Under the pieces are notes generated by a model. It worked only from the letters and a program-made list of their open reading frames with translations. It made no database searches and was not told the DNA's origin. Position numbers and translations under genes: made by a program. Source: an uncultured Bacilli bacterium (lineage in GTDB: Bacteria > Bacillota_I > Bacilli_A > RF39 > UBA660). Taken from it: a stretch of 63,052 nucleotides of DNA. Shown in pieces: positions 1-63,052 of this stretch. The DNA lies in contig CANRDN010000011.1 in the NCBI GenBank assembly GCA_947629375.1, positions 1-63,052 on the forward strand. The letters are read 5' to 3'. Position 1 is the first letter of the stretch, and each line of letters begins with the position of its first letter.

Positions 1-79
1 TTGTTAAAGAAACACTCATTATTTAATACATAATATAAATTTATTCAAATTTTTCGTAAAAAACCTAAACTCAAATAAG

Positions 80-106
80 AAAACGACTTGTAAAAAGGTC
101 GTTTTT
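80..106. terminator. Bidirectional hairpin terminator
   Basis: Eight-base arms (AAAACGAC / GTCGTTTT) flank a short A-rich loop. There is a T-run on the plus side and an equivalent one on the minus side. It is well placed to end the minus-strand transcript that starts near 380. Confidence 0.7.
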
Positions 107-149
107 ATGTTATTATGTATTTGTCAAGGAAACTTGCATAAAATAAAGA

Positions 150-238
150 GGGAACATTCAGTTTTGCTATGTTGAATGTCTACCCAATATTTTTTAGGAA
201 GACATTTAATTCAAATGCGAATTAAGTGTCATTTTTTT
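150..238 (+). ncRNA. Candidate antisense RNA (antitoxin-like)
   Basis: A predicted plus-strand RNA of about 89 nt. A -10-like TAAAAT lies at 139-144 but there is no good -35. The RNA would start at the AGGGAAC block, contain a stem-loop (CATTCA / TGAATG), and end at a strong hairpin plus T7 (201-238). It is fully complementary to the 3' part of the minus-strand mRNA of the 30-codon peptide and overlaps its last codons. That arrangement resembles RatA/txpA and SR4/bsrG. Its existence is inferred from sequence only. Confidence 0.5.
201..238 (+). terminator. Rho-independent terminator of the antisense RNA
   Basis: Twelve-base arms (GACATTTAATTC / GAATTAAGTGTC, one G-T pair) are followed by ATTTTTTT on the plus strand. 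On the minus strand no T-run follows, so it should stop only the plus transcript. A closely similar hairpin follows the tRNA at 42378. Confidence 0.75.
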
Positions 239-321
239 ATAACTACTATCATAATGATAAGGAGAAATAAAATGATAGCAATGAGCTTTAAAACTTTTAC
301 AATAAAAGTCTTAGTTTTCAT
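229..321 (-). CDS. 30-aa hydrophobic membrane peptide, type I toxin-like
   Basis: This is a 30-codon minus-strand ORF. It has a near-perfect SD (GAGGAGG, about 7 nt before ATG), a lysine-bearing N-terminus (MKTKTF), a central run rich in I, L, V and F that would span one membrane, and a KK C-terminus. The shape is that of small membrane toxins such as TxpA, BsrG and Fst, but no sequence family is recognised. A promoter (TTGAAT, 17 nt, TATAAT) lies just upstream at 415-387, and the putative mRNA would run to the hairpin at 80-106. A convergent antisense RNA covers its 3' end. The toxin role is inferred. A 48-codon plus-strand ORF over the same bases (272-418) also has an SD, but its protein looks less natural. 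Confidence 0.6.
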   Translation of the reverse strand: MKTKTFIVKVLKLIAIILFLLIIMIVVIKK

Positions 322-386
322 TTTATCAAACCTCCTCTCTACAAAGATTAGAGGTAGACACTCAACAACTAATATTCCCTACGAAA

Positions 387-415
387 ATTATATCAAACAT
401 TTGTTTATAATTCAA
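387..415 (-). promoter_or_regulatory. Promoter of the toxin-like gene
   Basis: The -35 TTGAAT (415-410), 17-nt spacer and -10 TATAAT (392-387) are read on the minus strand. Transcription would begin near 380, exactly at the AGGGAA block that forms one arm of the long-range inverted repeat. Confidence 0.65.
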
Positions 416-481
416 TAAACTTTCTATCAAATTATTTACAATTCAAGTATGGATATAAATATAGAATAACAATATAAAATT

Positions 482-510
482 TTGACAAATTGCTTTTAAT
501 ATGCTAAAAT
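482..510 (+). promoter_or_regulatory. SigA-type promoter of the leader and M20 peptidase gene
   Basis: TTGACA (482-487), a 17-nt spacer and TAAAAT (505-510). It would give a leader of roughly 205 nt before the peptidase start. Confidence 0.7.
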
Positions 511-540
511 CAAGTCAATTTATGAAAGGAAGAGATTATT

Positions 541-606
541 ATGTTTAAAAATATGATTTTACTTAATCATCATTATAATAGTCTGCACTTGTTAATACGA
601 CATTAA
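541..606 (+). CDS. 21-aa leader peptide, His-rich
   Basis: A short ORF with SD AAGGAAGAG lies between the promoter at 482 and the peptidase gene at 724. Four of its 21 codons are His (positions 10, 11, 16 and 21), with Leu and a CGA Arg codon near the end. Its 3' half contains GCACTTG (585-591), complementary to CAAGTGC (621-627) in the next hairpin, as expected if ribosome position sets the fold of the downstream RNA. The signal that would be sensed (His, Leu or Arg) is not determined. Confidence 0.5.
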   Translation: MFKNMILLNHHYNSLHLLIRH

Positions 607-698
607 ATTTGTTGTAGATACAAGTGCTATTTGTGGTGCTTGTATCTAGATTATATAAACTATAATGCTATACAGGTACTACTTGTATAGCTTTTTTT
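585..698 (+). promoter_or_regulatory. Transcription attenuator with terminator
   Basis: Three elements follow in order. GCACTTG (585-591) can pair with CAAGTGC (621-627). A perfect 10-bp stem (TAGATACAAG / CTTGTATCTA, 615-648) competes with that pairing. An 8-bp terminator (GCTATACA / TGTATAGC, 667-691) is followed by T7 (692-698). Together with the small upstream ORF this looks like ribosome-mediated attenuation of the M20 peptidase gene. It does not match a T-box or a riboswitch I recognise. Confidence 0.55.
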
Positions 699-723
699 AA
701 TAAAATGTAGAAAGAGGTATATT

Positions 724-1779
724 ATGAAAATAGAAGATTTATTAGATGATTTAATTAAATTTAATACAGTTAATGATTTAGAAAATAAAAAGATTATAGA
801 CTATTTAGAAAAATATTTAAAAGAGATTGGTTTTAAAACCGAATATAAATCTAAATGTTTAGTTATGAGTTATGGAGAAAATCCAATTCTCTCATTTATC
901 GGACACACTGATGTGGTATCAGTTTCAAACGATTGGAAATATCCTCCCTTTAAGTTAACAAAAGAAGAAGATAAGTTAATAGGTAGAGGCGTTTGTGATA
1001 TGAAAGGTGGAATAGCAGCATTCTTATATGCTTTGAAAGAAATTGATTTGAAAAAATTAAAAAGAGGAATTAGAGTATGTTTTACATACGATGAAGAAGA
1101 GGGGTTTAAAGGAATTAAAGAACTTGTCTCTAAAAAGATAGATTTTTGTGATTATAGTATTGTTGGTGAACCAACAGATAATTACCCTTGTATTGGTTCT
1201 AAAGGTCTATTAGAATATGAATTAACTTTTAGAGGAACAGCAGTTCACTCGAGTAAACCTATACCAAACGAATCAAGCAATGAAAACTCTATCTTATTCT
1301 TGAATGAACTATTAAAACTAAACAAAGTTTTCCAAAAAGAAAAATGCAATTTATTTGAAGTACCATATAACACAATCAATATTGGAACAATAAATGGTGG
1401 TACTAATATATGTACTACTTCAGATTTAACGAAAGTATTATTAGGATTCAGGATTACTAAAAAATCTGAAGATATCGATTATATTAAATCTCGTATTGAA
1501 AAGTTAGTTAACAAATATCCAAAAGTAGAATATAAGATTTTAAATGAAATTAAGCCATTCTATAATGAAGATGCAATAATTGATTTTTATGAAAAAATAA
1601 CTAATAGACAAAGAAAACCATTCTTTGGAGTAAGTGAAGCCAGTTTTATAAATAACAATCGTCTTATTTTAGGACCAGGGCCAATTACGGCACACGAAAA
1701 TAATGAGTACATTTATGTATCTTCATTAATGGAAACTGTTGATATCTATAAAAAAATAATAGATAAAATTTGTATGTAA
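724..1779 (+). CDS. M20 family metallopeptidase (ArgE/DapE-like)
   Basis: A predicted cytoplasmic zinc hydrolase of 351 aa, typical for the ArgE/DapE/CPG2 family, which cleaves N-acyl amino acids or dipeptides. Visible metal and catalytic residues are GHTD (H61, D63), the bridging Asp in RGVCDMKGG (D92), the acidic run DEEEG at 123-127, GEPTD at 148-152, and the C-terminal AHEN (H324). The start follows SD AGAGG. The gene stands alone behind a leader-peptide attenuator and ends at a hairpin. Substrate is not predictable; a His-rich leader could hint at His-containing dipeptides, but that is speculation. Confidence 0.85.
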   Translation: MKIEDLLDDLIKFNTVNDLENKKIIDYLEKYLKEIGFKTEYKSKCLVMSYGENPILSFIGHTDVVSVSNDWKYPPFKLTKEEDKLIGRGVCDMKGGIAAFLYALKEIDLKKLKRGIRVCFTYDEEEGFKGIKELVSKKIDFCDYSIVGEPTDNYPCIGSKGLLEYELTFRGTAVHSSKPIPNESSNENSILFLNELLKLNKVFQKEKCNLFEVPYNTINIGTINGGTNICTTSDLTKVLLGFRITKKSEDIDYIKSRIEKLVNKYPKVEYKILNEIKPFYNEDAIIDFYEKITNRQRKPFFGVSEASFINNNRLILGPGPITAHENNEYIYVSSLMETVDIYKKIIDKICM

Positions 1780-1784
1780 AAAAG

Positions 1785-1808
1785 AGTCGAGTAAAATCTC
1801 GACTTTTA
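1785..1808. terminator. Terminator between convergent genes
   Basis: Perfect 7-bp arms (AGTCGAG / CTCGACT) sit with an A-run on the left and TTTT on the right. It can serve both the M20 gene and the minus-strand gene ending at 1820. Confidence 0.75.
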
Positions 1809-1819
1809 AAATACGTAAA

Positions 1820-2278
1820 TTAATCAATTAATTCTGAATCTTGATAAAGAATTATTTCTGGTATTTTTTCGTTTATCCTTTCTAAGACAGAATTATCATC
1901 ATCTATCATTATAACTTTATTTTTCTTTTCTAGATTTAATAAAAAGTTTGCTTTTAAGTCTTTAGAACTTGTATTAGGATATGTTTCCTTAGATATAATG
2001 TTTCTTTTATCCTTTTCAAAAAATTGAGCATACTTATTAAGCCATTCATTCTTTTCTTCTATTTGAAAATCTTTTCTACAGATTGATAATATATAAAGAT
2101 TAACATTTTCAAGTTTACTTATTTTTTCTAGAGTGTTGATATTCGTCATAAGTGGTCTCTTAGTTTTAAAATTTAGAGGTTCTCCAAAATTATAGGACGC
2201 AATAACTCCATCCATATCGACATAAATATCTATTACTTCCTTTTTTGCTAAGTTTTTAATTAATTCATAAAAATGCAT
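1820..2278 (-). CDS. HAD-superfamily phosphatase, 5'-nucleotidase-like
   Basis: A 152-aa protein with the HAD motif I DMDGV (D21, D23) followed by IASYN. A late IDDDN motif (motif IV) sits before the C-terminal strand. Size and the DMDGV-A motif resemble the small deoxyribonucleotidase/NT5C-like group. Start ATG has SD AGGTG on the minus strand. It is convergent with the M20 gene and not obviously in an operon. Function beyond a phosphohydrolase is not resolved. Confidence 0.65.
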   Translation of the reverse strand: MHFYELIKNLAKKEVIDIYVDMDGVIASYNFGEPLNFKTKRPLMTNINTLEKISKLENVNLYILSICRKDFQIEEKNEWLNKYAQFFEKDKRNIISKETYPNTSSKDLKANFLLNLEKKNKVIMIDDDNSVLERINEKIPEIILYQDSELID

Positions 2279-2339
2279 AAATACACCTCATAATTATTTT
2301 ATCATATAAAAATATTATAATAAATCTAGTATATTAAAA

Positions 2340-2346
2340 TTCGACA
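2340..2346. promoter_or_regulatory. Possible Spo0A box
   Basis: TTCGACA, the exact complement of the 7-bp 0A-box core TGTCGAA, lies in the divergent region between the HAD gene and the NlpC/P60 gene. A Spo0A gene is in the window. A 7-mer can occur by chance, so this is only suggestive. Confidence 0.3.
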
Positions 2347-2502
2347 TAATACATCCTTAATGTATGATAAATTAAAATAAATTTTTCCAGTAATTATAAG
2401 GCTTTTGAGGAATTAGCACGAAAAGAATTTGCTTTTTTTAATAAAATATATTAGAATAGAAAAAGTACACTTTAAGAAAGGTAAAATACAAAGGTGAAAG
2501 AA

Positions 2503-3606
2503 ATGAAAGATTCAGTGCCGACCTCTAAGGGAGGGTCGAAGATTAAAAAAATGAATTTTTTTGCTAATATATTTTTCATATTAATAACAATTAGCACATA
2601 TGGGGTAGCGTTCTACCAAAATTTTAAAAATAAAGAAATCTACGATGCATTATATATGTCATTTTCTGATGTTAAAGTAATAGAATATGGATCAGAAAAC
2701 TATAGTACATTAGATTTCGTTGAAACAATGGAAAATGGTTCACTAAGTGAGTATACAGAGAATTTGGACACGAAAACTGTTGGAGTTCAAAGACTTAGTT
2801 ACCAAATATCACAAGATGATATAAGTAAAGAGTACTCGATAGATGTTTTAATAGAGGATACTAAAAAGCCTGTTATTAAATTTAAAAAGAATGTAATAAC
2901 TATCTATGTTGGTGGAAGTTATGATTATAAAAGTAATATTTCATCTGTTACAGATCAAGTTGATGGGGCATTACCTTATAAAAGTAAAAAGCCTGAAGTC
3001 AATGAGAAAGGTTATTATACAATAACATCTAATTTAAACAATAAAAAAGTAGGAACTTATAAAGTTACCGTTAATGCTGTAGACAAAAATGAAAATGTTA
3101 CGACTGCATCATATGACATTAAAGTAATTGCAAAACCAGTAGTAAAGAAAAAAACAACTAAGACAACTACAACAACAAGTAATAAAGTTACTGGTAGCTA
3201 CACTGGACCATCTTCGATAGATACATCATCTGCAGTTAATACAGCTAAATCATTATTAGGATATAGATATGTCTATGGAGGAGCAAGCCCATCTACAGGA
3301 TTTGATTGCAGTGGACTTATATATTACATTTATAAGTTACAAGGTAAGACTCTTGCAAGAACAACATCAGGTATGCAGTATAATGGTAAAGCAGTATCAG
3401 AATCAAATATGATGCCTGGTGACATAATCGTATGGTCTACAGGAAGAAGTTATCCAACTCCAACTCACGTTGCACTATATATTGGTGGTGGACAAATGAT
3501 TCACGCAACTAACCCAAGACAAGGAGTTATTAAAAGTAGTGTAAATGGATGGAAAGAAGGAGTAGGAAGTAATCCAAATAAGATTGTAACAATAAGAAGA
3601 GTTTAG
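2503..3606 (+). CDS. Membrane-anchored NlpC/P60 cell-wall hydrolase
   Basis: About 367 aa. An N-terminal membrane anchor follows a short cytoplasmic stretch. Next come bacterial Ig-like regions (VTDQVDG and VTVNAVDKNENV are typical of DUF5011-like folds), a KKKTTKTTTTT linker, and a C-terminal NlpC/P60 domain with Cys in GFDCSGL (C269) and His in THVALYIGGG (H322). The protein should be held on the outer membrane face and cut peptidoglycan stem peptides. I chose ATG 2503 because AAGGTG sits 7 nt upstream; a GTG at 2494 is possible. The gene ends at a terminator and appears monocistronic. Confidence 0.85.
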   Translation: MKDSVPTSKGGSKIKKMNFFANIFFILITISTYGVAFYQNFKNKEIYDALYMSFSDVKVIEYGSENYSTLDFVETMENGSLSEYTENLDTKTVGVQRLSYQISQDDISKEYSIDVLIEDTKKPVIKFKKNVITIYVGGSYDYKSNISSVTDQVDGALPYKSKKPEVNEKGYYTITSNLNNKKVGTYKVTVNAVDKNENVTTASYDIKVIAKPVVKKKTTKTTTTTSNKVTGSYTGPSSIDTSSAVNTAKSLLGYRYVYGGASPSTGFDCSGLIYYIYKLQGKTLARTTSGMQYNGKAVSESNMMPGDIIVWSTGRSYPTPTHVALYIGGGQMIHATNPRQGVIKSSVNGWKEGVGSNPNKIVTIRRV

Positions 3607-3607
3607 G

Positions 3608-3635
3608 GAATTCACTATATGTGGATTCTTTTTTT
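3608..3635 (+). terminator. Rho-independent terminator
   Basis: GAATTCAC / GTGGATTC arms with one G-T pair, followed by T7, directly after the NlpC/P60 stop. Confidence 0.75.
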
Positions 3636-3697
3636 AGCAAAAATGATTGAAATGAAACACTATTATGATAAAATTAAAATAGATGATAGGTGATATT

Positions 3698-4312
3698 ATG
3701 ATAACGGATAGTATATTAGATGCTTTAGAATTGCTATATTCTAAACGAGAAAACTTTTCTAGTGAAGAACTAGATAAAGTAGAATTTTTAACGATTAAAA
3801 AATTAGATTATGATGGTGAAATCCTTTCTGTTGATTTTAACGATTTGTTAAATTTTAAAAATTTAAAGAATCTTGCTATTGATGGATGTATGCTAGATCT
3901 TAATCTTATGTTAGTACTTCAAAAACTTACTTCTTTAGAGAGTCTTTCTTTATACAATTGTGAAGTAATTGAAGATATATATCACTTGTTTGAAAACATA
4001 AATATAAAAAATTTATTACTTGATAATACTAATTTTGATTTAACAAAACTTTCTCATAATTATGAAAATTTAAAAGTTTCATCAGTAGAATTTAGACCAT
4101 TTAATAGCTTTGTAAAAAGTTTGGATGTTTCATCTTGCAAGATAGATAATTTAGATTTATTACTTAAGTGCAATTTCGATGAAATTATTATTTCTTATGA
4201 ATTATATTCTAATAATCAATTATTATTTGATGAATTAGATAAAAGTGTGACTATTATGGAAGAAAATGGTCAGTTTGTAATGAAAAGAGATGATAATTAT
4301 GGCAACATTTAG
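3698..4312 (+). CDS. Leucine-rich-repeat-like protein
   Basis: About 204 aa with several irregular L-x-x-L-x-L segments (LKNLAIDGC, LESLSLYNC, IKNLLLDNT), which suggest a short LRR-type solenoid. No signal peptide or membrane segment is visible, so it is probably cytosolic. ATG 3698 is preferred because AGGTG lies about 7 nt upstream; an ATG at 3683 overlaps the SD. The next gene begins inside its last codons, so the two are translationally coupled. Function unknown; possibly an interaction partner of the transglutaminase-like protein. Confidence 0.55.
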   Translation: MITDSILDALELLYSKRENFSSEELDKVEFLTIKKLDYDGEILSVDFNDLLNFKNLKNLAIDGCMLDLNLMLVLQKLTSLESLSLYNCEVIEDIYHLFENINIKNLLLDNTNFDLTKLSHNYENLKVSSVEFRPFNSFVKSLDVSSCKIDNLDLLLKCNFDEIIISYELYSNNQLLFDELDKSVTIMEENGQFVMKRDDNYGNI

Positions 4313-5705
4313 AAGGTGTGATTTATCAGAACCTCTTCGTTATTCAGATTATTTAAATAAAAAGAAGTGGTATAAAGTCGATGGAGAATTAACCCAAGCC
4401 GATGTTAATCAATTAAATAACTTAAATGGAGAGTTTGTTTTAATATTTAAAAATACAAAGGGAATGAATAGTGAAATTATTAGACAATTAGACCCGAGAA
4501 AATTTGATATTAGTGTTATGGGTGGATTAAATTATATAGAAAGACCAAAATACAGAGATTCTGATTATATTGATAGAACTTTATATTCCCCTCAAGAACT
4601 ATACAAAGTAATTAAAGAATTTGAAAAGATAGAAAGACAAATCGACTATTCTTGGACTGAAACTCAAAAGTGTTTGTTTGTATATAAGACTTTAGTAGAA
4701 AAAATGCACATCTTTAATCCAAAATTTGACTATGCATTTATAAATAGTAAGGATGTTTGTAGATCCCTTCATGGACTTGTAACAAATTATTCTGTTTGTG
4801 CAGGCTTTTCTTTAATTTTTAAAGAAGCAATGGATAGACTTGGTATTGAATGTCTTTATCAAAATAAAAGACATGATCATTGTTGGAATGCTGTTAAACT
4901 TGATGGAAAATACCATTTGATAGATTTAACTTGGGATGTTTCTAGTAAGAAAAACAATCAATGCCAATTTTACTATTTTTGTAGAGAAAATAGTGGAGAC
5001 TTTTATAAAGGACATCATGATATAACTGGAGATTCTGAAGAAATTCGTGTTCCTGCTCAAGAAATGCCTGTTGAAGAAATAGCAAATAATTATAGAAAAA
5101 TTCTTGGATCAAAGCAGAAGTATAGTGGTGCAATGAGTGGGTATAGAAATAACAAAGGTGAAACATATTACTATAGTCCTATTGCCAAGAAAGATGGAAT
5201 AATAGTATATATGGTTGTTCATAATGGATATATTAATTATTATTACTTGAATGAAAAAGAAGATATAAAAAATGCACTAGAAAGAGGAAATTTAGATATA
5301 GTTTCTAATCAAAATGACCATAATATAAGTGGAGATATTCTTCCAGAGACATTAAAAAGGTTTAAAACATATCGAAGAAATGATGGAAGTAGCTTTGTTG
5401 TACTAAGAACGAAGACCGGTTTAAAGAATGGTTTAAATGAGTATTATTGCATTGAACCTTGTATAAGAGATGGACAACTAGTTTTAAAAAGGGAAACAAT
5501 ATTAAGTGAAAGTGATTTAATAAGTGATGAACCAGATTTCAAGTATTATGTTGCTAATTATTTGATTAGTCGTGAAAGATTACAAAGAAAGGTTGATCAC
5601 TTTAATGGATATGTTGGTTATCTTGGAAGAAATTCTCAAGTATATTATAATAGTCAATTTGAAAGAGAAGAATTAGGAATTCAAGAAAGAGTAGCACAAA
5701 GGTGA
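4299..5705 (+). CDS. Transglutaminase-like protein
   Basis: About 468 aa with a transglutaminase-like core. Cys167 is in SVCAGFS, His194 in HDHCWNAV and Asp209 in HLIDLTWD, in the right order and spacing for the catalytic triad. No signal peptide is seen, so the enzyme would be cytoplasmic, which is unusual for peptidoglycan-related members. The C-terminal 200 residues match nothing I recognise. The start overlaps the LRR-like gene by 14 bp (ATG 4290 is an alternative), and the ABC-like gene starts 4 bp after the stop. The substrate is unknown; a protease or isopeptide role is possible. Confidence 0.7.
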   Translation: MATFRRCDLSEPLRYSDYLNKKKWYKVDGELTQADVNQLNNLNGEFVLIFKNTKGMNSEIIRQLDPRKFDISVMGGLNYIERPKYRDSDYIDRTLYSPQELYKVIKEFEKIERQIDYSWTETQKCLFVYKTLVEKMHIFNPKFDYAFINSKDVCRSLHGLVTNYSVCAGFSLIFKEAMDRLGIECLYQNKRHDHCWNAVKLDGKYHLIDLTWDVSSKKNNQCQFYYFCRENSGDFYKGHHDITGDSEEIRVPAQEMPVEEIANNYRKILGSKQKYSGAMSGYRNNKGETYYYSPIAKKDGIIVYMVVHNGYINYYYLNEKEDIKNALERGNLDIVSNQNDHNISGDILPETLKRFKTYRRNDGSSFVVLRTKTGLKNGLNEYYCIEPCIRDGQLVLKRETILSESDLISDEPDFKYYVANYLISRERLQRKVDHFNGYVGYLGRNSQVYYNSQFEREELGIQERVAQR

Positions 5706-5709
5706 TCTA

Positions 5710-7353
5710 ATGACAAATAGTTTTAAAAATGAATTAAAGGCAGTATTAAAAGTTGCTAGATGGGAGTTCATTTTAAAAACTTTTACTTCAATAGTGATGA
5801 GAGGAATACTTTTAGTTATTCCTATACTATTTAGTTTTGCAATTAATTATATAACAAGTAAAGATAAAGATATGGCAGTAATAATGATTGTCATATCTAT
5901 TTTTTTGGTGGGAATATACCGTTTCTTTGAAGGTTATAACCAGGTTGCATATTATAAGTTATACGATAAAATATTTAGTTATTATAATGACTTAGCAATT
6001 TCACTAACTAAAGATAATTCAATATTCAGTTTATCTCGGTTCTCTTTAGGAGAATACTCCAATATTGTTTTAAATGATGTAAGTATTATTTCTTCTTTTT
6101 TTAGTGATGGTGTTATAAGGATTGTACAATTAATTGAATTTTTAGTAATTTTTGTTTATTTTTTCTCTATAGACATATATGTTTTCTTATTTACTTTTAT
6201 CGTAACTTTTGTGATGCTTGTCGTATCGTTAAAAATAGGTGATAGAATTCAGCTATACAATAGGGATAGAAAAATAGAACTCGATAAGATTACTTCATCC
6301 GTTTATGACTATTTTGGTGGAATAAGAGAAGTGAAAAGCTTCAATATTTATGATAAAGTACATCCATTAATTGAAAATAAAAGAAAAAAATATTTGGAAG
6401 CAAATACGAAGTATAATGTGAGATTTAACTGTATTAACAGTGCTATATTATTTGTCTTTGAACTAGCAAGGTTGATTGCGGTTTTATATATTGGAATAAG
6501 AGCAATAGAGGGGGTTAAAGATGTTGGGGTAGTTCTAGTAATATACAATTATTATCAAAAGATAATAGATAACTTCACTATCGCACTAACTCTCAATGTC
6601 GAGTTTAGAAACCTATCTGTATCACTTCAAAGATTAAATCATCTAAGAGAATATTCATCTAAGAAGCAAAAAACTTTAAATATAGATAGAAACAAAATTG
6701 AAGGAGTAATCGAGTTTAAAAATGTATTATATGGCTTTAGAGAAAATCCTATTCTAGATCACTTGAGTTTAAAAATTCCCAAGAACTCTATTACGGTACT
6801 TGCTGGAAGTAATGAAACAGTGGAAACTGGTATTTATGATTTACTTTTAAAATTAAATAGACAACACGAAGGAATAATAAGTATTGATAATATTGATATC
6901 AACGAAATTAATGATGAAGATTATTTCTATCTCGTATCATCAGTGAGAAGAGATACAATGTTTTTTGATATCTCGATAAAAGATAATTATTTAATGATCA
7001 ATAGTGACTTTAATAAAGTATTAGAAATATGTAAAAATGTCGGTTTAGATGAAGAAATAATGAAACTTAAAAATAAATATGATACAATAATTGATGAAAA
7101 TACTCCTCTATCAGTAAGTTCTAAAAAACTCTTAGTAATTGTGAGAATGCTTCTTAAAGAAAGCAAAGTTTTACTTATCGATAATATAATAAATGTATTA
7201 GACGAAAAAAGTGAAAAAAGACTTATTGATTTACTTGTAGAAATGAAAAAAAATCATACTATTTTGATAGTTTCTCATTCTAAAAGAATAATTGATAGAG
7301 CAGATTTAGTATTAGATATATCTAGTAATTATGTTAAAGAAATAGGGAAGTGA
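5710..7353 (+). CDS. ABC-transporter-like protein with degenerate ATPase domain
   Basis: 547 aa with an exporter layout: about six membrane segments in the first 300 residues, then a nucleotide-binding domain from about 335. The ATPase motifs are decayed. The Walker A position reads AGSNETVET (365-373) with Glu372 where Lys is needed. The signature reads LSVSS (467-471). Walker B keeps Asp491 but has Asn492 in place of the catalytic Glu. The H-loop His523 remains. The frame is fully open, so the protein is maintained but is unlikely to hydrolyse ATP as a homodimer. No partner ABC subunit is in the window. It follows the transglutaminase-like gene by 4 bp. Confidence 0.75.
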   Translation: MTNSFKNELKAVLKVARWEFILKTFTSIVMRGILLVIPILFSFAINYITSKDKDMAVIMIVISIFLVGIYRFFEGYNQVAYYKLYDKIFSYYNDLAISLTKDNSIFSLSRFSLGEYSNIVLNDVSIISSFFSDGVIRIVQLIEFLVIFVYFFSIDIYVFLFTFIVTFVMLVVSLKIGDRIQLYNRDRKIELDKITSSVYDYFGGIREVKSFNIYDKVHPLIENKRKKYLEANTKYNVRFNCINSAILFVFELARLIAVLYIGIRAIEGVKDVGVVLVIYNYYQKIIDNFTIALTLNVEFRNLSVSLQRLNHLREYSSKKQKTLNIDRNKIEGVIEFKNVLYGFRENPILDHLSLKIPKNSITVLAGSNETVETGIYDLLLKLNRQHEGIISIDNIDINEINDEDYFYLVSSVRRDTMFFDISIKDNYLMINSDFNKVLEICKNVGLDEEIMKLKNKYDTIIDENTPLSVSSKKLLVIVRMLLKESKVLLIDNIINVLDEKSEKRLIDLLVEMKKNHTILIVSHSKRIIDRADLVLDISSNYVKEIGK

Positions 7354-7357
7354 TATT

Positions 7358-7741
7358 ATTAATAATCAAGATATTAATGTATTAATACTTGCGTACCTTG
7401 GTGACACAGTATACGAGTATTATGTAAGAAGATTTTTAATCGAGAAGAAAATAGGAAATGTTAATGAGTTACAGAAGAATGCGGTTAATTATGTAAGTGC
7501 TAAAAATCAAGCAAGATTTATTGATGCTCTTATAAAAGAAGAGTTCTTTGATGAAGAAGAGATGTCTATTATTAAAAGAGCAAGAAATCATAAAGGAGTA
7601 GGACATCCTAAAAACTGTGATATTGTCACTTATAAATATGCGACAGCACTCGAAGCTTTAATTGGATATTTGAAATTAGAAGGTAAAGAAGAACGCATAG
7701 AACTTATTATGGAAAAAATTCTTGGAGGTAATTTATGTTAG
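7358..7741 (+). CDS. mrnC: Mini-ribonuclease 3 (23S rRNA maturation)
   Basis: A 127-aa Mini-III protein, which trims 23S rRNA precursor ends. The catalytic helix AYLGDTVYEYYVR is near the N-terminus. The second conserved block, ARNHKGVGHPKN followed by YATALEALIGYL, supplies the second acidic site. No ATG, GTG or TTG exists in frame between an upstream stop (7343-7345) and the conserved region. The likeliest start is ATT at 7358 (or 7355), about 7 nt after SD AGGGAAG. It overlaps rlmB by 7 bp. The order mrnC-rlmB-sigH matches Bacillus (there with yacP), which supports the call. Confidence 0.85.
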   Translation: MNNQDINVLILAYLGDTVYEYYVRRFLIEKKIGNVNELQKNAVNYVSAKNQARFIDALIKEEFFDEEEMSIIKRARNHKGVGHPKNCDIVTYKYATALEALIGYLKLEGKEERIELIMEKILGGNLC

Positions 7742-8433
7742 TATATGGAAGAAATGTTGCAAAGGAAGTTTTGCAAAAACCTGAAAAAGTTAGAAAAGTT
7801 ACATTACAGAAAGACTTTAACGACAAAGAAATAAATTCTTTATTAGAAAAAAATAAAATCAAAGTAGAATACCTAGATAAAAAAGGATTTTCTAAATTTG
7901 ATAAATATTCTCATCAAGGTATAATTTTAGACATTGAGGATTTTAGTTACACAGATTATAAGGAATTCTTAGATGTCGATGATGCCAAGGTAGTAATTCT
8001 TGATCATTTGGAAGATCCACACAATCTTGGAGCAGTAATTAGAACTTGTGAAGCTGCTGGTATAACGGGTATTATTATTCCAAAAGATAGAAGTGTAGAT
8101 GTTAATAGTACTGTTATGAAGACAAGTGCAGGAGCACTAGAAAATGTCAAGATTGCTAAGGTTACTAATTTAGTTAATGTTATTGGAACATTAAAAGAAA
8201 ATGGCTTCTGGATTGTTGGAACAGAAATGAATGGAAGCATCGATTATAGAGATATTGATTATACTGGTAAGATTGCTCTTGTTATAGGTAATGAGGGAAA
8301 TGGAATCAGTAAATCTGTTCTTGAAGAATGCGATTATTTAGCTAGAATCCCAATGTATGGAAAAATAAATAGTCTAAACGCATCCGTTGCCGCTGGAATT
8401 ATGATTTATGAGGTGATAAGTTTAGACAAGTAG
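7735..8433 (+). CDS. rlmB: 23S rRNA (guanosine-2'-O)-methyltransferase RlmB, TrmH family
   Basis: A SpoU/TrmH-family enzyme of 232 aa. The N-terminal substrate-binding part (VYGRNVAKEVL) is followed by a knotted SPOUT domain with DHLEDPHNLGAVIRTCEAAG, then IGNEGNGIS, and the C-terminal signature SLNASVAAGIMIYE. It methylates G2251 (E. coli numbering) of 23S rRNA using SAM. It overlaps mrnC and is followed closely by the sigma factor gene, as in Bacillus. Confidence 0.9.
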   Translation: MLVYGRNVAKEVLQKPEKVRKVTLQKDFNDKEINSLLEKNKIKVEYLDKKGFSKFDKYSHQGIILDIEDFSYTDYKEFLDVDDAKVVILDHLEDPHNLGAVIRTCEAAGITGIIIPKDRSVDVNSTVMKTSAGALENVKIAKVTNLVNVIGTLKENGFWIVGTEMNGSIDYRDIDYTGKIALVIGNEGNGISKSVLEECDYLARIPMYGKINSLNASVAAGIMIYEVISLDK

Positions 8434-8444
8434 GGGGATTTTAC

Positions 8445-9038
8445 TTGGACTATAAAGATTTAAACGATTATGAACTTGTATATCAAGTTAGAGAAAGTGA
8501 TGATGTAGCTTATTCACTTATTGTAAAGAAGTATTCTCATTTAGTAGATATGTTAGCAAGAATTTATTTGAAAAAGAATAGAAATATAGGAATCGAGTAC
8601 GAAGATTTATTTCAAGAAGGTATGGTAGGAATTTTAAAAGCACTGGATGACTATGACGCGCAAACTCTTTTTTATACTTATGCTTCTTTATGTGCTAAAA
8701 GAGAGATGGAAAGATTAATCAAGGCTCATAAGAGAAACAAACATATGATTTTAAATAATGCAGTATCGCTTAATTTAACTCTTAAAGATAATGATGATAT
8801 TGTTTTAGAAGACTTAATACCATCGCCCTTTAATTTAGAAAAATATTACATCAGTGAATGTAATTACAATAAAATGATCGATTTTAAATACGAATTAGAC
8901 CTAGATGATTCTCCTATTTATGAATTGAAACTCAATGGCTTTTCAACAGATGAAATAGCCATTTTACTAGATAAAAACTATAAATATATTGATAATCATT
9001 TACATAAGATAAGGAAAAAACTTTTACAATTTATTTGA
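8445..9038 (+). CDS. sigH: Sigma-70 family factor, SigH-like
   Basis: 197 aa with a region 2 core (YEDLFQEGMVGILKALDDYD, then FYTYASLCAKREMERLI) and a C-terminal region 4 helix-turn-helix (LNGFSTDEIAILLDKNYKYIDNHLHKIRKKL). Its size and position after mrnC-rlmB match SigH, the stationary-phase/early-sporulation sigma factor. A Spo0A gene lies 10 kb away. The start is TTG 8445, 7 nt after AGGGGG. SigH versus a ComX-like paralogue cannot be separated by sequence alone; synteny favours SigH. Confidence 0.75.
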   Translation: MDYKDLNDYELVYQVRESDDVAYSLIVKKYSHLVDMLARIYLKKNRNIGIEYEDLFQEGMVGILKALDDYDAQTLFYTYASLCAKREMERLIKAHKRNKHMILNNAVSLNLTLKDNDDIVLEDLIPSPFNLEKYYISECNYNKMIDFKYELDLDDSPIYELKLNGFSTDEIAILLDKNYKYIDNHLHKIRKKLLQFI

Positions 9039-9076
9039 AAATAAAAAAGTGTGATAAAATAATAATAGGTGATAAT

Positions 9077-9727
9077 ATGGATACGCTTAAAAGTTATTTT
9101 TCGTATGAAGATGATACAAGTAATATAAGTGACATTTATAATAATCTTTCTAAGCAATTAAAAATTATTCATAGTCATAATATGGTCGTGCCTAATTTAT
9201 CTAGTGACAGTATTGCAGTTGATGAAGATTATAATTTTTCGTTTGCCAATATGGATTTTGCTGAAGATAACGATTTTGTGTTGCAAAAAAGAAGAAATAT
9301 TGTCGACTTAGCTAAAATAATTTTGGGTGCCTATTTATCATTAGAAACAGGATTTAGAGATTTTTCAAATGTCGATGATGAATGGTTTGCTAATAATATA
9401 AATAATATTAATGAAGCAGTAATGGCAGAAGGGTTTGAAAAGGATTACTATAGTGAATTGTTTTCAGGAAGTGACGAGTACTATTCTGATTATTTAGATA
9501 GAATGAAACAAATGAATAACTTATCTGGTTCCCAAAATGTTAATAGTTACAAAAAAGTCTTAAGAACAGCAGCAAGTAGTCTATATGAAGATGCAAGTGA
9601 AGAAGTACCGGAAGTTGTTGAAAGTAAGACAGCATCGATAAGTGCTTACTTCTATCCAATCCTTGTTGGGCTTTCACTACTAGTTACGGTTTCTGTTGCC
9701 ATATTTATAAAGATATATAATAATTAA
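9077..9727 (+). CDS. Tail-anchored acidic protein, unknown function
   Basis: About 216 aa, acidic and Asn/Ser-rich, with a single membrane segment at the extreme C-terminus (YFYPILVGLSLLVTVSVAIF) and no N-terminal signal. The bulk should therefore be cytosolic. Residues near 75 (RRNIVDLAKIILGAYLSLETGF) resemble a kinase-like C-lobe helix only loosely. ATG 9077 follows SD AGGTG at a good distance; an in-frame TTG at 9035 overlaps sigH. It is likely co-transcribed with sigH. I do not recognise the family. Confidence 0.5.
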   Translation: MDTLKSYFSYEDDTSNISDIYNNLSKQLKIIHSHNMVVPNLSSDSIAVDEDYNFSFANMDFAEDNDFVLQKRRNIVDLAKIILGAYLSLETGFRDFSNVDDEWFANNINNINEAVMAEGFEKDYYSELFSGSDEYYSDYLDRMKQMNNLSGSQNVNSYKKVLRTAASSLYEDASEEVPEVVESKTASISAYFYPILVGLSLLVTVSVAIFIKIYNN

Positions 9728-9746
9728 CCACTTATAAGTGGTTTTT
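9726..9746 (+). terminator. Rho-independent terminator
   Basis: AACCAC / GTGGTT arms with a T-run, overlapping the stop codon of the preceding gene. It closes the mrnC-rlmB-sigH unit before whiA. Confidence 0.7.
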
Positions 9747-9776
9747 TGATGTATAATAAGCAAGTGGGGTGTTATT

Positions 9777-10700
9777 ATGTCTTTTACATCGACAGTTAAA
9801 AATGAAATATGCTCATTAGAGTTTTCAAATACAGAGAAAATAGCAGAGTTATCCGCCTTTGTGAGAAGTAACTGCAAGCTTTTAGATAATTCTATAGAAC
9901 TATCATCAGAAAATGCTAAAGTTGCTAAAAGAATTTATTTGCTTTTTAAGTCTTTATATGGAATAGATGCTTTAATAGAGCAGAGAAAACTTGCTAATTT
10001 TAGTAAAAAGAAAGTCTTTATCATCACGATAAGTACGCATATAGACGAAATATTATCCGATTTATGTGTTTTAAATGACGATAAAGAATTTATTGAAAAT
10101 CCAAAAGATTATATAATTGATTCTCAAGAAGACAAAAAGGCATACTTACGAGGAACATTCCTATCTCGTGGAAGTATAAATGATCCTAAAACTAGTCAGT
10201 ATCACTTGGAGTTTGGTTATGAAAATAAACACGAAACTGTTTTTGTACAGCGCTTACTAAATGAATTTGAGATGAACTCTAAAATAATTATTAGAGATAC
10301 TAAATATATGGTCTATATAAAAGAAGCAGAAAAGATAAGTGACTTTTTAAAGATAATAAATGCTTTCCAAGCTGTATTATATTATGAAAACATAAGAATA
10401 TATAAAGAGCAAAAGAATAATACAAACAGACTTAATAACTGTGAACAAGCGAATATGGACAAAATCATTGAAACTTGTAACAACCAGTTAAAAGATATTG
10501 AGCTTATTGAGGAGAAGATGGGATTAGACCTACTAGATGACAAACTAAAAGAAGCGTGTCTATATAGGAAGAAATATCCTGAGACATCGCTTACTGAATT
10601 AAGTAATATAATTTATATGGAAACAAATACAAAAATAACTAAATCGGGACTTAATCACCGTTTTAGAAAGATAAGAGAAATTGCTGAAAGAATAAGATAA
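9777..10700 (+). CDS. whiA: DNA-binding protein WhiA
   Basis: 307 aa, the usual WhiA length. The opening MSFTSTVKNEICSLE, the LAGLIDADG-like fold region (AYLRGTFLSRGSINDPKTSQYHLEF), and the C-terminal helix-turn-helix (YPETSLTELSNIIYMETNTKITKSGLNHRFRKI) are all characteristic. WhiA influences cell division and, in Streptomyces, sporulation. It is usually next to rapZ and yvcK; those neighbours are absent here and the gene is convergent with clpP, sharing no spacer. Confidence 0.93.
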   Translation: MSFTSTVKNEICSLEFSNTEKIAELSAFVRSNCKLLDNSIELSSENAKVAKRIYLLFKSLYGIDALIEQRKLANFSKKKVFIITISTHIDEILSDLCVLNDDKEFIENPKDYIIDSQEDKKAYLRGTFLSRGSINDPKTSQYHLEFGYENKHETVFVQRLLNEFEMNSKIIIRDTKYMVYIKEAEKISDFLKIINAFQAVLYYENIRIYKEQKNNTNRLNNCEQANMDKIIETCNNQLKDIELIEEKMGLDLLDDKLKEACLYRKKYPETSLTELSNIIYMETNTKITKSGLNHRFRKIREIAERIR

Positions 10701-11282
10701 TTATTCTTTTTTTGTTAGAATTTTATCGATGATTCCATACTCTTTAGCTTCCTTAGCATCCAAAAAGTAATCTCTTTCAGTATCCTTTTCGACCTTTTTA
10801 ATATTTTGTTTAGTCTTTTCAGCAATTATTTTATTTAATTTACTTTTTATTTTCAAGATTCTTTCAGCAGCTATTTTAATTTCTGTCGCTTGACCTTTAA
10901 CGCCTCCTAAAGGTTGATGAATCATTATTTCACTGTTTTCAAGAGCAATACGCTTACCCTTAGTACCCGATAGTAACAAGAAAGCACCCATTGATGCAGC
11001 AAGACCAACACATATAGTTGAAACATCACTTTTAATATAGTTCATCGTATCGTAAATAGCCATTCCTGCTGTTATATCACCACCAACTGAATTAATGTAT
11101 AAAAAAATATCATCGTTATTTAAAGAATCTAAATACAAAAGTTCTGCTACTACCGAATTAGCAACATTTTCATCTATTTCACCACTTAAAAAGATAATTC
11201 TATCCTTTAAAAGTCTAGAAAAAATATCATAACTTCTTTCTCCATATTGCTCTTTATCTATAACAACTGGAATTAAATTCAT
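10701..11282 (-). CDS. clpP: ATP-dependent Clp protease proteolytic subunit
   Basis: 193 aa with the ClpP triad Ser97 (GLAASMGA), His122 (MIHQPLGG) and Asp171 (TERDYF). The subunit forms the tetradecameric serine protease barrel used by ClpC/ClpX. Its stop abuts the whiA stop, and the promoter region is the AT-rich divergent gap at 11283-11390. I see no CtsR operator with confidence. Confidence 0.93.
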
Positions 11283-11390
11283 TTTATCACCTATAATTAT
11301 AATAGTTTAATTTTTTAATTATATACATAAAATTAGTTCTATTAATTTATTAATAAATGTGGTAAAATGATTACAGAATAGAGGGATTGT

Positions 11391-13043
11391 ATGATTGGAA
11401 ACATAGAAGTAAAAGTTATGGGTGAAAAAAGGGTTATTCCTCTTGGAATGACTTACCAAGATTTAGCAAATGAGTTTCAAGATAGATTTAAATATCAGAT
11501 ACTTCTTGCTAAAGTAGGTAACGAATATCGTGAACTTTCACAACACATAAAAAAAGAAGAAGAGATTACTTTTGCTGATTTAAAAGATTCAACTGCTAAC
11601 AAAGTTTATGTAAATGGTCTTATTCTTTTACTTTCGTATGCAGTTACAAGCTTGTTTGGAAGAAGTTCTAAAGTATCAGTTAAATATTCAATCGACAAAG
11701 GTATATATATAACACCTAATTTTGAATTAACTGAAAAGAAATTAGAAAGTTTAAAAGACAAGATGAAAGAAATTGCAAACAACAATTTAAGTATCGTTAG
11801 ATGTAATGTCTTAAAAAGTGAAGCAATTGAGTATTTCAAACTTGATAAAGATATGTCAAAAGTAAATTTGTTAACATATAATACGAATAATAATTTAACT
11901 CTATATAAACTAGGTGGTACATATGATTATTTCTTCAGTTTGATGCCAACAAGAACTGGTGTATTTACTGATTTTGATTTGCACTGGTTAAGTAATAAAG
12001 GATTTGTATTATTATTCCCAACAATTTATACGGATGGAATAAAGCCTTATGAACATCATCCTAAATTATTTGAAGTATTCAGTGAATATCATAAATGGGC
12101 TGAAATAATGAAGATAGGCAATGTTCCTGATTTGAATAAAGTAGTATCAAGTGGTAGAGCAGACGACATAATAAGAATAGATGAAACATTACAAAGTAAC
12201 AGATTACTTAATATAGCAAGAGAAATAGTAAACAAGAAAAAGGATGTTAAGATTATCTTAATCGCTGGGCCATCATCTTCTGGCAAGACGACAAGTTGTA
12301 GAAAACTTTCAATGTATTTAAGAAGTTTTGGATTAGAACCTCGTGAAATATCAATGGATAACTACTTTGTCGATAGAGATAAGACTCCTAAAGATGAAAA
12401 TGGTGAATATGATTTTGAATGTTTAGAAGCAATTAATATTGAAGCCTTCGATAGAGATGTTAAAGATTTATTAAGTGGAAAAGGTGTTAAACTACCTACT
12501 TATAACTTCATAACAGGTCAATCAGAACCTGGTACAGAAGATACGCATCTTGGTGAAAATGAAGTTTTAATTATCGAAGGAATTCACGCTTTAAATGATA
12601 GAATTTTAACATCAATCGATAGAAAAAATAAATTTAAAATATATTTATCACCTCTTACAATATTGACAATCGATATTCATAATAGAATATCTACAACAGA
12701 TAATAGATTGTTAAGAAGAATAGTAAGAGATAATAGAACAAGAGGATATAATGTTGAAAATACACTTAAAGCTTGGAAGAAAGTAAGACTTGGGGAAGAG
12801 AAACATATTTTCCCTAACCAAGATGCAGCAGATGTAGTATTTAATACAGCATTAATCTATGAAATAGGTGTCTTAAAGACTTATGTTGAACCACTATTAT
12901 ACTCAGTGCCACCAACAAGCCCTTATTACAAAGACGCCACAAGACTTATTAATATGTTAAAAACATTTTTACCAATACCATCAGATGCAGTACCTGATGA
13001 CTCTCTATTAAGAGAATTTATTGGTGGAAGTTGTTTTAAATAA
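11391..13043 (+). CDS. TGS-domain nucleoside kinase (uridine-kinase-like)
   Basis: 550 aa. An N-terminal TGS-like domain (1-65) is followed by a threonyl-tRNA-synthetase second-additional-domain-like region, then a phosphoribulokinase/uridine kinase domain with P-loop GPSSSGKTTS at about 292-301 and MDNYFVDRD. The fusion is typical of Firmicutes. The likely reaction is ATP-dependent phosphorylation of a nucleoside, probably uridine. ATG 11391 follows SD AGAGGG. It lies just upstream of gap with a 19-bp gap and probably shares a transcript. Confidence 0.8.
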   Translation: MIGNIEVKVMGEKRVIPLGMTYQDLANEFQDRFKYQILLAKVGNEYRELSQHIKKEEEITFADLKDSTANKVYVNGLILLLSYAVTSLFGRSSKVSVKYSIDKGIYITPNFELTEKKLESLKDKMKEIANNNLSIVRCNVLKSEAIEYFKLDKDMSKVNLLTYNTNNNLTLYKLGGTYDYFFSLMPTRTGVFTDFDLHWLSNKGFVLLFPTIYTDGIKPYEHHPKLFEVFSEYHKWAEIMKIGNVPDLNKVVSSGRADDIIRIDETLQSNRLLNIAREIVNKKKDVKIILIAGPSSSGKTTSCRKLSMYLRSFGLEPREISMDNYFVDRDKTPKDENGEYDFECLEAINIEAFDRDVKDLLSGKGVKLPTYNFITGQSEPGTEDTHLGENEVLIIEGIHALNDRILTSIDRKNKFKIYLSPLTILTIDIHNRISTTDNRLLRRIVRDNRTRGYNVENTLKAWKKVRLGEEKHIFPNQDAADVVFNTALIYEIGVLKTYVEPLLYSVPPTSPYYKDATRLINMLKTFLPIPSDAVPDDSLLREFIGGSCFK

Positions 13044-13062
13044 AAAATGGAGGAAAAAAGAA

Positions 13063-14067
13063 ATGGTAAAAGTAGCAATTAATGGATTTGGAAGAATAGG
13101 AAGATTAGTATTCAGATTGATGGACAATGATCCTGATTTTGAAGTAGTAGCAATTAACGATTTAACAGATGCAGAACAACTTGCATATTTGTTAAAGTAC
13201 GACACTAATCACGGAAATTACAAATTAGATGAAATAGGATTCAATGGAGATAAGTTAGTAGTATCAGGAAGAGAAATTCCTGTATATGCTGAAAAGGATC
13301 CATCTGTACTTCCTTGGGGTAGTTTAGATGTTGATGTCGTATTCGAATGTACTGGAGTATTCACAAGTGAAGAAAAAGCAATGGCTCATATTACTGCAGG
13401 AGCTAAGAAAGTAATTATTTCAGCACCAGCTAAGGGAGACCTTAAGACAATCGTTTACAATGTTAACCACGAGACTCTAGATGGAAGTGAAAAAGTTATC
13501 TCTGCAGCAAGCTGTACAACAAACTGTCTTGCACCTGTACTTAATGTACTTGATAAAGTATTTGGAGTTGAAAGAGGTTATATGACAACAGTTCACGCAT
13601 ATACAAATGACCAAGCAACTCTTGATATAGCCCACAAAAAAGGAATTAAAGCAAGACGTGGAAGAGCGTGTGCTGCTAATATCGTTCCAGCATCTACTGG
13701 AGCAGCAAGTGCTATTGGACTAGTTATTCCAAAATTAAAAGGTAAACTAGATGGTAATGCAATGCGTGTACCAGTTCCAACTGGATCAGTAGTAGATTTA
13801 ACTCTTGAGTTAAGCAAGAATGTAACTGCTGAAGAAATCAATAAAGCATTTGAAGAAAACCAAAATGAATCTATTAAATTCACAATGGATCCAATCGTAT
13901 CAAGCGATGTAATCGGTTCTCACTATGGAGCAGTTGTCGATGGATTATCAACAAGTGTACTTGATGTAGAAGGAAAACAACTTGTTAAAGTAGTTGCATG
14001 GTACGATAACGAAATGAGTTATTCTTCTCAAATGGTTAGAACAGCTAAATACTTAATGTTAAAATAA
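13063..14067 (+). CDS. gap: Type I glyceraldehyde-3-phosphate dehydrogenase
   Basis: 334 aa. The NAD-binding start MVKVAINGFGRIGR and catalytic Cys151 in SAASCTTNCLAP are clear, followed by the HAYTNDQATLD region. ATG 13063 has a strong SD (TGGAGG). First gene of the glycolytic block gap-pgk-tpiA, with its own terminator at 14074. Confidence 0.96.
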   Translation: MVKVAINGFGRIGRLVFRLMDNDPDFEVVAINDLTDAEQLAYLLKYDTNHGNYKLDEIGFNGDKLVVSGREIPVYAEKDPSVLPWGSLDVDVVFECTGVFTSEEKAMAHITAGAKKVIISAPAKGDLKTIVYNVNHETLDGSEKVISAASCTTNCLAPVLNVLDKVFGVERGYMTTVHAYTNDQATLDIAHKKGIKARRGRACAANIVPASTGAASAIGLVIPKLKGKLDGNAMRVPVPTGSVVDLTLELSKNVTAEEINKAFEENQNESIKFTMDPIVSSDVIGSHYGAVVDGLSTSVLDVEGKQLVKVVAWYDNEMSYSSQMVRTAKYLMLK

Positions 14068-14073
14068 TTAAAG

Positions 14074-14097
14074 GCATCTCTTAGGAGGTGCTTTTTT
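14074..14097 (+). terminator. Terminator after gap
   Basis: GCATCTC / GAGGTGC arms followed by T6. It separates gap from pgk; some readthrough is possible. Confidence 0.7.
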
Positions 14098-14174
14098 CTT
14101 GTAAACGTAATAACATTTTATTCTTTATAAATAATTTAATGTTTGTTATAATATAAGTTGTATAGGAGATAAAT

Positions 14175-15356
14175 ATGAAGAAAACAATAAGAGATTTTGA
14201 TTTAAATAATAAAAAAGTTATTATTAGATGTGATTTTAATGTTCCAATAAAAGATGGAGCAATCGTAGATGACAATAGAATAGTTCAAAGTTTAACAACA
14301 ATTAAGTATGCACTTGAACATAATGCTAAAGTAATTTTAATGTCTCACTTAGGAAGAATAAAAGAAGAAGCTGACAAAGAGAAAAACAGTCTAAAGATAG
14401 TGTCACAAAGATTAAGTGAACTTTTACTAGTGCCTGTTAAATTCTCTTCTACTACTCACGGAGCAGAATTAGAAAGCTTAGTAAACTCTTTAAAACCTGG
14501 TGATGTATTATTGATGGAAAATACTCGTTTTGAAGATGTTCCTGGTAAAAAGGAAAGTGGAAATGATCCTGAACTTGGTGCATATTGGGCATCTTTAGGT
14601 GAAATCTTTATAAACGATGCTTTTGGTACTGCTCATAGAGCTCACGCATCAAATGTTGGTATTGCTAGTCATTTGCCAAGTGGACTTGGATTCTTAGTAG
14701 AAAAAGAATACAATGCTCTATCAGTTCTTGTTGAACCAACGCACCCATTCGTAGTTATTCTAGGTGGAAGTAAAGTATCAGATAAGATAGGTGTTATTGA
14801 AAACCTTGTTAAGAAAGCTGACAAAATTATGATTGGTGGAGGAATGGCTTATACCTTCTTAAAAGCTAAAGGTGTAAATATCGGTAAATCTATTTTAGAT
14901 GAAGAAAGCCTTGAATTCTGCAAGAAAATGTTAAATGAATATCCAGATAGAATCGTTCTTCCAGTTGATAACCTTGCTACTAAAGAATATTCAAATGATG
15001 TTCCATATAGAGAAGTATCTGTTAATGAATTAGCAGATGACGAAATGGGTCTTGATATTGGACCAAAAACAGTCGAATTGTTCTCTTCAATTTTAGATAC
15101 AGCTAAAATGGTATTTTGGAATGGACCTTTAGGAGTTTATGAATTCTCTAACTTCACTAAAGGTACAGAACAAGTTTTAAGTAAGTTAGTTAGTACTTCT
15201 GCTACTACAATATTAGGTGGAGGAGATATCGTTGCTGCTTCTAGTAAACTTGGTTATAAAGACAAAGTTAGCCATGCCTCAACAGGAGGAGGAGTTACAC
15301 TTGAATTTATGGAAGGAAAAGAATTACCTGGTGTAGTTTCTATATCCGATAAATAA
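14175..15356 (+). CDS. pgk: Phosphoglycerate kinase
   Basis: 393 aa, the usual bacterial length. RCDFNVP, SHLGR, the ENTRF block, GGSKVSDKI, and the C-terminal nucleotide site with GGGDIVAA are all present. It makes ATP and 3-phosphoglycerate. Its last stop base is the first base of the flippase-like gene, so translation is coupled. Confidence 0.96.
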   Translation: MKKTIRDFDLNNKKVIIRCDFNVPIKDGAIVDDNRIVQSLTTIKYALEHNAKVILMSHLGRIKEEADKEKNSLKIVSQRLSELLLVPVKFSSTTHGAELESLVNSLKPGDVLLMENTRFEDVPGKKESGNDPELGAYWASLGEIFINDAFGTAHRAHASNVGIASHLPSGLGFLVEKEYNALSVLVEPTHPFVVILGGSKVSDKIGVIENLVKKADKIMIGGGMAYTFLKAKGVNIGKSILDEESLEFCKKMLNEYPDRIVLPVDNLATKEYSNDVPYREVSVNELADDEMGLDIGPKTVELFSSILDTAKMVFWNGPLGVYEFSNFTKGTEQVLSKLVSTSATTILGGGDIVAASSKLGYKDKVSHASTGGGVTLEFMEGKELPGVVSISDK

Positions 15357-16360
15357 TGAAAAATACCAAAAGAAATACAATTACGTTACTAATAATTGCA
15401 GTAATAGTTATGTATTTCGTAATGAAAGATGACTTTCAATCCATCGTCGATAGTTTGCTTCTTGCTAATAAATGGTTAATTCTTTTAAGTGTTGTTTTCA
15501 TCGTATTATATTGGGCTCTAAGAGCTTTGGCACTTTACTTAATAGTAAAAAAATATAAAAAGAAAATAACTTTTAAAAAGATGTTTCATCAAATGGTAAT
15601 TACTCAATTCTTTAATGGAGTAACGCCTTTTTCTTCTGGTGGAGAACCAATGCAAGTATATATGCTTACTAAAAGTGGAATAAAGGTCGCTAATGCAACA
15701 AATATTATTGTCCAAGAATTTATAATGTACCAAATAGGTTTGGTTGTAATTGGACTTTTATGTTTAATTTTAAATATGATATTTAATGTTTGTTCTGTTA
15801 CTCCTGTGCTTGAAAATTTAATTATAATTGGATTTATTATTAACATAATTATAGGTTTATTTTTGTTATTTGTAAGTTTCTCTAAAAAGTTTAGTAAGTT
15901 TATTGTGAACTTTGGATTTAAGTTTGCTATTAAATTTAGAATTGTTAAAGATGTTGAGAAAGCAAAAGAGTCTTGGAACCAAAGACTTGAAGAATATAAT
16001 GAAAGTGGAACAATGTTAAAGAAAAATATGGGCTTGATGGTTATCTGTGTCCTTATAAATTTTGTGTCTTTAATAATTTATTATATGATTCCATATTTTA
16101 TATTTAAGAGTTTAGGATACAATATCGGATTAATGCAAGTAATTGTGTCTTCTGCTTTCATCTTGATTATAGGTAACTTTGTACCAATTCCTGGTGGTAG
16201 TGGTGGAATAGAATTTGGCTTTTTAGCATTTTTCAAGAACTTCTTACCGACTGGTCCACTTAAATCAGCTTTGATTGTATGGAGAGGAATTACATACTAT
16301 TTAGGAATAATAATAGGTGGTTGTGCTCTTGGATTTTTTAAAGGAGATGAAAAACAATGA
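15356..16360 (+). CDS. UPF0104/AglD-type membrane protein (LPG synthase TM-like, flippase-like)
   Basis: 334 aa with about eight membrane segments, and the family hallmarks of the lysylphosphatidylglycerol-synthetase transmembrane domain: FNGVTPFSSGGEPMQVYML and PIPGGSGGIEFGFLAFF. The C-terminal aminoacyltransferase domain of MprF is absent, so this is the stand-alone flippase-like form. Its ATG overlaps the pgk stop by 1 bp, and its TGA overlaps the glycosyltransferase ATG by 4 bp. Together with the next gene it suggests glycolipid synthesis and flipping. Confidence 0.8.
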   Translation: MKNTKRNTITLLIIAVIVMYFVMKDDFQSIVDSLLLANKWLILLSVVFIVLYWALRALALYLIVKKYKKKITFKKMFHQMVITQFFNGVTPFSSGGEPMQVYMLTKSGIKVANATNIIVQEFIMYQIGLVVIGLLCLILNMIFNVCSVTPVLENLIIIGFIINIIIGLFLLFVSFSKKFSKFIVNFGFKFAIKFRIVKDVEKAKESWNQRLEEYNESGTMLKKNMGLMVICVLINFVSLIIYYMIPYFIFKSLGYNIGLMQVIVSSAFILIIGNFVPIPGGSGGIEFGFLAFFKNFLPTGPLKSALIVWRGITYYLGIIIGGCALGFFKGDEKQ

Positions 16361-17646
16361 GAATAGGTTTATTTACTGATACCTATCCTCCATTTATTAA
16401 TGGAGTATCTACTAGTGTCTTTATGCTTAAGAAAGCTCTTGAAAGACAAGGACACCAGGTTTTTGTTGTAACTATAAATCCAGAAAGTCTTCATTATTCT
16501 TTTGATGAAGATAATACGGTTATAAGAATACCGGGACTTCCTATTGGAATATATGATTATCGTGTTACATCTGTCTATCCATTGAAAGCAGTTAATATAA
16601 TTAGAAAATGGAAACTTGATGTCATTCACTCTCATACGGAGTTCAGTGTAGGCACATTTGCAAGATTTATATCTCGTCAGTATAACATTCCACTTGTTCA
16701 TACATATCACACGTTATACGAAGATTATGTTTACTACATTACGAAAGGTTACTTCGATAAACCAAGTAAAAAAATAGTGGAGTACTTAACGAAGTTTTAC
16801 TGTGATAATACTGCTAATGAGCTTATCGTACCAACTAAAAAGATCTATGATTTATTTAGAGAAAAATATAATGTTGAAAAAAATATTTATATAATTCCAA
16901 CAGGTATTGAGATAGATAGATTCTACACAGAAAATGTGAATAAAGAAGATGTCTTAAAAGTAAAAAAGAAAAATAAAATACCAGATGGATGCTTTAATAT
17001 ATTGTTTGTAGGACGTATTGCTCAAGAGAAAAATATCGATTTGTTACTTGATGCTCAACAAATGATAAATAAAAAAAATAAGAAGATTAATTTGATAATC
17101 GTTGGGGATGGACCAGATTTACCTGAGTACAAAAAAAGAGCTAAAAAGTTAGGAATTGATAAAAATGTCTTCTTTTGTGGAAAAGTTCCTTGGGAAGATG
17201 TTCCAAAATATTATCATTTAGCAGACGTCTTTGCAACAGCATCTACAACGGAGACACAAGGACTTACTGTTATAGAAGCAATGGCAGCATCCGTTCCACC
17301 AATTTGTATCGATGATGAAAGCTTTAGAAATACAGTTGTCGATAAGTTAAACGGAAGAATCTTTAAAGATGAAGGAGAATATATCGAAATCATAAATGAT
17401 CTTTATGAGAATAAAAAAGAACTTTCGTTATTACAAAAGCAAGCTCGATTAAATGCTGACCAACACAGTTCTAAATATTATGGTGAAAGAGTTGCCGATG
17501 TTTACCAGCATGCGATAGAACATAAAAAATTTGATAACTATGGGGTTATTGGAAAAATAGTAGAAAAAATAAAATACAAGGAGACAAAAAATGAAACTAG
17601 TCGTAGGAAACCAAAAGGCTTATCTTCAAAAAAGCGAAGTAATTAA
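16357..17646 (+). CDS. GT4 glycosyltransferase, probable diacylglycerol glucosyltransferase
   Basis: 429 aa GT-B fold enzyme. The N-terminal FTDTYPPFINGVSTSV and HSHTEFSVG, the linker FVGRIAQEKNIDLLLDA, and the E-x7-E motif in TTETQGLTVIEAMA are clear GT4 features, closest in style to 1,2-diacylglycerol 3-alpha-glucosyltransferases. The basic tail (RRKPKGLSSKKRSN) lies in the 56-nt overlap with tpiA and may be poorly constrained. The acceptor lipid is inferred from the family. Confidence 0.8.
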   Translation: MRIGLFTDTYPPFINGVSTSVFMLKKALERQGHQVFVVTINPESLHYSFDEDNTVIRIPGLPIGIYDYRVTSVYPLKAVNIIRKWKLDVIHSHTEFSVGTFARFISRQYNIPLVHTYHTLYEDYVYYITKGYFDKPSKKIVEYLTKFYCDNTANELIVPTKKIYDLFREKYNVEKNIYIIPTGIEIDRFYTENVNKEDVLKVKKKNKIPDGCFNILFVGRIAQEKNIDLLLDAQQMINKKNKKINLIIVGDGPDLPEYKKRAKKLGIDKNVFFCGKVPWEDVPKYYHLADVFATASTTETQGLTVIEAMAASVPPICIDDESFRNTVVDKLNGRIFKDEGEYIEIINDLYENKKELSLLQKQARLNADQHSSKYYGERVADVYQHAIEHKKFDNYGVIGKIVEKIKYKETKNETSRRKPKGLSSKKRSN

Positions 17647-18322
17647 TTTTATTGAAAAAACAAAAAGTGAGTTATGCAAGAATGCCGTTATTTGTCCTTC
17701 TTCATTGTATATGGAGTATTTCAAAGAAAATTCTTCCTATATTTTAGGTGGACAAAATGTAGCTATGCTTGATACTGGTACAGCAACAGGGGAAATAACT
17801 GCTAAACAATTAAAAGAGATGAATGCCAAGTACACAATCGTTGGTCACTCTGAAAGAAGAGCAAATCAAAAAGAAGATAGCGAAATGCTCGTAGGTAAAA
17901 TAAAAAGGTTATATGAAAATGAAATAACTTCAATACTTTGTGTAGGAGAGGGAAGAGAAGTTAAAGAACAAGATTCTACAAAAGACTTTGTGGGAAAACA
18001 ACTTATAGATGTTTTAGATAATCTAACAAAAGAAGAGATTGCTTCTCTTGTAATTGCATATGAACCTGTATGGGCAATAAGCACAGGTGGTGCTCCAAGC
18101 GTAACACCTACTAATGAAGAAATTGCGGATGTTGTAAGTTACATTAAAGATTTAGTAAATGATAAATATGAAGTTTCTTTAAAAGTATTGTATGGAGGAA
18201 GTGTTAACTCTAAAAATATTGAAACTTTAAATGAGATTACGCAGGTAGATGGTTACTTAATTGGGGGAGCAAGTGTTAAACCTGATGAATTTAACTACAT
18301 AATGGAAAAGTGTTTACAATAA
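17591..18322 (+). CDS. tpiA: Triosephosphate isomerase
   Basis: 243 aa with catalytic His86 (TIVGHSERR) and Glu158 (AYEPVWAISTG), plus the phosphate loop GGSVN and IGGAS. The N-terminal motif is GNQKAYL rather than the usual GNWKMN. That changes the Asn/Lys spacing little, since Lys remains, but it is unusual. Start ATG 17591 follows SD AAGGAG. The coding sequence overlaps the glycosyltransferase gene by 56 nt in another frame, a long overlap for this genome. Confidence 0.93.
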   Translation: MKLVVGNQKAYLQKSEVINFIEKTKSELCKNAVICPSSLYMEYFKENSSYILGGQNVAMLDTGTATGEITAKQLKEMNAKYTIVGHSERRANQKEDSEMLVGKIKRLYENEITSILCVGEGREVKEQDSTKDFVGKQLIDVLDNLTKEEIASLVIAYEPVWAISTGGAPSVTPTNEEIADVVSYIKDLVNDKYEVSLKVLYGGSVNSKNIETLNEITQVDGYLIGGASVKPDEFNYIMEKCLQ

Positions 18323-18395
18323 TACTTTTCTTTTTTTCTATGTAATTCTTTAAATCTAGAGGAAAAAAGTCACAATATCCTATAATATTATTAAT

Positions 18396-18402
18396 TTCGA
18401 CA
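18396..18402. promoter_or_regulatory. Spo0A box upstream of spo0A
   Basis: An exact TTCGACA (complement of TGTCGAA) lies 91 bp before the spo0A start. A TATAAT sits just upstream at 18381-18386, and AGAGGAAAA nearby resembles a SigH -35. The arrangement would fit SigH-driven, Spo0A-autoregulated expression as in Bacillus. The site is seen directly; the regulation is inferred. Confidence 0.5.
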
Positions 18403-18492
18403 GTATTTTACATAACTAGATAATTTTTGCTATGTACATTATTTTTATCTTTTACTATAATAAAATTGCGTGCAGTTATAGAAAGGATAAAT

Positions 18493-19260
18493 ATGAATAA
18501 TAACATTAAAGTGCTTGTTATTGACGATAATATTGAGTTCGTCAATATGGTAAAGGAGTATTTTAGTGATCACGCAAATATCAATATATGTTTAGAAGCT
18601 TATGATGGTAATCTAGGACTAAAATTGATTAAGGAGTGTCAAAGTGATTACGATGTAGTTATTTTAGACTTAATAATGCCTAAAAAAGATGGTTTAGATG
18701 TACTAAATGAGATGAAGAAAGAAAACATTAATAAGAAAGTAATTGTATCGACATCTTATAATTCTGATGAAATGATTAGAAAAGTTTCGGAGTATGGTAT
18801 CGATTATTTTATGTTGAAGCCTTACGACCTTTCTGATTTAGAAAGAAGAATATTAAGTTGTTTTGATAATAAAGATAATAAGATAGTAGATGTCTTCCAT
18901 AATAATTTGCAGATATCTATTACAAAAATATTACACGAACTTGGAGTTCCTTCTCATATAAAGGGATACCAATATATAAGAGAAGGGATAATGCTTATCT
19001 ACGATAATCCGGAGTTTATTGGGGGAATTACTAAAGAGTTGTATCCAGATATTGCTAGAACCTTTTCGACAACAGTATCTCGAGTTGAACGCGCAATAAG
19101 ACACGCAATCGAGGTGAGTTGGAATAGAGGTAACTGGGACTTAATGGAAGAAATCTTTGGTCACAGTGTCGATATCGACAAAGCAAAACCAACTAATTCT
19201 GAATTTATTGTAACAGTAGCAGATAAATTAAGATTAGATTATTGCAAGAACGCAATTTAA
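18493..19260 (+). CDS. spo0A: Sporulation master regulator Spo0A
   Basis: 255 aa. The receiver domain has the acidic pair D11/D12, phospho-acceptor Asp59 (VVILDLIMP) and Lys109. The C-terminal Spo0A DNA-binding domain is unmistakable: [20 protein letters not shown], then [23 protein letters not shown] 18493 has SD GAAAGGA; upstream in-frame starts would add a non-conserved extension. The gene shows that the lineage is, or was, able to sporulate. A SigH-like factor is in the same window. Confidence 0.95.
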
Positions 19261-19276
19261 TGTTGGAGGTAGCAGT

Positions 19277-19918
19277 ATGGCAGATTTTGAAAACTTAGAT
19301 AGAATCAATAGAATGTATCGCCCTGACCCAGAAGATAAAGAAATAAGAGATATTAGAGATGATATTGATCTTAAGAAAGAACTATATAAAAGTGCTAAAG
19401 AATTAGAAGAATTGAATCCTCAAGTAGAGATGATGTTTTGGGATGAAGATGTAAAAAAGATTTTAAAAGATTTAGGTGTTACCATAACTGGTAATATTGA
19501 TACATCTGATGAAGAAAAACTTTTGAGATTACACAATCGTTACTATGCTAAATCGTTATTTGTAGATGATGATGCCGAATTAGTAGATGTTGACCCATTA
19601 CCTCGTTATACGTTTGGAAATAATTCTTTAAAAACTGAACTATACAAGTTTGGTTATGCTTTAGGACAAGTTGGAGAAATTGGACTTTACTATAAACTGT
19701 TGATTGATATTAATTTTGCTAGAGGATTCTGGCGTGGCAAATTCGATAGAGCAGTAAATGACCCAGATATGTCTAAGGATTTAACATCTGCTATTGTCGA
19801 CATAAACGAAGATATAAAAGCATATGACCCAAAAGTAGCAGAAAAGGAACTTGCAAGGGTTGTAAGTGATTTCTTCTTAAACAAAGAGGAAGAACAAGAA
19901 AAAGTAAAAAGTAAGTAA
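19277..19918 (+). CDS. Conserved-looking cytosolic protein, unknown
   Basis: 213 aa, highly charged, with no signal or membrane segment. It starts 16 bp after spo0A behind a good SD (GGAGG), so the two probably share a transcript. The first 60 residues are likely helical or coiled. I do not recognise a family. A terminator overlaps its stop. Confidence 0.6.
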   Translation: MADFENLDRINRMYRPDPEDKEIRDIRDDIDLKKELYKSAKELEELNPQVEMMFWDEDVKKILKDLGVTITGNIDTSDEEKLLRLHNRYYAKSLFVDDDAELVDVDPLPRYTFGNNSLKTELYKFGYALGQVGEIGLYYKLLIDINFARGFWRGKFDRAVNDPDMSKDLTSAIVDINEDIKAYDPKVAEKELARVVSDFFLNKEEEQEKVKSK

Positions 19919-19947
19919 GCTATAGTGATAATTCATTATAGCTTTTT
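19917..19947 (+). terminator. Terminator after the spo0A unit
   Basis: AGCTATA / TATAGCT arms and T5. Confidence 0.7.
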
Positions 19948-19972
19948 ATGTTAAATGTATTTTAAAAGTTTT

Positions 19973-20064
19973 GCTAAATGCACAGCAAAAGTTCTGTTAT
20001 TTGCACAATGAAAGTCGTGCTATTTGCACAACAAAAATGCTGCTATTTGCACAATGACTATTGA
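19973..20064 (+). repeat. Four tandem 23-bp repeats upstream of an ATPase gene
   Basis: Units begin at 19973, 19996, 20019 and 20042 with exact 23-bp spacing. Each carries the core TTTGCACA (the first has AATGCACA) preceded by GCTA or GTTA. The last copy overlaps the -35 element of the promoter at 20061. Roughly two helical turns per unit suggests cooperative protein binding on one DNA face, i.e. an operator, though iterons are also possible. Confidence 0.75.
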
Positions 20065-20089
20065 TTGAAGTAAAATAATATGGTATATT
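20061..20089 (+). promoter_or_regulatory. Promoter of the first DUF4143 ATPase
   Basis: TTGATT (20061-20066), a 17-nt spacer and TATATT (20084-20089), directly abutting the 23-bp repeat array. Confidence 0.55.
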
Positions 20090-20111
20090 AATCACATAGG
20101 AGGGATATTTT

Positions 20112-21395
20112 ATGCCTTTAACAAAAGAGAATTACACAAAAAGATTAGTGGATGACGAAATAGAAGAATTATTAAAAATATTTGGAGCAGTAAGTATAGA
20201 AGGACCAAAGTATTGTGGAAAAACTTGGACAGCATTAAATCACGCGAATTCGTCCGTTTTATTGACGAAGTCAGATAATCCTAACTCTGATTATCAGAAA
20301 GCTTTAATAAATAGAGAACTTATTTATAAAGAAGAGCTTCCTGAGCTAATTGATGAATGGCAGTCTATTGAACAAATATGGGATGATGTAAGAACAAAAT
20401 GTGATGAGGATGGAAAAAGTGGTAAATTTATTTTGACTGGTTCTTCAGTTCCTGTTAGACCTGAAAAAATATTTCATTCTGGTGCAGGTCGAATTTGCAA
20501 ATTGAATATGTATACGATGTCATTATACGAATCGGGGGATTCGGAAGGAACAGTATCTCTTTCGGATTTATTTAAAAATAAAGATATAGCAGTTAATTTA
20601 AAAACTAAACCATCTCTTCAAAAATATGCTGATTTGATTATTAGAGGTGGATGGCCTGCTAGCTTAAAATTTGATAGTAAAAATTATTATAGATTATCTG
20701 AAAGTTATATAGAGGATGTTTTAGATCACGATATTAATTATGACGGTGTCACAAGAGACAAAGAAAAAATGAAAATGTTATTAAGATCACTTGCAAGAAA
20801 CGAAACAACACTAGTAACAAATGAAAAACTAGTTAACGATATTGAAGATTACACGACAGAAGAAAAATATAAAATAACTAGAAATACAGTTGCTGATTAT
20901 TTAAATGTTTTAAATAATATTCATTTACTTCAAGACCAATTACCATTCTCAGAAAATATACGCTCAAGTGTAAGAGTAGGAAAAACTGCAAAAAGACATT
21001 TTATCGATCCTTCACTTGCTTGCTCTGTTCTAGGATTAAAACAAGAACAATTAATTAATGACTTAGAATTATTTGGATTTATGTTTGAATCTTTAGTTGT
21101 TAGAGATTTAAGAATATATATAGAATATTTAGGTGGTCATATTTATCATTATCACGATAATAATACGGGTGAAGAGGTAGACGCTATAGTTGAATTAAGT
21201 GATGGAAATTATGGAGCAATAGAAGTTAAATTAGGTGTTGGGAAAATAGAAGAAGCTGTTAACAGTTTACTTAAGTTTTCAAAAAGTTGTGAAGTTAAAC
21301 CTAAGTTTATGTGCGTAATTAGTGGAATGATTGATTATGCTTACAAAAGACCTGATGGAATATATGTTATTCCAATAACTGCTTTAAAACCATAA
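20112..21395 (+). CDS. AAA_14/DUF4143 ATPase (first copy)
   Basis: 427 aa. N-terminal P-loop ATPase with Walker A GPKYCGKTWT (about residues 36-45), a LTGSS sensor-like strand and an RIIRGGWP-like block. The C-terminal DUF4143 part contains the restriction-endonuclease-like strand VDAIVEL followed by IEVKLG. Members are widespread, multicopy and poorly understood; a role in DNA processing or conflict is often proposed. SD AGGAGGG precedes ATG. It is followed 20 bp later by a pRiA4-like gene. A paralogue lies at 22138. Confidence 0.8.
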   Translation: MPLTKENYTKRLVDDEIEELLKIFGAVSIEGPKYCGKTWTALNHANSSVLLTKSDNPNSDYQKALINRELIYKEELPELIDEWQSIEQIWDDVRTKCDEDGKSGKFILTGSSVPVRPEKIFHSGAGRICKLNMYTMSLYESGDSEGTVSLSDLFKNKDIAVNLKTKPSLQKYADLIIRGGWPASLKFDSKNYYRLSESYIEDVLDHDINYDGVTRDKEKMKMLLRSLARNETTLVTNEKLVNDIEDYTTEEKYKITRNTVADYLNVLNNIHLLQDQLPFSENIRSSVRVGKTAKRHFIDPSLACSVLGLKQEQLINDLELFGFMFESLVVRDLRIYIEYLGGHIYHYHDNNTGEEVDAIVELSDGNYGAIEVKLGVGKIEEAVNSLLKFSKSCEVKPKFMCVISGMIDYAYKRPDGIYVIPITALKP

Positions 21396-21415
21396 AAGTT
21401 AAGGAAGTGAGATAA

Positions 21416-22012
21416 GTGACAAAAGTATTAACATTTGAAGTAGGAATCAACGGTTTAGAAAAGAAAATATGGAGAAAAATTGAGATTACAGACAAGAGAA
21501 CAGTAGCAGATTTAGCTTATACGATTCTTGCTAGTTTTGATTCGTTAGCATATCATTTGTACAAAATAAAATACAAAAACTTAGTATACGATTGTTGGGT
21601 GTGTATAGAAGATGATTATAGTGAAGTACCACCAATAAACGCAGTTATCACAAAGTTAAGTTGTCTTGATTTGAAAGAAAACAATACGATGGAAATGGAA
21701 TATGACACTGGTTCGACAACAACGTTTAAAATCAAGCTTTTAGGTTCAAGAGATTTAGAAAGAGGCAAGGGTACTCACTATCCTTATGTAATTGATGGTG
21801 CAGGTAGAGGTATGATTGATGATTTATCTGATTTCGAATTAAAAGAAATTGTTGATGATATTGATAGAAAGGGATGCTCTAACCATTACTTTACTCCTGG
21901 ATATGATAGACCAATAAAGTATGATTATAGAGACTATGATATTAAAATAGATAACATTTTGTTAAAAGGATCAGTTTTAGAAATTAAATATCGATATGAA
22001 GATGATGAATAA
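21416..22012 (+). CDS. Plasmid pRiA4b ORF-3-like protein
   Basis: 198 aa resembling the PRiA4_ORF3 family: an N-terminal FEVGINGLEKKIWRKIEI, then SFDSLAYHLYKI, a central YDTGSTTTFKIKL, and YPYVIDGAGRGMIDDLSD. Family function is unknown and many members are plasmid- or transposon-borne. GTG start 21416 follows SD AAGGAAGTG. It likely shares a transcript with the upstream ATPase and ends at a terminator. Confidence 0.7.
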   Translation: MTKVLTFEVGINGLEKKIWRKIEITDKRTVADLAYTILASFDSLAYHLYKIKYKNLVYDCWVCIEDDYSEVPPINAVITKLSCLDLKENNTMEMEYDTGSTTTFKIKLLGSRDLERGKGTHYPYVIDGAGRGMIDDLSDFELKEIVDDIDRKGCSNHYFTPGYDRPIKYDYRDYDIKIDNILLKGSVLEIKYRYEDDE

Positions 22013-22031
22013 AAAAACTAAAAAATATTTG

Positions 22032-22050
22032 AAAGCCTTCGGGCTTTTTT
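22032..22050 (+). terminator. Rho-independent terminator
   Basis: AAAGCC, TTCG, GGCTTT tetraloop hairpin with T6: a textbook terminator. Confidence 0.85.
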
Positions 22051-22074
22051 CGTTTATCTTTCATTTTCACTCAC

Positions 22075-22103
22075 TTGACTTAATAATGTGTTAATACTAT
22101 AAT
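22075..22103 (+). promoter_or_regulatory. Promoter of the second DUF4143 ATPase
   Basis: TTGACT (22075-22080), a 17-nt spacer and TATAAT (22098-22103). Confidence 0.7.
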
Positions 22104-22137
22104 ATAAAGTAAGAAAAATGATATTGGAGGTCACTTT

Positions 22138-23412
22138 ATGGAGCGTAAAATAGATAAATTCCTTGAACACTGGCAAACTGATATTAATAGAAAACCACTT
22201 GTTATCTATGGTAGTAAACAAGTAGGAAAAACTTATACTTCTTTAAAATTTGGAGAAGATAATTATGGAAGTATCGTATATGTCGATGCAAACAACAACA
22301 AAGAACTTTTAGAAGGACTAAAAAAACAAAATACAATAGATGGCATTATTTCTAAAATATCTGAAATAACTAAATCTGAAATTGTTAAGAATGATACCTT
22401 GGTAGTGATAGATAATGTTAACGATGTTGAAATAGTTAACACAATAAAGACTCTTGGAAAATTTAAAAATGATTATCACGTTATCGTAATAACATCCTTA
22501 AGAGATAACTTATCTAAATTTAAAGGTGTAGAACTTCAATTTAAGTCAATGCTTCCAATGGACTTTGAAGAATATTTAATGGCTATTGGAAAAGAAGAAC
22601 TTGTTGACTTTATTAAAAACTCATTCAAGAATAATACCAAGATGCCTTTTCATAAAGTAGCAATGGAGTATTTTGATCACTTTGTTATGACTGGTGGAAT
22701 GCCTGAAGCAGTTATGCTTTCAATTAATGATCCTAATCTTTTACTTCTTAATTCAGTATTCGATAAGATTATCGACTCTTACAAAAAAGAAATGTCTTTG
22801 CAAGAAAATTTAATAGACATAATAAGAAGTAATGAAGTGTACGACAGTATCCCAGAACAGCTTAGTAAATCAAATAAAAAGTTCCAATATGGACTTATAA
22901 AAGATGGCGGAAGAAGTAAAGAGTATGAAAATGCTTTAACATTTCTTCATAACAATGGCTTTATCTATAAATGTTATAAACTTCTTGAAGTAAAATCACC
23001 AATTAGTAATTATAAAGATAAAGATAACTTCAAAGTATATATGAATGATACAGGTCTATTATTTAAAAAACTAAAGATTAATCAAAATATTTATGAAACA
23101 AATGATAACACAAGACTTGTTCTTTATGAGAATAGTGTTGCTAATTCCTTAATTAGTGCTGGATATACTCTCTATTATTATCAGTCAGAGGGTAAAGCTT
23201 TTGTCGACTTTGTAATCCAAACAAGAGGTGGTAACATTATTCCGATAGAACTTGTACCTTTTAATAAAACGAAATCTAAAGCTTTAAAAGTATATATGGA
23301 TAAATTTAAACCAAATGAAGCGATAAGAATAACACAAGATAATTTTTGCCTTAAGAATGGTGTTAGATATATACCACTTTATGCAACATTTTGCTTATGT
23401 GATTTAGTATAG
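22138..23412 (+). CDS. AAA_14/DUF4143 ATPase (second copy)
   Basis: 424 aa paralogue of the 20112 protein, with Walker A YGSKQVGKTYTS and a Walker-B-like LVVIDNVND. The C-terminal DUF4143 region has DFVIQTRGGNIIPIELV, a variant of the nuclease-like strand pair. It has its own promoter and no 23-bp repeats, so the two copies are controlled differently. Nine bp separate it from gpmI, so it may co-transcribe with a core glycolytic gene. Confidence 0.78.
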   Translation: MERKIDKFLEHWQTDINRKPLVIYGSKQVGKTYTSLKFGEDNYGSIVYVDANNNKELLEGLKKQNTIDGIISKISEITKSEIVKNDTLVVIDNVNDVEIVNTIKTLGKFKNDYHVIVITSLRDNLSKFKGVELQFKSMLPMDFEEYLMAIGKEELVDFIKNSFKNNTKMPFHKVAMEYFDHFVMTGGMPEAVMLSINDPNLLLLNSVFDKIIDSYKKEMSLQENLIDIIRSNEVYDSIPEQLSKSNKKFQYGLIKDGGRSKEYENALTFLHNNGFIYKCYKLLEVKSPISNYKDKDNFKVYMNDTGLLFKKLKINQNIYETNDNTRLVLYENSVANSLISAGYTLYYYQSEGKAFVDFVIQTRGGNIIPIELVPFNKTKSKALKVYMDKFKPNEAIRITQDNFCLKNGVRYIPLYATFCLCDLV

Positions 23413-23421
23413 GAGGAGAAT

Positions 23422-24939
23422 ATGAAAAAATTGGTATTATGTATATTAGATGGTTGTGGAGTAAGAGACAATCCAGATGGAAATGCTTTTAAAAATGCAA
23501 ATAAACCAACATTTGATATGTTGATGAACAAGTACCCACATTCCATTTTACAAGCAAGTGGAACAGCAGTTGGACTTCCTGAAGGACAGATGGGTACTAG
23601 TGAAGTAGGTCATATGAATTTAGGTAGTGGAAGAGTCGCTCTTCAACCTTTACAAGCTATAACAAAAGCTATTGAAGATGGATCAATTAATGAAAATAAA
23701 GAACTTTTAGAAGTATTTGACTTTGTAAAAAAGAATAACTCTAATCTGCACTTTATGGGTCTTTTATCTGATGGGGGAGTTCACTCTCATATCAATCATC
23801 TTCTTGGGCTTTTAGATATGTGTAAAAAAGAAAATGTAACTAATGTCTACTTAGATTTATATACAGATGGAAGAGATACTTATGAAAAGAGTGCTTTAAC
23901 TTATCTTGATAAATTAAATGATAAACTTAAAGAATTAGGTTTTGGTCATATCTCTACTATTTCAGGTCGTTACTACGGAATGGATAGGGATGATAACTAC
24001 GACAGATTAAAACTTTCTTACGACGCAGTTGTGTATGGTGAAGGACCTAAATATAATTCTTATAAAGAATTAGTAGAAAGTAACTACGAAAAAGGAGTCT
24101 ATGATGAATTCTTAGTACCAGGTCTTATCGATAATGAACCATTAAAAGATAATGATGCAATTATAACTTTTAACTTTAGAAAAGATAGATTAAGAGAATT
24201 CTTTACTTGTCTTACCAATGTTCCTTTTGTAAAAGAAAAAGCAGAAGAAAAAAATCTTCAATTAAAAGAATTTAAAAATTTAAAAGTCTTAACAATGTTT
24301 CCAGTAGTAGAGTCAGTTCGTGCTCCACACGCATTTAACGACTTGGATTTAAAAAATATTTTAGTAGATTATCTACACGAGAATAATATCAGTCAGTTAA
24401 GGATTGCTGAAACAGAAAAGTTTGCTCACGTAACATTCTTCTTTGATGGTGGTCGCGAAGTTGAATATTCTGATATGTTAAAGATTTTAATACCTTCACC
24501 TAAAGTAGCAACTTACGATTTGCAACCAGAAATGAGTGCTTATCTTGTTACTGATAAATTCTTAGAAGAAGTTTCTAATTATGATGTTACAATTATGAAT
24601 CTTGCCAATGGAGATATGGTTGGTCATACAGGTAATTATGATGCTGCTAAAGAAGCAGTAGAAGATATGGATAAGTGTCTTGCTAAGATATACGATAAAG
24701 TAGTAAAAGAACTAGATGGTATCTTAATAGTTATTGCAGATCACGGTAATTGCGATATGATGTGGGATGAAAATCACAACCCTGTAACAAGTCATACAAC
24801 ATTCCCAGTCCCTTGTATTATAACTAAAGAAGGAATAGAACTTAAAGATGGAAAACTAGCAGATATCGCACCTACTATGTTAACTTTAATGGGACTTCCT
24901 GTACCAAAAGAAATGACTGGTGACTGTTTAATTAAATAG
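23422..24939 (+). CDS. gpmI: 2,3-bisphosphoglycerate-independent phosphoglycerate mutase
   Basis: 505 aa, typical for iPGM. Metal and catalytic motifs include CILDGCG, Ser60 in MGTSEVGHMNLG, SDGGVHSH, DGRDT, ADHGNCD and SHTTFPVP. It is a Mn-dependent phospho-Ser enzyme of lower glycolysis. SD AGGAGG precedes ATG. Confidence 0.96.
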   Translation: MKKLVLCILDGCGVRDNPDGNAFKNANKPTFDMLMNKYPHSILQASGTAVGLPEGQMGTSEVGHMNLGSGRVALQPLQAITKAIEDGSINENKELLEVFDFVKKNNSNLHFMGLLSDGGVHSHINHLLGLLDMCKKENVTNVYLDLYTDGRDTYEKSALTYLDKLNDKLKELGFGHISTISGRYYGMDRDDNYDRLKLSYDAVVYGEGPKYNSYKELVESNYEKGVYDEFLVPGLIDNEPLKDNDAIITFNFRKDRLREFFTCLTNVPFVKEKAEEKNLQLKEFKNLKVLTMFPVVESVRAPHAFNDLDLKNILVDYLHENNISQLRIAETEKFAHVTFFFDGGREVEYSDMLKILIPSPKVATYDLQPEMSAYLVTDKFLEEVSNYDVTIMNLANGDMVGHTGNYDAAKEAVEDMDKCLAKIYDKVVKELDGILIVIADHGNCDMMWDENHNPVTSHTTFPVPCIITKEGIELKDGKLADIAPTMLTLMGLPVPKEMTGDCLIK

Positions 24940-24953
24940 GGAAAGGTACTTAT

Positions 24954-25883
24954 ATGAATCTATCTCAAGAAAATATAAATTCATTTTTAAGTAAATATAT
25001 AAATTTCGTCAATGAATTATCTAAAGAATATAACTATACTGATAATATAAGACATTTATTATATTTAATAATTCCAGCTTTTATTGTTAAATATGGAAGT
25101 AGTTATGAAAATAGTATTTTAGAGTGTTTTAGAAAAGTAAAAATTTATATAAGCGATACTAAAGACAAGGTAGTAACAGCATCTTTTAATAGAACCTTAA
25201 ATAGAAATTCAAGTGGTTACTATACAGAAAAGTTTGTAGTTATTAATAATTATAGTGATTCTAGTTTACCTGATTTAATCGATAACATCGTCCACGAATT
25301 TAATCACGCTATTAATTCTTTAAATAATGAAATTTATTACGATGATAACACAGTAATGGTTAGAACGGGACTAAGTACTTTAAACTACGATAGAAAGACT
25401 CTTAATTTTATTGGTAAATCAGATACAGTATCTTTAGAAGAAATACTTAATACGATACAGACTGAAGAAGTAATAAACATCATTAACTCTTTTGGTAAAT
25501 ATAGCATTGAAAACCTTGAATTTAGTAATATGTTATATGCTTTAAAAAGTGAAATTAATGGTGAAAAATTTGAGTCTTTAGCGTACTCTTATCAGAAATA
25601 TATCTGCAAAGAATTATTAAACAATAAGACTTTTACTCCGACAGTTAATAATTTAAGATTTAAAGGTTTTGTTACTGATATTCCTCATCTGTTCGATGAT
25701 GTTATTGGCGTTTCTGGTAGTTATAAAAAACTCAATAAATTACTTACTGAGATTCACACTTTAATTCTTAAATATAATGATCAAAAGCTCTTTAAGAATA
25801 GGACTTTAAATAAAATTAAAGAAAAAACATACGATGTCGATAAGTTAATCAAAGACTACGATAGTAAATGTATATATAAATAA
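24954..25883 (+). CDS. HExxH-containing protein, possible metalloprotease
   Basis: 309 aa, no signal peptide. A zincin-like HEFNH motif (His114, Glu115, His118) lies after LPDLIDNIV, in a helix context typical of gluzincins. A clear third ligand is not identified. It follows gpmI by 14 bp. The family is not recognised and proteolytic activity is inferred only from the motif. Confidence 0.55.
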   Translation: MNLSQENINSFLSKYINFVNELSKEYNYTDNIRHLLYLIIPAFIVKYGSSYENSILECFRKVKIYISDTKDKVVTASFNRTLNRNSSGYYTEKFVVINNYSDSSLPDLIDNIVHEFNHAINSLNNEIYYDDNTVMVRTGLSTLNYDRKTLNFIGKSDTVSLEEILNTIQTEEVINIINSFGKYSIENLEFSNMLYALKSEINGEKFESLAYSYQKYICKELLNNKTFTPTVNNLRFKGFVTDIPHLFDDVIGVSGSYKKLNKLLTEIHTLILKYNDQKLFKNRTLNKIKEKTYDVDKLIKDYDSKCIYK

Positions 25884-25913
25884 AGATTCAGATTATTTGT
25901 TTTCTGAATCTTT
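25882..25913. terminator. Bidirectional terminator between convergent genes
   Basis: Perfect 11-bp arms (AAAGATTCAGA / TCTGAATCTTT). The right arm lies inside the last codons of the minus-strand gene ending at 25893. Confidence 0.75.
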
Positions 25914-27167
25914 TCTTCTATTTGTATATATTTCTTTAGTTATGACTTTACTATTTTTTCTTTTTAATTCTTTTTCTAGATAATCATAATATGTTCCAGG
26001 AGTTATTACTCCATTTATTTTTAAGATGTCACTTCCAGTTACTCCTAAAACTTCATCGACTAGTTTTACACAGTTTGTAGAAAGAAGAAAATAAGTTTTA
26101 AAAGTACTTCCTTTATTAAATTTATAAAACTTAGCGCCGGTTCTATCGACTAGCGTTACTGCATATCCATTATCCTTCTTTCCTTCTTTAATTTCTGGAT
26201 TCCATCTATATGTATCTTTAAGGATAGATTTTAATTTATTCTTAATTTTTTCTTTTTCTTCTTCCGTAAGAGTTACTCCAAAACAAAATATAGTTTTATC
26301 AGAATAATCATTACAAAACTTAATATATTTTTTCTTACCTTTTATTTCAAATAAAGTACCATTACCAATTGCTTCAAAAAGTTTTTTAGAGTCTTCATCG
26401 TAGCAACCATAAGAATAAACTTTACCATCGAAAACCAAATCAGCGTGACCAAATCTTCCAATATTATCTTCTCTTACGTGAATAAGTATTTCAAGATCCA
26501 CTTTTCCACTTGTATTTTTATTATCTATTTTAACTGGAGTCTTCCATTTATTTATAAACTTATTAAGAGATAATAAAACATTGTAAGGAATTAAAGATGC
26601 GACGATAATTGGTGGTGTAATTCTAATTCTTCTTTTGCTATTTGTTCCTTTAGGAAACATTTCCTTTAAAAAGTCATAAAAGTAAGTAAGACCAAATAGA
26701 ATTAAATAAATTCCTAATATTACTGTTAATCCATCGATGTTTTTAGATGGCGAAGTAATCATTATATAAGCAAAGATAAAGTCTATCATACTACCTATTA
26801 AAACATTGTAATAAGTTCTATTTTCTCTATTCTTAAAGATTATATAAGTAGCAAATTTAATTATTCCATTTACTAAAGTATATATTCCAAAAATGATTGG
26901 AAAAAGAGATAAAAATCTCGTTTTATTATATAAAATAAATAATCCGGTAACAAGTGTTGAAATAGATATAAAAATATCTCTAGGTTTTCTTACCTTAATA
27001 ATATTGGTAATAAAGGTAATAGACCCTAGTCCAATTAAAAGTAATGAAGTAACAAGATGAAAAATACTTAGATATCTATTAGTAAAAATAATCAAAGTTA
27101 AACCTACTATTATGAATAGTATCGAATCAATTAAATATGTGATTTTAGAAATTGCAGTCTTCTTCAT
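25893..27167 (-). CDS. HdeD/DUF308-like membrane protein with C-terminal papain-like region
   Basis: 424 aa. The first 180 residues form about six short membrane segments with glycine-rich spacing like the HdeD/DUF308 family. The C-terminal 220 residues contain GRFGHADLVFDGKVYSYGCY and later STNCVKLVDEVLG. This His-then-Cys order resembles DUF4105 or LRAT/NlpC-type circularly permuted papain folds. The combination suggests a membrane-tethered hydrolase or acyltransferase; this is inference. It is convergent with the 24954 gene and divergent from the giant glucan synthase. Confidence 0.55.
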   Translation of the reverse strand: MKKTAISKITYLIDSILFIIVGLTLIIFTNRYLSIFHLVTSLLLIGLGSITFITNIIKVRKPRDIFISISTLVTGLFILYNKTRFLSLFPIIFGIYTLVNGIIKFATYIIFKNRENRTYYNVLIGSMIDFIFAYIMITSPSKNIDGLTVILGIYLILFGLTYFYDFLKEMFPKGTNSKRRIRITPPIIVASLIPYNVLLSLNKFINKWKTPVKIDNKNTSGKVDLEILIHVREDNIGRFGHADLVFDGKVYSYGCYDEDSKKLFEAIGNGTLFEIKGKKKYIKFCNDYSDKTIFCFGVTLTEEEKEKIKNKLKSILKDTYRWNPEIKEGKKDNGYAVTLVDRTGAKFYKFNKGSTFKTYFLLSTNCVKLVDEVLGVTGSDILKINGVITPGTYYDYLEKELKRKNSKVITKEIYTNRRKDSENK

Positions 27168-27190
27168 TTAACCACCTTGCAATTAATATT

Positions 27191-27220
27191 TTAACACAAT
27201 CCTTTGAAATATGTTATAAT
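27191..27220 (+). promoter_or_regulatory. Promoter of the giant glucan-synthase-like gene
   Basis: TTAACA (27191-27196), an 18-nt spacer and TATAAT (27215-27220), 41 bp before ATG 27261. Confidence 0.6.
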
Positions 27221-27260
27221 TATTTTGTGGGCTTATACCTTGTATGTTAGGAGTAGATAT

Positions 27261-30200
27261 ATGAACAAAATTTATACAAAATTTATAGACGATTGTAACA
27301 ATATCGAAAGATATTACAAAAAATTAGTAGAACTTACAAAGAACCATAACTTTGTTGGATCCACAAACGAGTGGATTATAGATAACTTTTATTTAGTAGT
27401 AGAACAAAGAAATGCTTTAAAGAAGATATTTAAAAACAAAAAGAATGTTAAAGATATGCTTGCAATCAACGAAGATATGTACTCTATTTTAAAAGATATC
27501 TTTAAAGAGTATAATTATAATGCTGATAAAGATATAATCATCAAAGAACTTAACAGCTATCAATCTAAAAACAATTGTTATTTTTCTTACAACACTATTT
27601 CTATAATTCCGTTGTTTATAACGATTATATTTATAGAAGAACTTAATAAACTTTGTATTAAAAGAGAGACTAAATTAGAAGATTTAACTAAAGTAAACGA
27701 TATTATTGCTAAAATAGATGAAGAAAAAATAGTAAATCCTGACTTTAAATTAAGTGACTATGTTAAAATAGATGATTACATTCTAGACCATCCTTATTAC
27801 TTATATAACTTAAATGCTAATCTTAAAGAGTTTGGTGAATCTTCAAATGACTTGTTTGAAAAACTAACTAAATTCCTTAGGGAAAATGATATCGATATAA
27901 AAGATGTTATAAATGAGGAGCACTTATCAAGTATTAATGATAATCTTCTTGTATCAAATATTTTCAATAACTTAAGATCAATTTCTCGATTAAAACCAGA
28001 AGAACTTTATTTAAAAGTAAGTAAAACTGAAAAATTATTATTAACAGATCCTGTGTATAAAAATATGACAGTGGACTCTAAAAGATTATATCGAAAAGAA
28101 ATTGTCAAAAACACTAAAAAAGTTGATGAATACAAATATGTTTCAAACATTATGGATAGAGTAAAATCAACAAATAAAGAGATAAGTGATTACCTATTCA
28201 AAAAGAAAAAGACTAGTAAAGTTTATTGTTTGTATATAACTCTTATAATTGTATTTACTCTATTAATATGTTTCTTTTTATCTAAATATATTTTAGATAT
28301 TAGATGGCTTTCATTTATTTTATTAATTATTCCAGTTGGTGAAGTAGTTACTCAAATACTTAATAAAGTCTTTATGTGGTTTAATAGACCTAAATCACTT
28401 CCTAAACTTGACTTTTCTCGTGGTATTCCTAAAGAATATGCGACGATGGTCGTAATTCCAACGATTGTTAAGAATACTAAGAAAATAGATGAAATGTACT
28501 TACAACTTGAAAAGTATTACTTATCTAATAAAACTCCAAATCTTTACTTCACTTTACTTGGAGACTGTGCGGAAGCTAATACAAGAGAATGTGACTACGA
28601 TAAAGAAGTAGAAGAATACGGAATTAGAAAAACAGAAGAATTAAATAACAAATATGGAAAAGAACTCTTTTATTTCGTTTATCGAAGAAGAGCTTTCTCT
28701 AAATCTGAAGGTAAGTTTTTAGGATACGAAAGAAAGCGTGGAGCACTTATGCATTTTAATAAGTTGCTTCTTGGAAAACTTACTGATAAAGAAAAAGAAA
28801 ACTATATAAATGTTGAAACAGTTAGTAATCTTAAAGCTAAAATAAAATATGTTATCACCCTTGATGCTGACACTGAACTTGTATTAAATACTGCTCAAAG
28901 CTTAGTAGGTCTTATGGCACATCCATCCAATAGACCAGTTTTAAGTAAAAATAAAGATAAAGTAATAAGTGGATATGGAATTGTTCAGCCAAGAGTTAGT
29001 GTCGATATTGAATCTACAAATAAATCAATTTATTCACAATTGATTGCTGGTATTGGAGGATTTGATATTTATTCTTCAATTATTCCTAACTTCTATCAAG
29101 ATGTTTTTGATGAAGGAAGCTTCGTTGGAAAAGGAATATATGATGTAGAAGTATTTGATACAGTTATTGGTGATAAATTCCCAGAAAACTTAATATTGAG
29201 TCACGACTTATTAGAGGGTAACTATTTAAGATGTGGTTTTGCATCTGATATTGAATTAATCGATGAGTTCCCTGGATCATTTTTAGTTGATATGTCTCGT
29301 CAACATCGATGGACAAGAGGAGATGTTCAAATACTAGGATGGTTAAAAAGAAAAATAAGAAATAGAAACGGTATTAAAGTTAAAAATCCATTGAATGGTA
29401 TCGAAAAATATAAAATACTTGATAACTTAAAAAGGACTTTAAAAGAACCAGCATTACTTCTATTAATTGCTTTATCATTTGTATGTGGTAATCCATTATA
29501 TGCTTTATTAACATCAATTTTAGTAATATTCTTACCAATGATTTTCTACTTAAAAGAAATATTGCACATAGGGTCTACTTCAACTTTATCATACAAACAT
29601 TATGACTCTTTAGCACACGGTGCAAGTGCTCTAGTAGGTAGAATCTTCATTGATTTTATAACGATGCCTTACGTATCTTATATGCATATAAATGCGATAT
29701 GTAAATCACTTTATAGAATGTTTATAAGTCACAAGAACTTACTTAACTGGGTAACTGCTGAAGATGCGGCTAAAACAATTAATAATAAATTTACAACTTA
29801 CTTAAAGGCTTTTAAAGCTAATTACTTCTATATAATTATTCTTATCTTAGTAACATTCTTATATCCAAAATATATCTATGTAACAATAATTGCATCAGTA
29901 TGTTTTGCTCTTGCACCAGTTGTCCTTTGGTTTGTAAGTAGAGACTATAAAGTAGTAGATGAGCTTGACGAAAAAGAAGATAAAAATCTTAACGATATTG
30001 CAAGGGATACTTGGAAATTCTTTGAAAACTTACTTAAAGAAGAATATCATTATTTAATACCAGATAACTATCAATTAAATAGAGAAAACAAAGTTGATTT
30101 GAAAACATCACCAACTGATATTGGTATGTCAATAACAGCAGTAATTTCAGCAAACGAACTTGGATTTATCGATAATAATAGAGCTTTTGATTACTTAGAA

Positions 30201-33200
30201 AAAATTACTAATACTTTGGATTCTCTTGAAAAGTGGAATGGCTTTATCTATAACTGGTACAATATTAAAACACTTGTTAAGAAACAACCTTACGATATAT
30301 CTTCAGTAGATAATGGAAACTTAGCCGCTTGCTATATTGTTGCTAAGGAATTCTGTTACGCTAAGGGCAATAAGACTCTTGGTAAAAGATTTGAAGATAT
30401 GTTTAATGCGATGGACTTTAAAAAGTTATATTCTAGTGAAAAAGAAGTCTTCAGTATCGCTTATGACTGTGTAGAAGACAAACTTTCTTCATATAACTAC
30501 AACAAATTTGCAAGTGAAAGTAGAATATTGAGCTTTGTAGCAATAGCTAAGGGAGATGTACCATCTAAACACTGGTTATGTCTTGATAAATCTCTTACAA
30601 AATATAGAAGATATAAAGGACTTACTTCTTGGTCAGGAACTTCTTTTGAATACTTTATGCCTGAAATATTTATGAAGAGTTACCCAAATACTTTACTTGA
30701 TGAAAGTTATTTCTTCTCAATATATTGTCAAAGAGAATATATGAAAGAAGTAGATAAAGATATGCCTTGGGGTATTTCTGAGTCAGCTTACGGTGAACTT
30801 GATGATGGATCAAACTACAAGTATAAAGCTTTCTCAACACCATATTTAAAAGTTCAAGAAGATGTTAATCAAAGAGTAGTTGTATCTCCTTATGCTTCAA
30901 TCTTAGCAATTGCTAATAATCCAAGTGCAGTATACTCAAATATCAATAGACTTAAAAAGATTGGACTTTATGGTGATTGGGGATTCTATGAATCATATGA
31001 CTACGACGATAAAGAAGTAATCGAATCATATTTCTCACACCATCAAGGAATGATTTTAGCAAGTTTATGTAACTTCTTAAAGAATAACTGTATTCAAGAA
31101 TATTTCCACAACGATGTTAGAATTAAATCAGTAGAAATACTTTTGAAAGAAAAAGTTCAATTTAACCCAATTATCGATCTTAAGATATATGGATATAAGA
31201 GATACCACTATGAAAAGGAAAGTGTCGAAAACGATATTCGAGCATTCGATTACTTATCCGATGTTCCAGAAGTATCAGTGCTTTCTAACAACAACTATAT
31301 GTTACTTATGAACGATAGAGGTAACGGATTCAGTAGATATAAAGAAATACAACTTAATAGATATAGAAAAATAACAGAACAAGATTATGGAATGTTTATG
31401 TATATTAAAGATTTGAGTACTTCTAAGTTCTTCTCTAATACATATTCTCCAACTTATGTTAAACCAGATAAATATAATGTTGTATTTGCAAGTGATAGAA
31501 TTACCTTTATAAGACAAGATGGAAATATCACTACGAAGACAGCAATTATCGTAACTAAAGAACATAATGCGGAAATAAGAAGAGTAACATTTAAAAATAA
31601 TTCAGATGAAGATAAATACTTAGAATTGACAACTTATAATGAACCAATTATTTCTGAAAATATTGCCGATATTTCTCATAGAACATTTAGAAACTTATTT
31701 ATTGGTAGTGAATACGATAAAGAAAATGAAAGTATTATAATGTGTCGTAGAAATAATTCTAATAATACTTCTGAATACTTTGTTAATAGATTATTAATTG
31801 AAGATGATGTTCATAAGATTAGTTATGAAACAGAAAGAAGTAATTTCATTGGAAGAAATAGAAATACTGATAACCCAGTTGCTATGGAAAGTAAGCTTAC
31901 TAATACAGTAGGTACTAATATCGACCCAATTATAAGTTTAAGATCTAGTATCGTCGTACCAAGTGGTAAAGAAAGAACGGTATACTTTATCGCTGGATAT
32001 TGCAAATCTCGTGAACAAGTAAATGAATTATTAACTGCTTATAACGATTATTCTAAAATCAAGACAGCCTTTGAATATGCAACTCTTGCTAACAACATAA
32101 ATACTAAGATTTTAGGTATAAATGGACCTGATATGAGAAATTACAATATGATGCTTAACTACCTATATCAGACAAGTAGACACTTCATAAATCCAGAAAG
32201 AAAAGATATTCTTACAAAGAACAGTATGAATCAAACTAACTTATGGAAATATGGTATAAGTGGAGACCGTCCAATTATGCTTGTCGAGATATACCAAAGT
32301 GAATCAATAAATCTTGTAAAAGAAGTAATAAAAGCTTATGAATTTTATAAGACAAGATCAATCTTTGTCGATGTAGTAATCGTTAACCGTGAAAGTGACG
32401 AGTTTAAACCAATCGTTAAAAGAGAAATTGAAAAAGAAATTCATCGAATGAATACATTGTATGACTTTAACGCAACACCAGGATGTATCTATGTCCTTGA
32501 TGGAAACGATGTATCATATGCCGAAGATATCCTTCTTAATATGGTTGCAAGATTAAGATTTGATTCAAGTAAATCATCTTCCCTTACTGAAAGTATTCAA
32601 CAACTACAAAAAGATAATAAGATGATTACATACGATCCAATTAAATATGCAAAGATTATAAAAGATACTAAAGAAGAAAATCTTGAGTTTTTCAATAACT
32701 ATGGTGGATTTAATAAAGAAGGTAACGAATATAAAATTGTTAATCCAGATACACCAACACCTTGGTTCAATGTTATTGCAAACGATAAATTTGGAACGAT
32801 TGTCAGCAACAACGAATGTGGATTTACTTATGCTTACAACAGTCAAATGTTTAAAGTAACATCTTGGACTAACGATATTGTCTTAAACGACAAATCTGAA
32901 GGAATAATTGTAAATGGTGAAAGAGTAGATGCAAGTAGCTGTACTCACGGATTTGGATACTCAATATTTAATCACGAAACTAAAGATTATAGATTTGATA
33001 CAACTCACTTTGTTGCTTTAAATGATACGATTAAGTTCTATAAAGTTGAATTTACAAACAAGACAAATGAGATAAAGAAATTTACTTTAAATTTTTGGAT
33101 TAATCCTACTTTTGGACCTAATGAAGAAAAATCAAGTAGATACTTATTATCTGATTACTATGAACAGATGAATGCTATCTTAATAAGAAATGTTTATAAC

Positions 33201-34940
33201 ACTAATTTCTCTGGTGTAACAGCTTTCTTAAGTTCAACATTGCCAATAAAAAATTGGTCTATCGATTTGATTCTATTTAAATCTATTGAAGTTGAACTAG
33301 AACTTAAACCTAACGAAAAGACTAATTTCTCATTTATGTTAGGAACGGAAATTGGTAATGAAAATATTCAAAATTTGATTAATAAATTTAATACCAATGA
33401 AAAGATTGCTAAAGAGTACAGCATCGTTAAAGATTATTGGAAAAATAGACTTTCTGTCTTCAAAGTTAAGACACCTGATAAGAGTTTCGATAATGTTATT
33501 AATGGCTGGTACTTGTATCAGACAATCGCATCAAGAATAAATGCTAAAGCAGGATTCTACCAAGTAGGTGGAGCTTATGGATATCGTGACCAATTACAAG
33601 ATTGCACTAATATCTGTATTGTTGAACCAGAACTTGCTCGTCAACAAATTATTAACAACGCTAAACATCAATTTATGGAAGGTGATGTCCTTCACTGGTG
33701 GCACGAGTTTATAAGACTTGGATTAAGAAGTAGATATAAAGATGACTTCTTGTGGCTTGTATATGCAGTTAATAACTATATAACAATTACTGGTGACTAT
33801 AAAATTCTCGATGAACAAATCGAGTTTGTCGATGGTGAAAAACTTACACCAGCAGATGCTGAAAAAGGTATTAATTATGTTTATACAAATACGAAAAAGA
33901 GTCTTTATGAACACTGCTTGTTATCAATTGATAAATCATTTAGTGAGTTAGGTGAGAATGGTTTACCTCTTATTGGTGGAGGAGACTGGAACGATGGAAT
34001 GAATAGAGTAGGTATCGAAGGAAAAGGTACTAGTGTATGGCTTGGATTCTTCCTATATACAATTGTAAGAAACTTCATACCACTTGCTAAAAAATATAAA
34101 GATATGGATACTAAACCATATGAAGAAAAACTTAAAAACTTAAAAGTATCTTTAAATACAAATGCTTGGGATGGAGATTACTATCTAAGAGCATTCTTCG
34201 ATAATGGTGCTGTTTTGGGTTCTTCTAAGAATCTAGAATGTAAGATAGACTTAATAAGTCAAAGCTTCTCTATATTATCTGAAGTAGTCGATAAAGATAA
34301 AGTAAATAGTGTTATTAAGTCTGTTCAAGATAATTTAGTAGATGAAGATTTAAAAATTGTTAAGTTACTTACACCAGCATTCTCTGAATCAGTTGATAAT
34401 CCAGGATACATTATGGATTACCCAGTTGGTATAAGAGAAAATGGAGGTCAATATACACACGCTGTTTCTTGGTATTTGATAGCACTTATAAAATTGGGTG
34501 CGAAAGATAAAGCTTATGAATATTACCAAATGATTAACCCAATTAACAGATCATTAAATAAGAATAGTGTTCAAAAATATAAAGTTGAACCTTATGTAAT
34601 AGCAGCAGATATCTACAGCAGTCCAATGTATCCAGCAAGAGGTGGATGGACTTGGTATACAGGTAGTGCTGGATGGTTCTATAACATCGGTATTACAGAA
34701 ATACTTGGTTTAAAGAAGGAAGGAAATACATTAAGATTTAAACCAGCAGTTCCTAAGAATTGGAAATCATTTGAAGTAGAATATCGTTATATTGATACTT
34801 TATATAAAATTAAGATTAACTTTAATAATAAAGAAGAAGGTATTTTGGTTGATGGAGATAAAATTAACAAGAACTATATAACTCTTAAGAATGATAAGAG
34901 AATACACGCCGTAATAGTTAATGGAGGTACTAATGATTAA
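27261..34940 (+). CDS. Cyclic beta-1,2-glucan synthase-like protein (GT84 + GH94, NdvB family)
   Basis: 2,559 aa, similar in size to NdvB/Cgs. Domain order: a cytoplasmic N-terminal part; a membrane region (two segments near 320-365); a GT84 glycosyltransferase domain with DAD (D535, D537) and a QHRW motif near 680; further membrane segments (about 725-905); a glucoamylase-like region; then two glycosyl-phosphorylase-type modules, the last carrying GGDWNDGMN with catalytic Asp2245. It would polymerise and cyclise or length-trim glucan from UDP-glucose. ATG 27261 has SD TAGGAG; an upstream in-frame ATG at 27204 overlaps the promoter. The pgi gene overlaps its end by 8 bp. Confidence 0.85.
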   Translation: MNKIYTKFIDDCNNIERYYKKLVELTKNHNFVGSTNEWIIDNFYLVVEQRNALKKIFKNKKNVKDMLAINEDMYSILKDIFKEYNYNADKDIIIKELNSYQSKNNCYFSYNTISIIPLFITIIFIEELNKLCIKRETKLEDLTKVNDIIAKIDEEKIVNPDFKLSDYVKIDDYILDHPYYLYNLNANLKEFGESSNDLFEKLTKFLRENDIDIKDVINEEHLSSINDNLLVSNIFNNLRSISRLKPEELYLKVSKTEKLLLTDPVYKNMTVDSKRLYRKEIVKNTKKVDEYKYVSNIMDRVKSTNKEISDYLFKKKKTSKVYCLYITLIIVFTLLICFFLSKYILDIRWLSFILLIIPVGEVVTQILNKVFMWFNRPKSLPKLDFSRGIPKEYATMVVIPTIVKNTKKIDEMYLQLEKYYLSNKTPNLYFTLLGDCAEANTRECDYDKEVEEYGIRKTEELNNKYGKELFYFVYRRRAFSKSEGKFLGYERKRGALMHFNKLLLGKLTDKEKENYINVETVSNLKAKIKYVITLDADTELVLNTAQSLVGLMAHPSNRPVLSKNKDKVISGYGIVQPRVSVDIESTNKSIYSQLIAGIGGFDIYSSIIPNFYQDVFDEGSFVGKGIYDVEVFDTVIGDKFPENLILSHDLLEGNYLRCGFASDIELIDEFPGSFLVDMSRQHRWTRGDVQILGWLKRKIRNRNGIKVKNPLNGIEKYKILDNLKRTLKEPALLLLIALSFVCGNPLYALLTSILVIFLPMIFYLKEILHIGSTSTLSYKHYDSLAHGASALVGRIFIDFITMPYVSYMHINAICKSLYRMFISHKNLLNWVTAEDAAKTINNKFTTYLKAFKANYFYIIILILVTFLYPKYIYVTIIASVCFALAPVVLWFVSRDYKVVDELDEKEDKNLNDIARDTWKFFENLLKEEYHYLIPDNYQLNRENKVDLKTSPTDIGMSITAVISANELGFIDNNRAFDYLEKITNTLDSLEKWNGFIYNWYNIKTLVKKQPYDISSVDNGNLAACYIVAKEFCYAKGNKTLGKRFEDMFNAMDFKKLYSSEKEVFSIAYDCVEDKLSSYNYNKFASESRILSFVAIAKGDVPSKHWLCLDKSLTKYRRYKGLTSWSGTSFEYFMPEIFMKSYPNTLLDESYFFSIYCQREYMKEVDKDMPWGISESAYGELDDGSNYKYKAFSTPYLKVQEDVNQRVVVSPYASILAIANNPSAVYSNINRLKKIGLYGDWGFYESYDYDDKEVIESYFSHHQGMILASLCNFLKNNCIQEYFHNDVRIKSVEILLKEKVQFNPIIDLKIYGYKRYHYEKESVENDIRAFDYLSDVPEVSVLSNNNYMLLMNDRGNGFSRYKEIQLNRYRKITEQDYGMFMYIKDLSTSKFFSNTYSPTYVKPDKYNVVFASDRITFIRQDGNITTKTAIIVTKEHNAEIRRVTFKNNSDEDKYLELTTYNEPIISENIADISHRTFRNLFIGSEYDKENESIIMCRRNNSNNTSEYFVNRLLIEDDVHKISYETERSNFIGRNRNTDNPVAMESKLTNTVGTNIDPIISLRSSIVVPSGKERTVYFIAGYCKSREQVNELLTAYNDYSKIKTAFEYATLANNINTKILGINGPDMRNYNMMLNYLYQTSRHFINPERKDILTKNSMNQTNLWKYGISGDRPIMLVEIYQSESINLVKEVIKAYEFYKTRSIFVDVVIVNRESDEFKPIVKREIEKEIHRMNTLYDFNATPGCIYVLDGNDVSYAEDILLNMVARLRFDSSKSSSLTESIQQLQKDNKMITYDPIKYAKIIKDTKEENLEFFNNYGGFNKEGNEYKIVNPDTPTPWFNVIANDKFGTIVSNNECGFTYAYNSQMFKVTSWTNDIVLNDKSEGIIVNGERVDASSCTHGFGYSIFNHETKDYRFDTTHFVALNDTIKFYKVEFTNKTNEIKKFTLNFWINPTFGPNEEKSSRYLLSDYYEQMNAILIRNVYNTNFSGVTAFLSSTLPIKNWSIDLILFKSIEVELELKPNEKTNFSFMLGTEIGNENIQNLINKFNTNEKIAKEYSIVKDYWKNRLSVFKVKTPDKSFDNVINGWYLYQTIASRINAKAGFYQVGGAYGYRDQLQDCTNICIVEPELARQQIINNAKHQFMEGDVLHWWHEFIRLGLRSRYKDDFLWLVYAVNNYITITGDYKILDEQIEFVDGEKLTPADAEKGINYVYTNTKKSLYEHCLLSIDKSFSELGENGLPLIGGGDWNDGMNRVGIEGKGTSVWLGFFLYTIVRNFIPLAKKYKDMDTKPYEEKLKNLKVSLNTNAWDGDYYLRAFFDNGAVLGSSKNLECKIDLISQSFSILSEVVDKDKVNSVIKSVQDNLVDEDLKIVKLLTPAFSESVDNPGYIMDYPVGIRENGGQYTHAVSWYLIALIKLGAKDKAYEYYQMINPINRSLNKNSVQKYKVEPYVIAADIYSSPMYPARGGWTWYTGSAGWFYNIGITEILGLKKEGNTLRFKPAVPKNWKSFEVEYRYIDTLYKIKINFNNKEEGILVDGDKINKNYITLKNDKRIHAVIVNGGTND

Positions 34941-36138
34941 TTTTGATTTTCACAAATATGCAAGTAACTACATAAAAAAAGAAGATAAAAGTCTTTATCT
35001 TGATAAAGCAAGAGAGATAAAGAAAAGATTCTTGGAAGGTGATTTAAAGTATTGGAATAAACTTGATACTTTTGTTTCAAGTCAAGAACTTAAAAAAATC
35101 GTTAATATGACTGACTATATAAGGTCTAATTGTGATGTATTTATAGTAATTGGAATAGGTGGATCATATATGGGAAGTAAGGCTGTTATAGAGGCCTTAT
35201 CTCCTATGTATAATAAAAAGAAACCAGAAATAATCTTTCTAGGAACTGATTTATGTAGTGAAGATTATTATGAAACTTTAGAATATATTAAAGATAAAGA
35301 TGTAATAGTTAATGTAATATCTAAATCAGGAACTACTTTAGAGCCATCCATTGCTTTTTCTCTTGTTATGGATGTTATGAAAGAAAAGTATAGTGAAGAA
35401 GACCTTAAAGATAGAGTAATTATTACGACTGATCCAGAAAAAGGTGATTTAAGAGAACTAGTTAACTTAAAGGGTTATGTATCATTCACAGTACCAGAAC
35501 AGGTTGGCGGAAGATTTTCTTGTCTAACACCAGTTGGACTTCTACCTATTGCAGTTGCAGGTATCAATGTCGTTAAATTAATTGAAGGAGCTAGACTTTC
35601 ATATGAAAGAGTAGATAGAGCTATTGAATATGCTGTAATAAGAGACATAATGTTTAAAAAAGGAAAGATTATCGAATCATTTACGGTATATAATCCTAAA
35701 CTTTATTATTTCACTGAGTGGTTAAAACAACTTTTTGCTGAAACTCAAGGAAAAGATAATAAAGGAATACTTCCAATATCTTGTGTCAACACTAGAGACT
35801 TACATTCTTTAGGTCAATTCTTACAAGAGGGAAATGACATAATATTTGAAACAGTAATTGGAATCGATAAAGATAAAAAAGTAGCTTTAGAAAAATACGA
35901 TATGGAATTAAATAGTCTTAATAAAATAGCTCTTGATAAAGTAGGTCTTGCTCATTTTAATGGACATACACCAACTAATTTAATTACTATCGATGAGAAA
36001 AACGAAGAAACGATAGGTGAACTTATTCATTTCTTTATCTTAACAGCAATCGTCGGAGCATTATTAATTGATGTAAATCCATTTGATCAACCAGGTGTAC
36101 AAGAATATAAAAAGTTAATTAGTGAGGAGTTAGAATAG
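34933..36138 (+). CDS. pgi: Glucose-6-phosphate isomerase
   Basis: About 401 aa, somewhat shorter than Bacillus Pgi. Visible motifs are IGIGGSYMGSKA, SKSGTTLEPS, the VGGRFSCLTPVGLLP signature and NPFDQPGVQEYK at the end. ATG 34933 follows SD GGAGGT, which lies inside the last codons of the glucan-synthase gene, so translation is coupled. It links glucose-6-phosphate supply to glucan synthesis. Confidence 0.93.
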   Translation: MINFDFHKYASNYIKKEDKSLYLDKAREIKKRFLEGDLKYWNKLDTFVSSQELKKIVNMTDYIRSNCDVFIVIGIGGSYMGSKAVIEALSPMYNKKKPEIIFLGTDLCSEDYYETLEYIKDKDVIVNVISKSGTTLEPSIAFSLVMDVMKEKYSEEDLKDRVIITTDPEKGDLRELVNLKGYVSFTVPEQVGGRFSCLTPVGLLPIAVAGINVVKLIEGARLSYERVDRAIEYAVIRDIMFKKGKIIESFTVYNPKLYYFTEWLKQLFAETQGKDNKGILPISCVNTRDLHSLGQFLQEGNDIIFETVIGIDKDKKVALEKYDMELNSLNKIALDKVGLAHFNGHTPTNLITIDEKNEETIGELIHFFILTAIVGALLIDVNPFDQPGVQEYKKLISEELE

Positions 36139-36139
36139 T

Positions 36140-36940
36140 ATGATATATATAATCATAATAGCAATTATCTTAATAATTTGTATTTTACCGGCATGTGTTG
36201 TGCAAATTAATGAGTACGAACGTGGTGTGTTATTTACAAGAGGAAAATTTAAAAAAGTTTTGAATCCGGGATGGAGTTTAATAATTCCTATAATTCAAAG
36301 CTATAAAAAGGTTGATATAAGAACAACGGCAGATGATGTACCTGCCCAAGATGCGATTACTAAAGACAATGTAACTGTAAAAATAAATGCAGTGTTATAT
36401 TACAAAATCTTCGATGCATCAAAAGCTATCCTAGAAGTACAAAATTACTACTATGCAACTGGTCAACTTGCTCAAACTACTATGAGAAATGCCGTTGGAA
36501 GTGTAACTCTAGATGAACTTTTAGGTGAAAGAGAAAAAATCTCTGAACAAATTTGTAAAGTTATCGATGAGTTAACAGACCCTTGGGGAATCAAAGTAGA
36601 AAATGTCGAATTAAAAGACATATCTCTACCTGATGAAATGCAAAGAGTAATTGCTAAAGTTGCTGAAGCAGAAAGAGAAAAAGCTGCTGTTATCACAAAA
36701 GCTGCTGGAGAAGTAGAAGCATCTAAAAACTTAGCACTTGCGGCTGAAAATATGTATAAAACACCAGGTGCTCTTCACTTAAGAACATTATCGACAATCA
36801 ATGATGTATCAAGTGACCAATCAAATACAATTATCTTTGCTATTCCAATAGAAGTCTTAAGAGCATTTGAAGGAACTGATGTATCAAGTCTTGTAAAAGC
36901 AGTAAAAAAATCAAAAGAAGAAGAACACAATGAAAAGTAA
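36140..36940 (+). CDS. SPFH/band-7 (stomatin-like) membrane protein
   Basis: 266 aa. One N-terminal membrane segment (IYIIIIAIILIICILPACVV) is followed by a band-7 domain (INEYERGVLFTRGKFKKVLNPG, VDIRTTADDVPAQDAITKDNV) and a coiled region rich in Ala/Glu. It starts one base after the pgi stop. Its role is likely membrane microdomain organisation or scaffold for a protease, but the usual NfeD partner is not adjacent. Confidence 0.88.
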   Translation: MIYIIIIAIILIICILPACVVQINEYERGVLFTRGKFKKVLNPGWSLIIPIIQSYKKVDIRTTADDVPAQDAITKDNVTVKINAVLYYKIFDASKAILEVQNYYYATGQLAQTTMRNAVGSVTLDELLGEREKISEQICKVIDELTDPWGIKVENVELKDISLPDEMQRVIAKVAEAEREKAAVITKAAGEVEASKNLALAAENMYKTPGALHLRTLSTINDVSSDQSNTIIFAIPIEVLRAFEGTDVSSLVKAVKKSKEEEHNEK

Positions 36941-36963
36941 ACCAAAAAAGGTTTACTTTTTTT
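36936..36963 (+). terminator. Rho-independent terminator
   Basis: Perfect AGTAAACC / GGTTTACT arms followed by T7, overlapping the band-7 stop. It closes the glucan synthase-pgi-band-7 unit. Confidence 0.85.
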
Positions 36964-37041
36964 ACATTTAGGGCATTAATAATATTAAAAATAAATAGAA
37001 ATAACAACAGTTATTTGTTATCATTAATTTAGGTGGATTAT

Positions 37042-37719
37042 ATGAAAAAAATTATCTTCTTTTTATTAATATTATTTTCTTTCTTTGTATTCTTTAATTT
37101 AAAAAAAGTTAATGCTCAGACAATAGGAGCGGGACTATTCTGTAACAGAAATGTTACAAGTGCCGATGATAAAATGGTCGAGTATAAAAATGGATATCCT
37201 AGTGGAGTTAGATATACTAAAGGTGATGAAGTAGTATGTTATCTTGCTGTATTATACGATGGTGATACCAAAGTAAAAGAAGCAACCTTTGATATATTAG
37301 ATAATGAAAACTTTGAATTTAAGAAGTTTAAAAAATCTTCTTTGTGGGATAAAGCAACAGTTAAAGATGGAAAAGTTACTTTAAAAAGTGATGAGGGAAT
37401 AACTGGTAACTTTATAGTAGGTAGAATATATTACACGATGCTTAATGATGGGCTTGACTTAGACCTAGAAATATCTACTCTTTACCTAAATAACACTGAT
37501 GTAGTAGGAATGAACTTATCAGATATAATAAACGATTCCACAATCGAAGAAGAAATACCACCTTGTGAATGCCCTGTAGTAGAAGAACAAGAAGAAGATA
37601 AAAAAGAAACCCCAAGTGACAACTTAATACTTTATGTCCTATTTGGAATAATAACAGTCTTAATTCTTTTAAACATTTTACAATTCTTAATAATAAGACG
37701 AATGAATAAAACATATTAA
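37042..37719 (+). CDS. Surface protein with signal peptide and C-terminal anchor
   Basis: About 225 aa. An N-terminal signal peptide (MKKIIFFLLILFSFFVFF) ends near NAQ. A cohesin-like beta-rich ectodomain follows, with two Cys early (LFCNRN, VVCYLA), then an acidic linker with CECP and EEQEED, then a C-terminal membrane helix and basic tail. GTG 37033 is part of the SD region; ATG 37042 is preferred. Function unknown; likely displayed on the cell surface. Confidence 0.6.
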   Translation: MKKIIFFLLILFSFFVFFNLKKVNAQTIGAGLFCNRNVTSADDKMVEYKNGYPSGVRYTKGDEVVCYLAVLYDGDTKVKEATFDILDNENFEFKKFKKSSLWDKATVKDGKVTLKSDEGITGNFIVGRIYYTMLNDGLDLDLEISTLYLNNTDVVGMNLSDIINDSTIEEEIPPCECPVVEEQEEDKKETPSDNLILYVLFGIITVLILLNILQFLIIRRMNKTY

Positions 37720-37725
37720 TAATAG

Positions 37726-37749
37726 AGAAAGAGAAATCTTTCTTTTTTT
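37726..37749 (+). terminator. Rho-independent terminator
   Basis: AGAAAGA / TCTTTCT arms with a GAAA loop and T7. Confidence 0.75.
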
Positions 37750-37821
37750 CATAAAAAGTTCACAATTTTCACAAATGCTTTTCAAGTTCATTTCCTAAAA
37801 TCTAAACAGAAAGGAATAAAT

Positions 37822-38514
37822 ATGTATAACAATATATTTAATAGAGTAGAACAAAAATACATCTTGGATAAGAATCAAAAAAATGAACTATTAAAGAGAA
37901 TAAGAAAATATTTAAAGAAAGATAAATACTTTGATTCGATAATCTGTAATGTTTACTTTGATGATAGTAATTTTAGACTTATAATTAATTCTTTAGAAAA
38001 GCCTTTATATAAAGATAAAATAAGAGTTAGAAGTTATGGAGTTCCTAATATGGACTCTTATGTTTTTTTTGAAATAAAAAACAAGTATAAAGGAATAGTA
38101 GGTAAAAGGCGTATATCAATTAAACTTAAAGATTTTTATAACTATATCGATGGAAAATTAGAACCGGATAGTCAGATAATGAAGGAACTAGATTATCTTG
38201 TTAAATTTTATAATTTGGTACCAGTTATGTATATCTCTTATCATCGACATAGTTATGAATCTAAAGATGATGAGAACTTAAGAATTACTTTTGATAATAA
38301 CTTAACGAGTAGAAATTATGATTTAAGATTAGAAAAAGGTAATTATGGTGAAAAGTATTTTGAAAATGAAGAATCAATAATGGAAATAAAAACACTTATG
38401 GGATATCCGATGTGGCTTGTTAAAGCATTGTCTGAGTTAGCGATATACCCGGTATCTTTTTCTAAGTTTGGTTCTATCTACAATAAAGAGATAAAGGAGA
38501 GAAATGTATGTTAA
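37822..38514 (+). CDS. VTC-domain protein (polyphosphate-polymerase-like)
   Basis: 230 aa. The VTC tunnel-domain motifs are visible: RVEQKYIL at the start, KIRVRSYG, then FFEIKNKYKGIVGKRRI and IMEIKTLMGYP. Bacterial VTC domains beside DUF4956 and Cthe_2159-like proteins form a recurrent cluster whose product is not established. It overlaps the DUF4956 gene by 7 bp. Confidence 0.85.
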   Translation: MYNNIFNRVEQKYILDKNQKNELLKRIRKYLKKDKYFDSIICNVYFDDSNFRLIINSLEKPLYKDKIRVRSYGVPNMDSYVFFEIKNKYKGIVGKRRISIKLKDFYNYIDGKLEPDSQIMKELDYLVKFYNLVPVMYISYHRHSYESKDDENLRITFDNNLTSRNYDLRLEKGNYGEKYFENEESIMEIKTLMGYPMWLVKALSELAIYPVSFSKFGSIYNKEIKERNVC

Positions 38515-39179
38515 ATAGTATTTTTAATGATGGATTAGGGGGAAGTGCTGAAATAACTTCAGTATTAATTTGTTCACTAGTGTCGATAGTAATTGGATTT
38601 CTAGTTGCAATCGTCTATAAATTGACGGAAAAAGGAAGTAAAAGTTTCTTGGTATGTCTAAGTGTTCTTCCAGTAATTGTTCAAACGATAATAATGTTAG
38701 TAAATGGAAATCTTGGAATGTCTGTTGCAATAGCAGGAGCTTTTAGTCTTATAAGATTTAGAAGTGTTGCTGGTACATCAAAAGAAATAGTGATGGTCTT
38801 CTTAGATATGACTTTAGGAGTTGCAACTGGTATGGGATATATTTGGTTTGCGTTAATTATCTCAGTTATAGTATTATTAGTATGGATACTTTTAGTTAAA
38901 TCAAATGTTTTTGAGAATAGAAATGAAAAAATATTGAAAGTAACTGTCCCTGAAAATTTAGATTACACTGAAATGTTTGATGATCTATTTAAGGAATATA
39001 CTAAGGATTATACCCTTGAACAGGTAAAAACAGTCAATATGGGAAGTTTATTTGATTTAACATATAAAGTTAATTTGAAAAAAGATATAGATGAAAAGAA
39101 ATTTATTGATGAGATTAGAGTTAGAAATGCTAACTTAAAAGTTATGTTATCCCATCCAATAGAAAATGAATTGTTGTAG
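38508..39179 (+). CDS. DUF4956 membrane protein
   Basis: 223 aa with four or so membrane segments in the first 135 residues (SVLPVIVQTIIMLVNGNLGM then GAFSLIRFRSVAGTSKEI, the family hallmark) and a cytoplasmic ferredoxin-like tail. It overlaps the VTC gene and precedes the Cthe_2159-like gene by 9 bp, a conserved partner set. Confidence 0.85.
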   Translation: MLNSIFNDGLGGSAEITSVLICSLVSIVIGFLVAIVYKLTEKGSKSFLVCLSVLPVIVQTIIMLVNGNLGMSVAIAGAFSLIRFRSVAGTSKEIVMVFLDMTLGVATGMGYIWFALIISVIVLLVWILLVKSNVFENRNEKILKVTVPENLDYTEMFDDLFKEYTKDYTLEQVKTVNMGSLFDLTYKVNLKKDIDEKKFIDEIRVRNANLKVMLSHPIENELL

Positions 39180-39188
39180 GAGCTTATT

Positions 39189-40958
39189 ATGAAGAAAAAT
39201 ATATTGTTTATAACATTGTCCTTATTAATAGTAGTTACTCTTTCTGTATTGTTATACTTTTATTACAATAATAAAAAAGATGAAGAAGAGTTAAAGGTAA
39301 GTGATATCGATACCGAAGTAGATGTTGACGATACCGTCATAGATTGGAGTGAATACGAAGAGATTACTCTTAATGATACCGAAAATGGTGTTAATATAAC
39401 AAAAGATGGAATATATACGCTATCTGGTGACATAAATGGACAAATAAGAGTTAAGACGAGTGGTAATGTTTTAATCGAATTAGATGATGTTAATATAAAG
39501 TCATCAAATGGACCTGCTATCTTAGTAGAAGAAGCAAATAATGTGGTAATCTCATTAAAAGATGGTAGTAAAAACTATATTGAAGATAGTAAGGATTATC
39601 CAAATAGTGACGAAGAAGCAACAATTTACTCACACGATGATCTATTCTTCGAAGGTAATGGTTACCTAAAAGTGATAGCAAATTATCAAGATGCAATCGT
39701 ATCAAGTGACGACTTAACAATAAATAGTGGTACTTATGAAATAACATCAGTTGATGATGGAATTAGAGGAAAAGATTCTCTTCATATAGTAAGTGGTGAC
39801 TTTACAATCGACAGTAGTGGTGATGGATTAAAATCATCTAATGATAAAGATACGAATAAAGGTAGTATTCTAATAGAAAATGGAACTTTTAAAATTGTTT
39901 CCGATCTAGACGGGGTACAATCTGCTAATAAAATAGTTATTAATAATGGAACATTTGATATTACAACAGGTGGTGGAAGTGTAAACAGTTCTACTACATC
40001 ATCTAACTGGGGTGCTTGGGGAAGAAATAATAAAGTAACTACTGATACAAATTCTGAAAGTGCTAAGGGAATAAAAGCTGAAAATAATATTGTAATAAAT
40101 GATGGAACATTTACTTTGGATACTTCTGATGACGCAATCCACTCAAATAACTATGTTGGAGTAGCTGGTGGAACTTTTAAAATTAAAAGTGGTGATGATG
40201 GCGTACACGCTGATGCAACACTAGTTATCGATAATGGAAAAATAAATATAGAAGAAAGCTACGAAGGATTAGAAGCAGAAAGTCTTACGATTAATGGTGG
40301 TGAAATAGAAGTAGTAGCAAGTGATGACGGGGTAAATGCAGCTGGTGGAAATGATTCATCAGGACTAAATAGAAAAGGTGCTAATAACTTTAAATCAGGA
40401 GGAAGTTCTAAATTAACAATTAATGGTGGAACAATAAAAATAAATTCGCAAGGTGATGGGTTGGACGCTAATGGAAGTATCTATATAAATGGTGGAACAA
40501 TTAGAGTAGATGGACCTACAAATAGTGGTAACGGAGCAATTGATTACGACCAAGAATTTGTAGTTACTGGTGGTGAAATAGTCGCAGTTGGTGCAAGTGG
40601 AATGGCTCAAGGAATTAGTGATAGTTCAAAACAAAATGGAGTACTAATTAACTTAGGTAATAGTTATTTAGAAAACTCTAAGATTGAACTAGTGGACTCT
40701 AATAACAAGCAAATAGTTGAATATACTAGTGGTAAAAGTTTCTCATCTATTCTTGTGTCTTCCGAAAAACTAGAAAAAGGAGAAACATATACTTTATTAA
40801 TCAACGATGAGGAAGTACAAGAATTTAAAATAGATAAAGTTAATACAACTATTGGAAACAGTATGGGAAATCCAATGGATCACCAAGTACAAATGAATCC
40901 TGGAGGTCGACCAGATGGTCAAGGTAAAAGACCAAGAGATATGGATGGAGGAATGTAG
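39189..40958 (+). CDS. Cthe_2159-type carbohydrate-binding beta-helix protein
   Basis: 589 aa. An N-terminal signal anchor is followed by a right-handed beta-helix with many repeated turns (SVDDGIRGKDSLHIVSGDFT, DGLKSSND, GGTFKIKSGDDGVHADATL). This is the layout of the carbohydrate-binding-domain protein family of Cthe_2159, which binds polysaccharide and calcium. The tail is Pro/Gly/Met-rich. It is the third gene of the VTC/DUF4956 set; the CotH-like kinase gene that often accompanies it is missing. Confidence 0.82.
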   Translation: MKKNILFITLSLLIVVTLSVLLYFYYNNKKDEEELKVSDIDTEVDVDDTVIDWSEYEEITLNDTENGVNITKDGIYTLSGDINGQIRVKTSGNVLIELDDVNIKSSNGPAILVEEANNVVISLKDGSKNYIEDSKDYPNSDEEATIYSHDDLFFEGNGYLKVIANYQDAIVSSDDLTINSGTYEITSVDDGIRGKDSLHIVSGDFTIDSSGDGLKSSNDKDTNKGSILIENGTFKIVSDLDGVQSANKIVINNGTFDITTGGGSVNSSTTSSNWGAWGRNNKVTTDTNSESAKGIKAENNIVINDGTFTLDTSDDAIHSNNYVGVAGGTFKIKSGDDGVHADATLVIDNGKINIEESYEGLEAESLTINGGEIEVVASDDGVNAAGGNDSSGLNRKGANNFKSGGSSKLTINGGTIKINSQGDGLDANGSIYINGGTIRVDGPTNSGNGAIDYDQEFVVTGGEIVAVGASGMAQGISDSSKQNGVLINLGNSYLENSKIELVDSNNKQIVEYTSGKSFSSILVSSEKLEKGETYTLLINDEEVQEFKIDKVNTTIGNSMGNPMDHQVQMNPGGRPDGQGKRPRDMDGGM

Positions 40959-40961
40959 AAG

Positions 40962-40990
40962 AAGATAAGATAATAATTTTATCTTTTTCT
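40962..40990 (+). terminator. Rho-independent terminator
   Basis: AAGATAA / TTATCTT arms followed by a T-rich tract, just after the beta-helix gene. Confidence 0.6.
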
Positions 40991-41020
40991 TTTATTTGTT
41001 ATAATAATCTTGGTGATTCT

Positions 41021-41533
41021 ATGAAAATTATGTTTATTTCTGATATTCACGGATCTTTAAAATATTTAGAAAAAATCAAAGAAATTTATCACTATGAGTG
41101 TCCAAATAAGATAATTGTACTTGGAGATGTTTTCTATGGTGGTTACAGTTCTTTTAAAGATATTGAGGATATATTAGATTCTTTTATAAATTGTTACATC
41201 ATAAAAGGTAATTGTGACAGTGAAACAGATATTATGACTTCTCGTTTAACATTTATGGATTATTACTATTTTGAATGTTTCAATAAGAAAATATTTTGTT
41301 CTCATGGAAATATTTATAATATATCTAAATTACCTCCAAAAGATTTTGATTGTCTTGTGTATGGTCATACGCATAGAGGAATGATTGTCAAAGAAAATAA
41401 TAAATATTATTTAAATCCAGGTTCTATTTCTTTTCCAAGAGGAGGATCAGTTAATAGTTACTTAATTATGGATGATAAAGGAATCTTTTTAAAAGATTTA
41501 GATAGAAATATAATTGAAAATTCTTCTTGGTAG
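41021..41533 (+). CDS. YfcE/MJ0936-family phosphodiesterase
   Basis: 170 aa calcineurin-like phosphoesterase. All metal motifs are present: SDIHGS, LGDVFY, KGNCDSE, CSHGN and YGHTHRG, then LNPGSIS. The substrate for such enzymes is uncertain. It is 29 bp upstream of gmk and probably shares its transcript. Confidence 0.88.
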   Translation: MKIMFISDIHGSLKYLEKIKEIYHYECPNKIIVLGDVFYGGYSSFKDIEDILDSFINCYIIKGNCDSETDIMTSRLTFMDYYYFECFNKKIFCSHGNIYNISKLPPKDFDCLVYGHTHRGMIVKENNKYYLNPGSISFPRGGSVNSYLIMDDKGIFLKDLDRNIIENSSW

Positions 41534-41562
41534 TATATAATATAGTTACAGGAGGCAAATTT

Positions 41563-42213
41563 ATGAATAAGAAGAAGGCACGTGGAAGTTTGATTGTATT
41601 ATCTGGACCCAGTGGAGCAGGAAAAGGTACTATTCATAAAGAGTTATTGGCGCAAGATGATAATTTAAGAATGTCTATTTCTATGACGACTAGAAGTCCA
41701 AGAGATGGCGAAGTAGATGGTGTCGATTATTACTTTGTAACAGAAGAAGAGTTTAAAAAGGAAATTAAAAAAGGAAGTTTTCTTGAATATGCTTTTGTAC
41801 ATGGAAATTATTATGGTACTCCTAAAGCACCTGTTGAAAAAGATTTAGATGCAGGACACGATGTTATTCTTGAAATAGATATTCAAGGAGCTTTGCAAGT
41901 TAAAGAAAATAATGAAGATGGAATATTTGTATTTATAATGCCACCATCAATGAGAGAATTAAGAGATAGACTTGTAAAAAGAGGAACAGAATCTAAAGAG
42001 AAAATAATAGATAGATTTAAAACAGCGTATAAAGAGATAAACGAAATGTCTAAGTATAACTACGTTGTTATAAACGATTTAGTTGAGCTAGCTGTAAAAA
42101 AAGTACAGGCAATAATTTTAGCTGAACGCTGTAGAGTAGATAGAATTGAAGACTTTGATTTAAATAATCAAGAGGAATTAATTCACGAATTATTAGTAGA
42201 TTTTAATAAATAA
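41563..42213 (+). CDS. gmk: Guanylate kinase
   Basis: 216 aa with P-loop LSGPSGAGKGTI, the GMP-binding TTRSPRDGEVDGVDYYFV, LEIDIQGA and the lid RLVKRGTES. ATG 41563 has a strong SD (AGGAGG); the in-frame ATG at 41527 overlaps the phosphodiesterase gene. It converts GMP to GDP. Confidence 0.95.
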   Translation: MNKKKARGSLIVLSGPSGAGKGTIHKELLAQDDNLRMSISMTTRSPRDGEVDGVDYYFVTEEEFKKEIKKGSFLEYAFVHGNYYGTPKAPVEKDLDAGHDVILEIDIQGALQVKENNEDGIFVFIMPPSMRELRDRLVKRGTESKEKIIDRFKTAYKEINEMSKYNYVVINDLVELAVKKVQAIILAERCRVDRIEDFDLNNQEELIHELLVDFNK

Positions 42214-42258
42214 AGTAATATAACCTAGATCCTTAAATGAATTTTAGGTTAGTTAAAT

Positions 42259-42334
42259 GCTGAAATAGCTCAGTTGGTAGAGCAACTCCCTCGTAAAGAG
42301 TAGGTCGCAGGTTCGAATCCTGTTTTCAGCACCA
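42259..42334 (+). tRNA. tRNA-Thr (anticodon CGT)
   Basis: 76 nt with encoded CCA. Acceptor GCTGAAA/TTTCAGC, D arm GCTC/GAGC, anticodon loop CTCGTAA giving CGT, T arm GCAGG-TTCGAAT-CCTGT. The anticodon stem has one C-A mismatch next to the loop (ACTCC/AGAGT). A hairpin terminator follows at 42378. Confidence 0.92.
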
Positions 42335-42377
42335 TATTGATGATAAACTCGGAAATTCGAGTAACAATAAAAATAGG

Positions 42378-42411
42378 ACATTTAATTAGAATATGAATTA
42401 AATGTTTTTTT
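42378..42411 (+). terminator. Terminator after tRNA-Thr
   Basis: Perfect ACATTTAATT / AATTAAATGT arms and T7. It closely resembles the hairpin at 201-238. Confidence 0.85.
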
Positions 42412-42478
42412 GTTATAGGTAAATCGTTGAAATGAAAAAGTGCATTTGCTATAATAATATTTATTGGGAGGTTAGGTT

Positions 42479-43273
42479 ATGGGAAAGATACCAAAAAAAA
42501 TAAATAGTATTGCTCAATACTATATATGTGGAAATAAATATGAGTTTGAATATACAAAAGACATACATTATGTAATAAATGAAAATGAAGAAACAGAAAC
42601 AAAGGTATTAGTGCAATTACCAAATTATGTAAGACCTAAAAAGTCTAATAAGATTTCAGAAGATTCTAATGATTTTATTAATGGATTTAAAGTAGTTAGA
42701 ACTTCTAATGGTGAATATGCTTATGTAAGAGAAGTAGATAATTCTTTAATGCCATATAGATATGACATAGCAACTGATTTTAATGAATACGGGTATGCTA
42801 TGGTTGCTAAAGATGGAAAAGTTTCTTGGATAAATAAAAACTTTGAATATCTTAATTCTAAAGGTAAGATGGTAAAAGAAAATTTGAATCAAGTTACTTC
42901 TTATTTTGATGGATGGGAAAAAGTACAAGACTTTAGTAAAAGTAGTGTTCCTTTATCTCTAATTTGGGATGGAGATTACCTTTATGAATATTTTGGTACT
43001 GACGGAAAAATTAAAGAGTTTTATAAATACGATGGTGAAGTAGATAAGAATTTTAAAAGAGATTGTTTTACAAAAGGAATGACTTTTAATGAAAAAGGAT
43101 ATGCAACATCTGATGATGCTATTATTTTTGATAAAGGATATTATATAACTTATGAAGATTTATTAAGATTAAGTGTTGAAAAAGGTTTCCTTAATGAATT
43201 AAGTGAAGATGCTCAAAGAAGCTTTAATGATAAAGAAAAAACATTAAAGAAAGAATACAAACAAGGAAAGTAA
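42479..43273 (+). CDS. Unknown protein with WG-repeat-like segments
   Basis: 264 aa, cytosolic. Repeated short beta segments such as GYAMVAKDGKVSWINKNFE and GEYAYVREVDN resemble WG (KWG Leptospira-type) repeats. The C-terminus is helical and charged. It starts after SD TGGGAGG and leads a three-gene unit (42479, 43286, 43794) of similar short genes lying between tRNA-Thr and the CRISPR locus. Function unknown. Confidence 0.5.
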   Translation: MGKIPKKINSIAQYYICGNKYEFEYTKDIHYVINENEETETKVLVQLPNYVRPKKSNKISEDSNDFINGFKVVRTSNGEYAYVREVDNSLMPYRYDIATDFNEYGYAMVAKDGKVSWINKNFEYLNSKGKMVKENLNQVTSYFDGWEKVQDFSKSSVPLSLIWDGDYLYEYFGTDGKIKEFYKYDGEVDKNFKRDCFTKGMTFNEKGYATSDDAIIFDKGYYITYEDLLRLSVEKGFLNELSEDAQRSFNDKEKTLKKEYKQGK

Positions 43274-43285
43274 GGAGTGATTATT

Positions 43286-43771
43286 GTGGAAAAAATTAAT
43301 ACAGAGACAGTCTTATCATCTTTATTTTGTAGTGGATTTGATAAAATTGATTCCATTTTGTTTACTTCTGTTTTAGGTAAAGTTACTAAGGAAAATCCAG
43401 GTAAGTTTGAATGTGTAGATGAACCTTTAAGTAGTGAATTTTTGTATTATGTTACTTTTAATGATAAAGTTTTTACTTTAAAAAATGGATTAACTTTAGA
43501 TTCAGATGTATGTGAACTTGTTGACTTTTATATACCAGTTAGAGATAGATTAGCAACTAATGAAAAGTTAATGAAGTGTTTAAATAAAATGGATTTTAAA
43601 GATATTGTTTTATCTAAAGCAAATTCATTAAATGTTACTAATTTAGATCAAGTTGATAGTGATGTTTTTAGTAGTAGAGAAATAGAAATTCTTGATGAAA
43701 TATTTAATAAAAAGAAAAGCAACTCATTAAGTAAAATTAGGGGTAAGCGTTTAGTTAGAAAGATGTTATAA
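43286..43771 (+). CDS. Unknown 161-aa protein
   Basis: No family recognised. GTG 43286 is preferred over GTG 43277, because AAGGAG lies 8 nt upstream of the former. Mixed alpha/beta, with a basic C-terminal tail (KIRGKRLVRKML). It follows the 42479 gene by 12 bp and precedes 43794 by 22 bp, so it is part of a small operon. Confidence 0.5.
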   Translation: MEKINTETVLSSLFCSGFDKIDSILFTSVLGKVTKENPGKFECVDEPLSSEFLYYVTFNDKVFTLKNGLTLDSDVCELVDFYIPVRDRLATNEKLMKCLNKMDFKDIVLSKANSLNVTNLDQVDSDVFSSREIEILDEIFNKKKSNSLSKIRGKRLVRKML

Positions 43772-43793
43772 TGAATGTCAGAGGGTGGTTTTA

Positions 43794-44276
43794 ATGAATA
43801 AAAATAAAAGATATAATTGTGAATGCACTGATAGATTTTCTGCATATGAATTTGTAAGTTTATTTAGTGCTGTTAGTGCTTGTAGAGGAGAATATAAAAT
43901 AAGCTCTGATGAGTTAAATGAGTTTATTACATATTGTAAGAAGTATGGTTTATCTGAAGAACTTTTAAGTAATATAAGTGAAGAAACTTTAGCTAAAGAT
44001 TTGAAAGATGCAATTGATGTAATGAAGAAAATTGGTTTAGCTAAAGAAAGTGAATCTAAAACAGAATTGCTTATTAGCGAAGAAATTCCTATGTCAGAAA
44101 TTATAAACAACAATATTAATTATTTTAATTATATGGTTGATTTTGTTAAAAAGTTTGATATGTTTTCTGCAAGTATAAATGTAAGTAATGATACACGTGA
44201 ACCAGTGAATAAAGATGTCGAAAAGACAGCAAGATTCATGGAAAGAATGTTAGTTTTAAAAAGAAAGAATAAATAA
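43794..44276 (+). CDS. Unknown 160-aa, mainly helical protein
   Basis: No family recognised. It is predicted mostly helical with a conserved-looking CRGEYKISSDELNEFITYCK segment near residue 30. ATG 43794 follows SD AGAGGG. Third and last gene of the unit; a strong terminator follows at 44281. Confidence 0.5.
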   Translation: MNKNKRYNCECTDRFSAYEFVSLFSAVSACRGEYKISSDELNEFITYCKKYGLSEELLSNISEETLAKDLKDAIDVMKKIGLAKESESKTELLISEEIPMSEIINNNINYFNYMVDFVKKFDMFSASINVSNDTREPVNKDVEKTARFMERMLVLKRKNK

Positions 44277-44280
44277 AATG

Positions 44281-44303
44281 AACCCCTTAAAATAGGGGTT
44301 TTT
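44281..44303 (+). terminator. Rho-independent terminator
   Basis: AACCCC / GGGGTT arms and a T-run; it insulates the CRISPR locus from the upstream operon. Confidence 0.8.
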
Positions 44304-44367
44304 GTATTTGTAAATAATATTTTGTTATAGATTATAGAAACGATGTGTTATGATATATTTAGACATC

Positions 44368-44462
44368 AAAAAAACTGCCTAAGCAGTTATTCTTACAAGA
44401 GTAAGTATTTAGGGTAAAACCTTTATTTTAACTCTCTATGTCATCTTGAATGGTACCAAGAC
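44368..44462 (-). ncRNA. tracrRNA
   Basis: About 95 nt on the minus strand, divergent from cas9. The anti-repeat (44462-44433) includes 22 nt perfectly complementary to the CRISPR repeat core (TCTATGTCAT, CTTGAATGGTAC), with two mismatches near its 5' end. Then comes AGTTAAAATAA, as in Streptococcus pyogenes tracrRNA, restoring the lower stem and bulge. A nexus-like AAGG-TTTT-ACCC segment, a CTTAC/GTAAG hairpin and a terminator hairpin (AACTGC / GCAGTT) with T7 follow. Guide loading for Cas9 and RNase III processing are known for this family. Confidence 0.9.
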
Positions 44463-44468
44463 ATCTTC

Positions 44469-44497
44469 ATAGTACCATAATTATTGGAGGTAGTCAA
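44469..44497 (-). promoter_or_regulatory. tracrRNA promoter overlapping the cas9 start
   Basis: Read on the minus strand: TTGACT (44497-44492), a 17-nt spacer and TACTAT (44474-44469). Transcription would start near 44462, the first base of the anti-repeat. The -35 covers the first base of the cas9 ATG, and the cas9 SD (GGAGG) lies in the spacer. A cas9 promoter would have to lie upstream of or within the tracrRNA gene; TATGAT at 44349 is a weak candidate. Confidence 0.65.
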
Positions 44498-47400
44498 TGA
44501 AAAAATATAATATTGGATTAGATATTGGAACAACTTCAGTCGGTTGGGCAGTAGTTGATCAAGAAAAATTTAACATAGTAAGAAAAGGAAATAAAAAATT
44601 ATGGGGTGTCAGACTTTTTGAAGAAGCTAGCACAGCAGAAAGTAGAAGAGCATTTAGGAGTACTAGAAGAAGATATGATCGTAGAAGAGAAAGAATAAAA
44701 TTACTACAAGAAGAATTCAAAAACGAAATTAACAAAGTTGATATAGACTTCTTTAAGAAATTAAAAGAAAGCTTTTATAGAAATGATGACAATAAAAAAA
44801 CTTTAAAGTTATCAAAAGAAGATTTAGAAAAAAGCAAAGATTATAATAAAAAATATCCTACTATTTATCATTTAAGAAATGAATTGATCATAAATAGAGA
44901 GAAAAAGGATATTAGGTTAGTATATTTAGCAATCCATCATATTATTAAGTATAGAGGAAACTTTTTACGTGATGGAAAATTTAATGTAAACAATTTAAAT
45001 ATTTCTGAAAATCTCGAAGAAATTTTTAAAGATTTTGAAAATAACACAAATGTTGAAATAAATGATTTACAAAACATTCCATTGGAAGAATTATCAAAAG
45101 TTTTATTAATTGATTCTAAGTCTGATAGAAAACAAAAAGTAAAAGAACTATTATCATTGAATTTTTCAAAAACTTTTTGTGATGAATTTTCAAAATTAAT
45201 ATGTGGTTCAAGTGCTTCATTAGCAAAACTATTTAATTTAGATTTAGATGGATCAGAAGACGTAAAAATTTCGTTAGAGGAAGATTATGAGCAAAACTTG
45301 GATAAAGTAATTAATCTATTGAACGATAATGCAGATATTGTTGACGAAATAAAAGAATTATATGATTCTATCATTTTAAAAAACTTTTTTAAAGATGATG
45401 ATACAAAATGTCTTTCATCTTTGATGATGAAAAATTATGAGCAACATAAGTTAGATTTAAAAAATTTAAAAAGAATATTATCTTTTAATCGTAAGGAATA
45501 TAACAAAATTTTTAGAAGTACTGCTGCTAATAAATGCTTATACGAAAAATATTTATGCAATTCTATTTCTTTTGATGAATTTATAAATGATGTTAAAAAA
45601 AGTATTTCTTTATCTCTAGAATACATAACTGATCAAAAAATAATTGATGATTATACAATTAATTTTCAGAAAAGAATTGAACAAGATGATTTTATGCCAA
45701 GAATAACTACGGTTAATAATGGAATTTATCCTTATCAACTAAATGAAGATGAATTAATTCAAATTATAGAAAATCAAGGGAAATATTATCCATTTTTACT
45801 TGAAAAGACAAAAGATAATGTTTATAAATTAGTAAAATTACTAGAGTTTAAAATTCCATATTATGTTGGACCACTAAACAATACTACATCAGTTAAAGGA
45901 AAAGATAATGTAAATTCATGGATTATTAGAAAACAAGAAAACACTAAAATAACACCTTATAATTTTAATGAAGTAGTCGATTTAGAAGGATCTGCTGAAT
46001 TATTCATTAATCGTATGATATCAAAGTGTAGTTATTTACTTGATGAACCTGCTATGCCAAATAATTCTATTTTATATTGCAAATTTAAAGTATTAAATGA
46101 ATTAAAACAAATAAAAGTTAATAATGAGAAAATACCATTAGATATTCAAAATAAAATCTATAGAGAATTATTCTTGAAAAAATCAGGAACAATTACTGAT
46201 AAATTATTCAAAAAATATTTATATGAATCTAACGAGTATTCAATGTATGGTTTAGATATAAGTATTGAAGGTTATTCAAGTGATAATAAATTTGCAAATA
46301 ACATGCAACCTTATGTAGACTTTTTTGGTGATGATGGTTTCTTTAGTGGAACAAAATATTCTATTGAAAATGCTGAAGAATTAATTAGGTGGATTACAAT
46401 TTTTGAAGATAAAGATATGTTGGAAAGAAAAATTAGAAATTCTTATCAAAATCTTTCTGAGGATATTATAAAGAAACTTGTAAATAAAAAATATAAAGGA
46501 TGGGGTAGTTTATCTGAAAAATTACTTACAACAAAATATTATTTAGACAAGTCTTGCAATGTTAAAAAATCAATAATGGACTTAATGGAAGAAACAAGTA
46601 AAAATTTTATGCAAATAATAAATGAGCCAAAATATAATTTTCAAAAAATGATTGATGAATATAACGAAGTAGATAATACTAAAAAAATAAATTATAGTCT
46701 AGTTGATAATTTATTTACTTCACCTGCTACAAAAAGAGGAATATATCAAGCATTAAAAGTTGTAGAAGAAATAATTGATTATATGGGTTATAATCCAGAA
46801 AATATTGTAATTGAAATGGCTAGAAGTGAAGAAGAAAAAACACGTACTGTCGATAGAAAAAAATACATTCAAAAATTGTATGAAAGTTGTAAGAAAGATA
46901 TAGAGAATTATTCACAACTAAACAAAGAATTAATGTCATTTGAAAAAATAGATCAAAAATTATTCTTGTATTTTATCCAAGAAGGAAGAAGCTTATATTC
47001 TAGAGAAAAATTAGATATTAATAAATTAAATGACTATGAAATTGACCATATCCTACCTCAAACATTAATAAAGGATAATTCTATTGATAATAAAGCACTT
47101 GTTTTAAGAAGTGAAAACCAGGAAAAAGCTGCAAGTTTAGTTTTACCAGCCAAATTTAGAACTCCAGATAAAATTAAATGGTGGGACTTACTTAAGAAAA
47201 GAAAATTAATATCTTCAAAAAAATATAATAATTTAATAAGATCACATTATAGTGATTCAGATATAGAAGGTTTTATTAATAGACAACTGGTTGAAACAAG
47301 ACAAATAACTAAGCATGTCGCTAATATATTAAAAAATTATTATGAAAGTTCAAATGTTATATATTTACATGCTGATTTATCGCATAACTATAGAGAAAAA

Positions 47401-48513
47401 TTTGAATTATTTAAATACAGAGATTTGAATGATTACCATCATGCTCATGATGCATATCTTGCTGCAGTTTTAGGTGAATATAAGTCTAAATATTTAAAAA
47501 ATAAAATTGATTATAATAGGTTTAAACAAATAAATGAATCTATATTAGAAAGTAAAAATTATAAGGAATTTAAATATGGATTCTTTATAAATAGTTTGGA
47601 TAATAAATTTAATTTAATAAACGAACAAACTGGAGAAGTAATACTTGAAAACAAAAAGTTAAATGAGACGATTGAAAATACTATGTATTGCAATGATATT
47701 CTAGTAAGTAAAAAAACGGAAATAAAAAGTGGAGCCTTTTATCAAGAAACAAAAAATTCTCACAATAAACTTGGTAAGAATGATGTACCATTAAAAGATG
47801 GTCTAGATATGACTAAATATGGGTCATATACTGAAATATACCCTTCATATTTGTGCTTAGTTAAATATGGAACTAAGCAAAAAGTTATTGGAATTCCAAT
47901 ACTTATAGAAGAAAAAAGCAAAAAAAATAGTATCCTAAAGGAACAATATATAAAAAGATGTTTAAATCTAAAAGAAACCGAAAAAATTCAAATATTAATC
48001 GATAAAATTCCATTTCAGCAGTTATTAAAATATCAGAATCATATGGTTTATATAACAGGAAGTAGCTGTGAACTTGTTTCTGCAGTGGAACTTCATTTAC
48101 CAAAAGACTCAGCAAAAAAATGGAAATATCTTTTGAACTTGATATTTAATGGTAAAGATATACCTAAAGACAGCGATGGAAATTCTATTTTATCTGAAGA
48201 AGAAAAAAATAAGCAATTAGATGAAATATTGGCATTCCTTTTAACTCAAACTAGAAAGCATTATCCATTATATGAAGAAATTGCTAACAAATTTGAAGTG
48301 TATTTAAAGGATAATAGATTAGATTTTGATAATAAAATAAAATTTGTTAAAGAGTTCTTTAAGTTATTAAATGGACATAATGCAAATTTAGAAACAATTA
48401 CAAATAAATATTTTCCAAATAGAGTTGGTAGATTAACCACAAGAACGATAACAAATGGTGTTCTATATTATAATTCTGTTACTGGTATATGGTCTTATAA
48501 ATATGAGTTTTAG
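44497..48513 (+). CDS. cas9: Type II-A CRISPR endonuclease Cas9
   Basis: 1,338 aa. RuvC-I has Asp9 (IGLDIGTTSVGWAV). The Arg-rich bridge helix (RSTRRRYDRRRERIK) is near 55-75, followed by a large recognition lobe. RuvC-II has Glu773 (NIVIEMARSEEE). HNH has Asp850/His851 (YEIDHILPQ). RuvC-III has His982 and Asp985 (HHAHDAYLAAVLGEY). All nuclease residues are intact. The C-terminal PAM-interacting part cannot be typed by eye. csn2 places it in subtype II-A. SD TTGGAGG precedes ATG; the stop overlaps cas1 by 11 bp. Confidence 0.98.
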   Translation: MKKYNIGLDIGTTSVGWAVVDQEKFNIVRKGNKKLWGVRLFEEASTAESRRAFRSTRRRYDRRRERIKLLQEEFKNEINKVDIDFFKKLKESFYRNDDNKKTLKLSKEDLEKSKDYNKKYPTIYHLRNELIINREKKDIRLVYLAIHHIIKYRGNFLRDGKFNVNNLNISENLEEIFKDFENNTNVEINDLQNIPLEELSKVLLIDSKSDRKQKVKELLSLNFSKTFCDEFSKLICGSSASLAKLFNLDLDGSEDVKISLEEDYEQNLDKVINLLNDNADIVDEIKELYDSIILKNFFKDDDTKCLSSLMMKNYEQHKLDLKNLKRILSFNRKEYNKIFRSTAANKCLYEKYLCNSISFDEFINDVKKSISLSLEYITDQKIIDDYTINFQKRIEQDDFMPRITTVNNGIYPYQLNEDELIQIIENQGKYYPFLLEKTKDNVYKLVKLLEFKIPYYVGPLNNTTSVKGKDNVNSWIIRKQENTKITPYNFNEVVDLEGSAELFINRMISKCSYLLDEPAMPNNSILYCKFKVLNELKQIKVNNEKIPLDIQNKIYRELFLKKSGTITDKLFKKYLYESNEYSMYGLDISIEGYSSDNKFANNMQPYVDFFGDDGFFSGTKYSIENAEELIRWITIFEDKDMLERKIRNSYQNLSEDIIKKLVNKKYKGWGSLSEKLLTTKYYLDKSCNVKKSIMDLMEETSKNFMQIINEPKYNFQKMIDEYNEVDNTKKINYSLVDNLFTSPATKRGIYQALKVVEEIIDYMGYNPENIVIEMARSEEEKTRTVDRKKYIQKLYESCKKDIENYSQLNKELMSFEKIDQKLFLYFIQEGRSLYSREKLDINKLNDYEIDHILPQTLIKDNSIDNKALVLRSENQEKAASLVLPAKFRTPDKIKWWDLLKKRKLISSKKYNNLIRSHYSDSDIEGFINRQLVETRQITKHVANILKNYYESSNVIYLHADLSHNYREKFELFKYRDLNDYHHAHDAYLAAVLGEYKSKYLKNKIDYNRFKQINESILESKNYKEFKYGFFINSLDNKFNLINEQTGEVILENKKLNETIENTMYCNDILVSKKTEIKSGAFYQETKNSHNKLGKNDVPLKDGLDMTKYGSYTEIYPSYLCLVKYGTKQKVIGIPILIEEKSKKNSILKEQYIKRCLNLKETEKIQILIDKIPFQQLLKYQNHMVYITGSSCELVSAVELHLPKDSAKKWKYLLNLIFNGKDIPKDSDGNSILSEEEKNKQLDEILAFLLTQTRKHYPLYEEIANKFEVYLKDNRLDFDNKIKFVKEFFKLLNGHNANLETITNKYFPNRVGRLTTRTITNGVLYYNSVTGIWSYKYEF

Positions 48514-49399
48514 GACAGTTGTTATATCAAATCAATCTAAAATTAGCTATAAAAATAGATTTTTAGTTGTAAGAAATGAAGAAGATGAAAAATATGTGCA
48601 TTTGTCAGAAATAGATACGATTATTGTTGATTCGATTTCTGTATCTATTTCTGCATATTTGCTTAAAGAGTTATATGATAATAAAATTAATATTATTTTC
48701 TGTGATGAAAAACATAATCCATTTGGTGAGTTAAAATACTTATATGGAAAACATAATACTAGTAAAAAAGTTATTATTCAAAGTAAGTGGACTCAAAAAA
48801 ATAAAGATTTGATGTGGCAAAATATTGTAAAAAATAAAATTCTTAATCAATCTTTAATTTTACAAAAAGTAAATTCTGATAATGAAAAAATGCTATTAAG
48901 TTATTTGAATGATGTTAAAGTTGGAGATAAAACAAATCGAGAAGGTCACGCAGCAAAAGTTTATTTTTATTCTTTATTTGGAAAAGAATTTGTTAGAAAT
49001 AATGGTGATAATATAAATGCAGCATTAAACTATGGATATTCAATTTTATTATCGACTGTTAACAAAGAGATTATTTGTAATGGATATATTACGCAATTGG
49101 GAATTCATCATAAAAGTGAATTTAATGAATATAACTTAGCTTGTGATATGATGGAAATTTTCAGACCTGTAGTAGATTTTTATGTTTTTAATAATAAGGA
49201 TAGAGAGTTAGATAGTGAATATAAAATGGATTTAGTAAACCTATTTAATAAAAAGTTCAAATATATGAAAAAGAGCTATACACTTAAAGATATAATAAAA
49301 AAGAATGTTGCAGATAATTTAGAAAATATTGAGAAAGGGACAAATTATTATTCATTTATATATGAGGAATCGAATAATGAGAGCGATAGTATTTTTTGA
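48503..49399 (+). CDS. cas1: CRISPR adaptation nuclease Cas1
   Basis: 298 aa from MSFRTVVISNQSKISYKN, the standard II-A start; longer in-frame readings begin inside cas9 and are rejected. Typical conserved features include the N-terminal IDTIIVDS strand and, in the helical domain, NREGHAAKVYF with Glu and GIHHKSEFNEYNLACDMMEIFRP supplying the His, Glu and Asp metal ligands. It integrates spacers with Cas2. Confidence 0.95.
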   Translation: MSFRTVVISNQSKISYKNRFLVVRNEEDEKYVHLSEIDTIIVDSISVSISAYLLKELYDNKINIIFCDEKHNPFGELKYLYGKHNTSKKVIIQSKWTQKNKDLMWQNIVKNKILNQSLILQKVNSDNEKMLLSYLNDVKVGDKTNREGHAAKVYFYSLFGKEFVRNNGDNINAALNYGYSILLSTVNKEIICNGYITQLGIHHKSEFNEYNLACDMMEIFRPVVDFYVFNNKDRELDSEYKMDLVNLFNKKFKYMKKSYTLKDIIKKNVADNLENIEKGTNYYSFIYEESNNESDSIF

Positions 49400-49682
49400 T
49401 TTGCCAAATGTTTATTCAGTTGACAAAAGAAATTATGTTAGATTTAGAAACTTTTTGGTTAATGATGGTTATATAATGTTACAGGAATCTGTTTACTCCA
49501 AATTAATATTAAATGAGCAACAAGCAACATTGCTAATTAATAGATTAAAAAAGAATTCTCCTAAAAGGGGAACAATTCAAATTTTAATTATTACTGAAAA
49601 ACAATATGCTAAGATGGAATATATAATAGGAAATTCTAAAACAAAAATTGTAAACAGTGAGGATAGATTGGTAATATTATGA
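49377..49682 (+). CDS. cas2: CRISPR adaptation protein Cas2
   Basis: 101 aa starting at MRAIVFFDLPN, with the conserved Asp of the ferredoxin-fold strand 1. It overlaps cas1 by 23 bp and csn2 by 4 bp. Upstream in-frame ATGs add non-conserved residues. Confidence 0.93.
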   Translation: MRAIVFFDLPNVYSVDKRNYVRFRNFLVNDGYIMLQESVYSKLILNEQQATLLINRLKKNSPKRGTIQILIITEKQYAKMEYIIGNSKTKIVNSEDRLVIL

Positions 49683-50356
49683 AATTAATTATAAATTATT
49701 TTGAAAATGAAATATCTTTTGAGGAAAATATTATCAATGTAATAGAAGTAGAAAATCAAAAATACTTTTATAGGATTGTTAATGATTTAAATGAATGCTC
49801 TAACGGGATAGTTAATGACAATATTAATTTTTTTGATGCAGATTTTAACAATATTGACTTATCCGGTAAAATAAAAATGGTTATTGATTATTTTAATATA
49901 GAGCTAAATGATAAAAAAACAGTAAATGAAATAGAAAAGTTTATTTTAAAAAATATTGATGATAAAGCAAAAAAAGAAATAATAAACTTATATTTAAAAA
50001 TTCTAAAAAATTATAATTCTGTTGCTAATAAGTTAGAAATACCTTTAATTTATAATGATGAAATTCAATATGATAAATTGATTAAAATAATTGGTTATAG
50101 TGTAGATAAAAAACAAGATTTATTAGATAACCTATTATTACTAATAGATATTGAAAGAATTTTTAAATTAAATAGGCTCATTGTTTTTGTGAATCTTAAG
50201 CAATATTTAAGTTTTGATGAAATTATAGAATTATATAAGTATTCAATATATAACGATGTTAAAATTTTATTAATCGATTCTACTAAATATGATAAAAAAT
50301 GTGATTATGAGAAAAAATTGATTATAGATAGCGAATTAGATGAATTTGCGTTATAA
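49679..50356 (+). CDS. csn2: Type II-A adaptation protein Csn2
   Basis: 225 aa, in the length range of the shorter Csn2 proteins. It opens MKLIINYFENEISFEENIIN, like known Csn2, and has a degenerate P-loop fold with IFKLNRLIVFVNLKQYLSFDEIIELY near 160-185. Csn2 rings bind DNA ends during spacer acquisition. ATGA overlap with cas2. Confidence 0.88.
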   Translation: MKLIINYFENEISFEENIINVIEVENQKYFYRIVNDLNECSNGIVNDNINFFDADFNNIDLSGKIKMVIDYFNIELNDKKTVNEIEKFILKNIDDKAKKEIINLYLKILKNYNSVANKLEIPLIYNDEIQYDKLIKIIGYSVDKKQDLLDNLLLLIDIERIFKLNRLIVFVNLKQYLSFDEIIELYKYSIYNDVKILLIDSTKYDKKCDYEKKLIIDSELDEFAL

Positions 50357-50417
50357 TTATTGTTGACATAGAGCCATTCAAGAAGAAATTCTGTGTCAGC
50401 ATAGATTTAAATTTGAG
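50357..50417 (+). promoter_or_regulatory. CRISPR leader
   Basis: 61 bp between csn2 and the first repeat. It contains a TTGACA (50363-50368) without a convincing -10. GACATAGAG and CCATTCAAGA at 50365-50383 are both complementary to parts of the repeat but in swapped order. GACATAGA can also pair with TCTGTGTC near 50390. It is the expected position of the array promoter and the Cas1-Cas2 docking site. Confidence 0.6.
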
Positions 50418-51904
50418 GTTTTAGATCTATGTCATCTTGAATGGTACGAAAACTTTAATACTAGCATTAGATACAGATACAACGTTTTAGATCTATGTCA
50501 TCTTGAATGGTACGAAAACCCCCTACTTCGTCATTTTTTTTGCCTTCATGTTTTAGATCTATGTCATCTTGAATGGTACGAAAACAATATAATTAGGTTA
50601 TGCTACCTAAACAAAGTTTTAGATCTATGTCATCTTGAATGGTACGAAAACTCTTAATGAAGCATATATTGAAGTTCAAAGGTTTTAGATCTATGTCATC
50701 TTGAATGGTACGAAAACTAATTATTAATGGTATTTTTAGTTTAGTTAGTTTTAGATCTATGTCATCTTGAATGGTACGAAAACACTAAAATGTCAACTAA
50801 GTCAGTCCTGTAAGTTTTAGATCTATGTCATCTTGAATGGTACGAAAACAATTTTTATCGTTTGTCACGCGTCACCCATGTTTTAGATCTATGTCATCTT
50901 GAATGGTACGAAAACGAGGTGTTTTTATGTTAAAAGGTAGAAATTGTTTTAGATCTATGTCATCTTGAATGGTACGAAAACTTGTACTTTGTTGTTCATA
51001 CATAGTATATAGTTTTAGATCTATGTCATCTTGAATGGTACGAAAACCAAGTTTTTGATAGTGTTCAACTCTAATGTGTTTTAGATCTATGTCATCTTGA
51101 ATGGTACGAAAACTATCTTTTATTGATTTACCAAGCGAAGATAGTTTTAGATCTATGTCATCTTGAATGGTACGAAAACATAATACTATAATAATGACTG
51201 CTAGTGAATGTTTTAGATCTATGTCATCTTGAATGGTACGAAAACGATGAAAGATTGGAAAATAATCAAGGTTATGTTTTAGATCTATGTCATCTTGAAT
51301 GGTACGAAAACATTCTGAAAAAATATTTGCACTTGTAAAATGTTTTAGATCTATGTCATCTTGAATGGTACGAAAACTACTTATTGCATACCAAATGGAT
51401 GCGGTGAGTTTTAGATCTATGTCATCTTGAATGGTACGAAAACACTTATTGCGTACCAAACGGATATGGTGAGTTTTAGATCTATGTCATCTTGAATGGT
51501 ACGAAAACCTTGTTAAATGAAAGTATGTATGATTATAAGTTTTAGATCTATGTCATCTTGAATGGTACGAAAACATTTGAACAAATGACTTTGTTAATCC
51601 TTTTGTTTTAGATCTATGTCATCTTGAATGGTACGAAAACGAGTTAAATGCCTTGTAATAGGCACGACACGTTTTAGATCTATGTCATCTTGAATGGTAC
51701 GAAAACTGGTTCAGGTGCTGTAACAAAAAATGATAGGTTTTAGATCTATGTCATCTTGAATGGTATGAAAACCATTTCAATTCCCAATAACATCGTTGTA
51801 TGGTTTTAGATCTATGTCATCTTGAATGGTATGAAAACTAGTGTTGAACTTCCAGGTATAACAAAAAAGTTTTAGATCTATGTCATCTTGAATGGTATGA
51901 AAAC
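50418..51904 (+). CRISPR. CRISPR array, 23 repeats and 22 spacers
   Basis: 36-bp repeats starting GTTTTAGATCTATG and ending GGTACGAAAAC, at 66-bp spacing. Spacers are 30 bp, except spacer 16 (51444-51472), which is 29. Repeats 1-20 look identical. Repeats 21-23 (51737, 51803, 51869) share one change near the 3' end (GGTATGAAAAC), marking the older, leader-distal end. crRNA orientation is plus, matched by the minus-strand tracrRNA. Confidence 0.98.
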
Positions 51905-52075
51905 GAAAAATTATAAAAAATGTCCAAGGGAAAAATTCCTCACTAGACAAAATACATGTGATAATTTCTTATGCATAAAATGTATGTTACTTTATATATT
52001 TATTAGAAAATGAAAATAAATGATGTTATAAAGAACTAGTAAAATAACAATTATTCTAGAAAGGTGATAAATACA

Positions 52076-52309
52076 ATGATAGAAGTAAGAAATCTTAAAT
52101 TAGATGATAATCTAGTTTGTTTTAGTTATAAAAGTGATTTAGATGATGATTTTAAAGAATTGACATATAACATTAAGGCTGATGAAATTGTTGAATCAGA
52201 AGAAATAAGAGATACTAAATTGAATTGTATTTATCATGCTATAAAAGAAATAAAAGAACAGATTAAAAATAATAATTTAAAAAATGAATTTGATAAAATA
52301 TGGTATTAG
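52076..52309 (+). CDS. Small acidic protein, unknown
   Basis: 77 aa, rich in Asp and Glu, with a helical C-terminus (IYHAIKEIKEQIKNNN). ATG 52076 lies 9 nt after SD AAGGTG; an in-frame GTG at 52064 overlaps that SD. It sits 171 bp beyond the array and is followed by a strong terminator, so it is transcribed alone. No family recognised. Confidence 0.5.
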   Translation: MIEVRNLKLDDNLVCFSYKSDLDDDFKELTYNIKADEIVESEEIRDTKLNCIYHAIKEIKEQIKNNNLKNEFDKIWY

Positions 52310-52334
52310 AAATGAGACTGCTGAAAAAGTATAC

Positions 52335-52368
52335 AAAGATTACTGTAAAGAAAGACAGTAATCTTTTC
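52335..52368 (+). terminator. Rho-independent terminator
   Basis: Perfect 12-bp arms (AAAGATTACTGT / ACAGTAATCTTT) and a short T-run. Confidence 0.8.
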
Positions 52369-52382
52369 ATTTGATATAATAA

Positions 52383-52568
52383 AAACATAAGGATAATGGT
52401 GGTTATATCTTAAAAATTAATAATCAAATAAAATTAAGCTTTAGTAAACATATCGAATTATATGTTAAAATTGTAAAAAAAAACTAATCATTAATTGTAA
52501 CCATTAAAGAATGTAAAAAATTATTGACAGCCAAAAATATTGATGATAGATTATTATTTAATATTTAA
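52383..52568 (+). pseudogene. Decayed small ORF with one in-frame TAA
   Basis: A single reading frame gives coding-looking peptide (KINNQIKLSFSKHIELYVKI, then LIVTIKECKKLLTAKNIDDR) interrupted by TAA at 52485-52487. No start codon is found after the preceding stop. Probably the remnant of a roughly 60-codon gene. The identity is unknown. Confidence 0.4.
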
Positions 52569-52600
52569 ATACTTATATCTTAGTGAACATATAAAGTGAG

Positions 52601-53824
52601 ATGATTAAATTGAATAAATGTAATTTTGATTATTTGTATGATACACCTGATATTAATGATATAGAGAACTTTATTAATAAACTTACTAACAAATATAAAT
52701 CTGAATTAAAAAGTATAGAATTGTTAAATAGTAATATTTTATTAAATTACGATAAAGCTCAATATATTGAATTAATAAAAAAACACAAGAAGACAATTAT
52801 GTTACTTATTAAAGATATAATTGATTTTTTTCCTCAACTATCTAATGTGCCACATATTGTTTTTATACATGGTAGTTTCGCTAAAGAATTAAATAGGATG
52901 AATAGTGATGTAGATTTAGATATTTTATACCCTAATGAGTTTAAAAAGTATATTTTGCCAATTGAAGAAATTATTTCAATAATTTTACAAAAAGTTCTTG
53001 GATATAGTGGTAGAGATAGAATACATACTGTGATGCTTTACACATACAATCTTCCTAATAATAAGGTATTAGAATCTACTAATGAATGTACTATTTCATT
53101 TTTAAATAAAAATCTTTATAAATATCATTGTAGACCAAATTTTGATGAAATAATGTATAAAATAAAAAATTCTTCTAGAGAATATGAAGATTTTTTAAGT
53201 TATGTAAAAAACAATGTTACTAGTAGTAAGTGCAATGAATGGTGTTATTCTTATGAGCAAATATTAACTAATTGTGAAGAATATGACATAAATAAAGCAT
53301 TAAATAATATTGATGAGGATAGAGTGGATAGAACTGATTATGTTAGTTATAATAAATTATTAGAAGAATTAACAAAGTCAATGAGTGAAAGTGATTACGA
53401 TATTAATAAACTAAATTTAATCAGTGACGTTAATCATAATTTTAAAATTGAGAATATAGGTTATATATATAAAACACTAGCTTTAATAAGAAGATATTTG
53501 TTTATTAATAAAATTCCAGTTAATGGTTTAAATTTCTTTGAAATATTTGAAAAACCAGAATTTATTAAAATGTTTTCGTCTCAAGAGTTGGATAATGTTA
53601 AAACCGACATTTTTAGGTATCTTTGGCAACTATCGAGAATTGAAAATTTATTTACATATAGTAACAATAATTTTAGTTCTAGAAATTATGATAGTTTTGA
53701 TACTAAATTGTTTTGTCAGCTGTATAAAGATTTATATAATGAAGATTTAATATGTGTTCAAAATGAATCTACTGATAATCTTCATAAATCATTAGAAAAA
53801 GTATTAACAAAAATAAAAATGTAG
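52601..53824 (+). CDS. Nucleotidyltransferase-fold protein (first gene of a novel-looking cassette)
   Basis: 407 aa. An NTase core is clear at 86-107: VFIHGSFAKEL with G91-S92, then SDVDLDIL with D103, D105 and D107, the G-S...D-x-D metal motif of pol-beta-type enzymes. The N-terminal 85 residues and the long C-terminal part are helical; no HEPN R-x4-6-H motif is seen. The acceptor (nucleotide, tRNA, protein or small molecule) is unknown. ATG 52601 is close to its SD; TTG 52610 is an alternative. Eight bp separate it from the synthetase-like gene, so the two act together. Confidence 0.7.
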   Translation: MIKLNKCNFDYLYDTPDINDIENFINKLTNKYKSELKSIELLNSNILLNYDKAQYIELIKKHKKTIMLLIKDIIDFFPQLSNVPHIVFIHGSFAKELNRMNSDVDLDILYPNEFKKYILPIEEIISIILQKVLGYSGRDRIHTVMLYTYNLPNNKVLESTNECTISFLNKNLYKYHCRPNFDEIMYKIKNSSREYEDFLSYVKNNVTSSKCNEWCYSYEQILTNCEEYDINKALNNIDEDRVDRTDYVSYNKLLEELTKSMSESDYDINKLNLISDVNHNFKIENIGYIYKTLALIRRYLFINKIPVNGLNFFEIFEKPEFIKMFSSQELDNVKTDIFRYLWQLSRIENLFTYSNNNFSSRNYDSFDTKLFCQLYKDLYNEDLICVQNESTDNLHKSLEKVLTKIKM

Positions 53825-53832
53825 GAGGAAAT

Positions 53833-54918
53833 ATGAGTAAGGTAGTAATGACAATGCCAATAAAACCACAAGAAGAAACAAATATAGGTATGTATATCAG
53901 TCCAACATTAATGGAGGTTTTAAGTGATATTCTATCGTGTGATAGTGTTATGGCTGTTAATTTGCTTAATACATATAAAGATAAAGATTTACAATTGAAA
54001 CATTTTATAGATGATTTAGAACGTCAGGGTATTAAATATGATAAATTATTTGTCGATAAAAATTATGTTGATAAAATATTAACTTTGATTCAAGAATTAA
54101 TAAAAAGAGGGTTTGTTAAAAAGTCAACTGAAGAAGTATTTAGGTGTGATTGTGGAAAAGTTGATTTTTTGAAACAAGGAATTAATTCAAATACAAATAA
54201 GTTATATTATGAAAAAAATGGTAAGTATTACTGTAAAGAATGTGGAAGTGAATGCAAGTCTTTCAAAGAAGATGTTTTGGTACTTGATTTATCAAAAGAT
54301 GTTGATGATTCTATGTTAATAGTACCAACTTTTTTAAAAAATGATGTTAAACACTTAACCAAAGCTTTTAAAGGAAGCAAAATGCTTGTTTCTAAACAAC
54401 GTGATACAGGATATCAACTTGATGTTGATGGTAAAAAATTCAATATTGACATTGATTTTCTTTGGACTAATTATTTTAGATTTTTTGATAACGATCAGAT
54501 TATAATGCTTGCAAGTAATCATCAATTATATAAGATGTATTTGCTTAATTACTTAAATAAAATTATTTCTGGCAATGAAATTTGTTTTGTAGCGCATCCT
54601 TATATGAATCTTTCAAGAGAGTTAAATCCTTTGGCTGAATATGAAAAAACAAGGGATAGTATTTATAAAAAACTATTTATTTTATATAATTTAAAGTGGC
54701 AGAATAAAAATTGTGATTGGTCATCTAGTACAATATCTTATCTAAGCAATATAAGTACAACAAGAAGAAATAATTTATATAAAGTTATTGAAAACTGTGG
54801 AAATAAATTTGATGAGAATATGATGCCTTTAGATGAATATTTAGAAAATATTTTGCGAAGAGGAATAAATATGCAACAAAATATTCCAGAATCAAAAAAA
54901 TTAGTTTTGAAAAAATAA
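53833..54918 (+). CDS. Class I aminoacyl-tRNA-synthetase-like zinc protein
   Basis: 361 aa with strong SD (AGGAGG). Several stretches follow the class I synthetase plan in order. TMPIKPQEETNIGM is at the place of the HIGH motif, altered to NIGM. DLERQGIKYDKLFV precedes YVDKILTLIQELIKRGFV. A zinc knuckle has C105-x-C107 and C134-x2-C137-x3-C141. LVSKQRDTGYQ sits where synthetases have S-R-Q-R-x-W-G, followed by FNIDIDFLW. No clear KMSKS is seen and there is no anticodon-binding domain. It may aminoacylate or adenylate a small molecule or tRNA fragment, or be a decoy. The assignment is my inference from motif order. Confidence 0.55.
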   Translation: MSKVVMTMPIKPQEETNIGMYISPTLMEVLSDILSCDSVMAVNLLNTYKDKDLQLKHFIDDLERQGIKYDKLFVDKNYVDKILTLIQELIKRGFVKKSTEEVFRCDCGKVDFLKQGINSNTNKLYYEKNGKYYCKECGSECKSFKEDVLVLDLSKDVDDSMLIVPTFLKNDVKHLTKAFKGSKMLVSKQRDTGYQLDVDGKKFNIDIDFLWTNYFRFFDNDQIIMLASNHQLYKMYLLNYLNKIISGNEICFVAHPYMNLSRELNPLAEYEKTRDSIYKKLFILYNLKWQNKNCDWSSSTISYLSNISTTRRNNLYKVIENCGNKFDENMMPLDEYLENILRRGINMQQNIPESKKLVLKK

Positions 54919-54945
54919 TGGTTAATAGTTAGGTGAGTTGATAAT

Positions 54946-55629
54946 ATGTATAGTGTTTTATTTAGTAAAATTGAATTAGGTATGGATTTAATAAAAGAAA
55001 GGCTAAAAGAGTTTATTAAGACAGAGTACAAAGTTGCAGTTTTCCCTTGGGCTTTTCCTGTTGAATTAACAAGTGAAGAATTTGTAAAAGAGTATTTTCC
55101 AGTTGATGGTAGAAGATATAATAAGTATTATGATCAATTGAAAAAAATAGGTATTAAAAAAGAAAATATTATAATATGTAATCCTTACAAAGATACTAGA
55201 AATGAACTTATTGAAATTATTCAAGATAGTGATGTTTTGCTATTGCCAGGTGGTAATCCAGAAATGCTTTTTAAGAAGTTTTTACATGATATGGAATTAG
55301 TATATTACATTAAACATTATAAGGGGATAATAATTGGAGAAAGTGCTGGTAGTGAATTACAATTAAAAAGATATTTTATTACTGCTAAAAATAATTATTA
55401 TAAGTATTTTGCTTTTTATGATGGTTTAGGAGTATTAGATGACCTTTTTTATTTTGATGTTCATTCAATAAATAATAAAAGATATTTAACAAAATTACAA
55501 AGTGTTGCTAATGAAAAAAATAAGAATGTTTATGCTGTTTTTGATGATGGAGTTCTTTTATACAATAGAGAGTCTAAGAAATTAGAAATATATGGTAATG
55601 TATTAACTTTTGTACCTAATGAATGTTAA
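54946..55629 (+). CDS. Peptidase S51 (dipeptidase E)-like protein
   Basis: 227 aa with a class I glutamine-amidotransferase-like fold. LLPGGNPEMLF, the nucleophile elbow GESAGS with Ser133, and FDVHS with His173 match the S51 family (peptidase E, cyanophycinase). The family cleaves Asp-X or related bonds; here the substrate is unknown. SD AGGTGAG precedes ATG, and 27 bp separate it from the synthetase-like gene. As third gene of the cassette it could release or detoxify the product of the other two. Confidence 0.72.
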   Translation: MYSVLFSKIELGMDLIKERLKEFIKTEYKVAVFPWAFPVELTSEEFVKEYFPVDGRRYNKYYDQLKKIGIKKENIIICNPYKDTRNELIEIIQDSDVLLLPGGNPEMLFKKFLHDMELVYYIKHYKGIIIGESAGSELQLKRYFITAKNNYYKYFAFYDGLGVLDDLFYFDVHSINNKRYLTKLQSVANEKNKNVYAVFDDGVLLYNRESKKLEIYGNVLTFVPNEC

Positions 55630-55657
55630 ATTTAATTTGACAATATAGTATTTATTA

Positions 55658-55894
55658 TTGTTAAATGATGGTGAAAATAACTATTCAAGTATTTATTATA
55701 ACGAACATGTAATGGCAAAAGATGTTATAAAATTAAAAAATGTAAATGATAAAATATAGAGATTTAATCCACAAAATTATAAGGGTAATCGATTAGTGCT
55801 TAAGTTTACTTATAATTATGACAATAGTGTTTTTATTAAATTAAATTTAGTAGCTCAAAAATTGTTAATCAAAAGACTTTGTTTTTTAGTTTAG
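55658..55894 (+). pseudogene. Decayed ORF with in-frame TAG
   Basis: One frame from TTG 55658 reads as plausible coding (NNYSSIYYNEHVMAKDVIKL, then NPQNYKGNRLVLKFTYNYDN), interrupted by TAG (around 55757). Identity unknown. The following 390 bp (55895-56281) show only short stop-ridden fragments, and I see no gene there. Confidence 0.4.
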
Positions 55895-56281
55895 ATAGAT
55901 TAAATTAAGATATTATGTTACTTGTTAATTTGAAAGAGCGATTTTTTTCGAAAAGTTAAAGTTATACTGGTTCTTGATAAAATATCTATTAGTTATAAAG
56001 TTGTTTTAACTTTTTGATAAATGAAATAAATCTAAATAAATGTAAAACATATTTGTTAATAATAGATTATATATTTCCAAATGAAAACTTAGAATAATAT
56101 ATATGAATGATATTTATAATAATTGAAAAGAAATAATAAATAGTAATAGATTTATTAGAAACTTTGATAATATTAAAAATAATTGATTGGAGTTACAAAT
56201 ATGTGAAAAGGCAAATAGTATATTTAATAAAATTGCTAGTTTGTAAGATGTAGGAGTTTAATTTAAAGAAAGTAAGTTAAA

Positions 56282-56485
56282 ATGAAAACAAAATTAGATG
56301 ATGTTATTTTAAAAGCTATAGTTGACGATATAGATAAAATGTAGGGTATTCTAATCATTACTTTACTTTAGTATATTAAAACAATAGAAAAGATAATTAT
56401 GGAAAGCATAGTATAAAAAAAGTATAACGCAGGACTAAAGGAAAAAATATTATCAATTAAAAATGGTTATAAAGTGGTAGAATAA
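56282..56485 (+). pseudogene. Decayed ORF with three in-frame stops
   Basis: ATG 56282 opens MKTKLDDVILKAIVDDIDKM, then TAG. The same frame continues to a TAA at 56483 with two further stops. It has the look of an eroded small gene upstream of the 56508 protein. Identity unknown. Confidence 0.35.
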
Positions 56486-56507
56486 TATTTAATATTTAGG
56501 GAGTATT

Positions 56508-58157
56508 ATGAATAAAAAAGAATTATATGAATTATTGTTAGAATTATGTGAAAAAGGTTCAAAAGAGCAAATTAAAAAGCTCTTATTGAGTGTAATTAAG
56601 AAGATGCCAGATAGTCAAAATAAGGAAATAGCGGAACTTATTAACGAAGTCTTTAAAGATGAAACACAGAGTATTAATTTAGGTGATTTGGATAGAAAAA
56701 TAGAAAAAATTGAAAAGCAGTTTGATTTGATTAATTCTGGTAAATTGAAATTTCATTGTGAAACATATGAAACTGGTGATTATGACTATTGGGATGACGA
56801 ATACAAAACTCGTTATTACGATCCTGAAAATGTTAGTAGTATTATATTAAATGCTTATAATTTAGCTTTTATATTATTTGCACAAAAAGATTATAGAAAT
56901 GTAAGAAAGATTCTTGACTTAATTGTTTTTACTAATTATTCTGTTTTAGAAGATTATTGTAATGATATTTTGGATTATGAAATAATTGATATTGTTTCTT
57001 TTAAATTAATAAACATAGATATAAATAAAATGTGTTTAACTTTATTATTTATCACCATATTAGTTAGTAACAATAATTTTGAAGAAATATATAATTATTA
57101 TAAATTATATACTTTTAGTGACATTAAACTCGAAGATTCTTTTAGTTTTGGATTGGAAAGAATTAAAGATTTTGATATGTTTTTGCAAAATTGGACACAA
57201 TTCTTATCCCAAAAAGATGATAATATTTCTTTTGACTTATTAATTAATTCTTTAGAATATAGTAATTATGATAATTATAAAGAAGTACTACAAATGAACA
57301 AGGTAACACATCCTGAATTATGTGAATTTATATTGAAAAAAATATATGAATTAAAAAAATATAAAGAAGTTATTAAAATAGGTGAAAGTATAATTAATGA
57401 TTTGGATGATAACATAAGAAGAAATATTGCATTACTTATAGCGGAATCTTGTAAAAAAATTGATTTAAATTCTGATATTAGTAAGTATTTATATACAGCA
57501 TTAGAATCAAATCATAATATATCTGATTTAATAAGAATTATAAATAACGATTATTTAGTAAAGTATAAAGATGAAATAGACATCATAAAAAGGGATCCAT
57601 ACAAAAGTTTTGATAGTAACACCAAAGTATTGTTTAGTTATTTTTTAGGAGAATTTGACATGTTTTTAAATTTTTTTAAAGACAATCAAGAATATTTAGG
57701 GTGGACATATTCAAATATGAACATTTATGTAGAGTTAATGTTTTTCTTATTATGTGATTGGAATGAAACAGAATTAAAAAAGAAACTAGCTCGTTTAATA
57801 TGCTTTGAAATGGGAATAAATGATGATGATTATTATATTCTTTATAATGCATTTGAAGGAGAAATTGACTATTTTAAAATCCTTAACGTATGGAAAAAAC
57901 ACATTATTATCCCTGATAAAATTAAACAGGATTATGTTAATTATTTAAAGGAAACAGTAGAAAAACGAGTACACGCAATTGTGTCTAATCAACATCGTGG
58001 TTCTTATCATAAAGCAGCATTTTTAGTTTGTATTTTAGATGAATGTCTAGAAAATTTAAAAATAAAAAACAAAGGTGAAATTATTGCGTTTTATGAAAAT
58101 AAGTATTCGAAATACGTTGCATTTAAAAAAGAGATTAACAATTATATTTATCAATAA
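56508..58157 (+). CDS. Alpha-helical repeat protein, unknown
   Basis: 549 aa, almost wholly helical with TPR- or HEAT-like pairs. Its C-terminus (KRVHAIVSNQHRGSYHKAAF, then ENKYSKYVAFKKEINNY) resembles the end of SWIM-zinc-finger-type helical proteins, but no SWIM motif (CxCx...CxH) is present. It has SD TAGGGAG and follows decayed ORFs. It may act as a scaffold for the primase-helicase 370 bp downstream, though no operon link is visible. Confidence 0.55.
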   Translation: MNKKELYELLLELCEKGSKEQIKKLLLSVIKKMPDSQNKEIAELINEVFKDETQSINLGDLDRKIEKIEKQFDLINSGKLKFHCETYETGDYDYWDDEYKTRYYDPENVSSIILNAYNLAFILFAQKDYRNVRKILDLIVFTNYSVLEDYCNDILDYEIIDIVSFKLINIDINKMCLTLLFITILVSNNNFEEIYNYYKLYTFSDIKLEDSFSFGLERIKDFDMFLQNWTQFLSQKDDNISFDLLINSLEYSNYDNYKEVLQMNKVTHPELCEFILKKIYELKKYKEVIKIGESIINDLDDNIRRNIALLIAESCKKIDLNSDISKYLYTALESNHNISDLIRIINNDYLVKYKDEIDIIKRDPYKSFDSNTKVLFSYFLGEFDMFLNFFKDNQEYLGWTYSNMNIYVELMFFLLCDWNETELKKKLARLICFEMGINDDDYYILYNAFEGEIDYFKILNVWKKHIIIPDKIKQDYVNYLKETVEKRVHAIVSNQHRGSYHKAAFLVCILDECLENLKIKNKGEIIAFYENKYSKYVAFKKEINNYIYQ

Positions 58158-58328
58158 ATTAATAATGATTTGAAAAAAAATAATGATGAACATCTTTAAT
58201 TTATTTAAGGGAAAACTTTTAATTAAAAATATCTGTTCCGCAACAAAACTTATATGTGGTGTAAAATAAAGCTTTGTAGAGTATTTTGAAGAAACTTATA
58301 AAATAAATGAAAGCAAGGTTACAGGTTA

Positions 58329-58351
58329 AATAAACTTATAATAAGTTTATT
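58329..58351. repeat. Perfect inverted repeat
   Basis: AATAAACTTAT and ATAAGTTTATT separated by one A. It could be an operator or a weak hairpin; a terminator is less likely because no T-run follows. Confidence 0.6.
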
Positions 58352-58394
58352 AAAATAATCAAATGATTTATAATAAATACTATTTTCACAATTA

Positions 58395-58448
58395 TGGTAT
58401 GTAAATATAAGATTTTAAGGTACTTGGTAAAAGGTATCTTTTATTATG
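58395..58448 (+). repeat. Direct repeat copy 1 (with hairpin)
   Basis: 49 of 54 positions match copy 2 at 62861-62913 (four substitutions, one indel). The core AAGGTACTT pairs with AGGTATCTT (9 bp with wobbles). The indel preserves the stem, which suggests the structure matters: terminator, oriT or recombination site. Confidence 0.65.
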
Positions 58449-58529
58449 CGAAATTATTTTAAAAAGCTATGAAAACAATTAAAAATATTGTATAATATGA
58501 TAACTTTATTACTTTTAAAGGGGAGTAAT

Positions 58530-60893
58530 ATGCAAAGAAATGAGATAATTGAAATCATTAACAAAAAAACTCTTGAAGCAAAGAAATTAATTAATGAGAT
58601 AAATGACTTAAAAAAGATACTTAGTAATTATGATAATCAATCAAATACAAATTTTACTAATGAAGAAAAAATAAATATTTTTATGAATTATTTTAGAGGT
58701 AGAGAAAGTATATATCCTTATCTTTCTATTGATAAAAAAGATCAAAATAAAAAATATTATATACCAAAATGTGCAAACGAATGGAATAAAAACGTTTGTA
58801 ATAAAACAATGGGTGAAAAATGTAGAGATTGTCAGTATTGGGTTGATAAACCAATAGATAAAGAAGTTATAAGAAATCATTTATTTAATAGTAATCCAAT
58901 TGGTATTTATCCTATGTTAGAGGACGAAACCTGTTACTTTTTGGCATTTGATTTTGATGATAAGAAAAATGAAAATGCTATTAAAGAAGATGTACTTGCT
59001 TTTGCAAGTATATGTGATAAATATAGTGTTCCTATCTCTATTGAACGTAGCAGATCAGGTCGTGGAATTCATGTATGGATATTTTTTGAAAATAATATAA
59101 AAGCATTAACTGCTAGAAAGATGGGAAGCCTATTATTATCAAAAACTATGGAAATACGTGATAATTTAAAAATTGATTCTTTTGATAGAATGTTTCCAAA
59201 TCAAGATACTATGCCTAAAGGTGGTTATGGTAACTTGATTGCACTTCCATTTCAAAATGAACCAATGAAATATAATAACACTGCTTTTCTTGACAGAAAT
59301 TTTATTGCTTATGATAATCAATATTGCTATTTAAGTAAAGTAAAAAAGATGAACTATGATGAAGTATTTAGTGTAATAAGAATATTATCGGAAAATACAA
59401 TAGATATTAGTAATGAATATGTAGAATTAAAGAAGGAAATAAAAAATAAACGAAAAAATAATTTCGATTTTCCAAAAATTATCGATATTATTTTAGATAA
59501 TATGATTTATATAGATAAAGCAAATTTAAGTGCAGCTGTTAAAAATTGTTTTAGAAAACTTGCAACATTTGCAAATCCAGAATTTTTTAAAAAGCAAAGA
59601 ATGAGAATGTCAGTTCATAATATTCCTATGGTAATAGATTGTAGTAAGGAAGATGATAAATATTTAATGATTCCTAGAGGTAAATTTGAATATCTATGTG
59701 ACTTATGTAATCAAAATAATATAAAAATGAAAATTACTGATAGAAGAAATAAAGGAAAAAAAATAAATATAAAATTTAATGGTGAATTAAGGCAAGAACA
59801 AAGTCTTGCATTAAAAGAAATGCTAAAATATGAAAATGGAATACTTGAAGCACCTACTGGATTTGGTAAGACAGTTATTTGTTGCAAACTAATTGAAGCA
59901 AGAAATGTTAATACGCTTATAGTAACTTTTAATTTATCATTATTAAATCAATGGAAACAAAGATTAAAAGAGTTTTTGAATATTGAAGAAGTAGGTCAAA
60001 TCGGTGATAATAAAAAAACATTAACAAATGTAATAGATGTTGCTAGTATTAAAACAATATATAATGACGGAAAATTTAGTGATATAGTTAAAAACTATGG
60101 AATGATAATTATAGATGAATGTCATCATTCTTCAGCTTATACGTATGAGGCTGCTTTAAATATGATGAATGCAAAGTTTGTATATGGTGTATCCGCAACA
60201 CCAGAAAAAGAAAATGGACATACACCTATTATTAAAATGCAATGTGGTGATATTAGATATAAGGTTGACATGAAACAATATAATAAAAATTTAAATTTAT
60301 TAATGAAAGTCTATAGTAAAAGTGTTCATTTGAATTTTGTTAACAAGAATGTAGTAGATTACAAAATTAATGAAATATATGATTTAATATCAAAAGATGT
60401 TATTAGAAATGAAGTAGTCATAAAAGATGTAGAAAAAGAGTTTAAAAATGGTAAAAATGTATTAGTATTAACAGAACGAATTGATCATTTAGAATATTTA
60501 TATGAAAAATTATCAAAAATAACTGGCAATATAATGATGTATCGAGGTGGACTAGGTAAAAAAGTATTTAAAAAATATGATGAATTAAATAATACTATTA
60601 AAGATAATAACGAAAATAAAATAATAATTGCTACTAGTTCTTGTATTGGTGAGGGGTTTGATGATCCAACATTAGAAGTATTATTCTTAACTATGCCAAT
60701 ATCTAGCGTAAATAGAATAGTACAATATACTGGAAGACTACATAGAAAGAATGAAAATAAAAAAGAAATAATAGTTTATGATTACGTTGATGATAATTTC
60801 TCAATGATTAGAAATATGTTTTTAAAAAGAAAAAAAGCATACGAAAAAGTTGGATATGAAATTATTGAAAAGAATTGTCAAATGTCACTATGA
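58530..60893 (+). CDS. TOTE-type primase-helicase
   Basis: 787 aa from ATG 58530 (SD AAGGGGA). The N-terminal coiled coil is followed by a Cys cluster (PKCANEW, VCNKTMGEKCRDCQYW). An archaeo-eukaryotic-primase domain follows, with AFDFDD (D141, D143) and SGRGIHVW (H181). A DEAD/DEAH SF2 helicase follows, with Walker A Lys447 (PTGFGKT), IIIDECHH (D529, E530), SATPEK and the motif VI QYTGRLHRK. This is the architecture of the TOTE conflict-system primase-helicases. Mobile-element and defence contexts are known for the family. Confidence 0.85.
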   Translation: MQRNEIIEIINKKTLEAKKLINEINDLKKILSNYDNQSNTNFTNEEKINIFMNYFRGRESIYPYLSIDKKDQNKKYYIPKCANEWNKNVCNKTMGEKCRDCQYWVDKPIDKEVIRNHLFNSNPIGIYPMLEDETCYFLAFDFDDKKNENAIKEDVLAFASICDKYSVPISIERSRSGRGIHVWIFFENNIKALTARKMGSLLLSKTMEIRDNLKIDSFDRMFPNQDTMPKGGYGNLIALPFQNEPMKYNNTAFLDRNFIAYDNQYCYLSKVKKMNYDEVFSVIRILSENTIDISNEYVELKKEIKNKRKNNFDFPKIIDIILDNMIYIDKANLSAAVKNCFRKLATFANPEFFKKQRMRMSVHNIPMVIDCSKEDDKYLMIPRGKFEYLCDLCNQNNIKMKITDRRNKGKKINIKFNGELRQEQSLALKEMLKYENGILEAPTGFGKTVICCKLIEARNVNTLIVTFNLSLLNQWKQRLKEFLNIEEVGQIGDNKKTLTNVIDVASIKTIYNDGKFSDIVKNYGMIIIDECHHSSAYTYEAALNMMNAKFVYGVSATPEKENGHTPIIKMQCGDIRYKVDMKQYNKNLNLLMKVYSKSVHLNFVNKNVVDYKINEIYDLISKDVIRNEVVIKDVEKEFKNGKNVLVLTERIDHLEYLYEKLSKITGNIMMYRGGLGKKVFKKYDELNNTIKDNNENKIIIATSSCIGEGFDDPTLEVLFLTMPISSVNRIVQYTGRLHRKNENKKEIIVYDYVDDNFSMIRNMFLKRKKAYEKVGYEIIEKNCQMSL

Positions 60894-60933
60894 TTATTAA
60901 TGGTGTGCTAAAATAGAGGTAGAGGTGATTGCT

Positions 60934-62595
60934 TTGTATAAAAATACTGAATAGTTAAATAAAATTTTAGACGAGTTATTATTAAATCCTGAGAGCGAAT
61001 GTGTAGAATTTAAAAAAGCAGAGAATACATTTGATATAGATAATTTAGGTAGATATTTTTCTGCTTTAGGTAATGAAGCAAATTTAAAAAATAAACAATA
61101 TTCGTGGATAGTGTTCGGTATTGATGATAAGACTCACAAATTAACTAATACTAAGTTTTATAGCGACAATAATTTTAACAAAGTGAAAAAACAAATCTCT
61201 GATAATACAACAGATAATATTGGATTTATAGAAATATATGAATTTACAAGAGAAAATAATCGAGTAATTATGTTTCGAGTTCCAGCGGCTTCTGGTACTC
61301 CCATTAATTGGAAAGGATTTCCATATGGTAGAAATGGTGAGTCCTTAGCTCCCTTAACAGCAAATAAAATTGAGCAAATAAAGGCAACTGCTATTTGTGA
61401 TTGGTCAAGACAAGTAATAGAAGATGCTACGATAGATAATTTAGATAAAGAAGCGATTAAAGTTGCTAGAGAACAGTTCAAAGTTAAATATAAAGGAAAG
61501 AGTATATCTAATGAAATAGATAATTTATCTGATATTGATTTTTTAAATAAAGTTAAATTAACATTAAATAACAAAATAACTATGGCTTGTATGTTATTAT
61601 TAGGAAAGAATGATGATTATTTAATGAATGGTTATACACCAAAAATGACTTGGAAACTTTATGATGATTTTAATGTTATCGATTATGAACATTTTGGTAT
61701 ACCATTTATTATTAATGTAGAAAAATTAAAATCCAAAATACGAAATTTGAGATACAGATACATGGTCAATGATAATACCTTATTTCCAAATGAAGTGGAT
61801 CAATATGATAACTATATTCTTCGTGAGTTAATTAACAACTGTATTGTTCATCAAAATTATAAATTACATGGAAATATAAATGTTATGGAATACAAAGATA
61901 AGCTAATAATAACTAATGAAGGGAACTTTATTCCTGAAACAATTGAGAACGTTCTAAAAGATGGTTTTTCATCACCATATTATAGAAATCAATTTTTAGC
62001 TAATGCTATGGTTAATTTAAATATGATTGATACTGTAGGTAGTGGAATAAGAAGAGTATATGATATTCAAAAGAAAAAATTCTTTCCAATGCCGGATTAT
62101 GATTTAAGCAAAGATAATCGAGTTAAAGTTACTTTGTATGGTAAAATTATAGATGAAAAATATAGTAAAATATTATTTGAAAAAACAAATTTAGATATAG
62201 ACAAAGTAATGCTATTAGATAAAGTACAAAAAGGTTTTGAAATTACAAAAGAACAGAGTGATTATTTAAAAAAAGATAATTTAATTGAAGGAAGATATCC
62301 AAATATTTATATTTCGTCTGACATTGCAAAAATAACAAATAAAGAAAAAGATTATATGGATAATAAAGGTCTAGATAATGCATATTATAAAGATTATATA
62401 TTAGCATATATTGAAAAATTTGGAAAAGCATCTAGAGAAGAAATTAATAATTTGATTTATCCAAAATTGCCAATAAATATGAGTGAAAAAAATAAAAATA
62501 ATAGAGTTAGATATATTATTTCACAATTAAAAAAAGAAGATAAAATAGAAAATGAAGGATCACTAACAAAATCTTCTTGGATAATAAAAGAATAG
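60934..62595 (+). pseudogene. AlbA_2/RecG-like transcriptional regulator with nonsense codon 7
   Basis: TTG 60934 (SD GAGGTG) opens a frame that hits TAG at 60952-60954 and is then open to 62595. Everything after the stop fits the AlbA_2 family: PESECVEFKKAENT, then WIVFGIDDKTHKL, the PYGRNGES motif, a HATPase_c_4-like region (LINNCIVHQNY, VGSGIRRVYDI) and a winged-helix tail. GTG 61111 could start a 494-aa protein, but that would remove the conserved EFK block. A CAG-to-TAG change is the simplest cause. The protein is either inactive or translated from a weak internal start. Confidence 0.7.
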
Positions 62596-62603
62596 ATTTG
62601 TTT

Positions 62604-62636
62604 TTTGCAAAGAATTTGCAAAGAATTTGCAAAGAA
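62604..62636 (+). repeat. Three perfect tandem 11-bp repeats
   Basis: TTTGCAAAGAA occurs three times in a row just after the AlbA_2 stop. One frame encodes alternating KEFAKNLQR-like residues, a tail seen on related proteins, so this may be a lost 3' extension rather than an operator. Confidence 0.6.
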
Positions 62637-62785
62637 AATAACTATACAGAAATTAAAAAATACTTGAAAAAATTACTTTAAGATTATTGACAAATAGGTA
62701 AAAAAGATTTTACTTGTTTGTCTTTTATTTCGCAATTTATCACTATATCCATATAATTTCATATTATATTTCAGGAGGAATTATA

Positions 62786-62916
62786 ATGGACTATAGAATT
62801 GTAGTGGATGCTGGACATGGAGGTATCGGTTAAATCCAAAAATAGAAGAAATGGCTATTTTGGTAAGTAAATACAAGAGTTTAAGGTACTTGATAAAAGT
62901 ATCTTTTATTATGTAA
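62786..62916 (+). pseudogene. Amidase_3 (CwlD-like) remnant
   Basis: An excellent SD (AGGAGG) precedes ATG 62786, which encodes MDYRIVVDAGHGGIG before TAA. VVDAGHGG is the zinc-binding start of N-acetylmuramoyl-L-alanine amidase. A second frame (62830-62916) continues LNPKIEEMAILVSKYKSLRY to a stop. The gene has lost its middle and is frameshifted. Its end overlaps direct-repeat copy 2. Confidence 0.65.
62861..62913 (+). repeat. Direct repeat copy 2 (with hairpin)
   Basis: Second copy of the 58395 repeat, 30 bp before the relaxase start. AAGGTACTT pairs with AAGTATCTT (9 bp, one wobble) around GATAA. Directly upstream of a MobV gene it could be the oriT/RSA region, or a plain terminator. Confidence 0.65.
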
Positions 62917-62942
62917 AAATATAAGAAAGAGAGGATGATATA

Positions 62943-63052
62943 ATGAATTATGGAATATTTAGAAGTCAACCGATAATGACTATCAATGATTTAGCACAAA
63001 TTGGATCACACAATAAAAGAGAAAAGAAAGCATATAAAAGTAATAAAGATAT
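62943..63052 (+). CDS. MobV/Pre relaxase, N-terminal part (runs off the window)
   Basis: 36 codons of the N-terminus, MNYGIFRSQPIMTINDLAQI, then GSHNKREKKAYKSNKDI, are the standard opening of plasmid mobilisation/recombination (Pre/MobV) proteins. SD GAGAGG precedes ATG. It signals an integrated plasmid or mobilisable element continuing beyond 63052. Confidence 0.85.
   Translation, partial: MNYGIFRSQPIMTINDLAQIGSHNKREKKAYKSNKD

What the first reader, a model, noticed from the sequence alone, without database searches (positions are those of the whole stretch)
52601..55629. Three-gene cassette: nucleotidyltransferase, class I synthetase-like zinc protein, S51-like peptidase
Three genes with gaps of 8 and 27 bp sit directly beyond the CRISPR array. 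Gene 1 has the NTase motif GS...DxD (G91-S92, D103/D105/D107). Gene 2 follows the order of class I aminoacyl-tRNA synthetase motifs (altered HIGH, zinc knuckle C105/C107/C134/C137/C141, an S-x-Q-R-x-x-G segment, then IDIDFLW) but lacks KMSKS and any anticodon domain. Gene 3 has the S51 nucleophile elbow GESAGS and a His. I know of no described system with this set. A coherent hypothesis: the synthetase-like enzyme and the NTase make an aminoacyl- or peptidyl-nucleotide signal or toxin, or modify tRNA, and the S51 enzyme hydrolyses it (resistance or off-switch). Defence is suggested by the CRISPR and TOTE neighbours.
Basis: partly seen in the sequence, partly recalled or inferred. Interest (0 to 1): 0.78.

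Follow-up and report, generated by a model that had tools for sequence, protein, structure and literature searches.

The report
AMPylator, pseudo-synthetase and S51 peptidase cassette
Three neighbouring genes in a gut bacterium (an AMP-transferring enzyme, a methionyl-tRNA-synthetase look-alike that has lost its ATP-handling motifs, and a peptidase related to antibiotic-resistance enzymes) are inherited together in scattered related genomes, which points to an undescribed toxin-or-signal system with its own antidote.

Summary
The three ORFs (52601-53824, 53833-54918, 54946-55629) form a real, co-inherited cassette. Gene 2 occurs in about 4% of genomes of its family, scattered over genera. In 16 genomes with gene 2, the NTase is adjacent in 15 and the S51 gene in 14; two congeners without gene 2 had neither. 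All three genes are under purifying selection and their distances correlate. Gene 2 matches no family in Pfam, NCBIfam, PHROGs or PADLOC, but its model is a methionyl-tRNA-synthetase fold (Z 22) in which HIGH and KMSKS are absent in all 27 homologues, while five Cys and a new set of polar residues are invariant. Gene 1 is not a generic NTase: its whole chain fits GlnE (Z 19-20) and DrrA (Z 15), both protein AMPylators. Gene 3 has the Ser-His-Asp arrangement of MccG, an S51 peptidase shown to destroy an aminoacyl-nucleotide toxin. NTase or gene 2 is often broken while S51 stays intact (11 loci); the reverse was not seen. Best reading: an intracellular aminoacyl- or peptidyl-nucleotide type effector made by genes 1 and 2, with S51 as antidote; the chemistry is inferred. 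Defence is not supported by neighbourhoods outside this window.

The parts
52601..53824 (+). Gene 1: 407-aa nucleotidyltransferase with GlnE/DrrA-like whole-chain fold (start possibly TTG 52610)
   Evidence: Pfam Polbeta/NTP_transf_2; model pLDDT 93, GlnE N-terminal domain 1v4a Z 19.6 and C-terminal domain 3k7d Z 18.9, DrrA 6yx5 Z 14.7; G91 S92 S102 D103 D105 invariant in 25 homologues
53833..54918 (+). Gene 2: 361-aa MetRS-fold protein without HIGH and KMSKS, zinc-knuckle cysteines kept
   Evidence: model pLDDT 88.6, pTM 0.88; MetRS Z 22 over residues 1-361; motifs absent in 27 homologues; no Pfam synthetase family in any homologue
54946..55629 (+). Gene 3: 227-aa S51 peptidase, Ser133-His173-(Asp200)
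   Evidence: Pfam Peptidase_S51 E 6e-7; S133 and H173 invariant, D200 in 59 of 69 homologues
52524..52552 (+). possible promoter TTGACA-17-TAGATT before gene 1 (weak)
   Evidence: consensus scan; the number of such sites is not above shuffles
52335..52366 (.). hairpin that may separate the cassette from the upstream 81-aa ORF
   Evidence: terminator scan, 1 found against 0.2 expected; the sequence is near-palindromic

Best explanation
A self-contained effector-plus-antidote cassette. Shown: three co-inherited genes under purifying selection; a GlnE/DrrA-like nucleotidyltransferase, a pseudo-MetRS that has lost the ATP-handling motifs, and an S51 serine peptidase with the triad of MccG. Inferred: adenylation has been taken over by the GlnE-like enzyme, which transfers AMP to an aminoacyl, peptidyl or protein acceptor bound or handled by the pseudo-MetRS. 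The product is an intracellular aminoacyl- or peptidyl-nucleotide-type effector, harmful or signalling. The S51 enzyme hydrolyses the acyl bond of that product and so acts as antidote or off-switch. Orphan S51 copies persist because they also protect against the product of neighbours, as proposed for standalone MccG genes.
For: Co-occurrence: of 16 genomes with gene 2, 15 have the NTase and 14 a close S51, all adjacent; two congeners without gene 2 have neither. Order varies (NTase-aaRS-S51, aaRS-S51-NTase, NTase-S51-aaRS) but the set persists. Distance matrices correlate, Mantel r 0.68-0.78, 0 of 2000 permutations as high. dN/dS 0.05-0.34. Gene 2 is a MetRS fold without HIGH/KMSKS but with 19 invariant residues, so a functional protein and not a decaying synthetase. 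Gene 1 resembles two AMPylators far above all other folds. S51 enzymes of the MccG group hydrolyse aminoacyl-nucleotide toxins by Ser-His-Asp (PMC9239234). One-sided decay: 11 loci with broken NTase and/or gene 2 and intact S51, none with broken S51 and both others intact; orphan S51 stays under selection, dN/dS 0.10-0.31, and is scattered among cassette S51 in the tree.
Against: No substrate or product is known. GlnE and DrrA modify proteins, not amino acids. No transporter or precursor peptide recurs next to the cassette, so a secreted antibiotic is unlikely. Two cassettes (L017, L022) lack S51 altogether, one with NTase and gene 2 intact. Most loci were found through S51, which favours intact S51. 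Orphan S51 often sits beside rsh or NUDIX genes and may have its own older role. D200 is Asn in 10 of 69 homologues.
Confidence: 0.36

Rival explanations
1. Protein-AMPylation switch: gene 1 AMPylates or de-AMPylates gene 2 or a host translation protein (for example MetRS), much as GlnE controls glutamine synthetase or MNT antitoxins AMPylate HEPN toxins. S51 is an accessory peptidase.
For: Whole-chain fold of gene 1 matches only protein AMPylators with high Z; gene 1 and gene 2 are nearly inseparable, S51 less so.
Against: Gene 1 diverges most and keeps few residues beyond GS/SDxD and E213-W214, unlike GlnE; Pfam GlnE is not detected in any homologue. It leaves S51 unexplained.
Confidence: 0.25
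2. Resistance cassette: all three genes protect against an external aminoacyl-nucleotide or aminoacyl-sulfamoyl compound. Gene 2 is a decoy for the compound, gene 1 modifies it and S51 cleaves it.
For: S51 MccG enzymes give such resistance (PMC9239234); NUDIX, HAD and GNAT genes are the commonest companion enzymes; orphan S51 is common and under selection.
Against: Frequent loss of NTase and gene 2 with S51 kept suggests they carry a cost. The methionine pocket is rebuilt rather than conserved in gene 2 (residue mapping inferred).
Confidence: 0.2
3. CDPS-like enzyme: gene 2 uses an aminoacyl-tRNA as substrate without ATP, as cyclodipeptide synthases do; gene 1 adenylates the product and S51 hydrolyses it.
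For: Loss of HIGH/KMSKS in a class I fold is the CDPS precedent (PMC2922099).
Against: CDPS are TyrRS/TrpRS-like with a conserved Ser after strand 1; gene 2 is MetRS-like with invariant P9 and P12 there and no invariant Ser.
Confidence: 0.12
4. Dedicated anti-phage defence module of the CRISPR/TOTE island.
For: In this window it lies between a type II-A CRISPR array and a TOTE helicase-primase; sporadic distribution.
Against: In other genomes the flanks are housekeeping genes (rsgA, rpsF/ssb, pyruvate kinase, clpC, ftsW, ileS, ppdK); no named defence family recurs around it. No homologue in phages, viral contigs or plasmids.
Confidence: 0.07

Closest known systems
Methionyl-tRNA synthetase (class I)
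   Same: whole fold including zinc knuckle and S-x-x-R...G segment; profile match of residues 64-201, E 8e-4; Z 22
   Different: no HIGH, no KMSKS, shortened C-terminal bundle, no Pfam synthetase match
MetRS-like paralogues with cupin (Spb40/PyrN hydrazine synthetases, names from own knowledge; PMC2922099)
   Same: MetRS-derived enzyme used outside translation; PyrN domain 9l8v is among the structural hits
   Different: those keep the adenylation residues and have a cupin; gene 2 has neither
Cyclodipeptide synthases
   Same: class I synthetase fold that lost HIGH
   Different: TyrRS/TrpRS type with conserved Ser; not MetRS type
GlnE (glutamine synthetase adenylyltransferase) and DrrA
   Same: whole-chain fold of gene 1 (Z 19.6, 18.9, 14.7); SDxDL strand
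   Different: gene 1 has a canonical GS motif instead of GKLGG, and no Pfam GlnE match
MccG S51 peptidases (PMC9239234)
   Same: S51 family, Ser-His-Asp, both in-cluster and standalone copies
   Different: no mcc biosynthesis genes seen nearby; substrate unknown

Membership tests
Methionyl-tRNA synthetase | class I MetRS fold with zinc knuckle | tested here: met
   model and fold search, Z 22 over residues 1-361; five invariant Cys
Methionyl-tRNA synthetase | HIGH motif | tested here: not met
   absent in 27 of 27; N/E/S/I/K and M/R/K/L at the two His positions
Methionyl-tRNA synthetase | KMSKS motif | tested here: not met
   absent in 27 of 27
Methionyl-tRNA synthetase | sequence membership (Pfam tRNA-synt_1g) | tested here: not met
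   no member matched
Methionyl-tRNA synthetase | aminoacylation of tRNA | not testable with these tools
   needs an assay
Cyclodipeptide synthase | class I synthetase fold without HIGH | tested here: met
Cyclodipeptide synthase | conserved active-site Ser in the loop after strand 1 | tested here: not met
   residues 8-25 hold no invariant Ser; only P9 and P12 are invariant
MetRS-cupin hydrazine synthetase | intact adenylation residues | tested here: not met
   HIGH/KMSKS absent; no cupin domain in gene 2
GlnE/DrrA AMPylators | GlnE-type fold | tested here: met
   Z 19.6, 18.9 and 14.7, next best 7.2
GlnE/DrrA AMPylators | Pfam GlnE sequence family | tested here: not met
   none of 25 homologues
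GlnE/DrrA AMPylators | AMP transfer to a protein | not testable with these tools
   needs an assay
MccG-type S51 peptidase | S51 family with Ser-His-Asp triad | tested here: inconclusive
   S133 and H173 in 69 of 69; Asp200 in 59 of 69, Asn in 10; triad reported in PMC9239234
MccG-type S51 peptidase | hydrolysis of aminoacyl-nucleotides | not testable with these tools
   needs an assay
MNT-HEPN toxin-antitoxin | MntA equivalog NTase with HEPN partner | tested here: not met
   MntA model 20.9 bits against cut-off 60; neither partner gene is HEPN
Known anti-phage defence systems (PADLOC) | match to defence protein models | tested here: not met
   only E 0.002-0.03 matches to candidate PDC models

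The most novel reading that the evidence does not exclude
A new kind of intracellular conflict or signalling system in which a GlnE-like enzyme has taken over adenylation from a MetRS-derived partner that lost its own ATP chemistry. Together they make a nucleotide-linked aminoacyl or peptidyl effector, and a dedicated S51 peptidase is its antidote.
Probability: 0.3. Interest if true: 0.88.

Novelty: categorically new. Interest (0 to 1): 0.7.

Why it matters
Each fold is known, but I found no description of this set, and gene 2 is a synthetase-fold family invisible to Pfam, NCBIfam, PHROGs and PADLOC. If genes 1 and 2 work together, it would be a case of a class I synthetase handing its adenylation step to an unrelated enzyme. 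If S51 is the antidote, it would tie the many standalone S51 (MccG-like) genes in gut bacteria to a concrete endogenous compound and give a direct way to find that compound.

Tried and rejected
Sequence search of PDB with the gene 2 profile gave only spurious prion-protein matches (E 0.009 and worse, a short stretch around the Zn region). The S51 profile found no PDB chain. Gene 2 and S51 profiles in viral contigs, and proteins in phages and plasmids, gave nothing, so a phage or plasmid origin is not shown. BFVD fold search gave only ordinary viral synthetases. Aminoglycoside nucleotidyltransferase for gene 1: Z 5-6 against 19-20 for GlnE. Genes at 56508 and 58488 and the 81-aa ORF are not part of the cassette: no homologue beside it in ten relatives. 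No RNA family or tRNA at the cassette. SidL (PMC13431035) came up as an adenylyltransferase but has a different fold.

Full report
What was checked. The window lies in a 1.87-Mb genome (72 contigs). Relatives with this cassette are metagenome-assembled gut Bacilli, for example Candidatus Onthousia. The three ORFs are as reported, with gaps of 8 and 27 bp. Pfam gives Polbeta/NTP_transf_2 for gene 1 (E 3e-6 and 1e-5), Peptidase_S51 for gene 3 (E 6e-7) and nothing but weak zinc-ribbon matches for gene 2. NCBIfam, PADLOC and PHROGs add no family.

It is a real cassette. Gene 2 was found in 11 of 291 genomes of the same family, each in a different genus, at 26-81% identity, and in 15 of 385 genomes of the order, all in that family. 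In a phylum-wide sample of 392 it was found only in the window's own genome. Among 16 genomes with gene 2, 15 carry the NTase and 14 a close S51, all adjacent; two members of the window's own genus that lack gene 2 lack all three. A GTDB-wide scan with the S51 profile found 69 loci in Bacilli and related records; about 30 also carry the NTase or gene 2. Gene order changes between loci but the set persists. Pairwise distances of the three proteins over 23 cassettes correlate at r 0.68 to 0.78, none of 2000 permutations as high. dN/dS is 0.05-0.34 in close pairs for all three genes.

Gene 2. The AlphaFold model (pLDDT 88.6, pTM 0.88) is a methionyl-tRNA synthetase fold over its whole length: Foldseek E 9e-13; VIA-align Z 22.1, 305 residues, 3.4 A against Streptococcus pneumoniae MetRS, spanning MetRS residues 4-436. 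A profile-profile comparison independent of structure aligns residues 64-201 with the MetRS zinc knuckle and following segment in register, E 8e-4. The two synthetase signatures are gone: HIGH is replaced by N-I-G-M or other residues, and no KMSKS occurs, in all 27 homologues. Invariant instead are P9, P12, N43, D75, five Cys, S187, R190, D206, D208, W211, N229, P256 and W289. By sequence position (inference, from established MetRS anatomy) D206/D208/W211 fall in the segment that holds the methionine-stacking Trp, and N229 where MetRS has the GKD aspartate. So the pocket seems rebuilt, not abandoned. The genome has an ordinary MetRS elsewhere.

Gene 1. The model (pLDDT 93, pTM 0.91) fits both domains of E. 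coli GlnE (Z 19.6 over 317 residues, and 18.9) and DrrA (Z 14.7); the next match is 7.2 and aminoglycoside NTases score about 6. The SDxDL strand of GlnE is conserved: E. coli GlnE has SSDIDLIFAW and SSDLDLIFLH at the matching place. The GS motif is of the usual NTase kind, unlike GlnE GKLGG. Only GS and SDxD are strictly invariant, with E213-W214 nearly so. GlnE and DrrA both transfer AMP to proteins (established knowledge).

Gene 3. S133 and H173 are invariant in 69 homologues; the third position is Asp in 59 and Asn in 10. MccG of Nocardia, an S51 enzyme with Ser133-His168-Asp196, hydrolyses processed microcin C, an isoaspartyl-nucleotide, and most MccG homologues are standalone genes (PMC9239234). 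A second S51 enzyme with Ser-His-Asp is a dipeptidase E (PMC11078827).

Decay is one-sided. Of 71 loci, 22 have all three genes intact, 27 have S51 alone, and 11 have NTase and/or gene 2 broken or reduced to a remnant beside an intact S51. None has a broken S51 with the other two intact; one (L017) lacks S51 with both others intact and one (L022) lacks S51 with a broken NTase. Orphan and remnant-associated S51 genes stay under purifying selection (dN/dS 0.10-0.31). In the S51 tree solo copies are scattered among cassette copies, with at least nine label changes forced by well supported branches. This is what one expects of an effector with an antidote: the effector can be lost first, the antidote cannot. 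The caveat is that most loci were found through S51. In the set found through gene 2 the trend is the same but small: NTase is split or frameshifted in G001, G752 and G152 and missing in G693, while S51 is broken in none and absent in two.

Neighbours. Outside this window the flanks are housekeeping genes. The companion enzymes seen most often are HAD phosphatases (7 of 116 neighbours), NUDIX (6), RelA/SpoT (5) and GNAT (5). PADLOC finds no recurrent named defence system among the neighbours; its most frequent matches are candidate (PDC) or generic models. No transporter or precursor peptide was seen to recur, which argues against a secreted antibiotic.

Mechanism. I commit, at about one in three, to an intracellular effector with its own antidote: gene 1 provides adenylation that gene 2 can no longer do, gene 2 binds or handles the acyl partner, and gene 3 breaks the product. 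What is shown is folds, motif loss, co-inheritance, selection and one-sided decay. What is inferred is the reaction, the product and its effect. Rivals are a protein-AMPylation switch, a resistance cassette, a CDPS-like use of aminoacyl-tRNA, and phage defence.

Novelty. I found no paper on this combination (open-licence PubMed Central only). Aravind and co-workers (PMC2922099) described MetRS paralogues with cupins and the CDPS; gene 2 is neither. All component folds are known; the combination and the gene 2 family are not described as far as could be tested.

Noticed in passing
L037, L039, L043, L055, L068, L072, L073, L079, L081, L082, L092: S51 or cassette genes lie directly downstream of a RelA/SpoT-type (p)ppGpp gene in many loci, at divergent sequence identity; either an old synteny or a functional link.
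   Followed up: partly
L032, L033, L058, L060, L072, L079, L081, L082, L087, L089, L092: Standalone S51 genes of this group sit beside NUDIX hydrolases or S66 (MccF/LD-carboxypeptidase-like) genes, an assemblage reminiscent of detoxification of nucleotide-linked compounds; names by eye from the sequence.
   Followed up: partly
L016, L038, L039, L041, L042: A radical SAM gene (RlmN-like by eye) is inserted between gene 2 and S51 with overlapping or near-abutting ends in one subgroup, and a serine recombinase follows in most of them.
   Followed up: partly
L047, L052, L053, L069, L076: A Cof-type HAD phosphatase gene overlaps or abuts the 3' end of S51 in several cassettes.
   Followed up: partly
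44497-51905: Complete type II-A CRISPR locus: cas9, cas1, cas2, csn2 and an array with 36-bp repeats.
   Followed up: no
56508-58157: 549-aa protein with no match in Pfam, NCBIfam or PADLOC, between the cassette and the TOTE gene.
   Followed up: no
58488-60893 and 61111-62595: TOTE-type primase-helicase (AEP-TOTE E 8e-81) followed by an HATPase_c_4 (RecG C-terminal-like) protein.
   Followed up: no
L014:3330-4975: A MetRS-like gene with HIGH motif, split in two frames, lies about 2.2 kb from the cassette in G001.
   Followed up: no
48455-49399: The listed start of cas1 overlaps the end of cas9 by 59 bp; an in-frame ATG at 48503 may be the true start.
   Followed up: no
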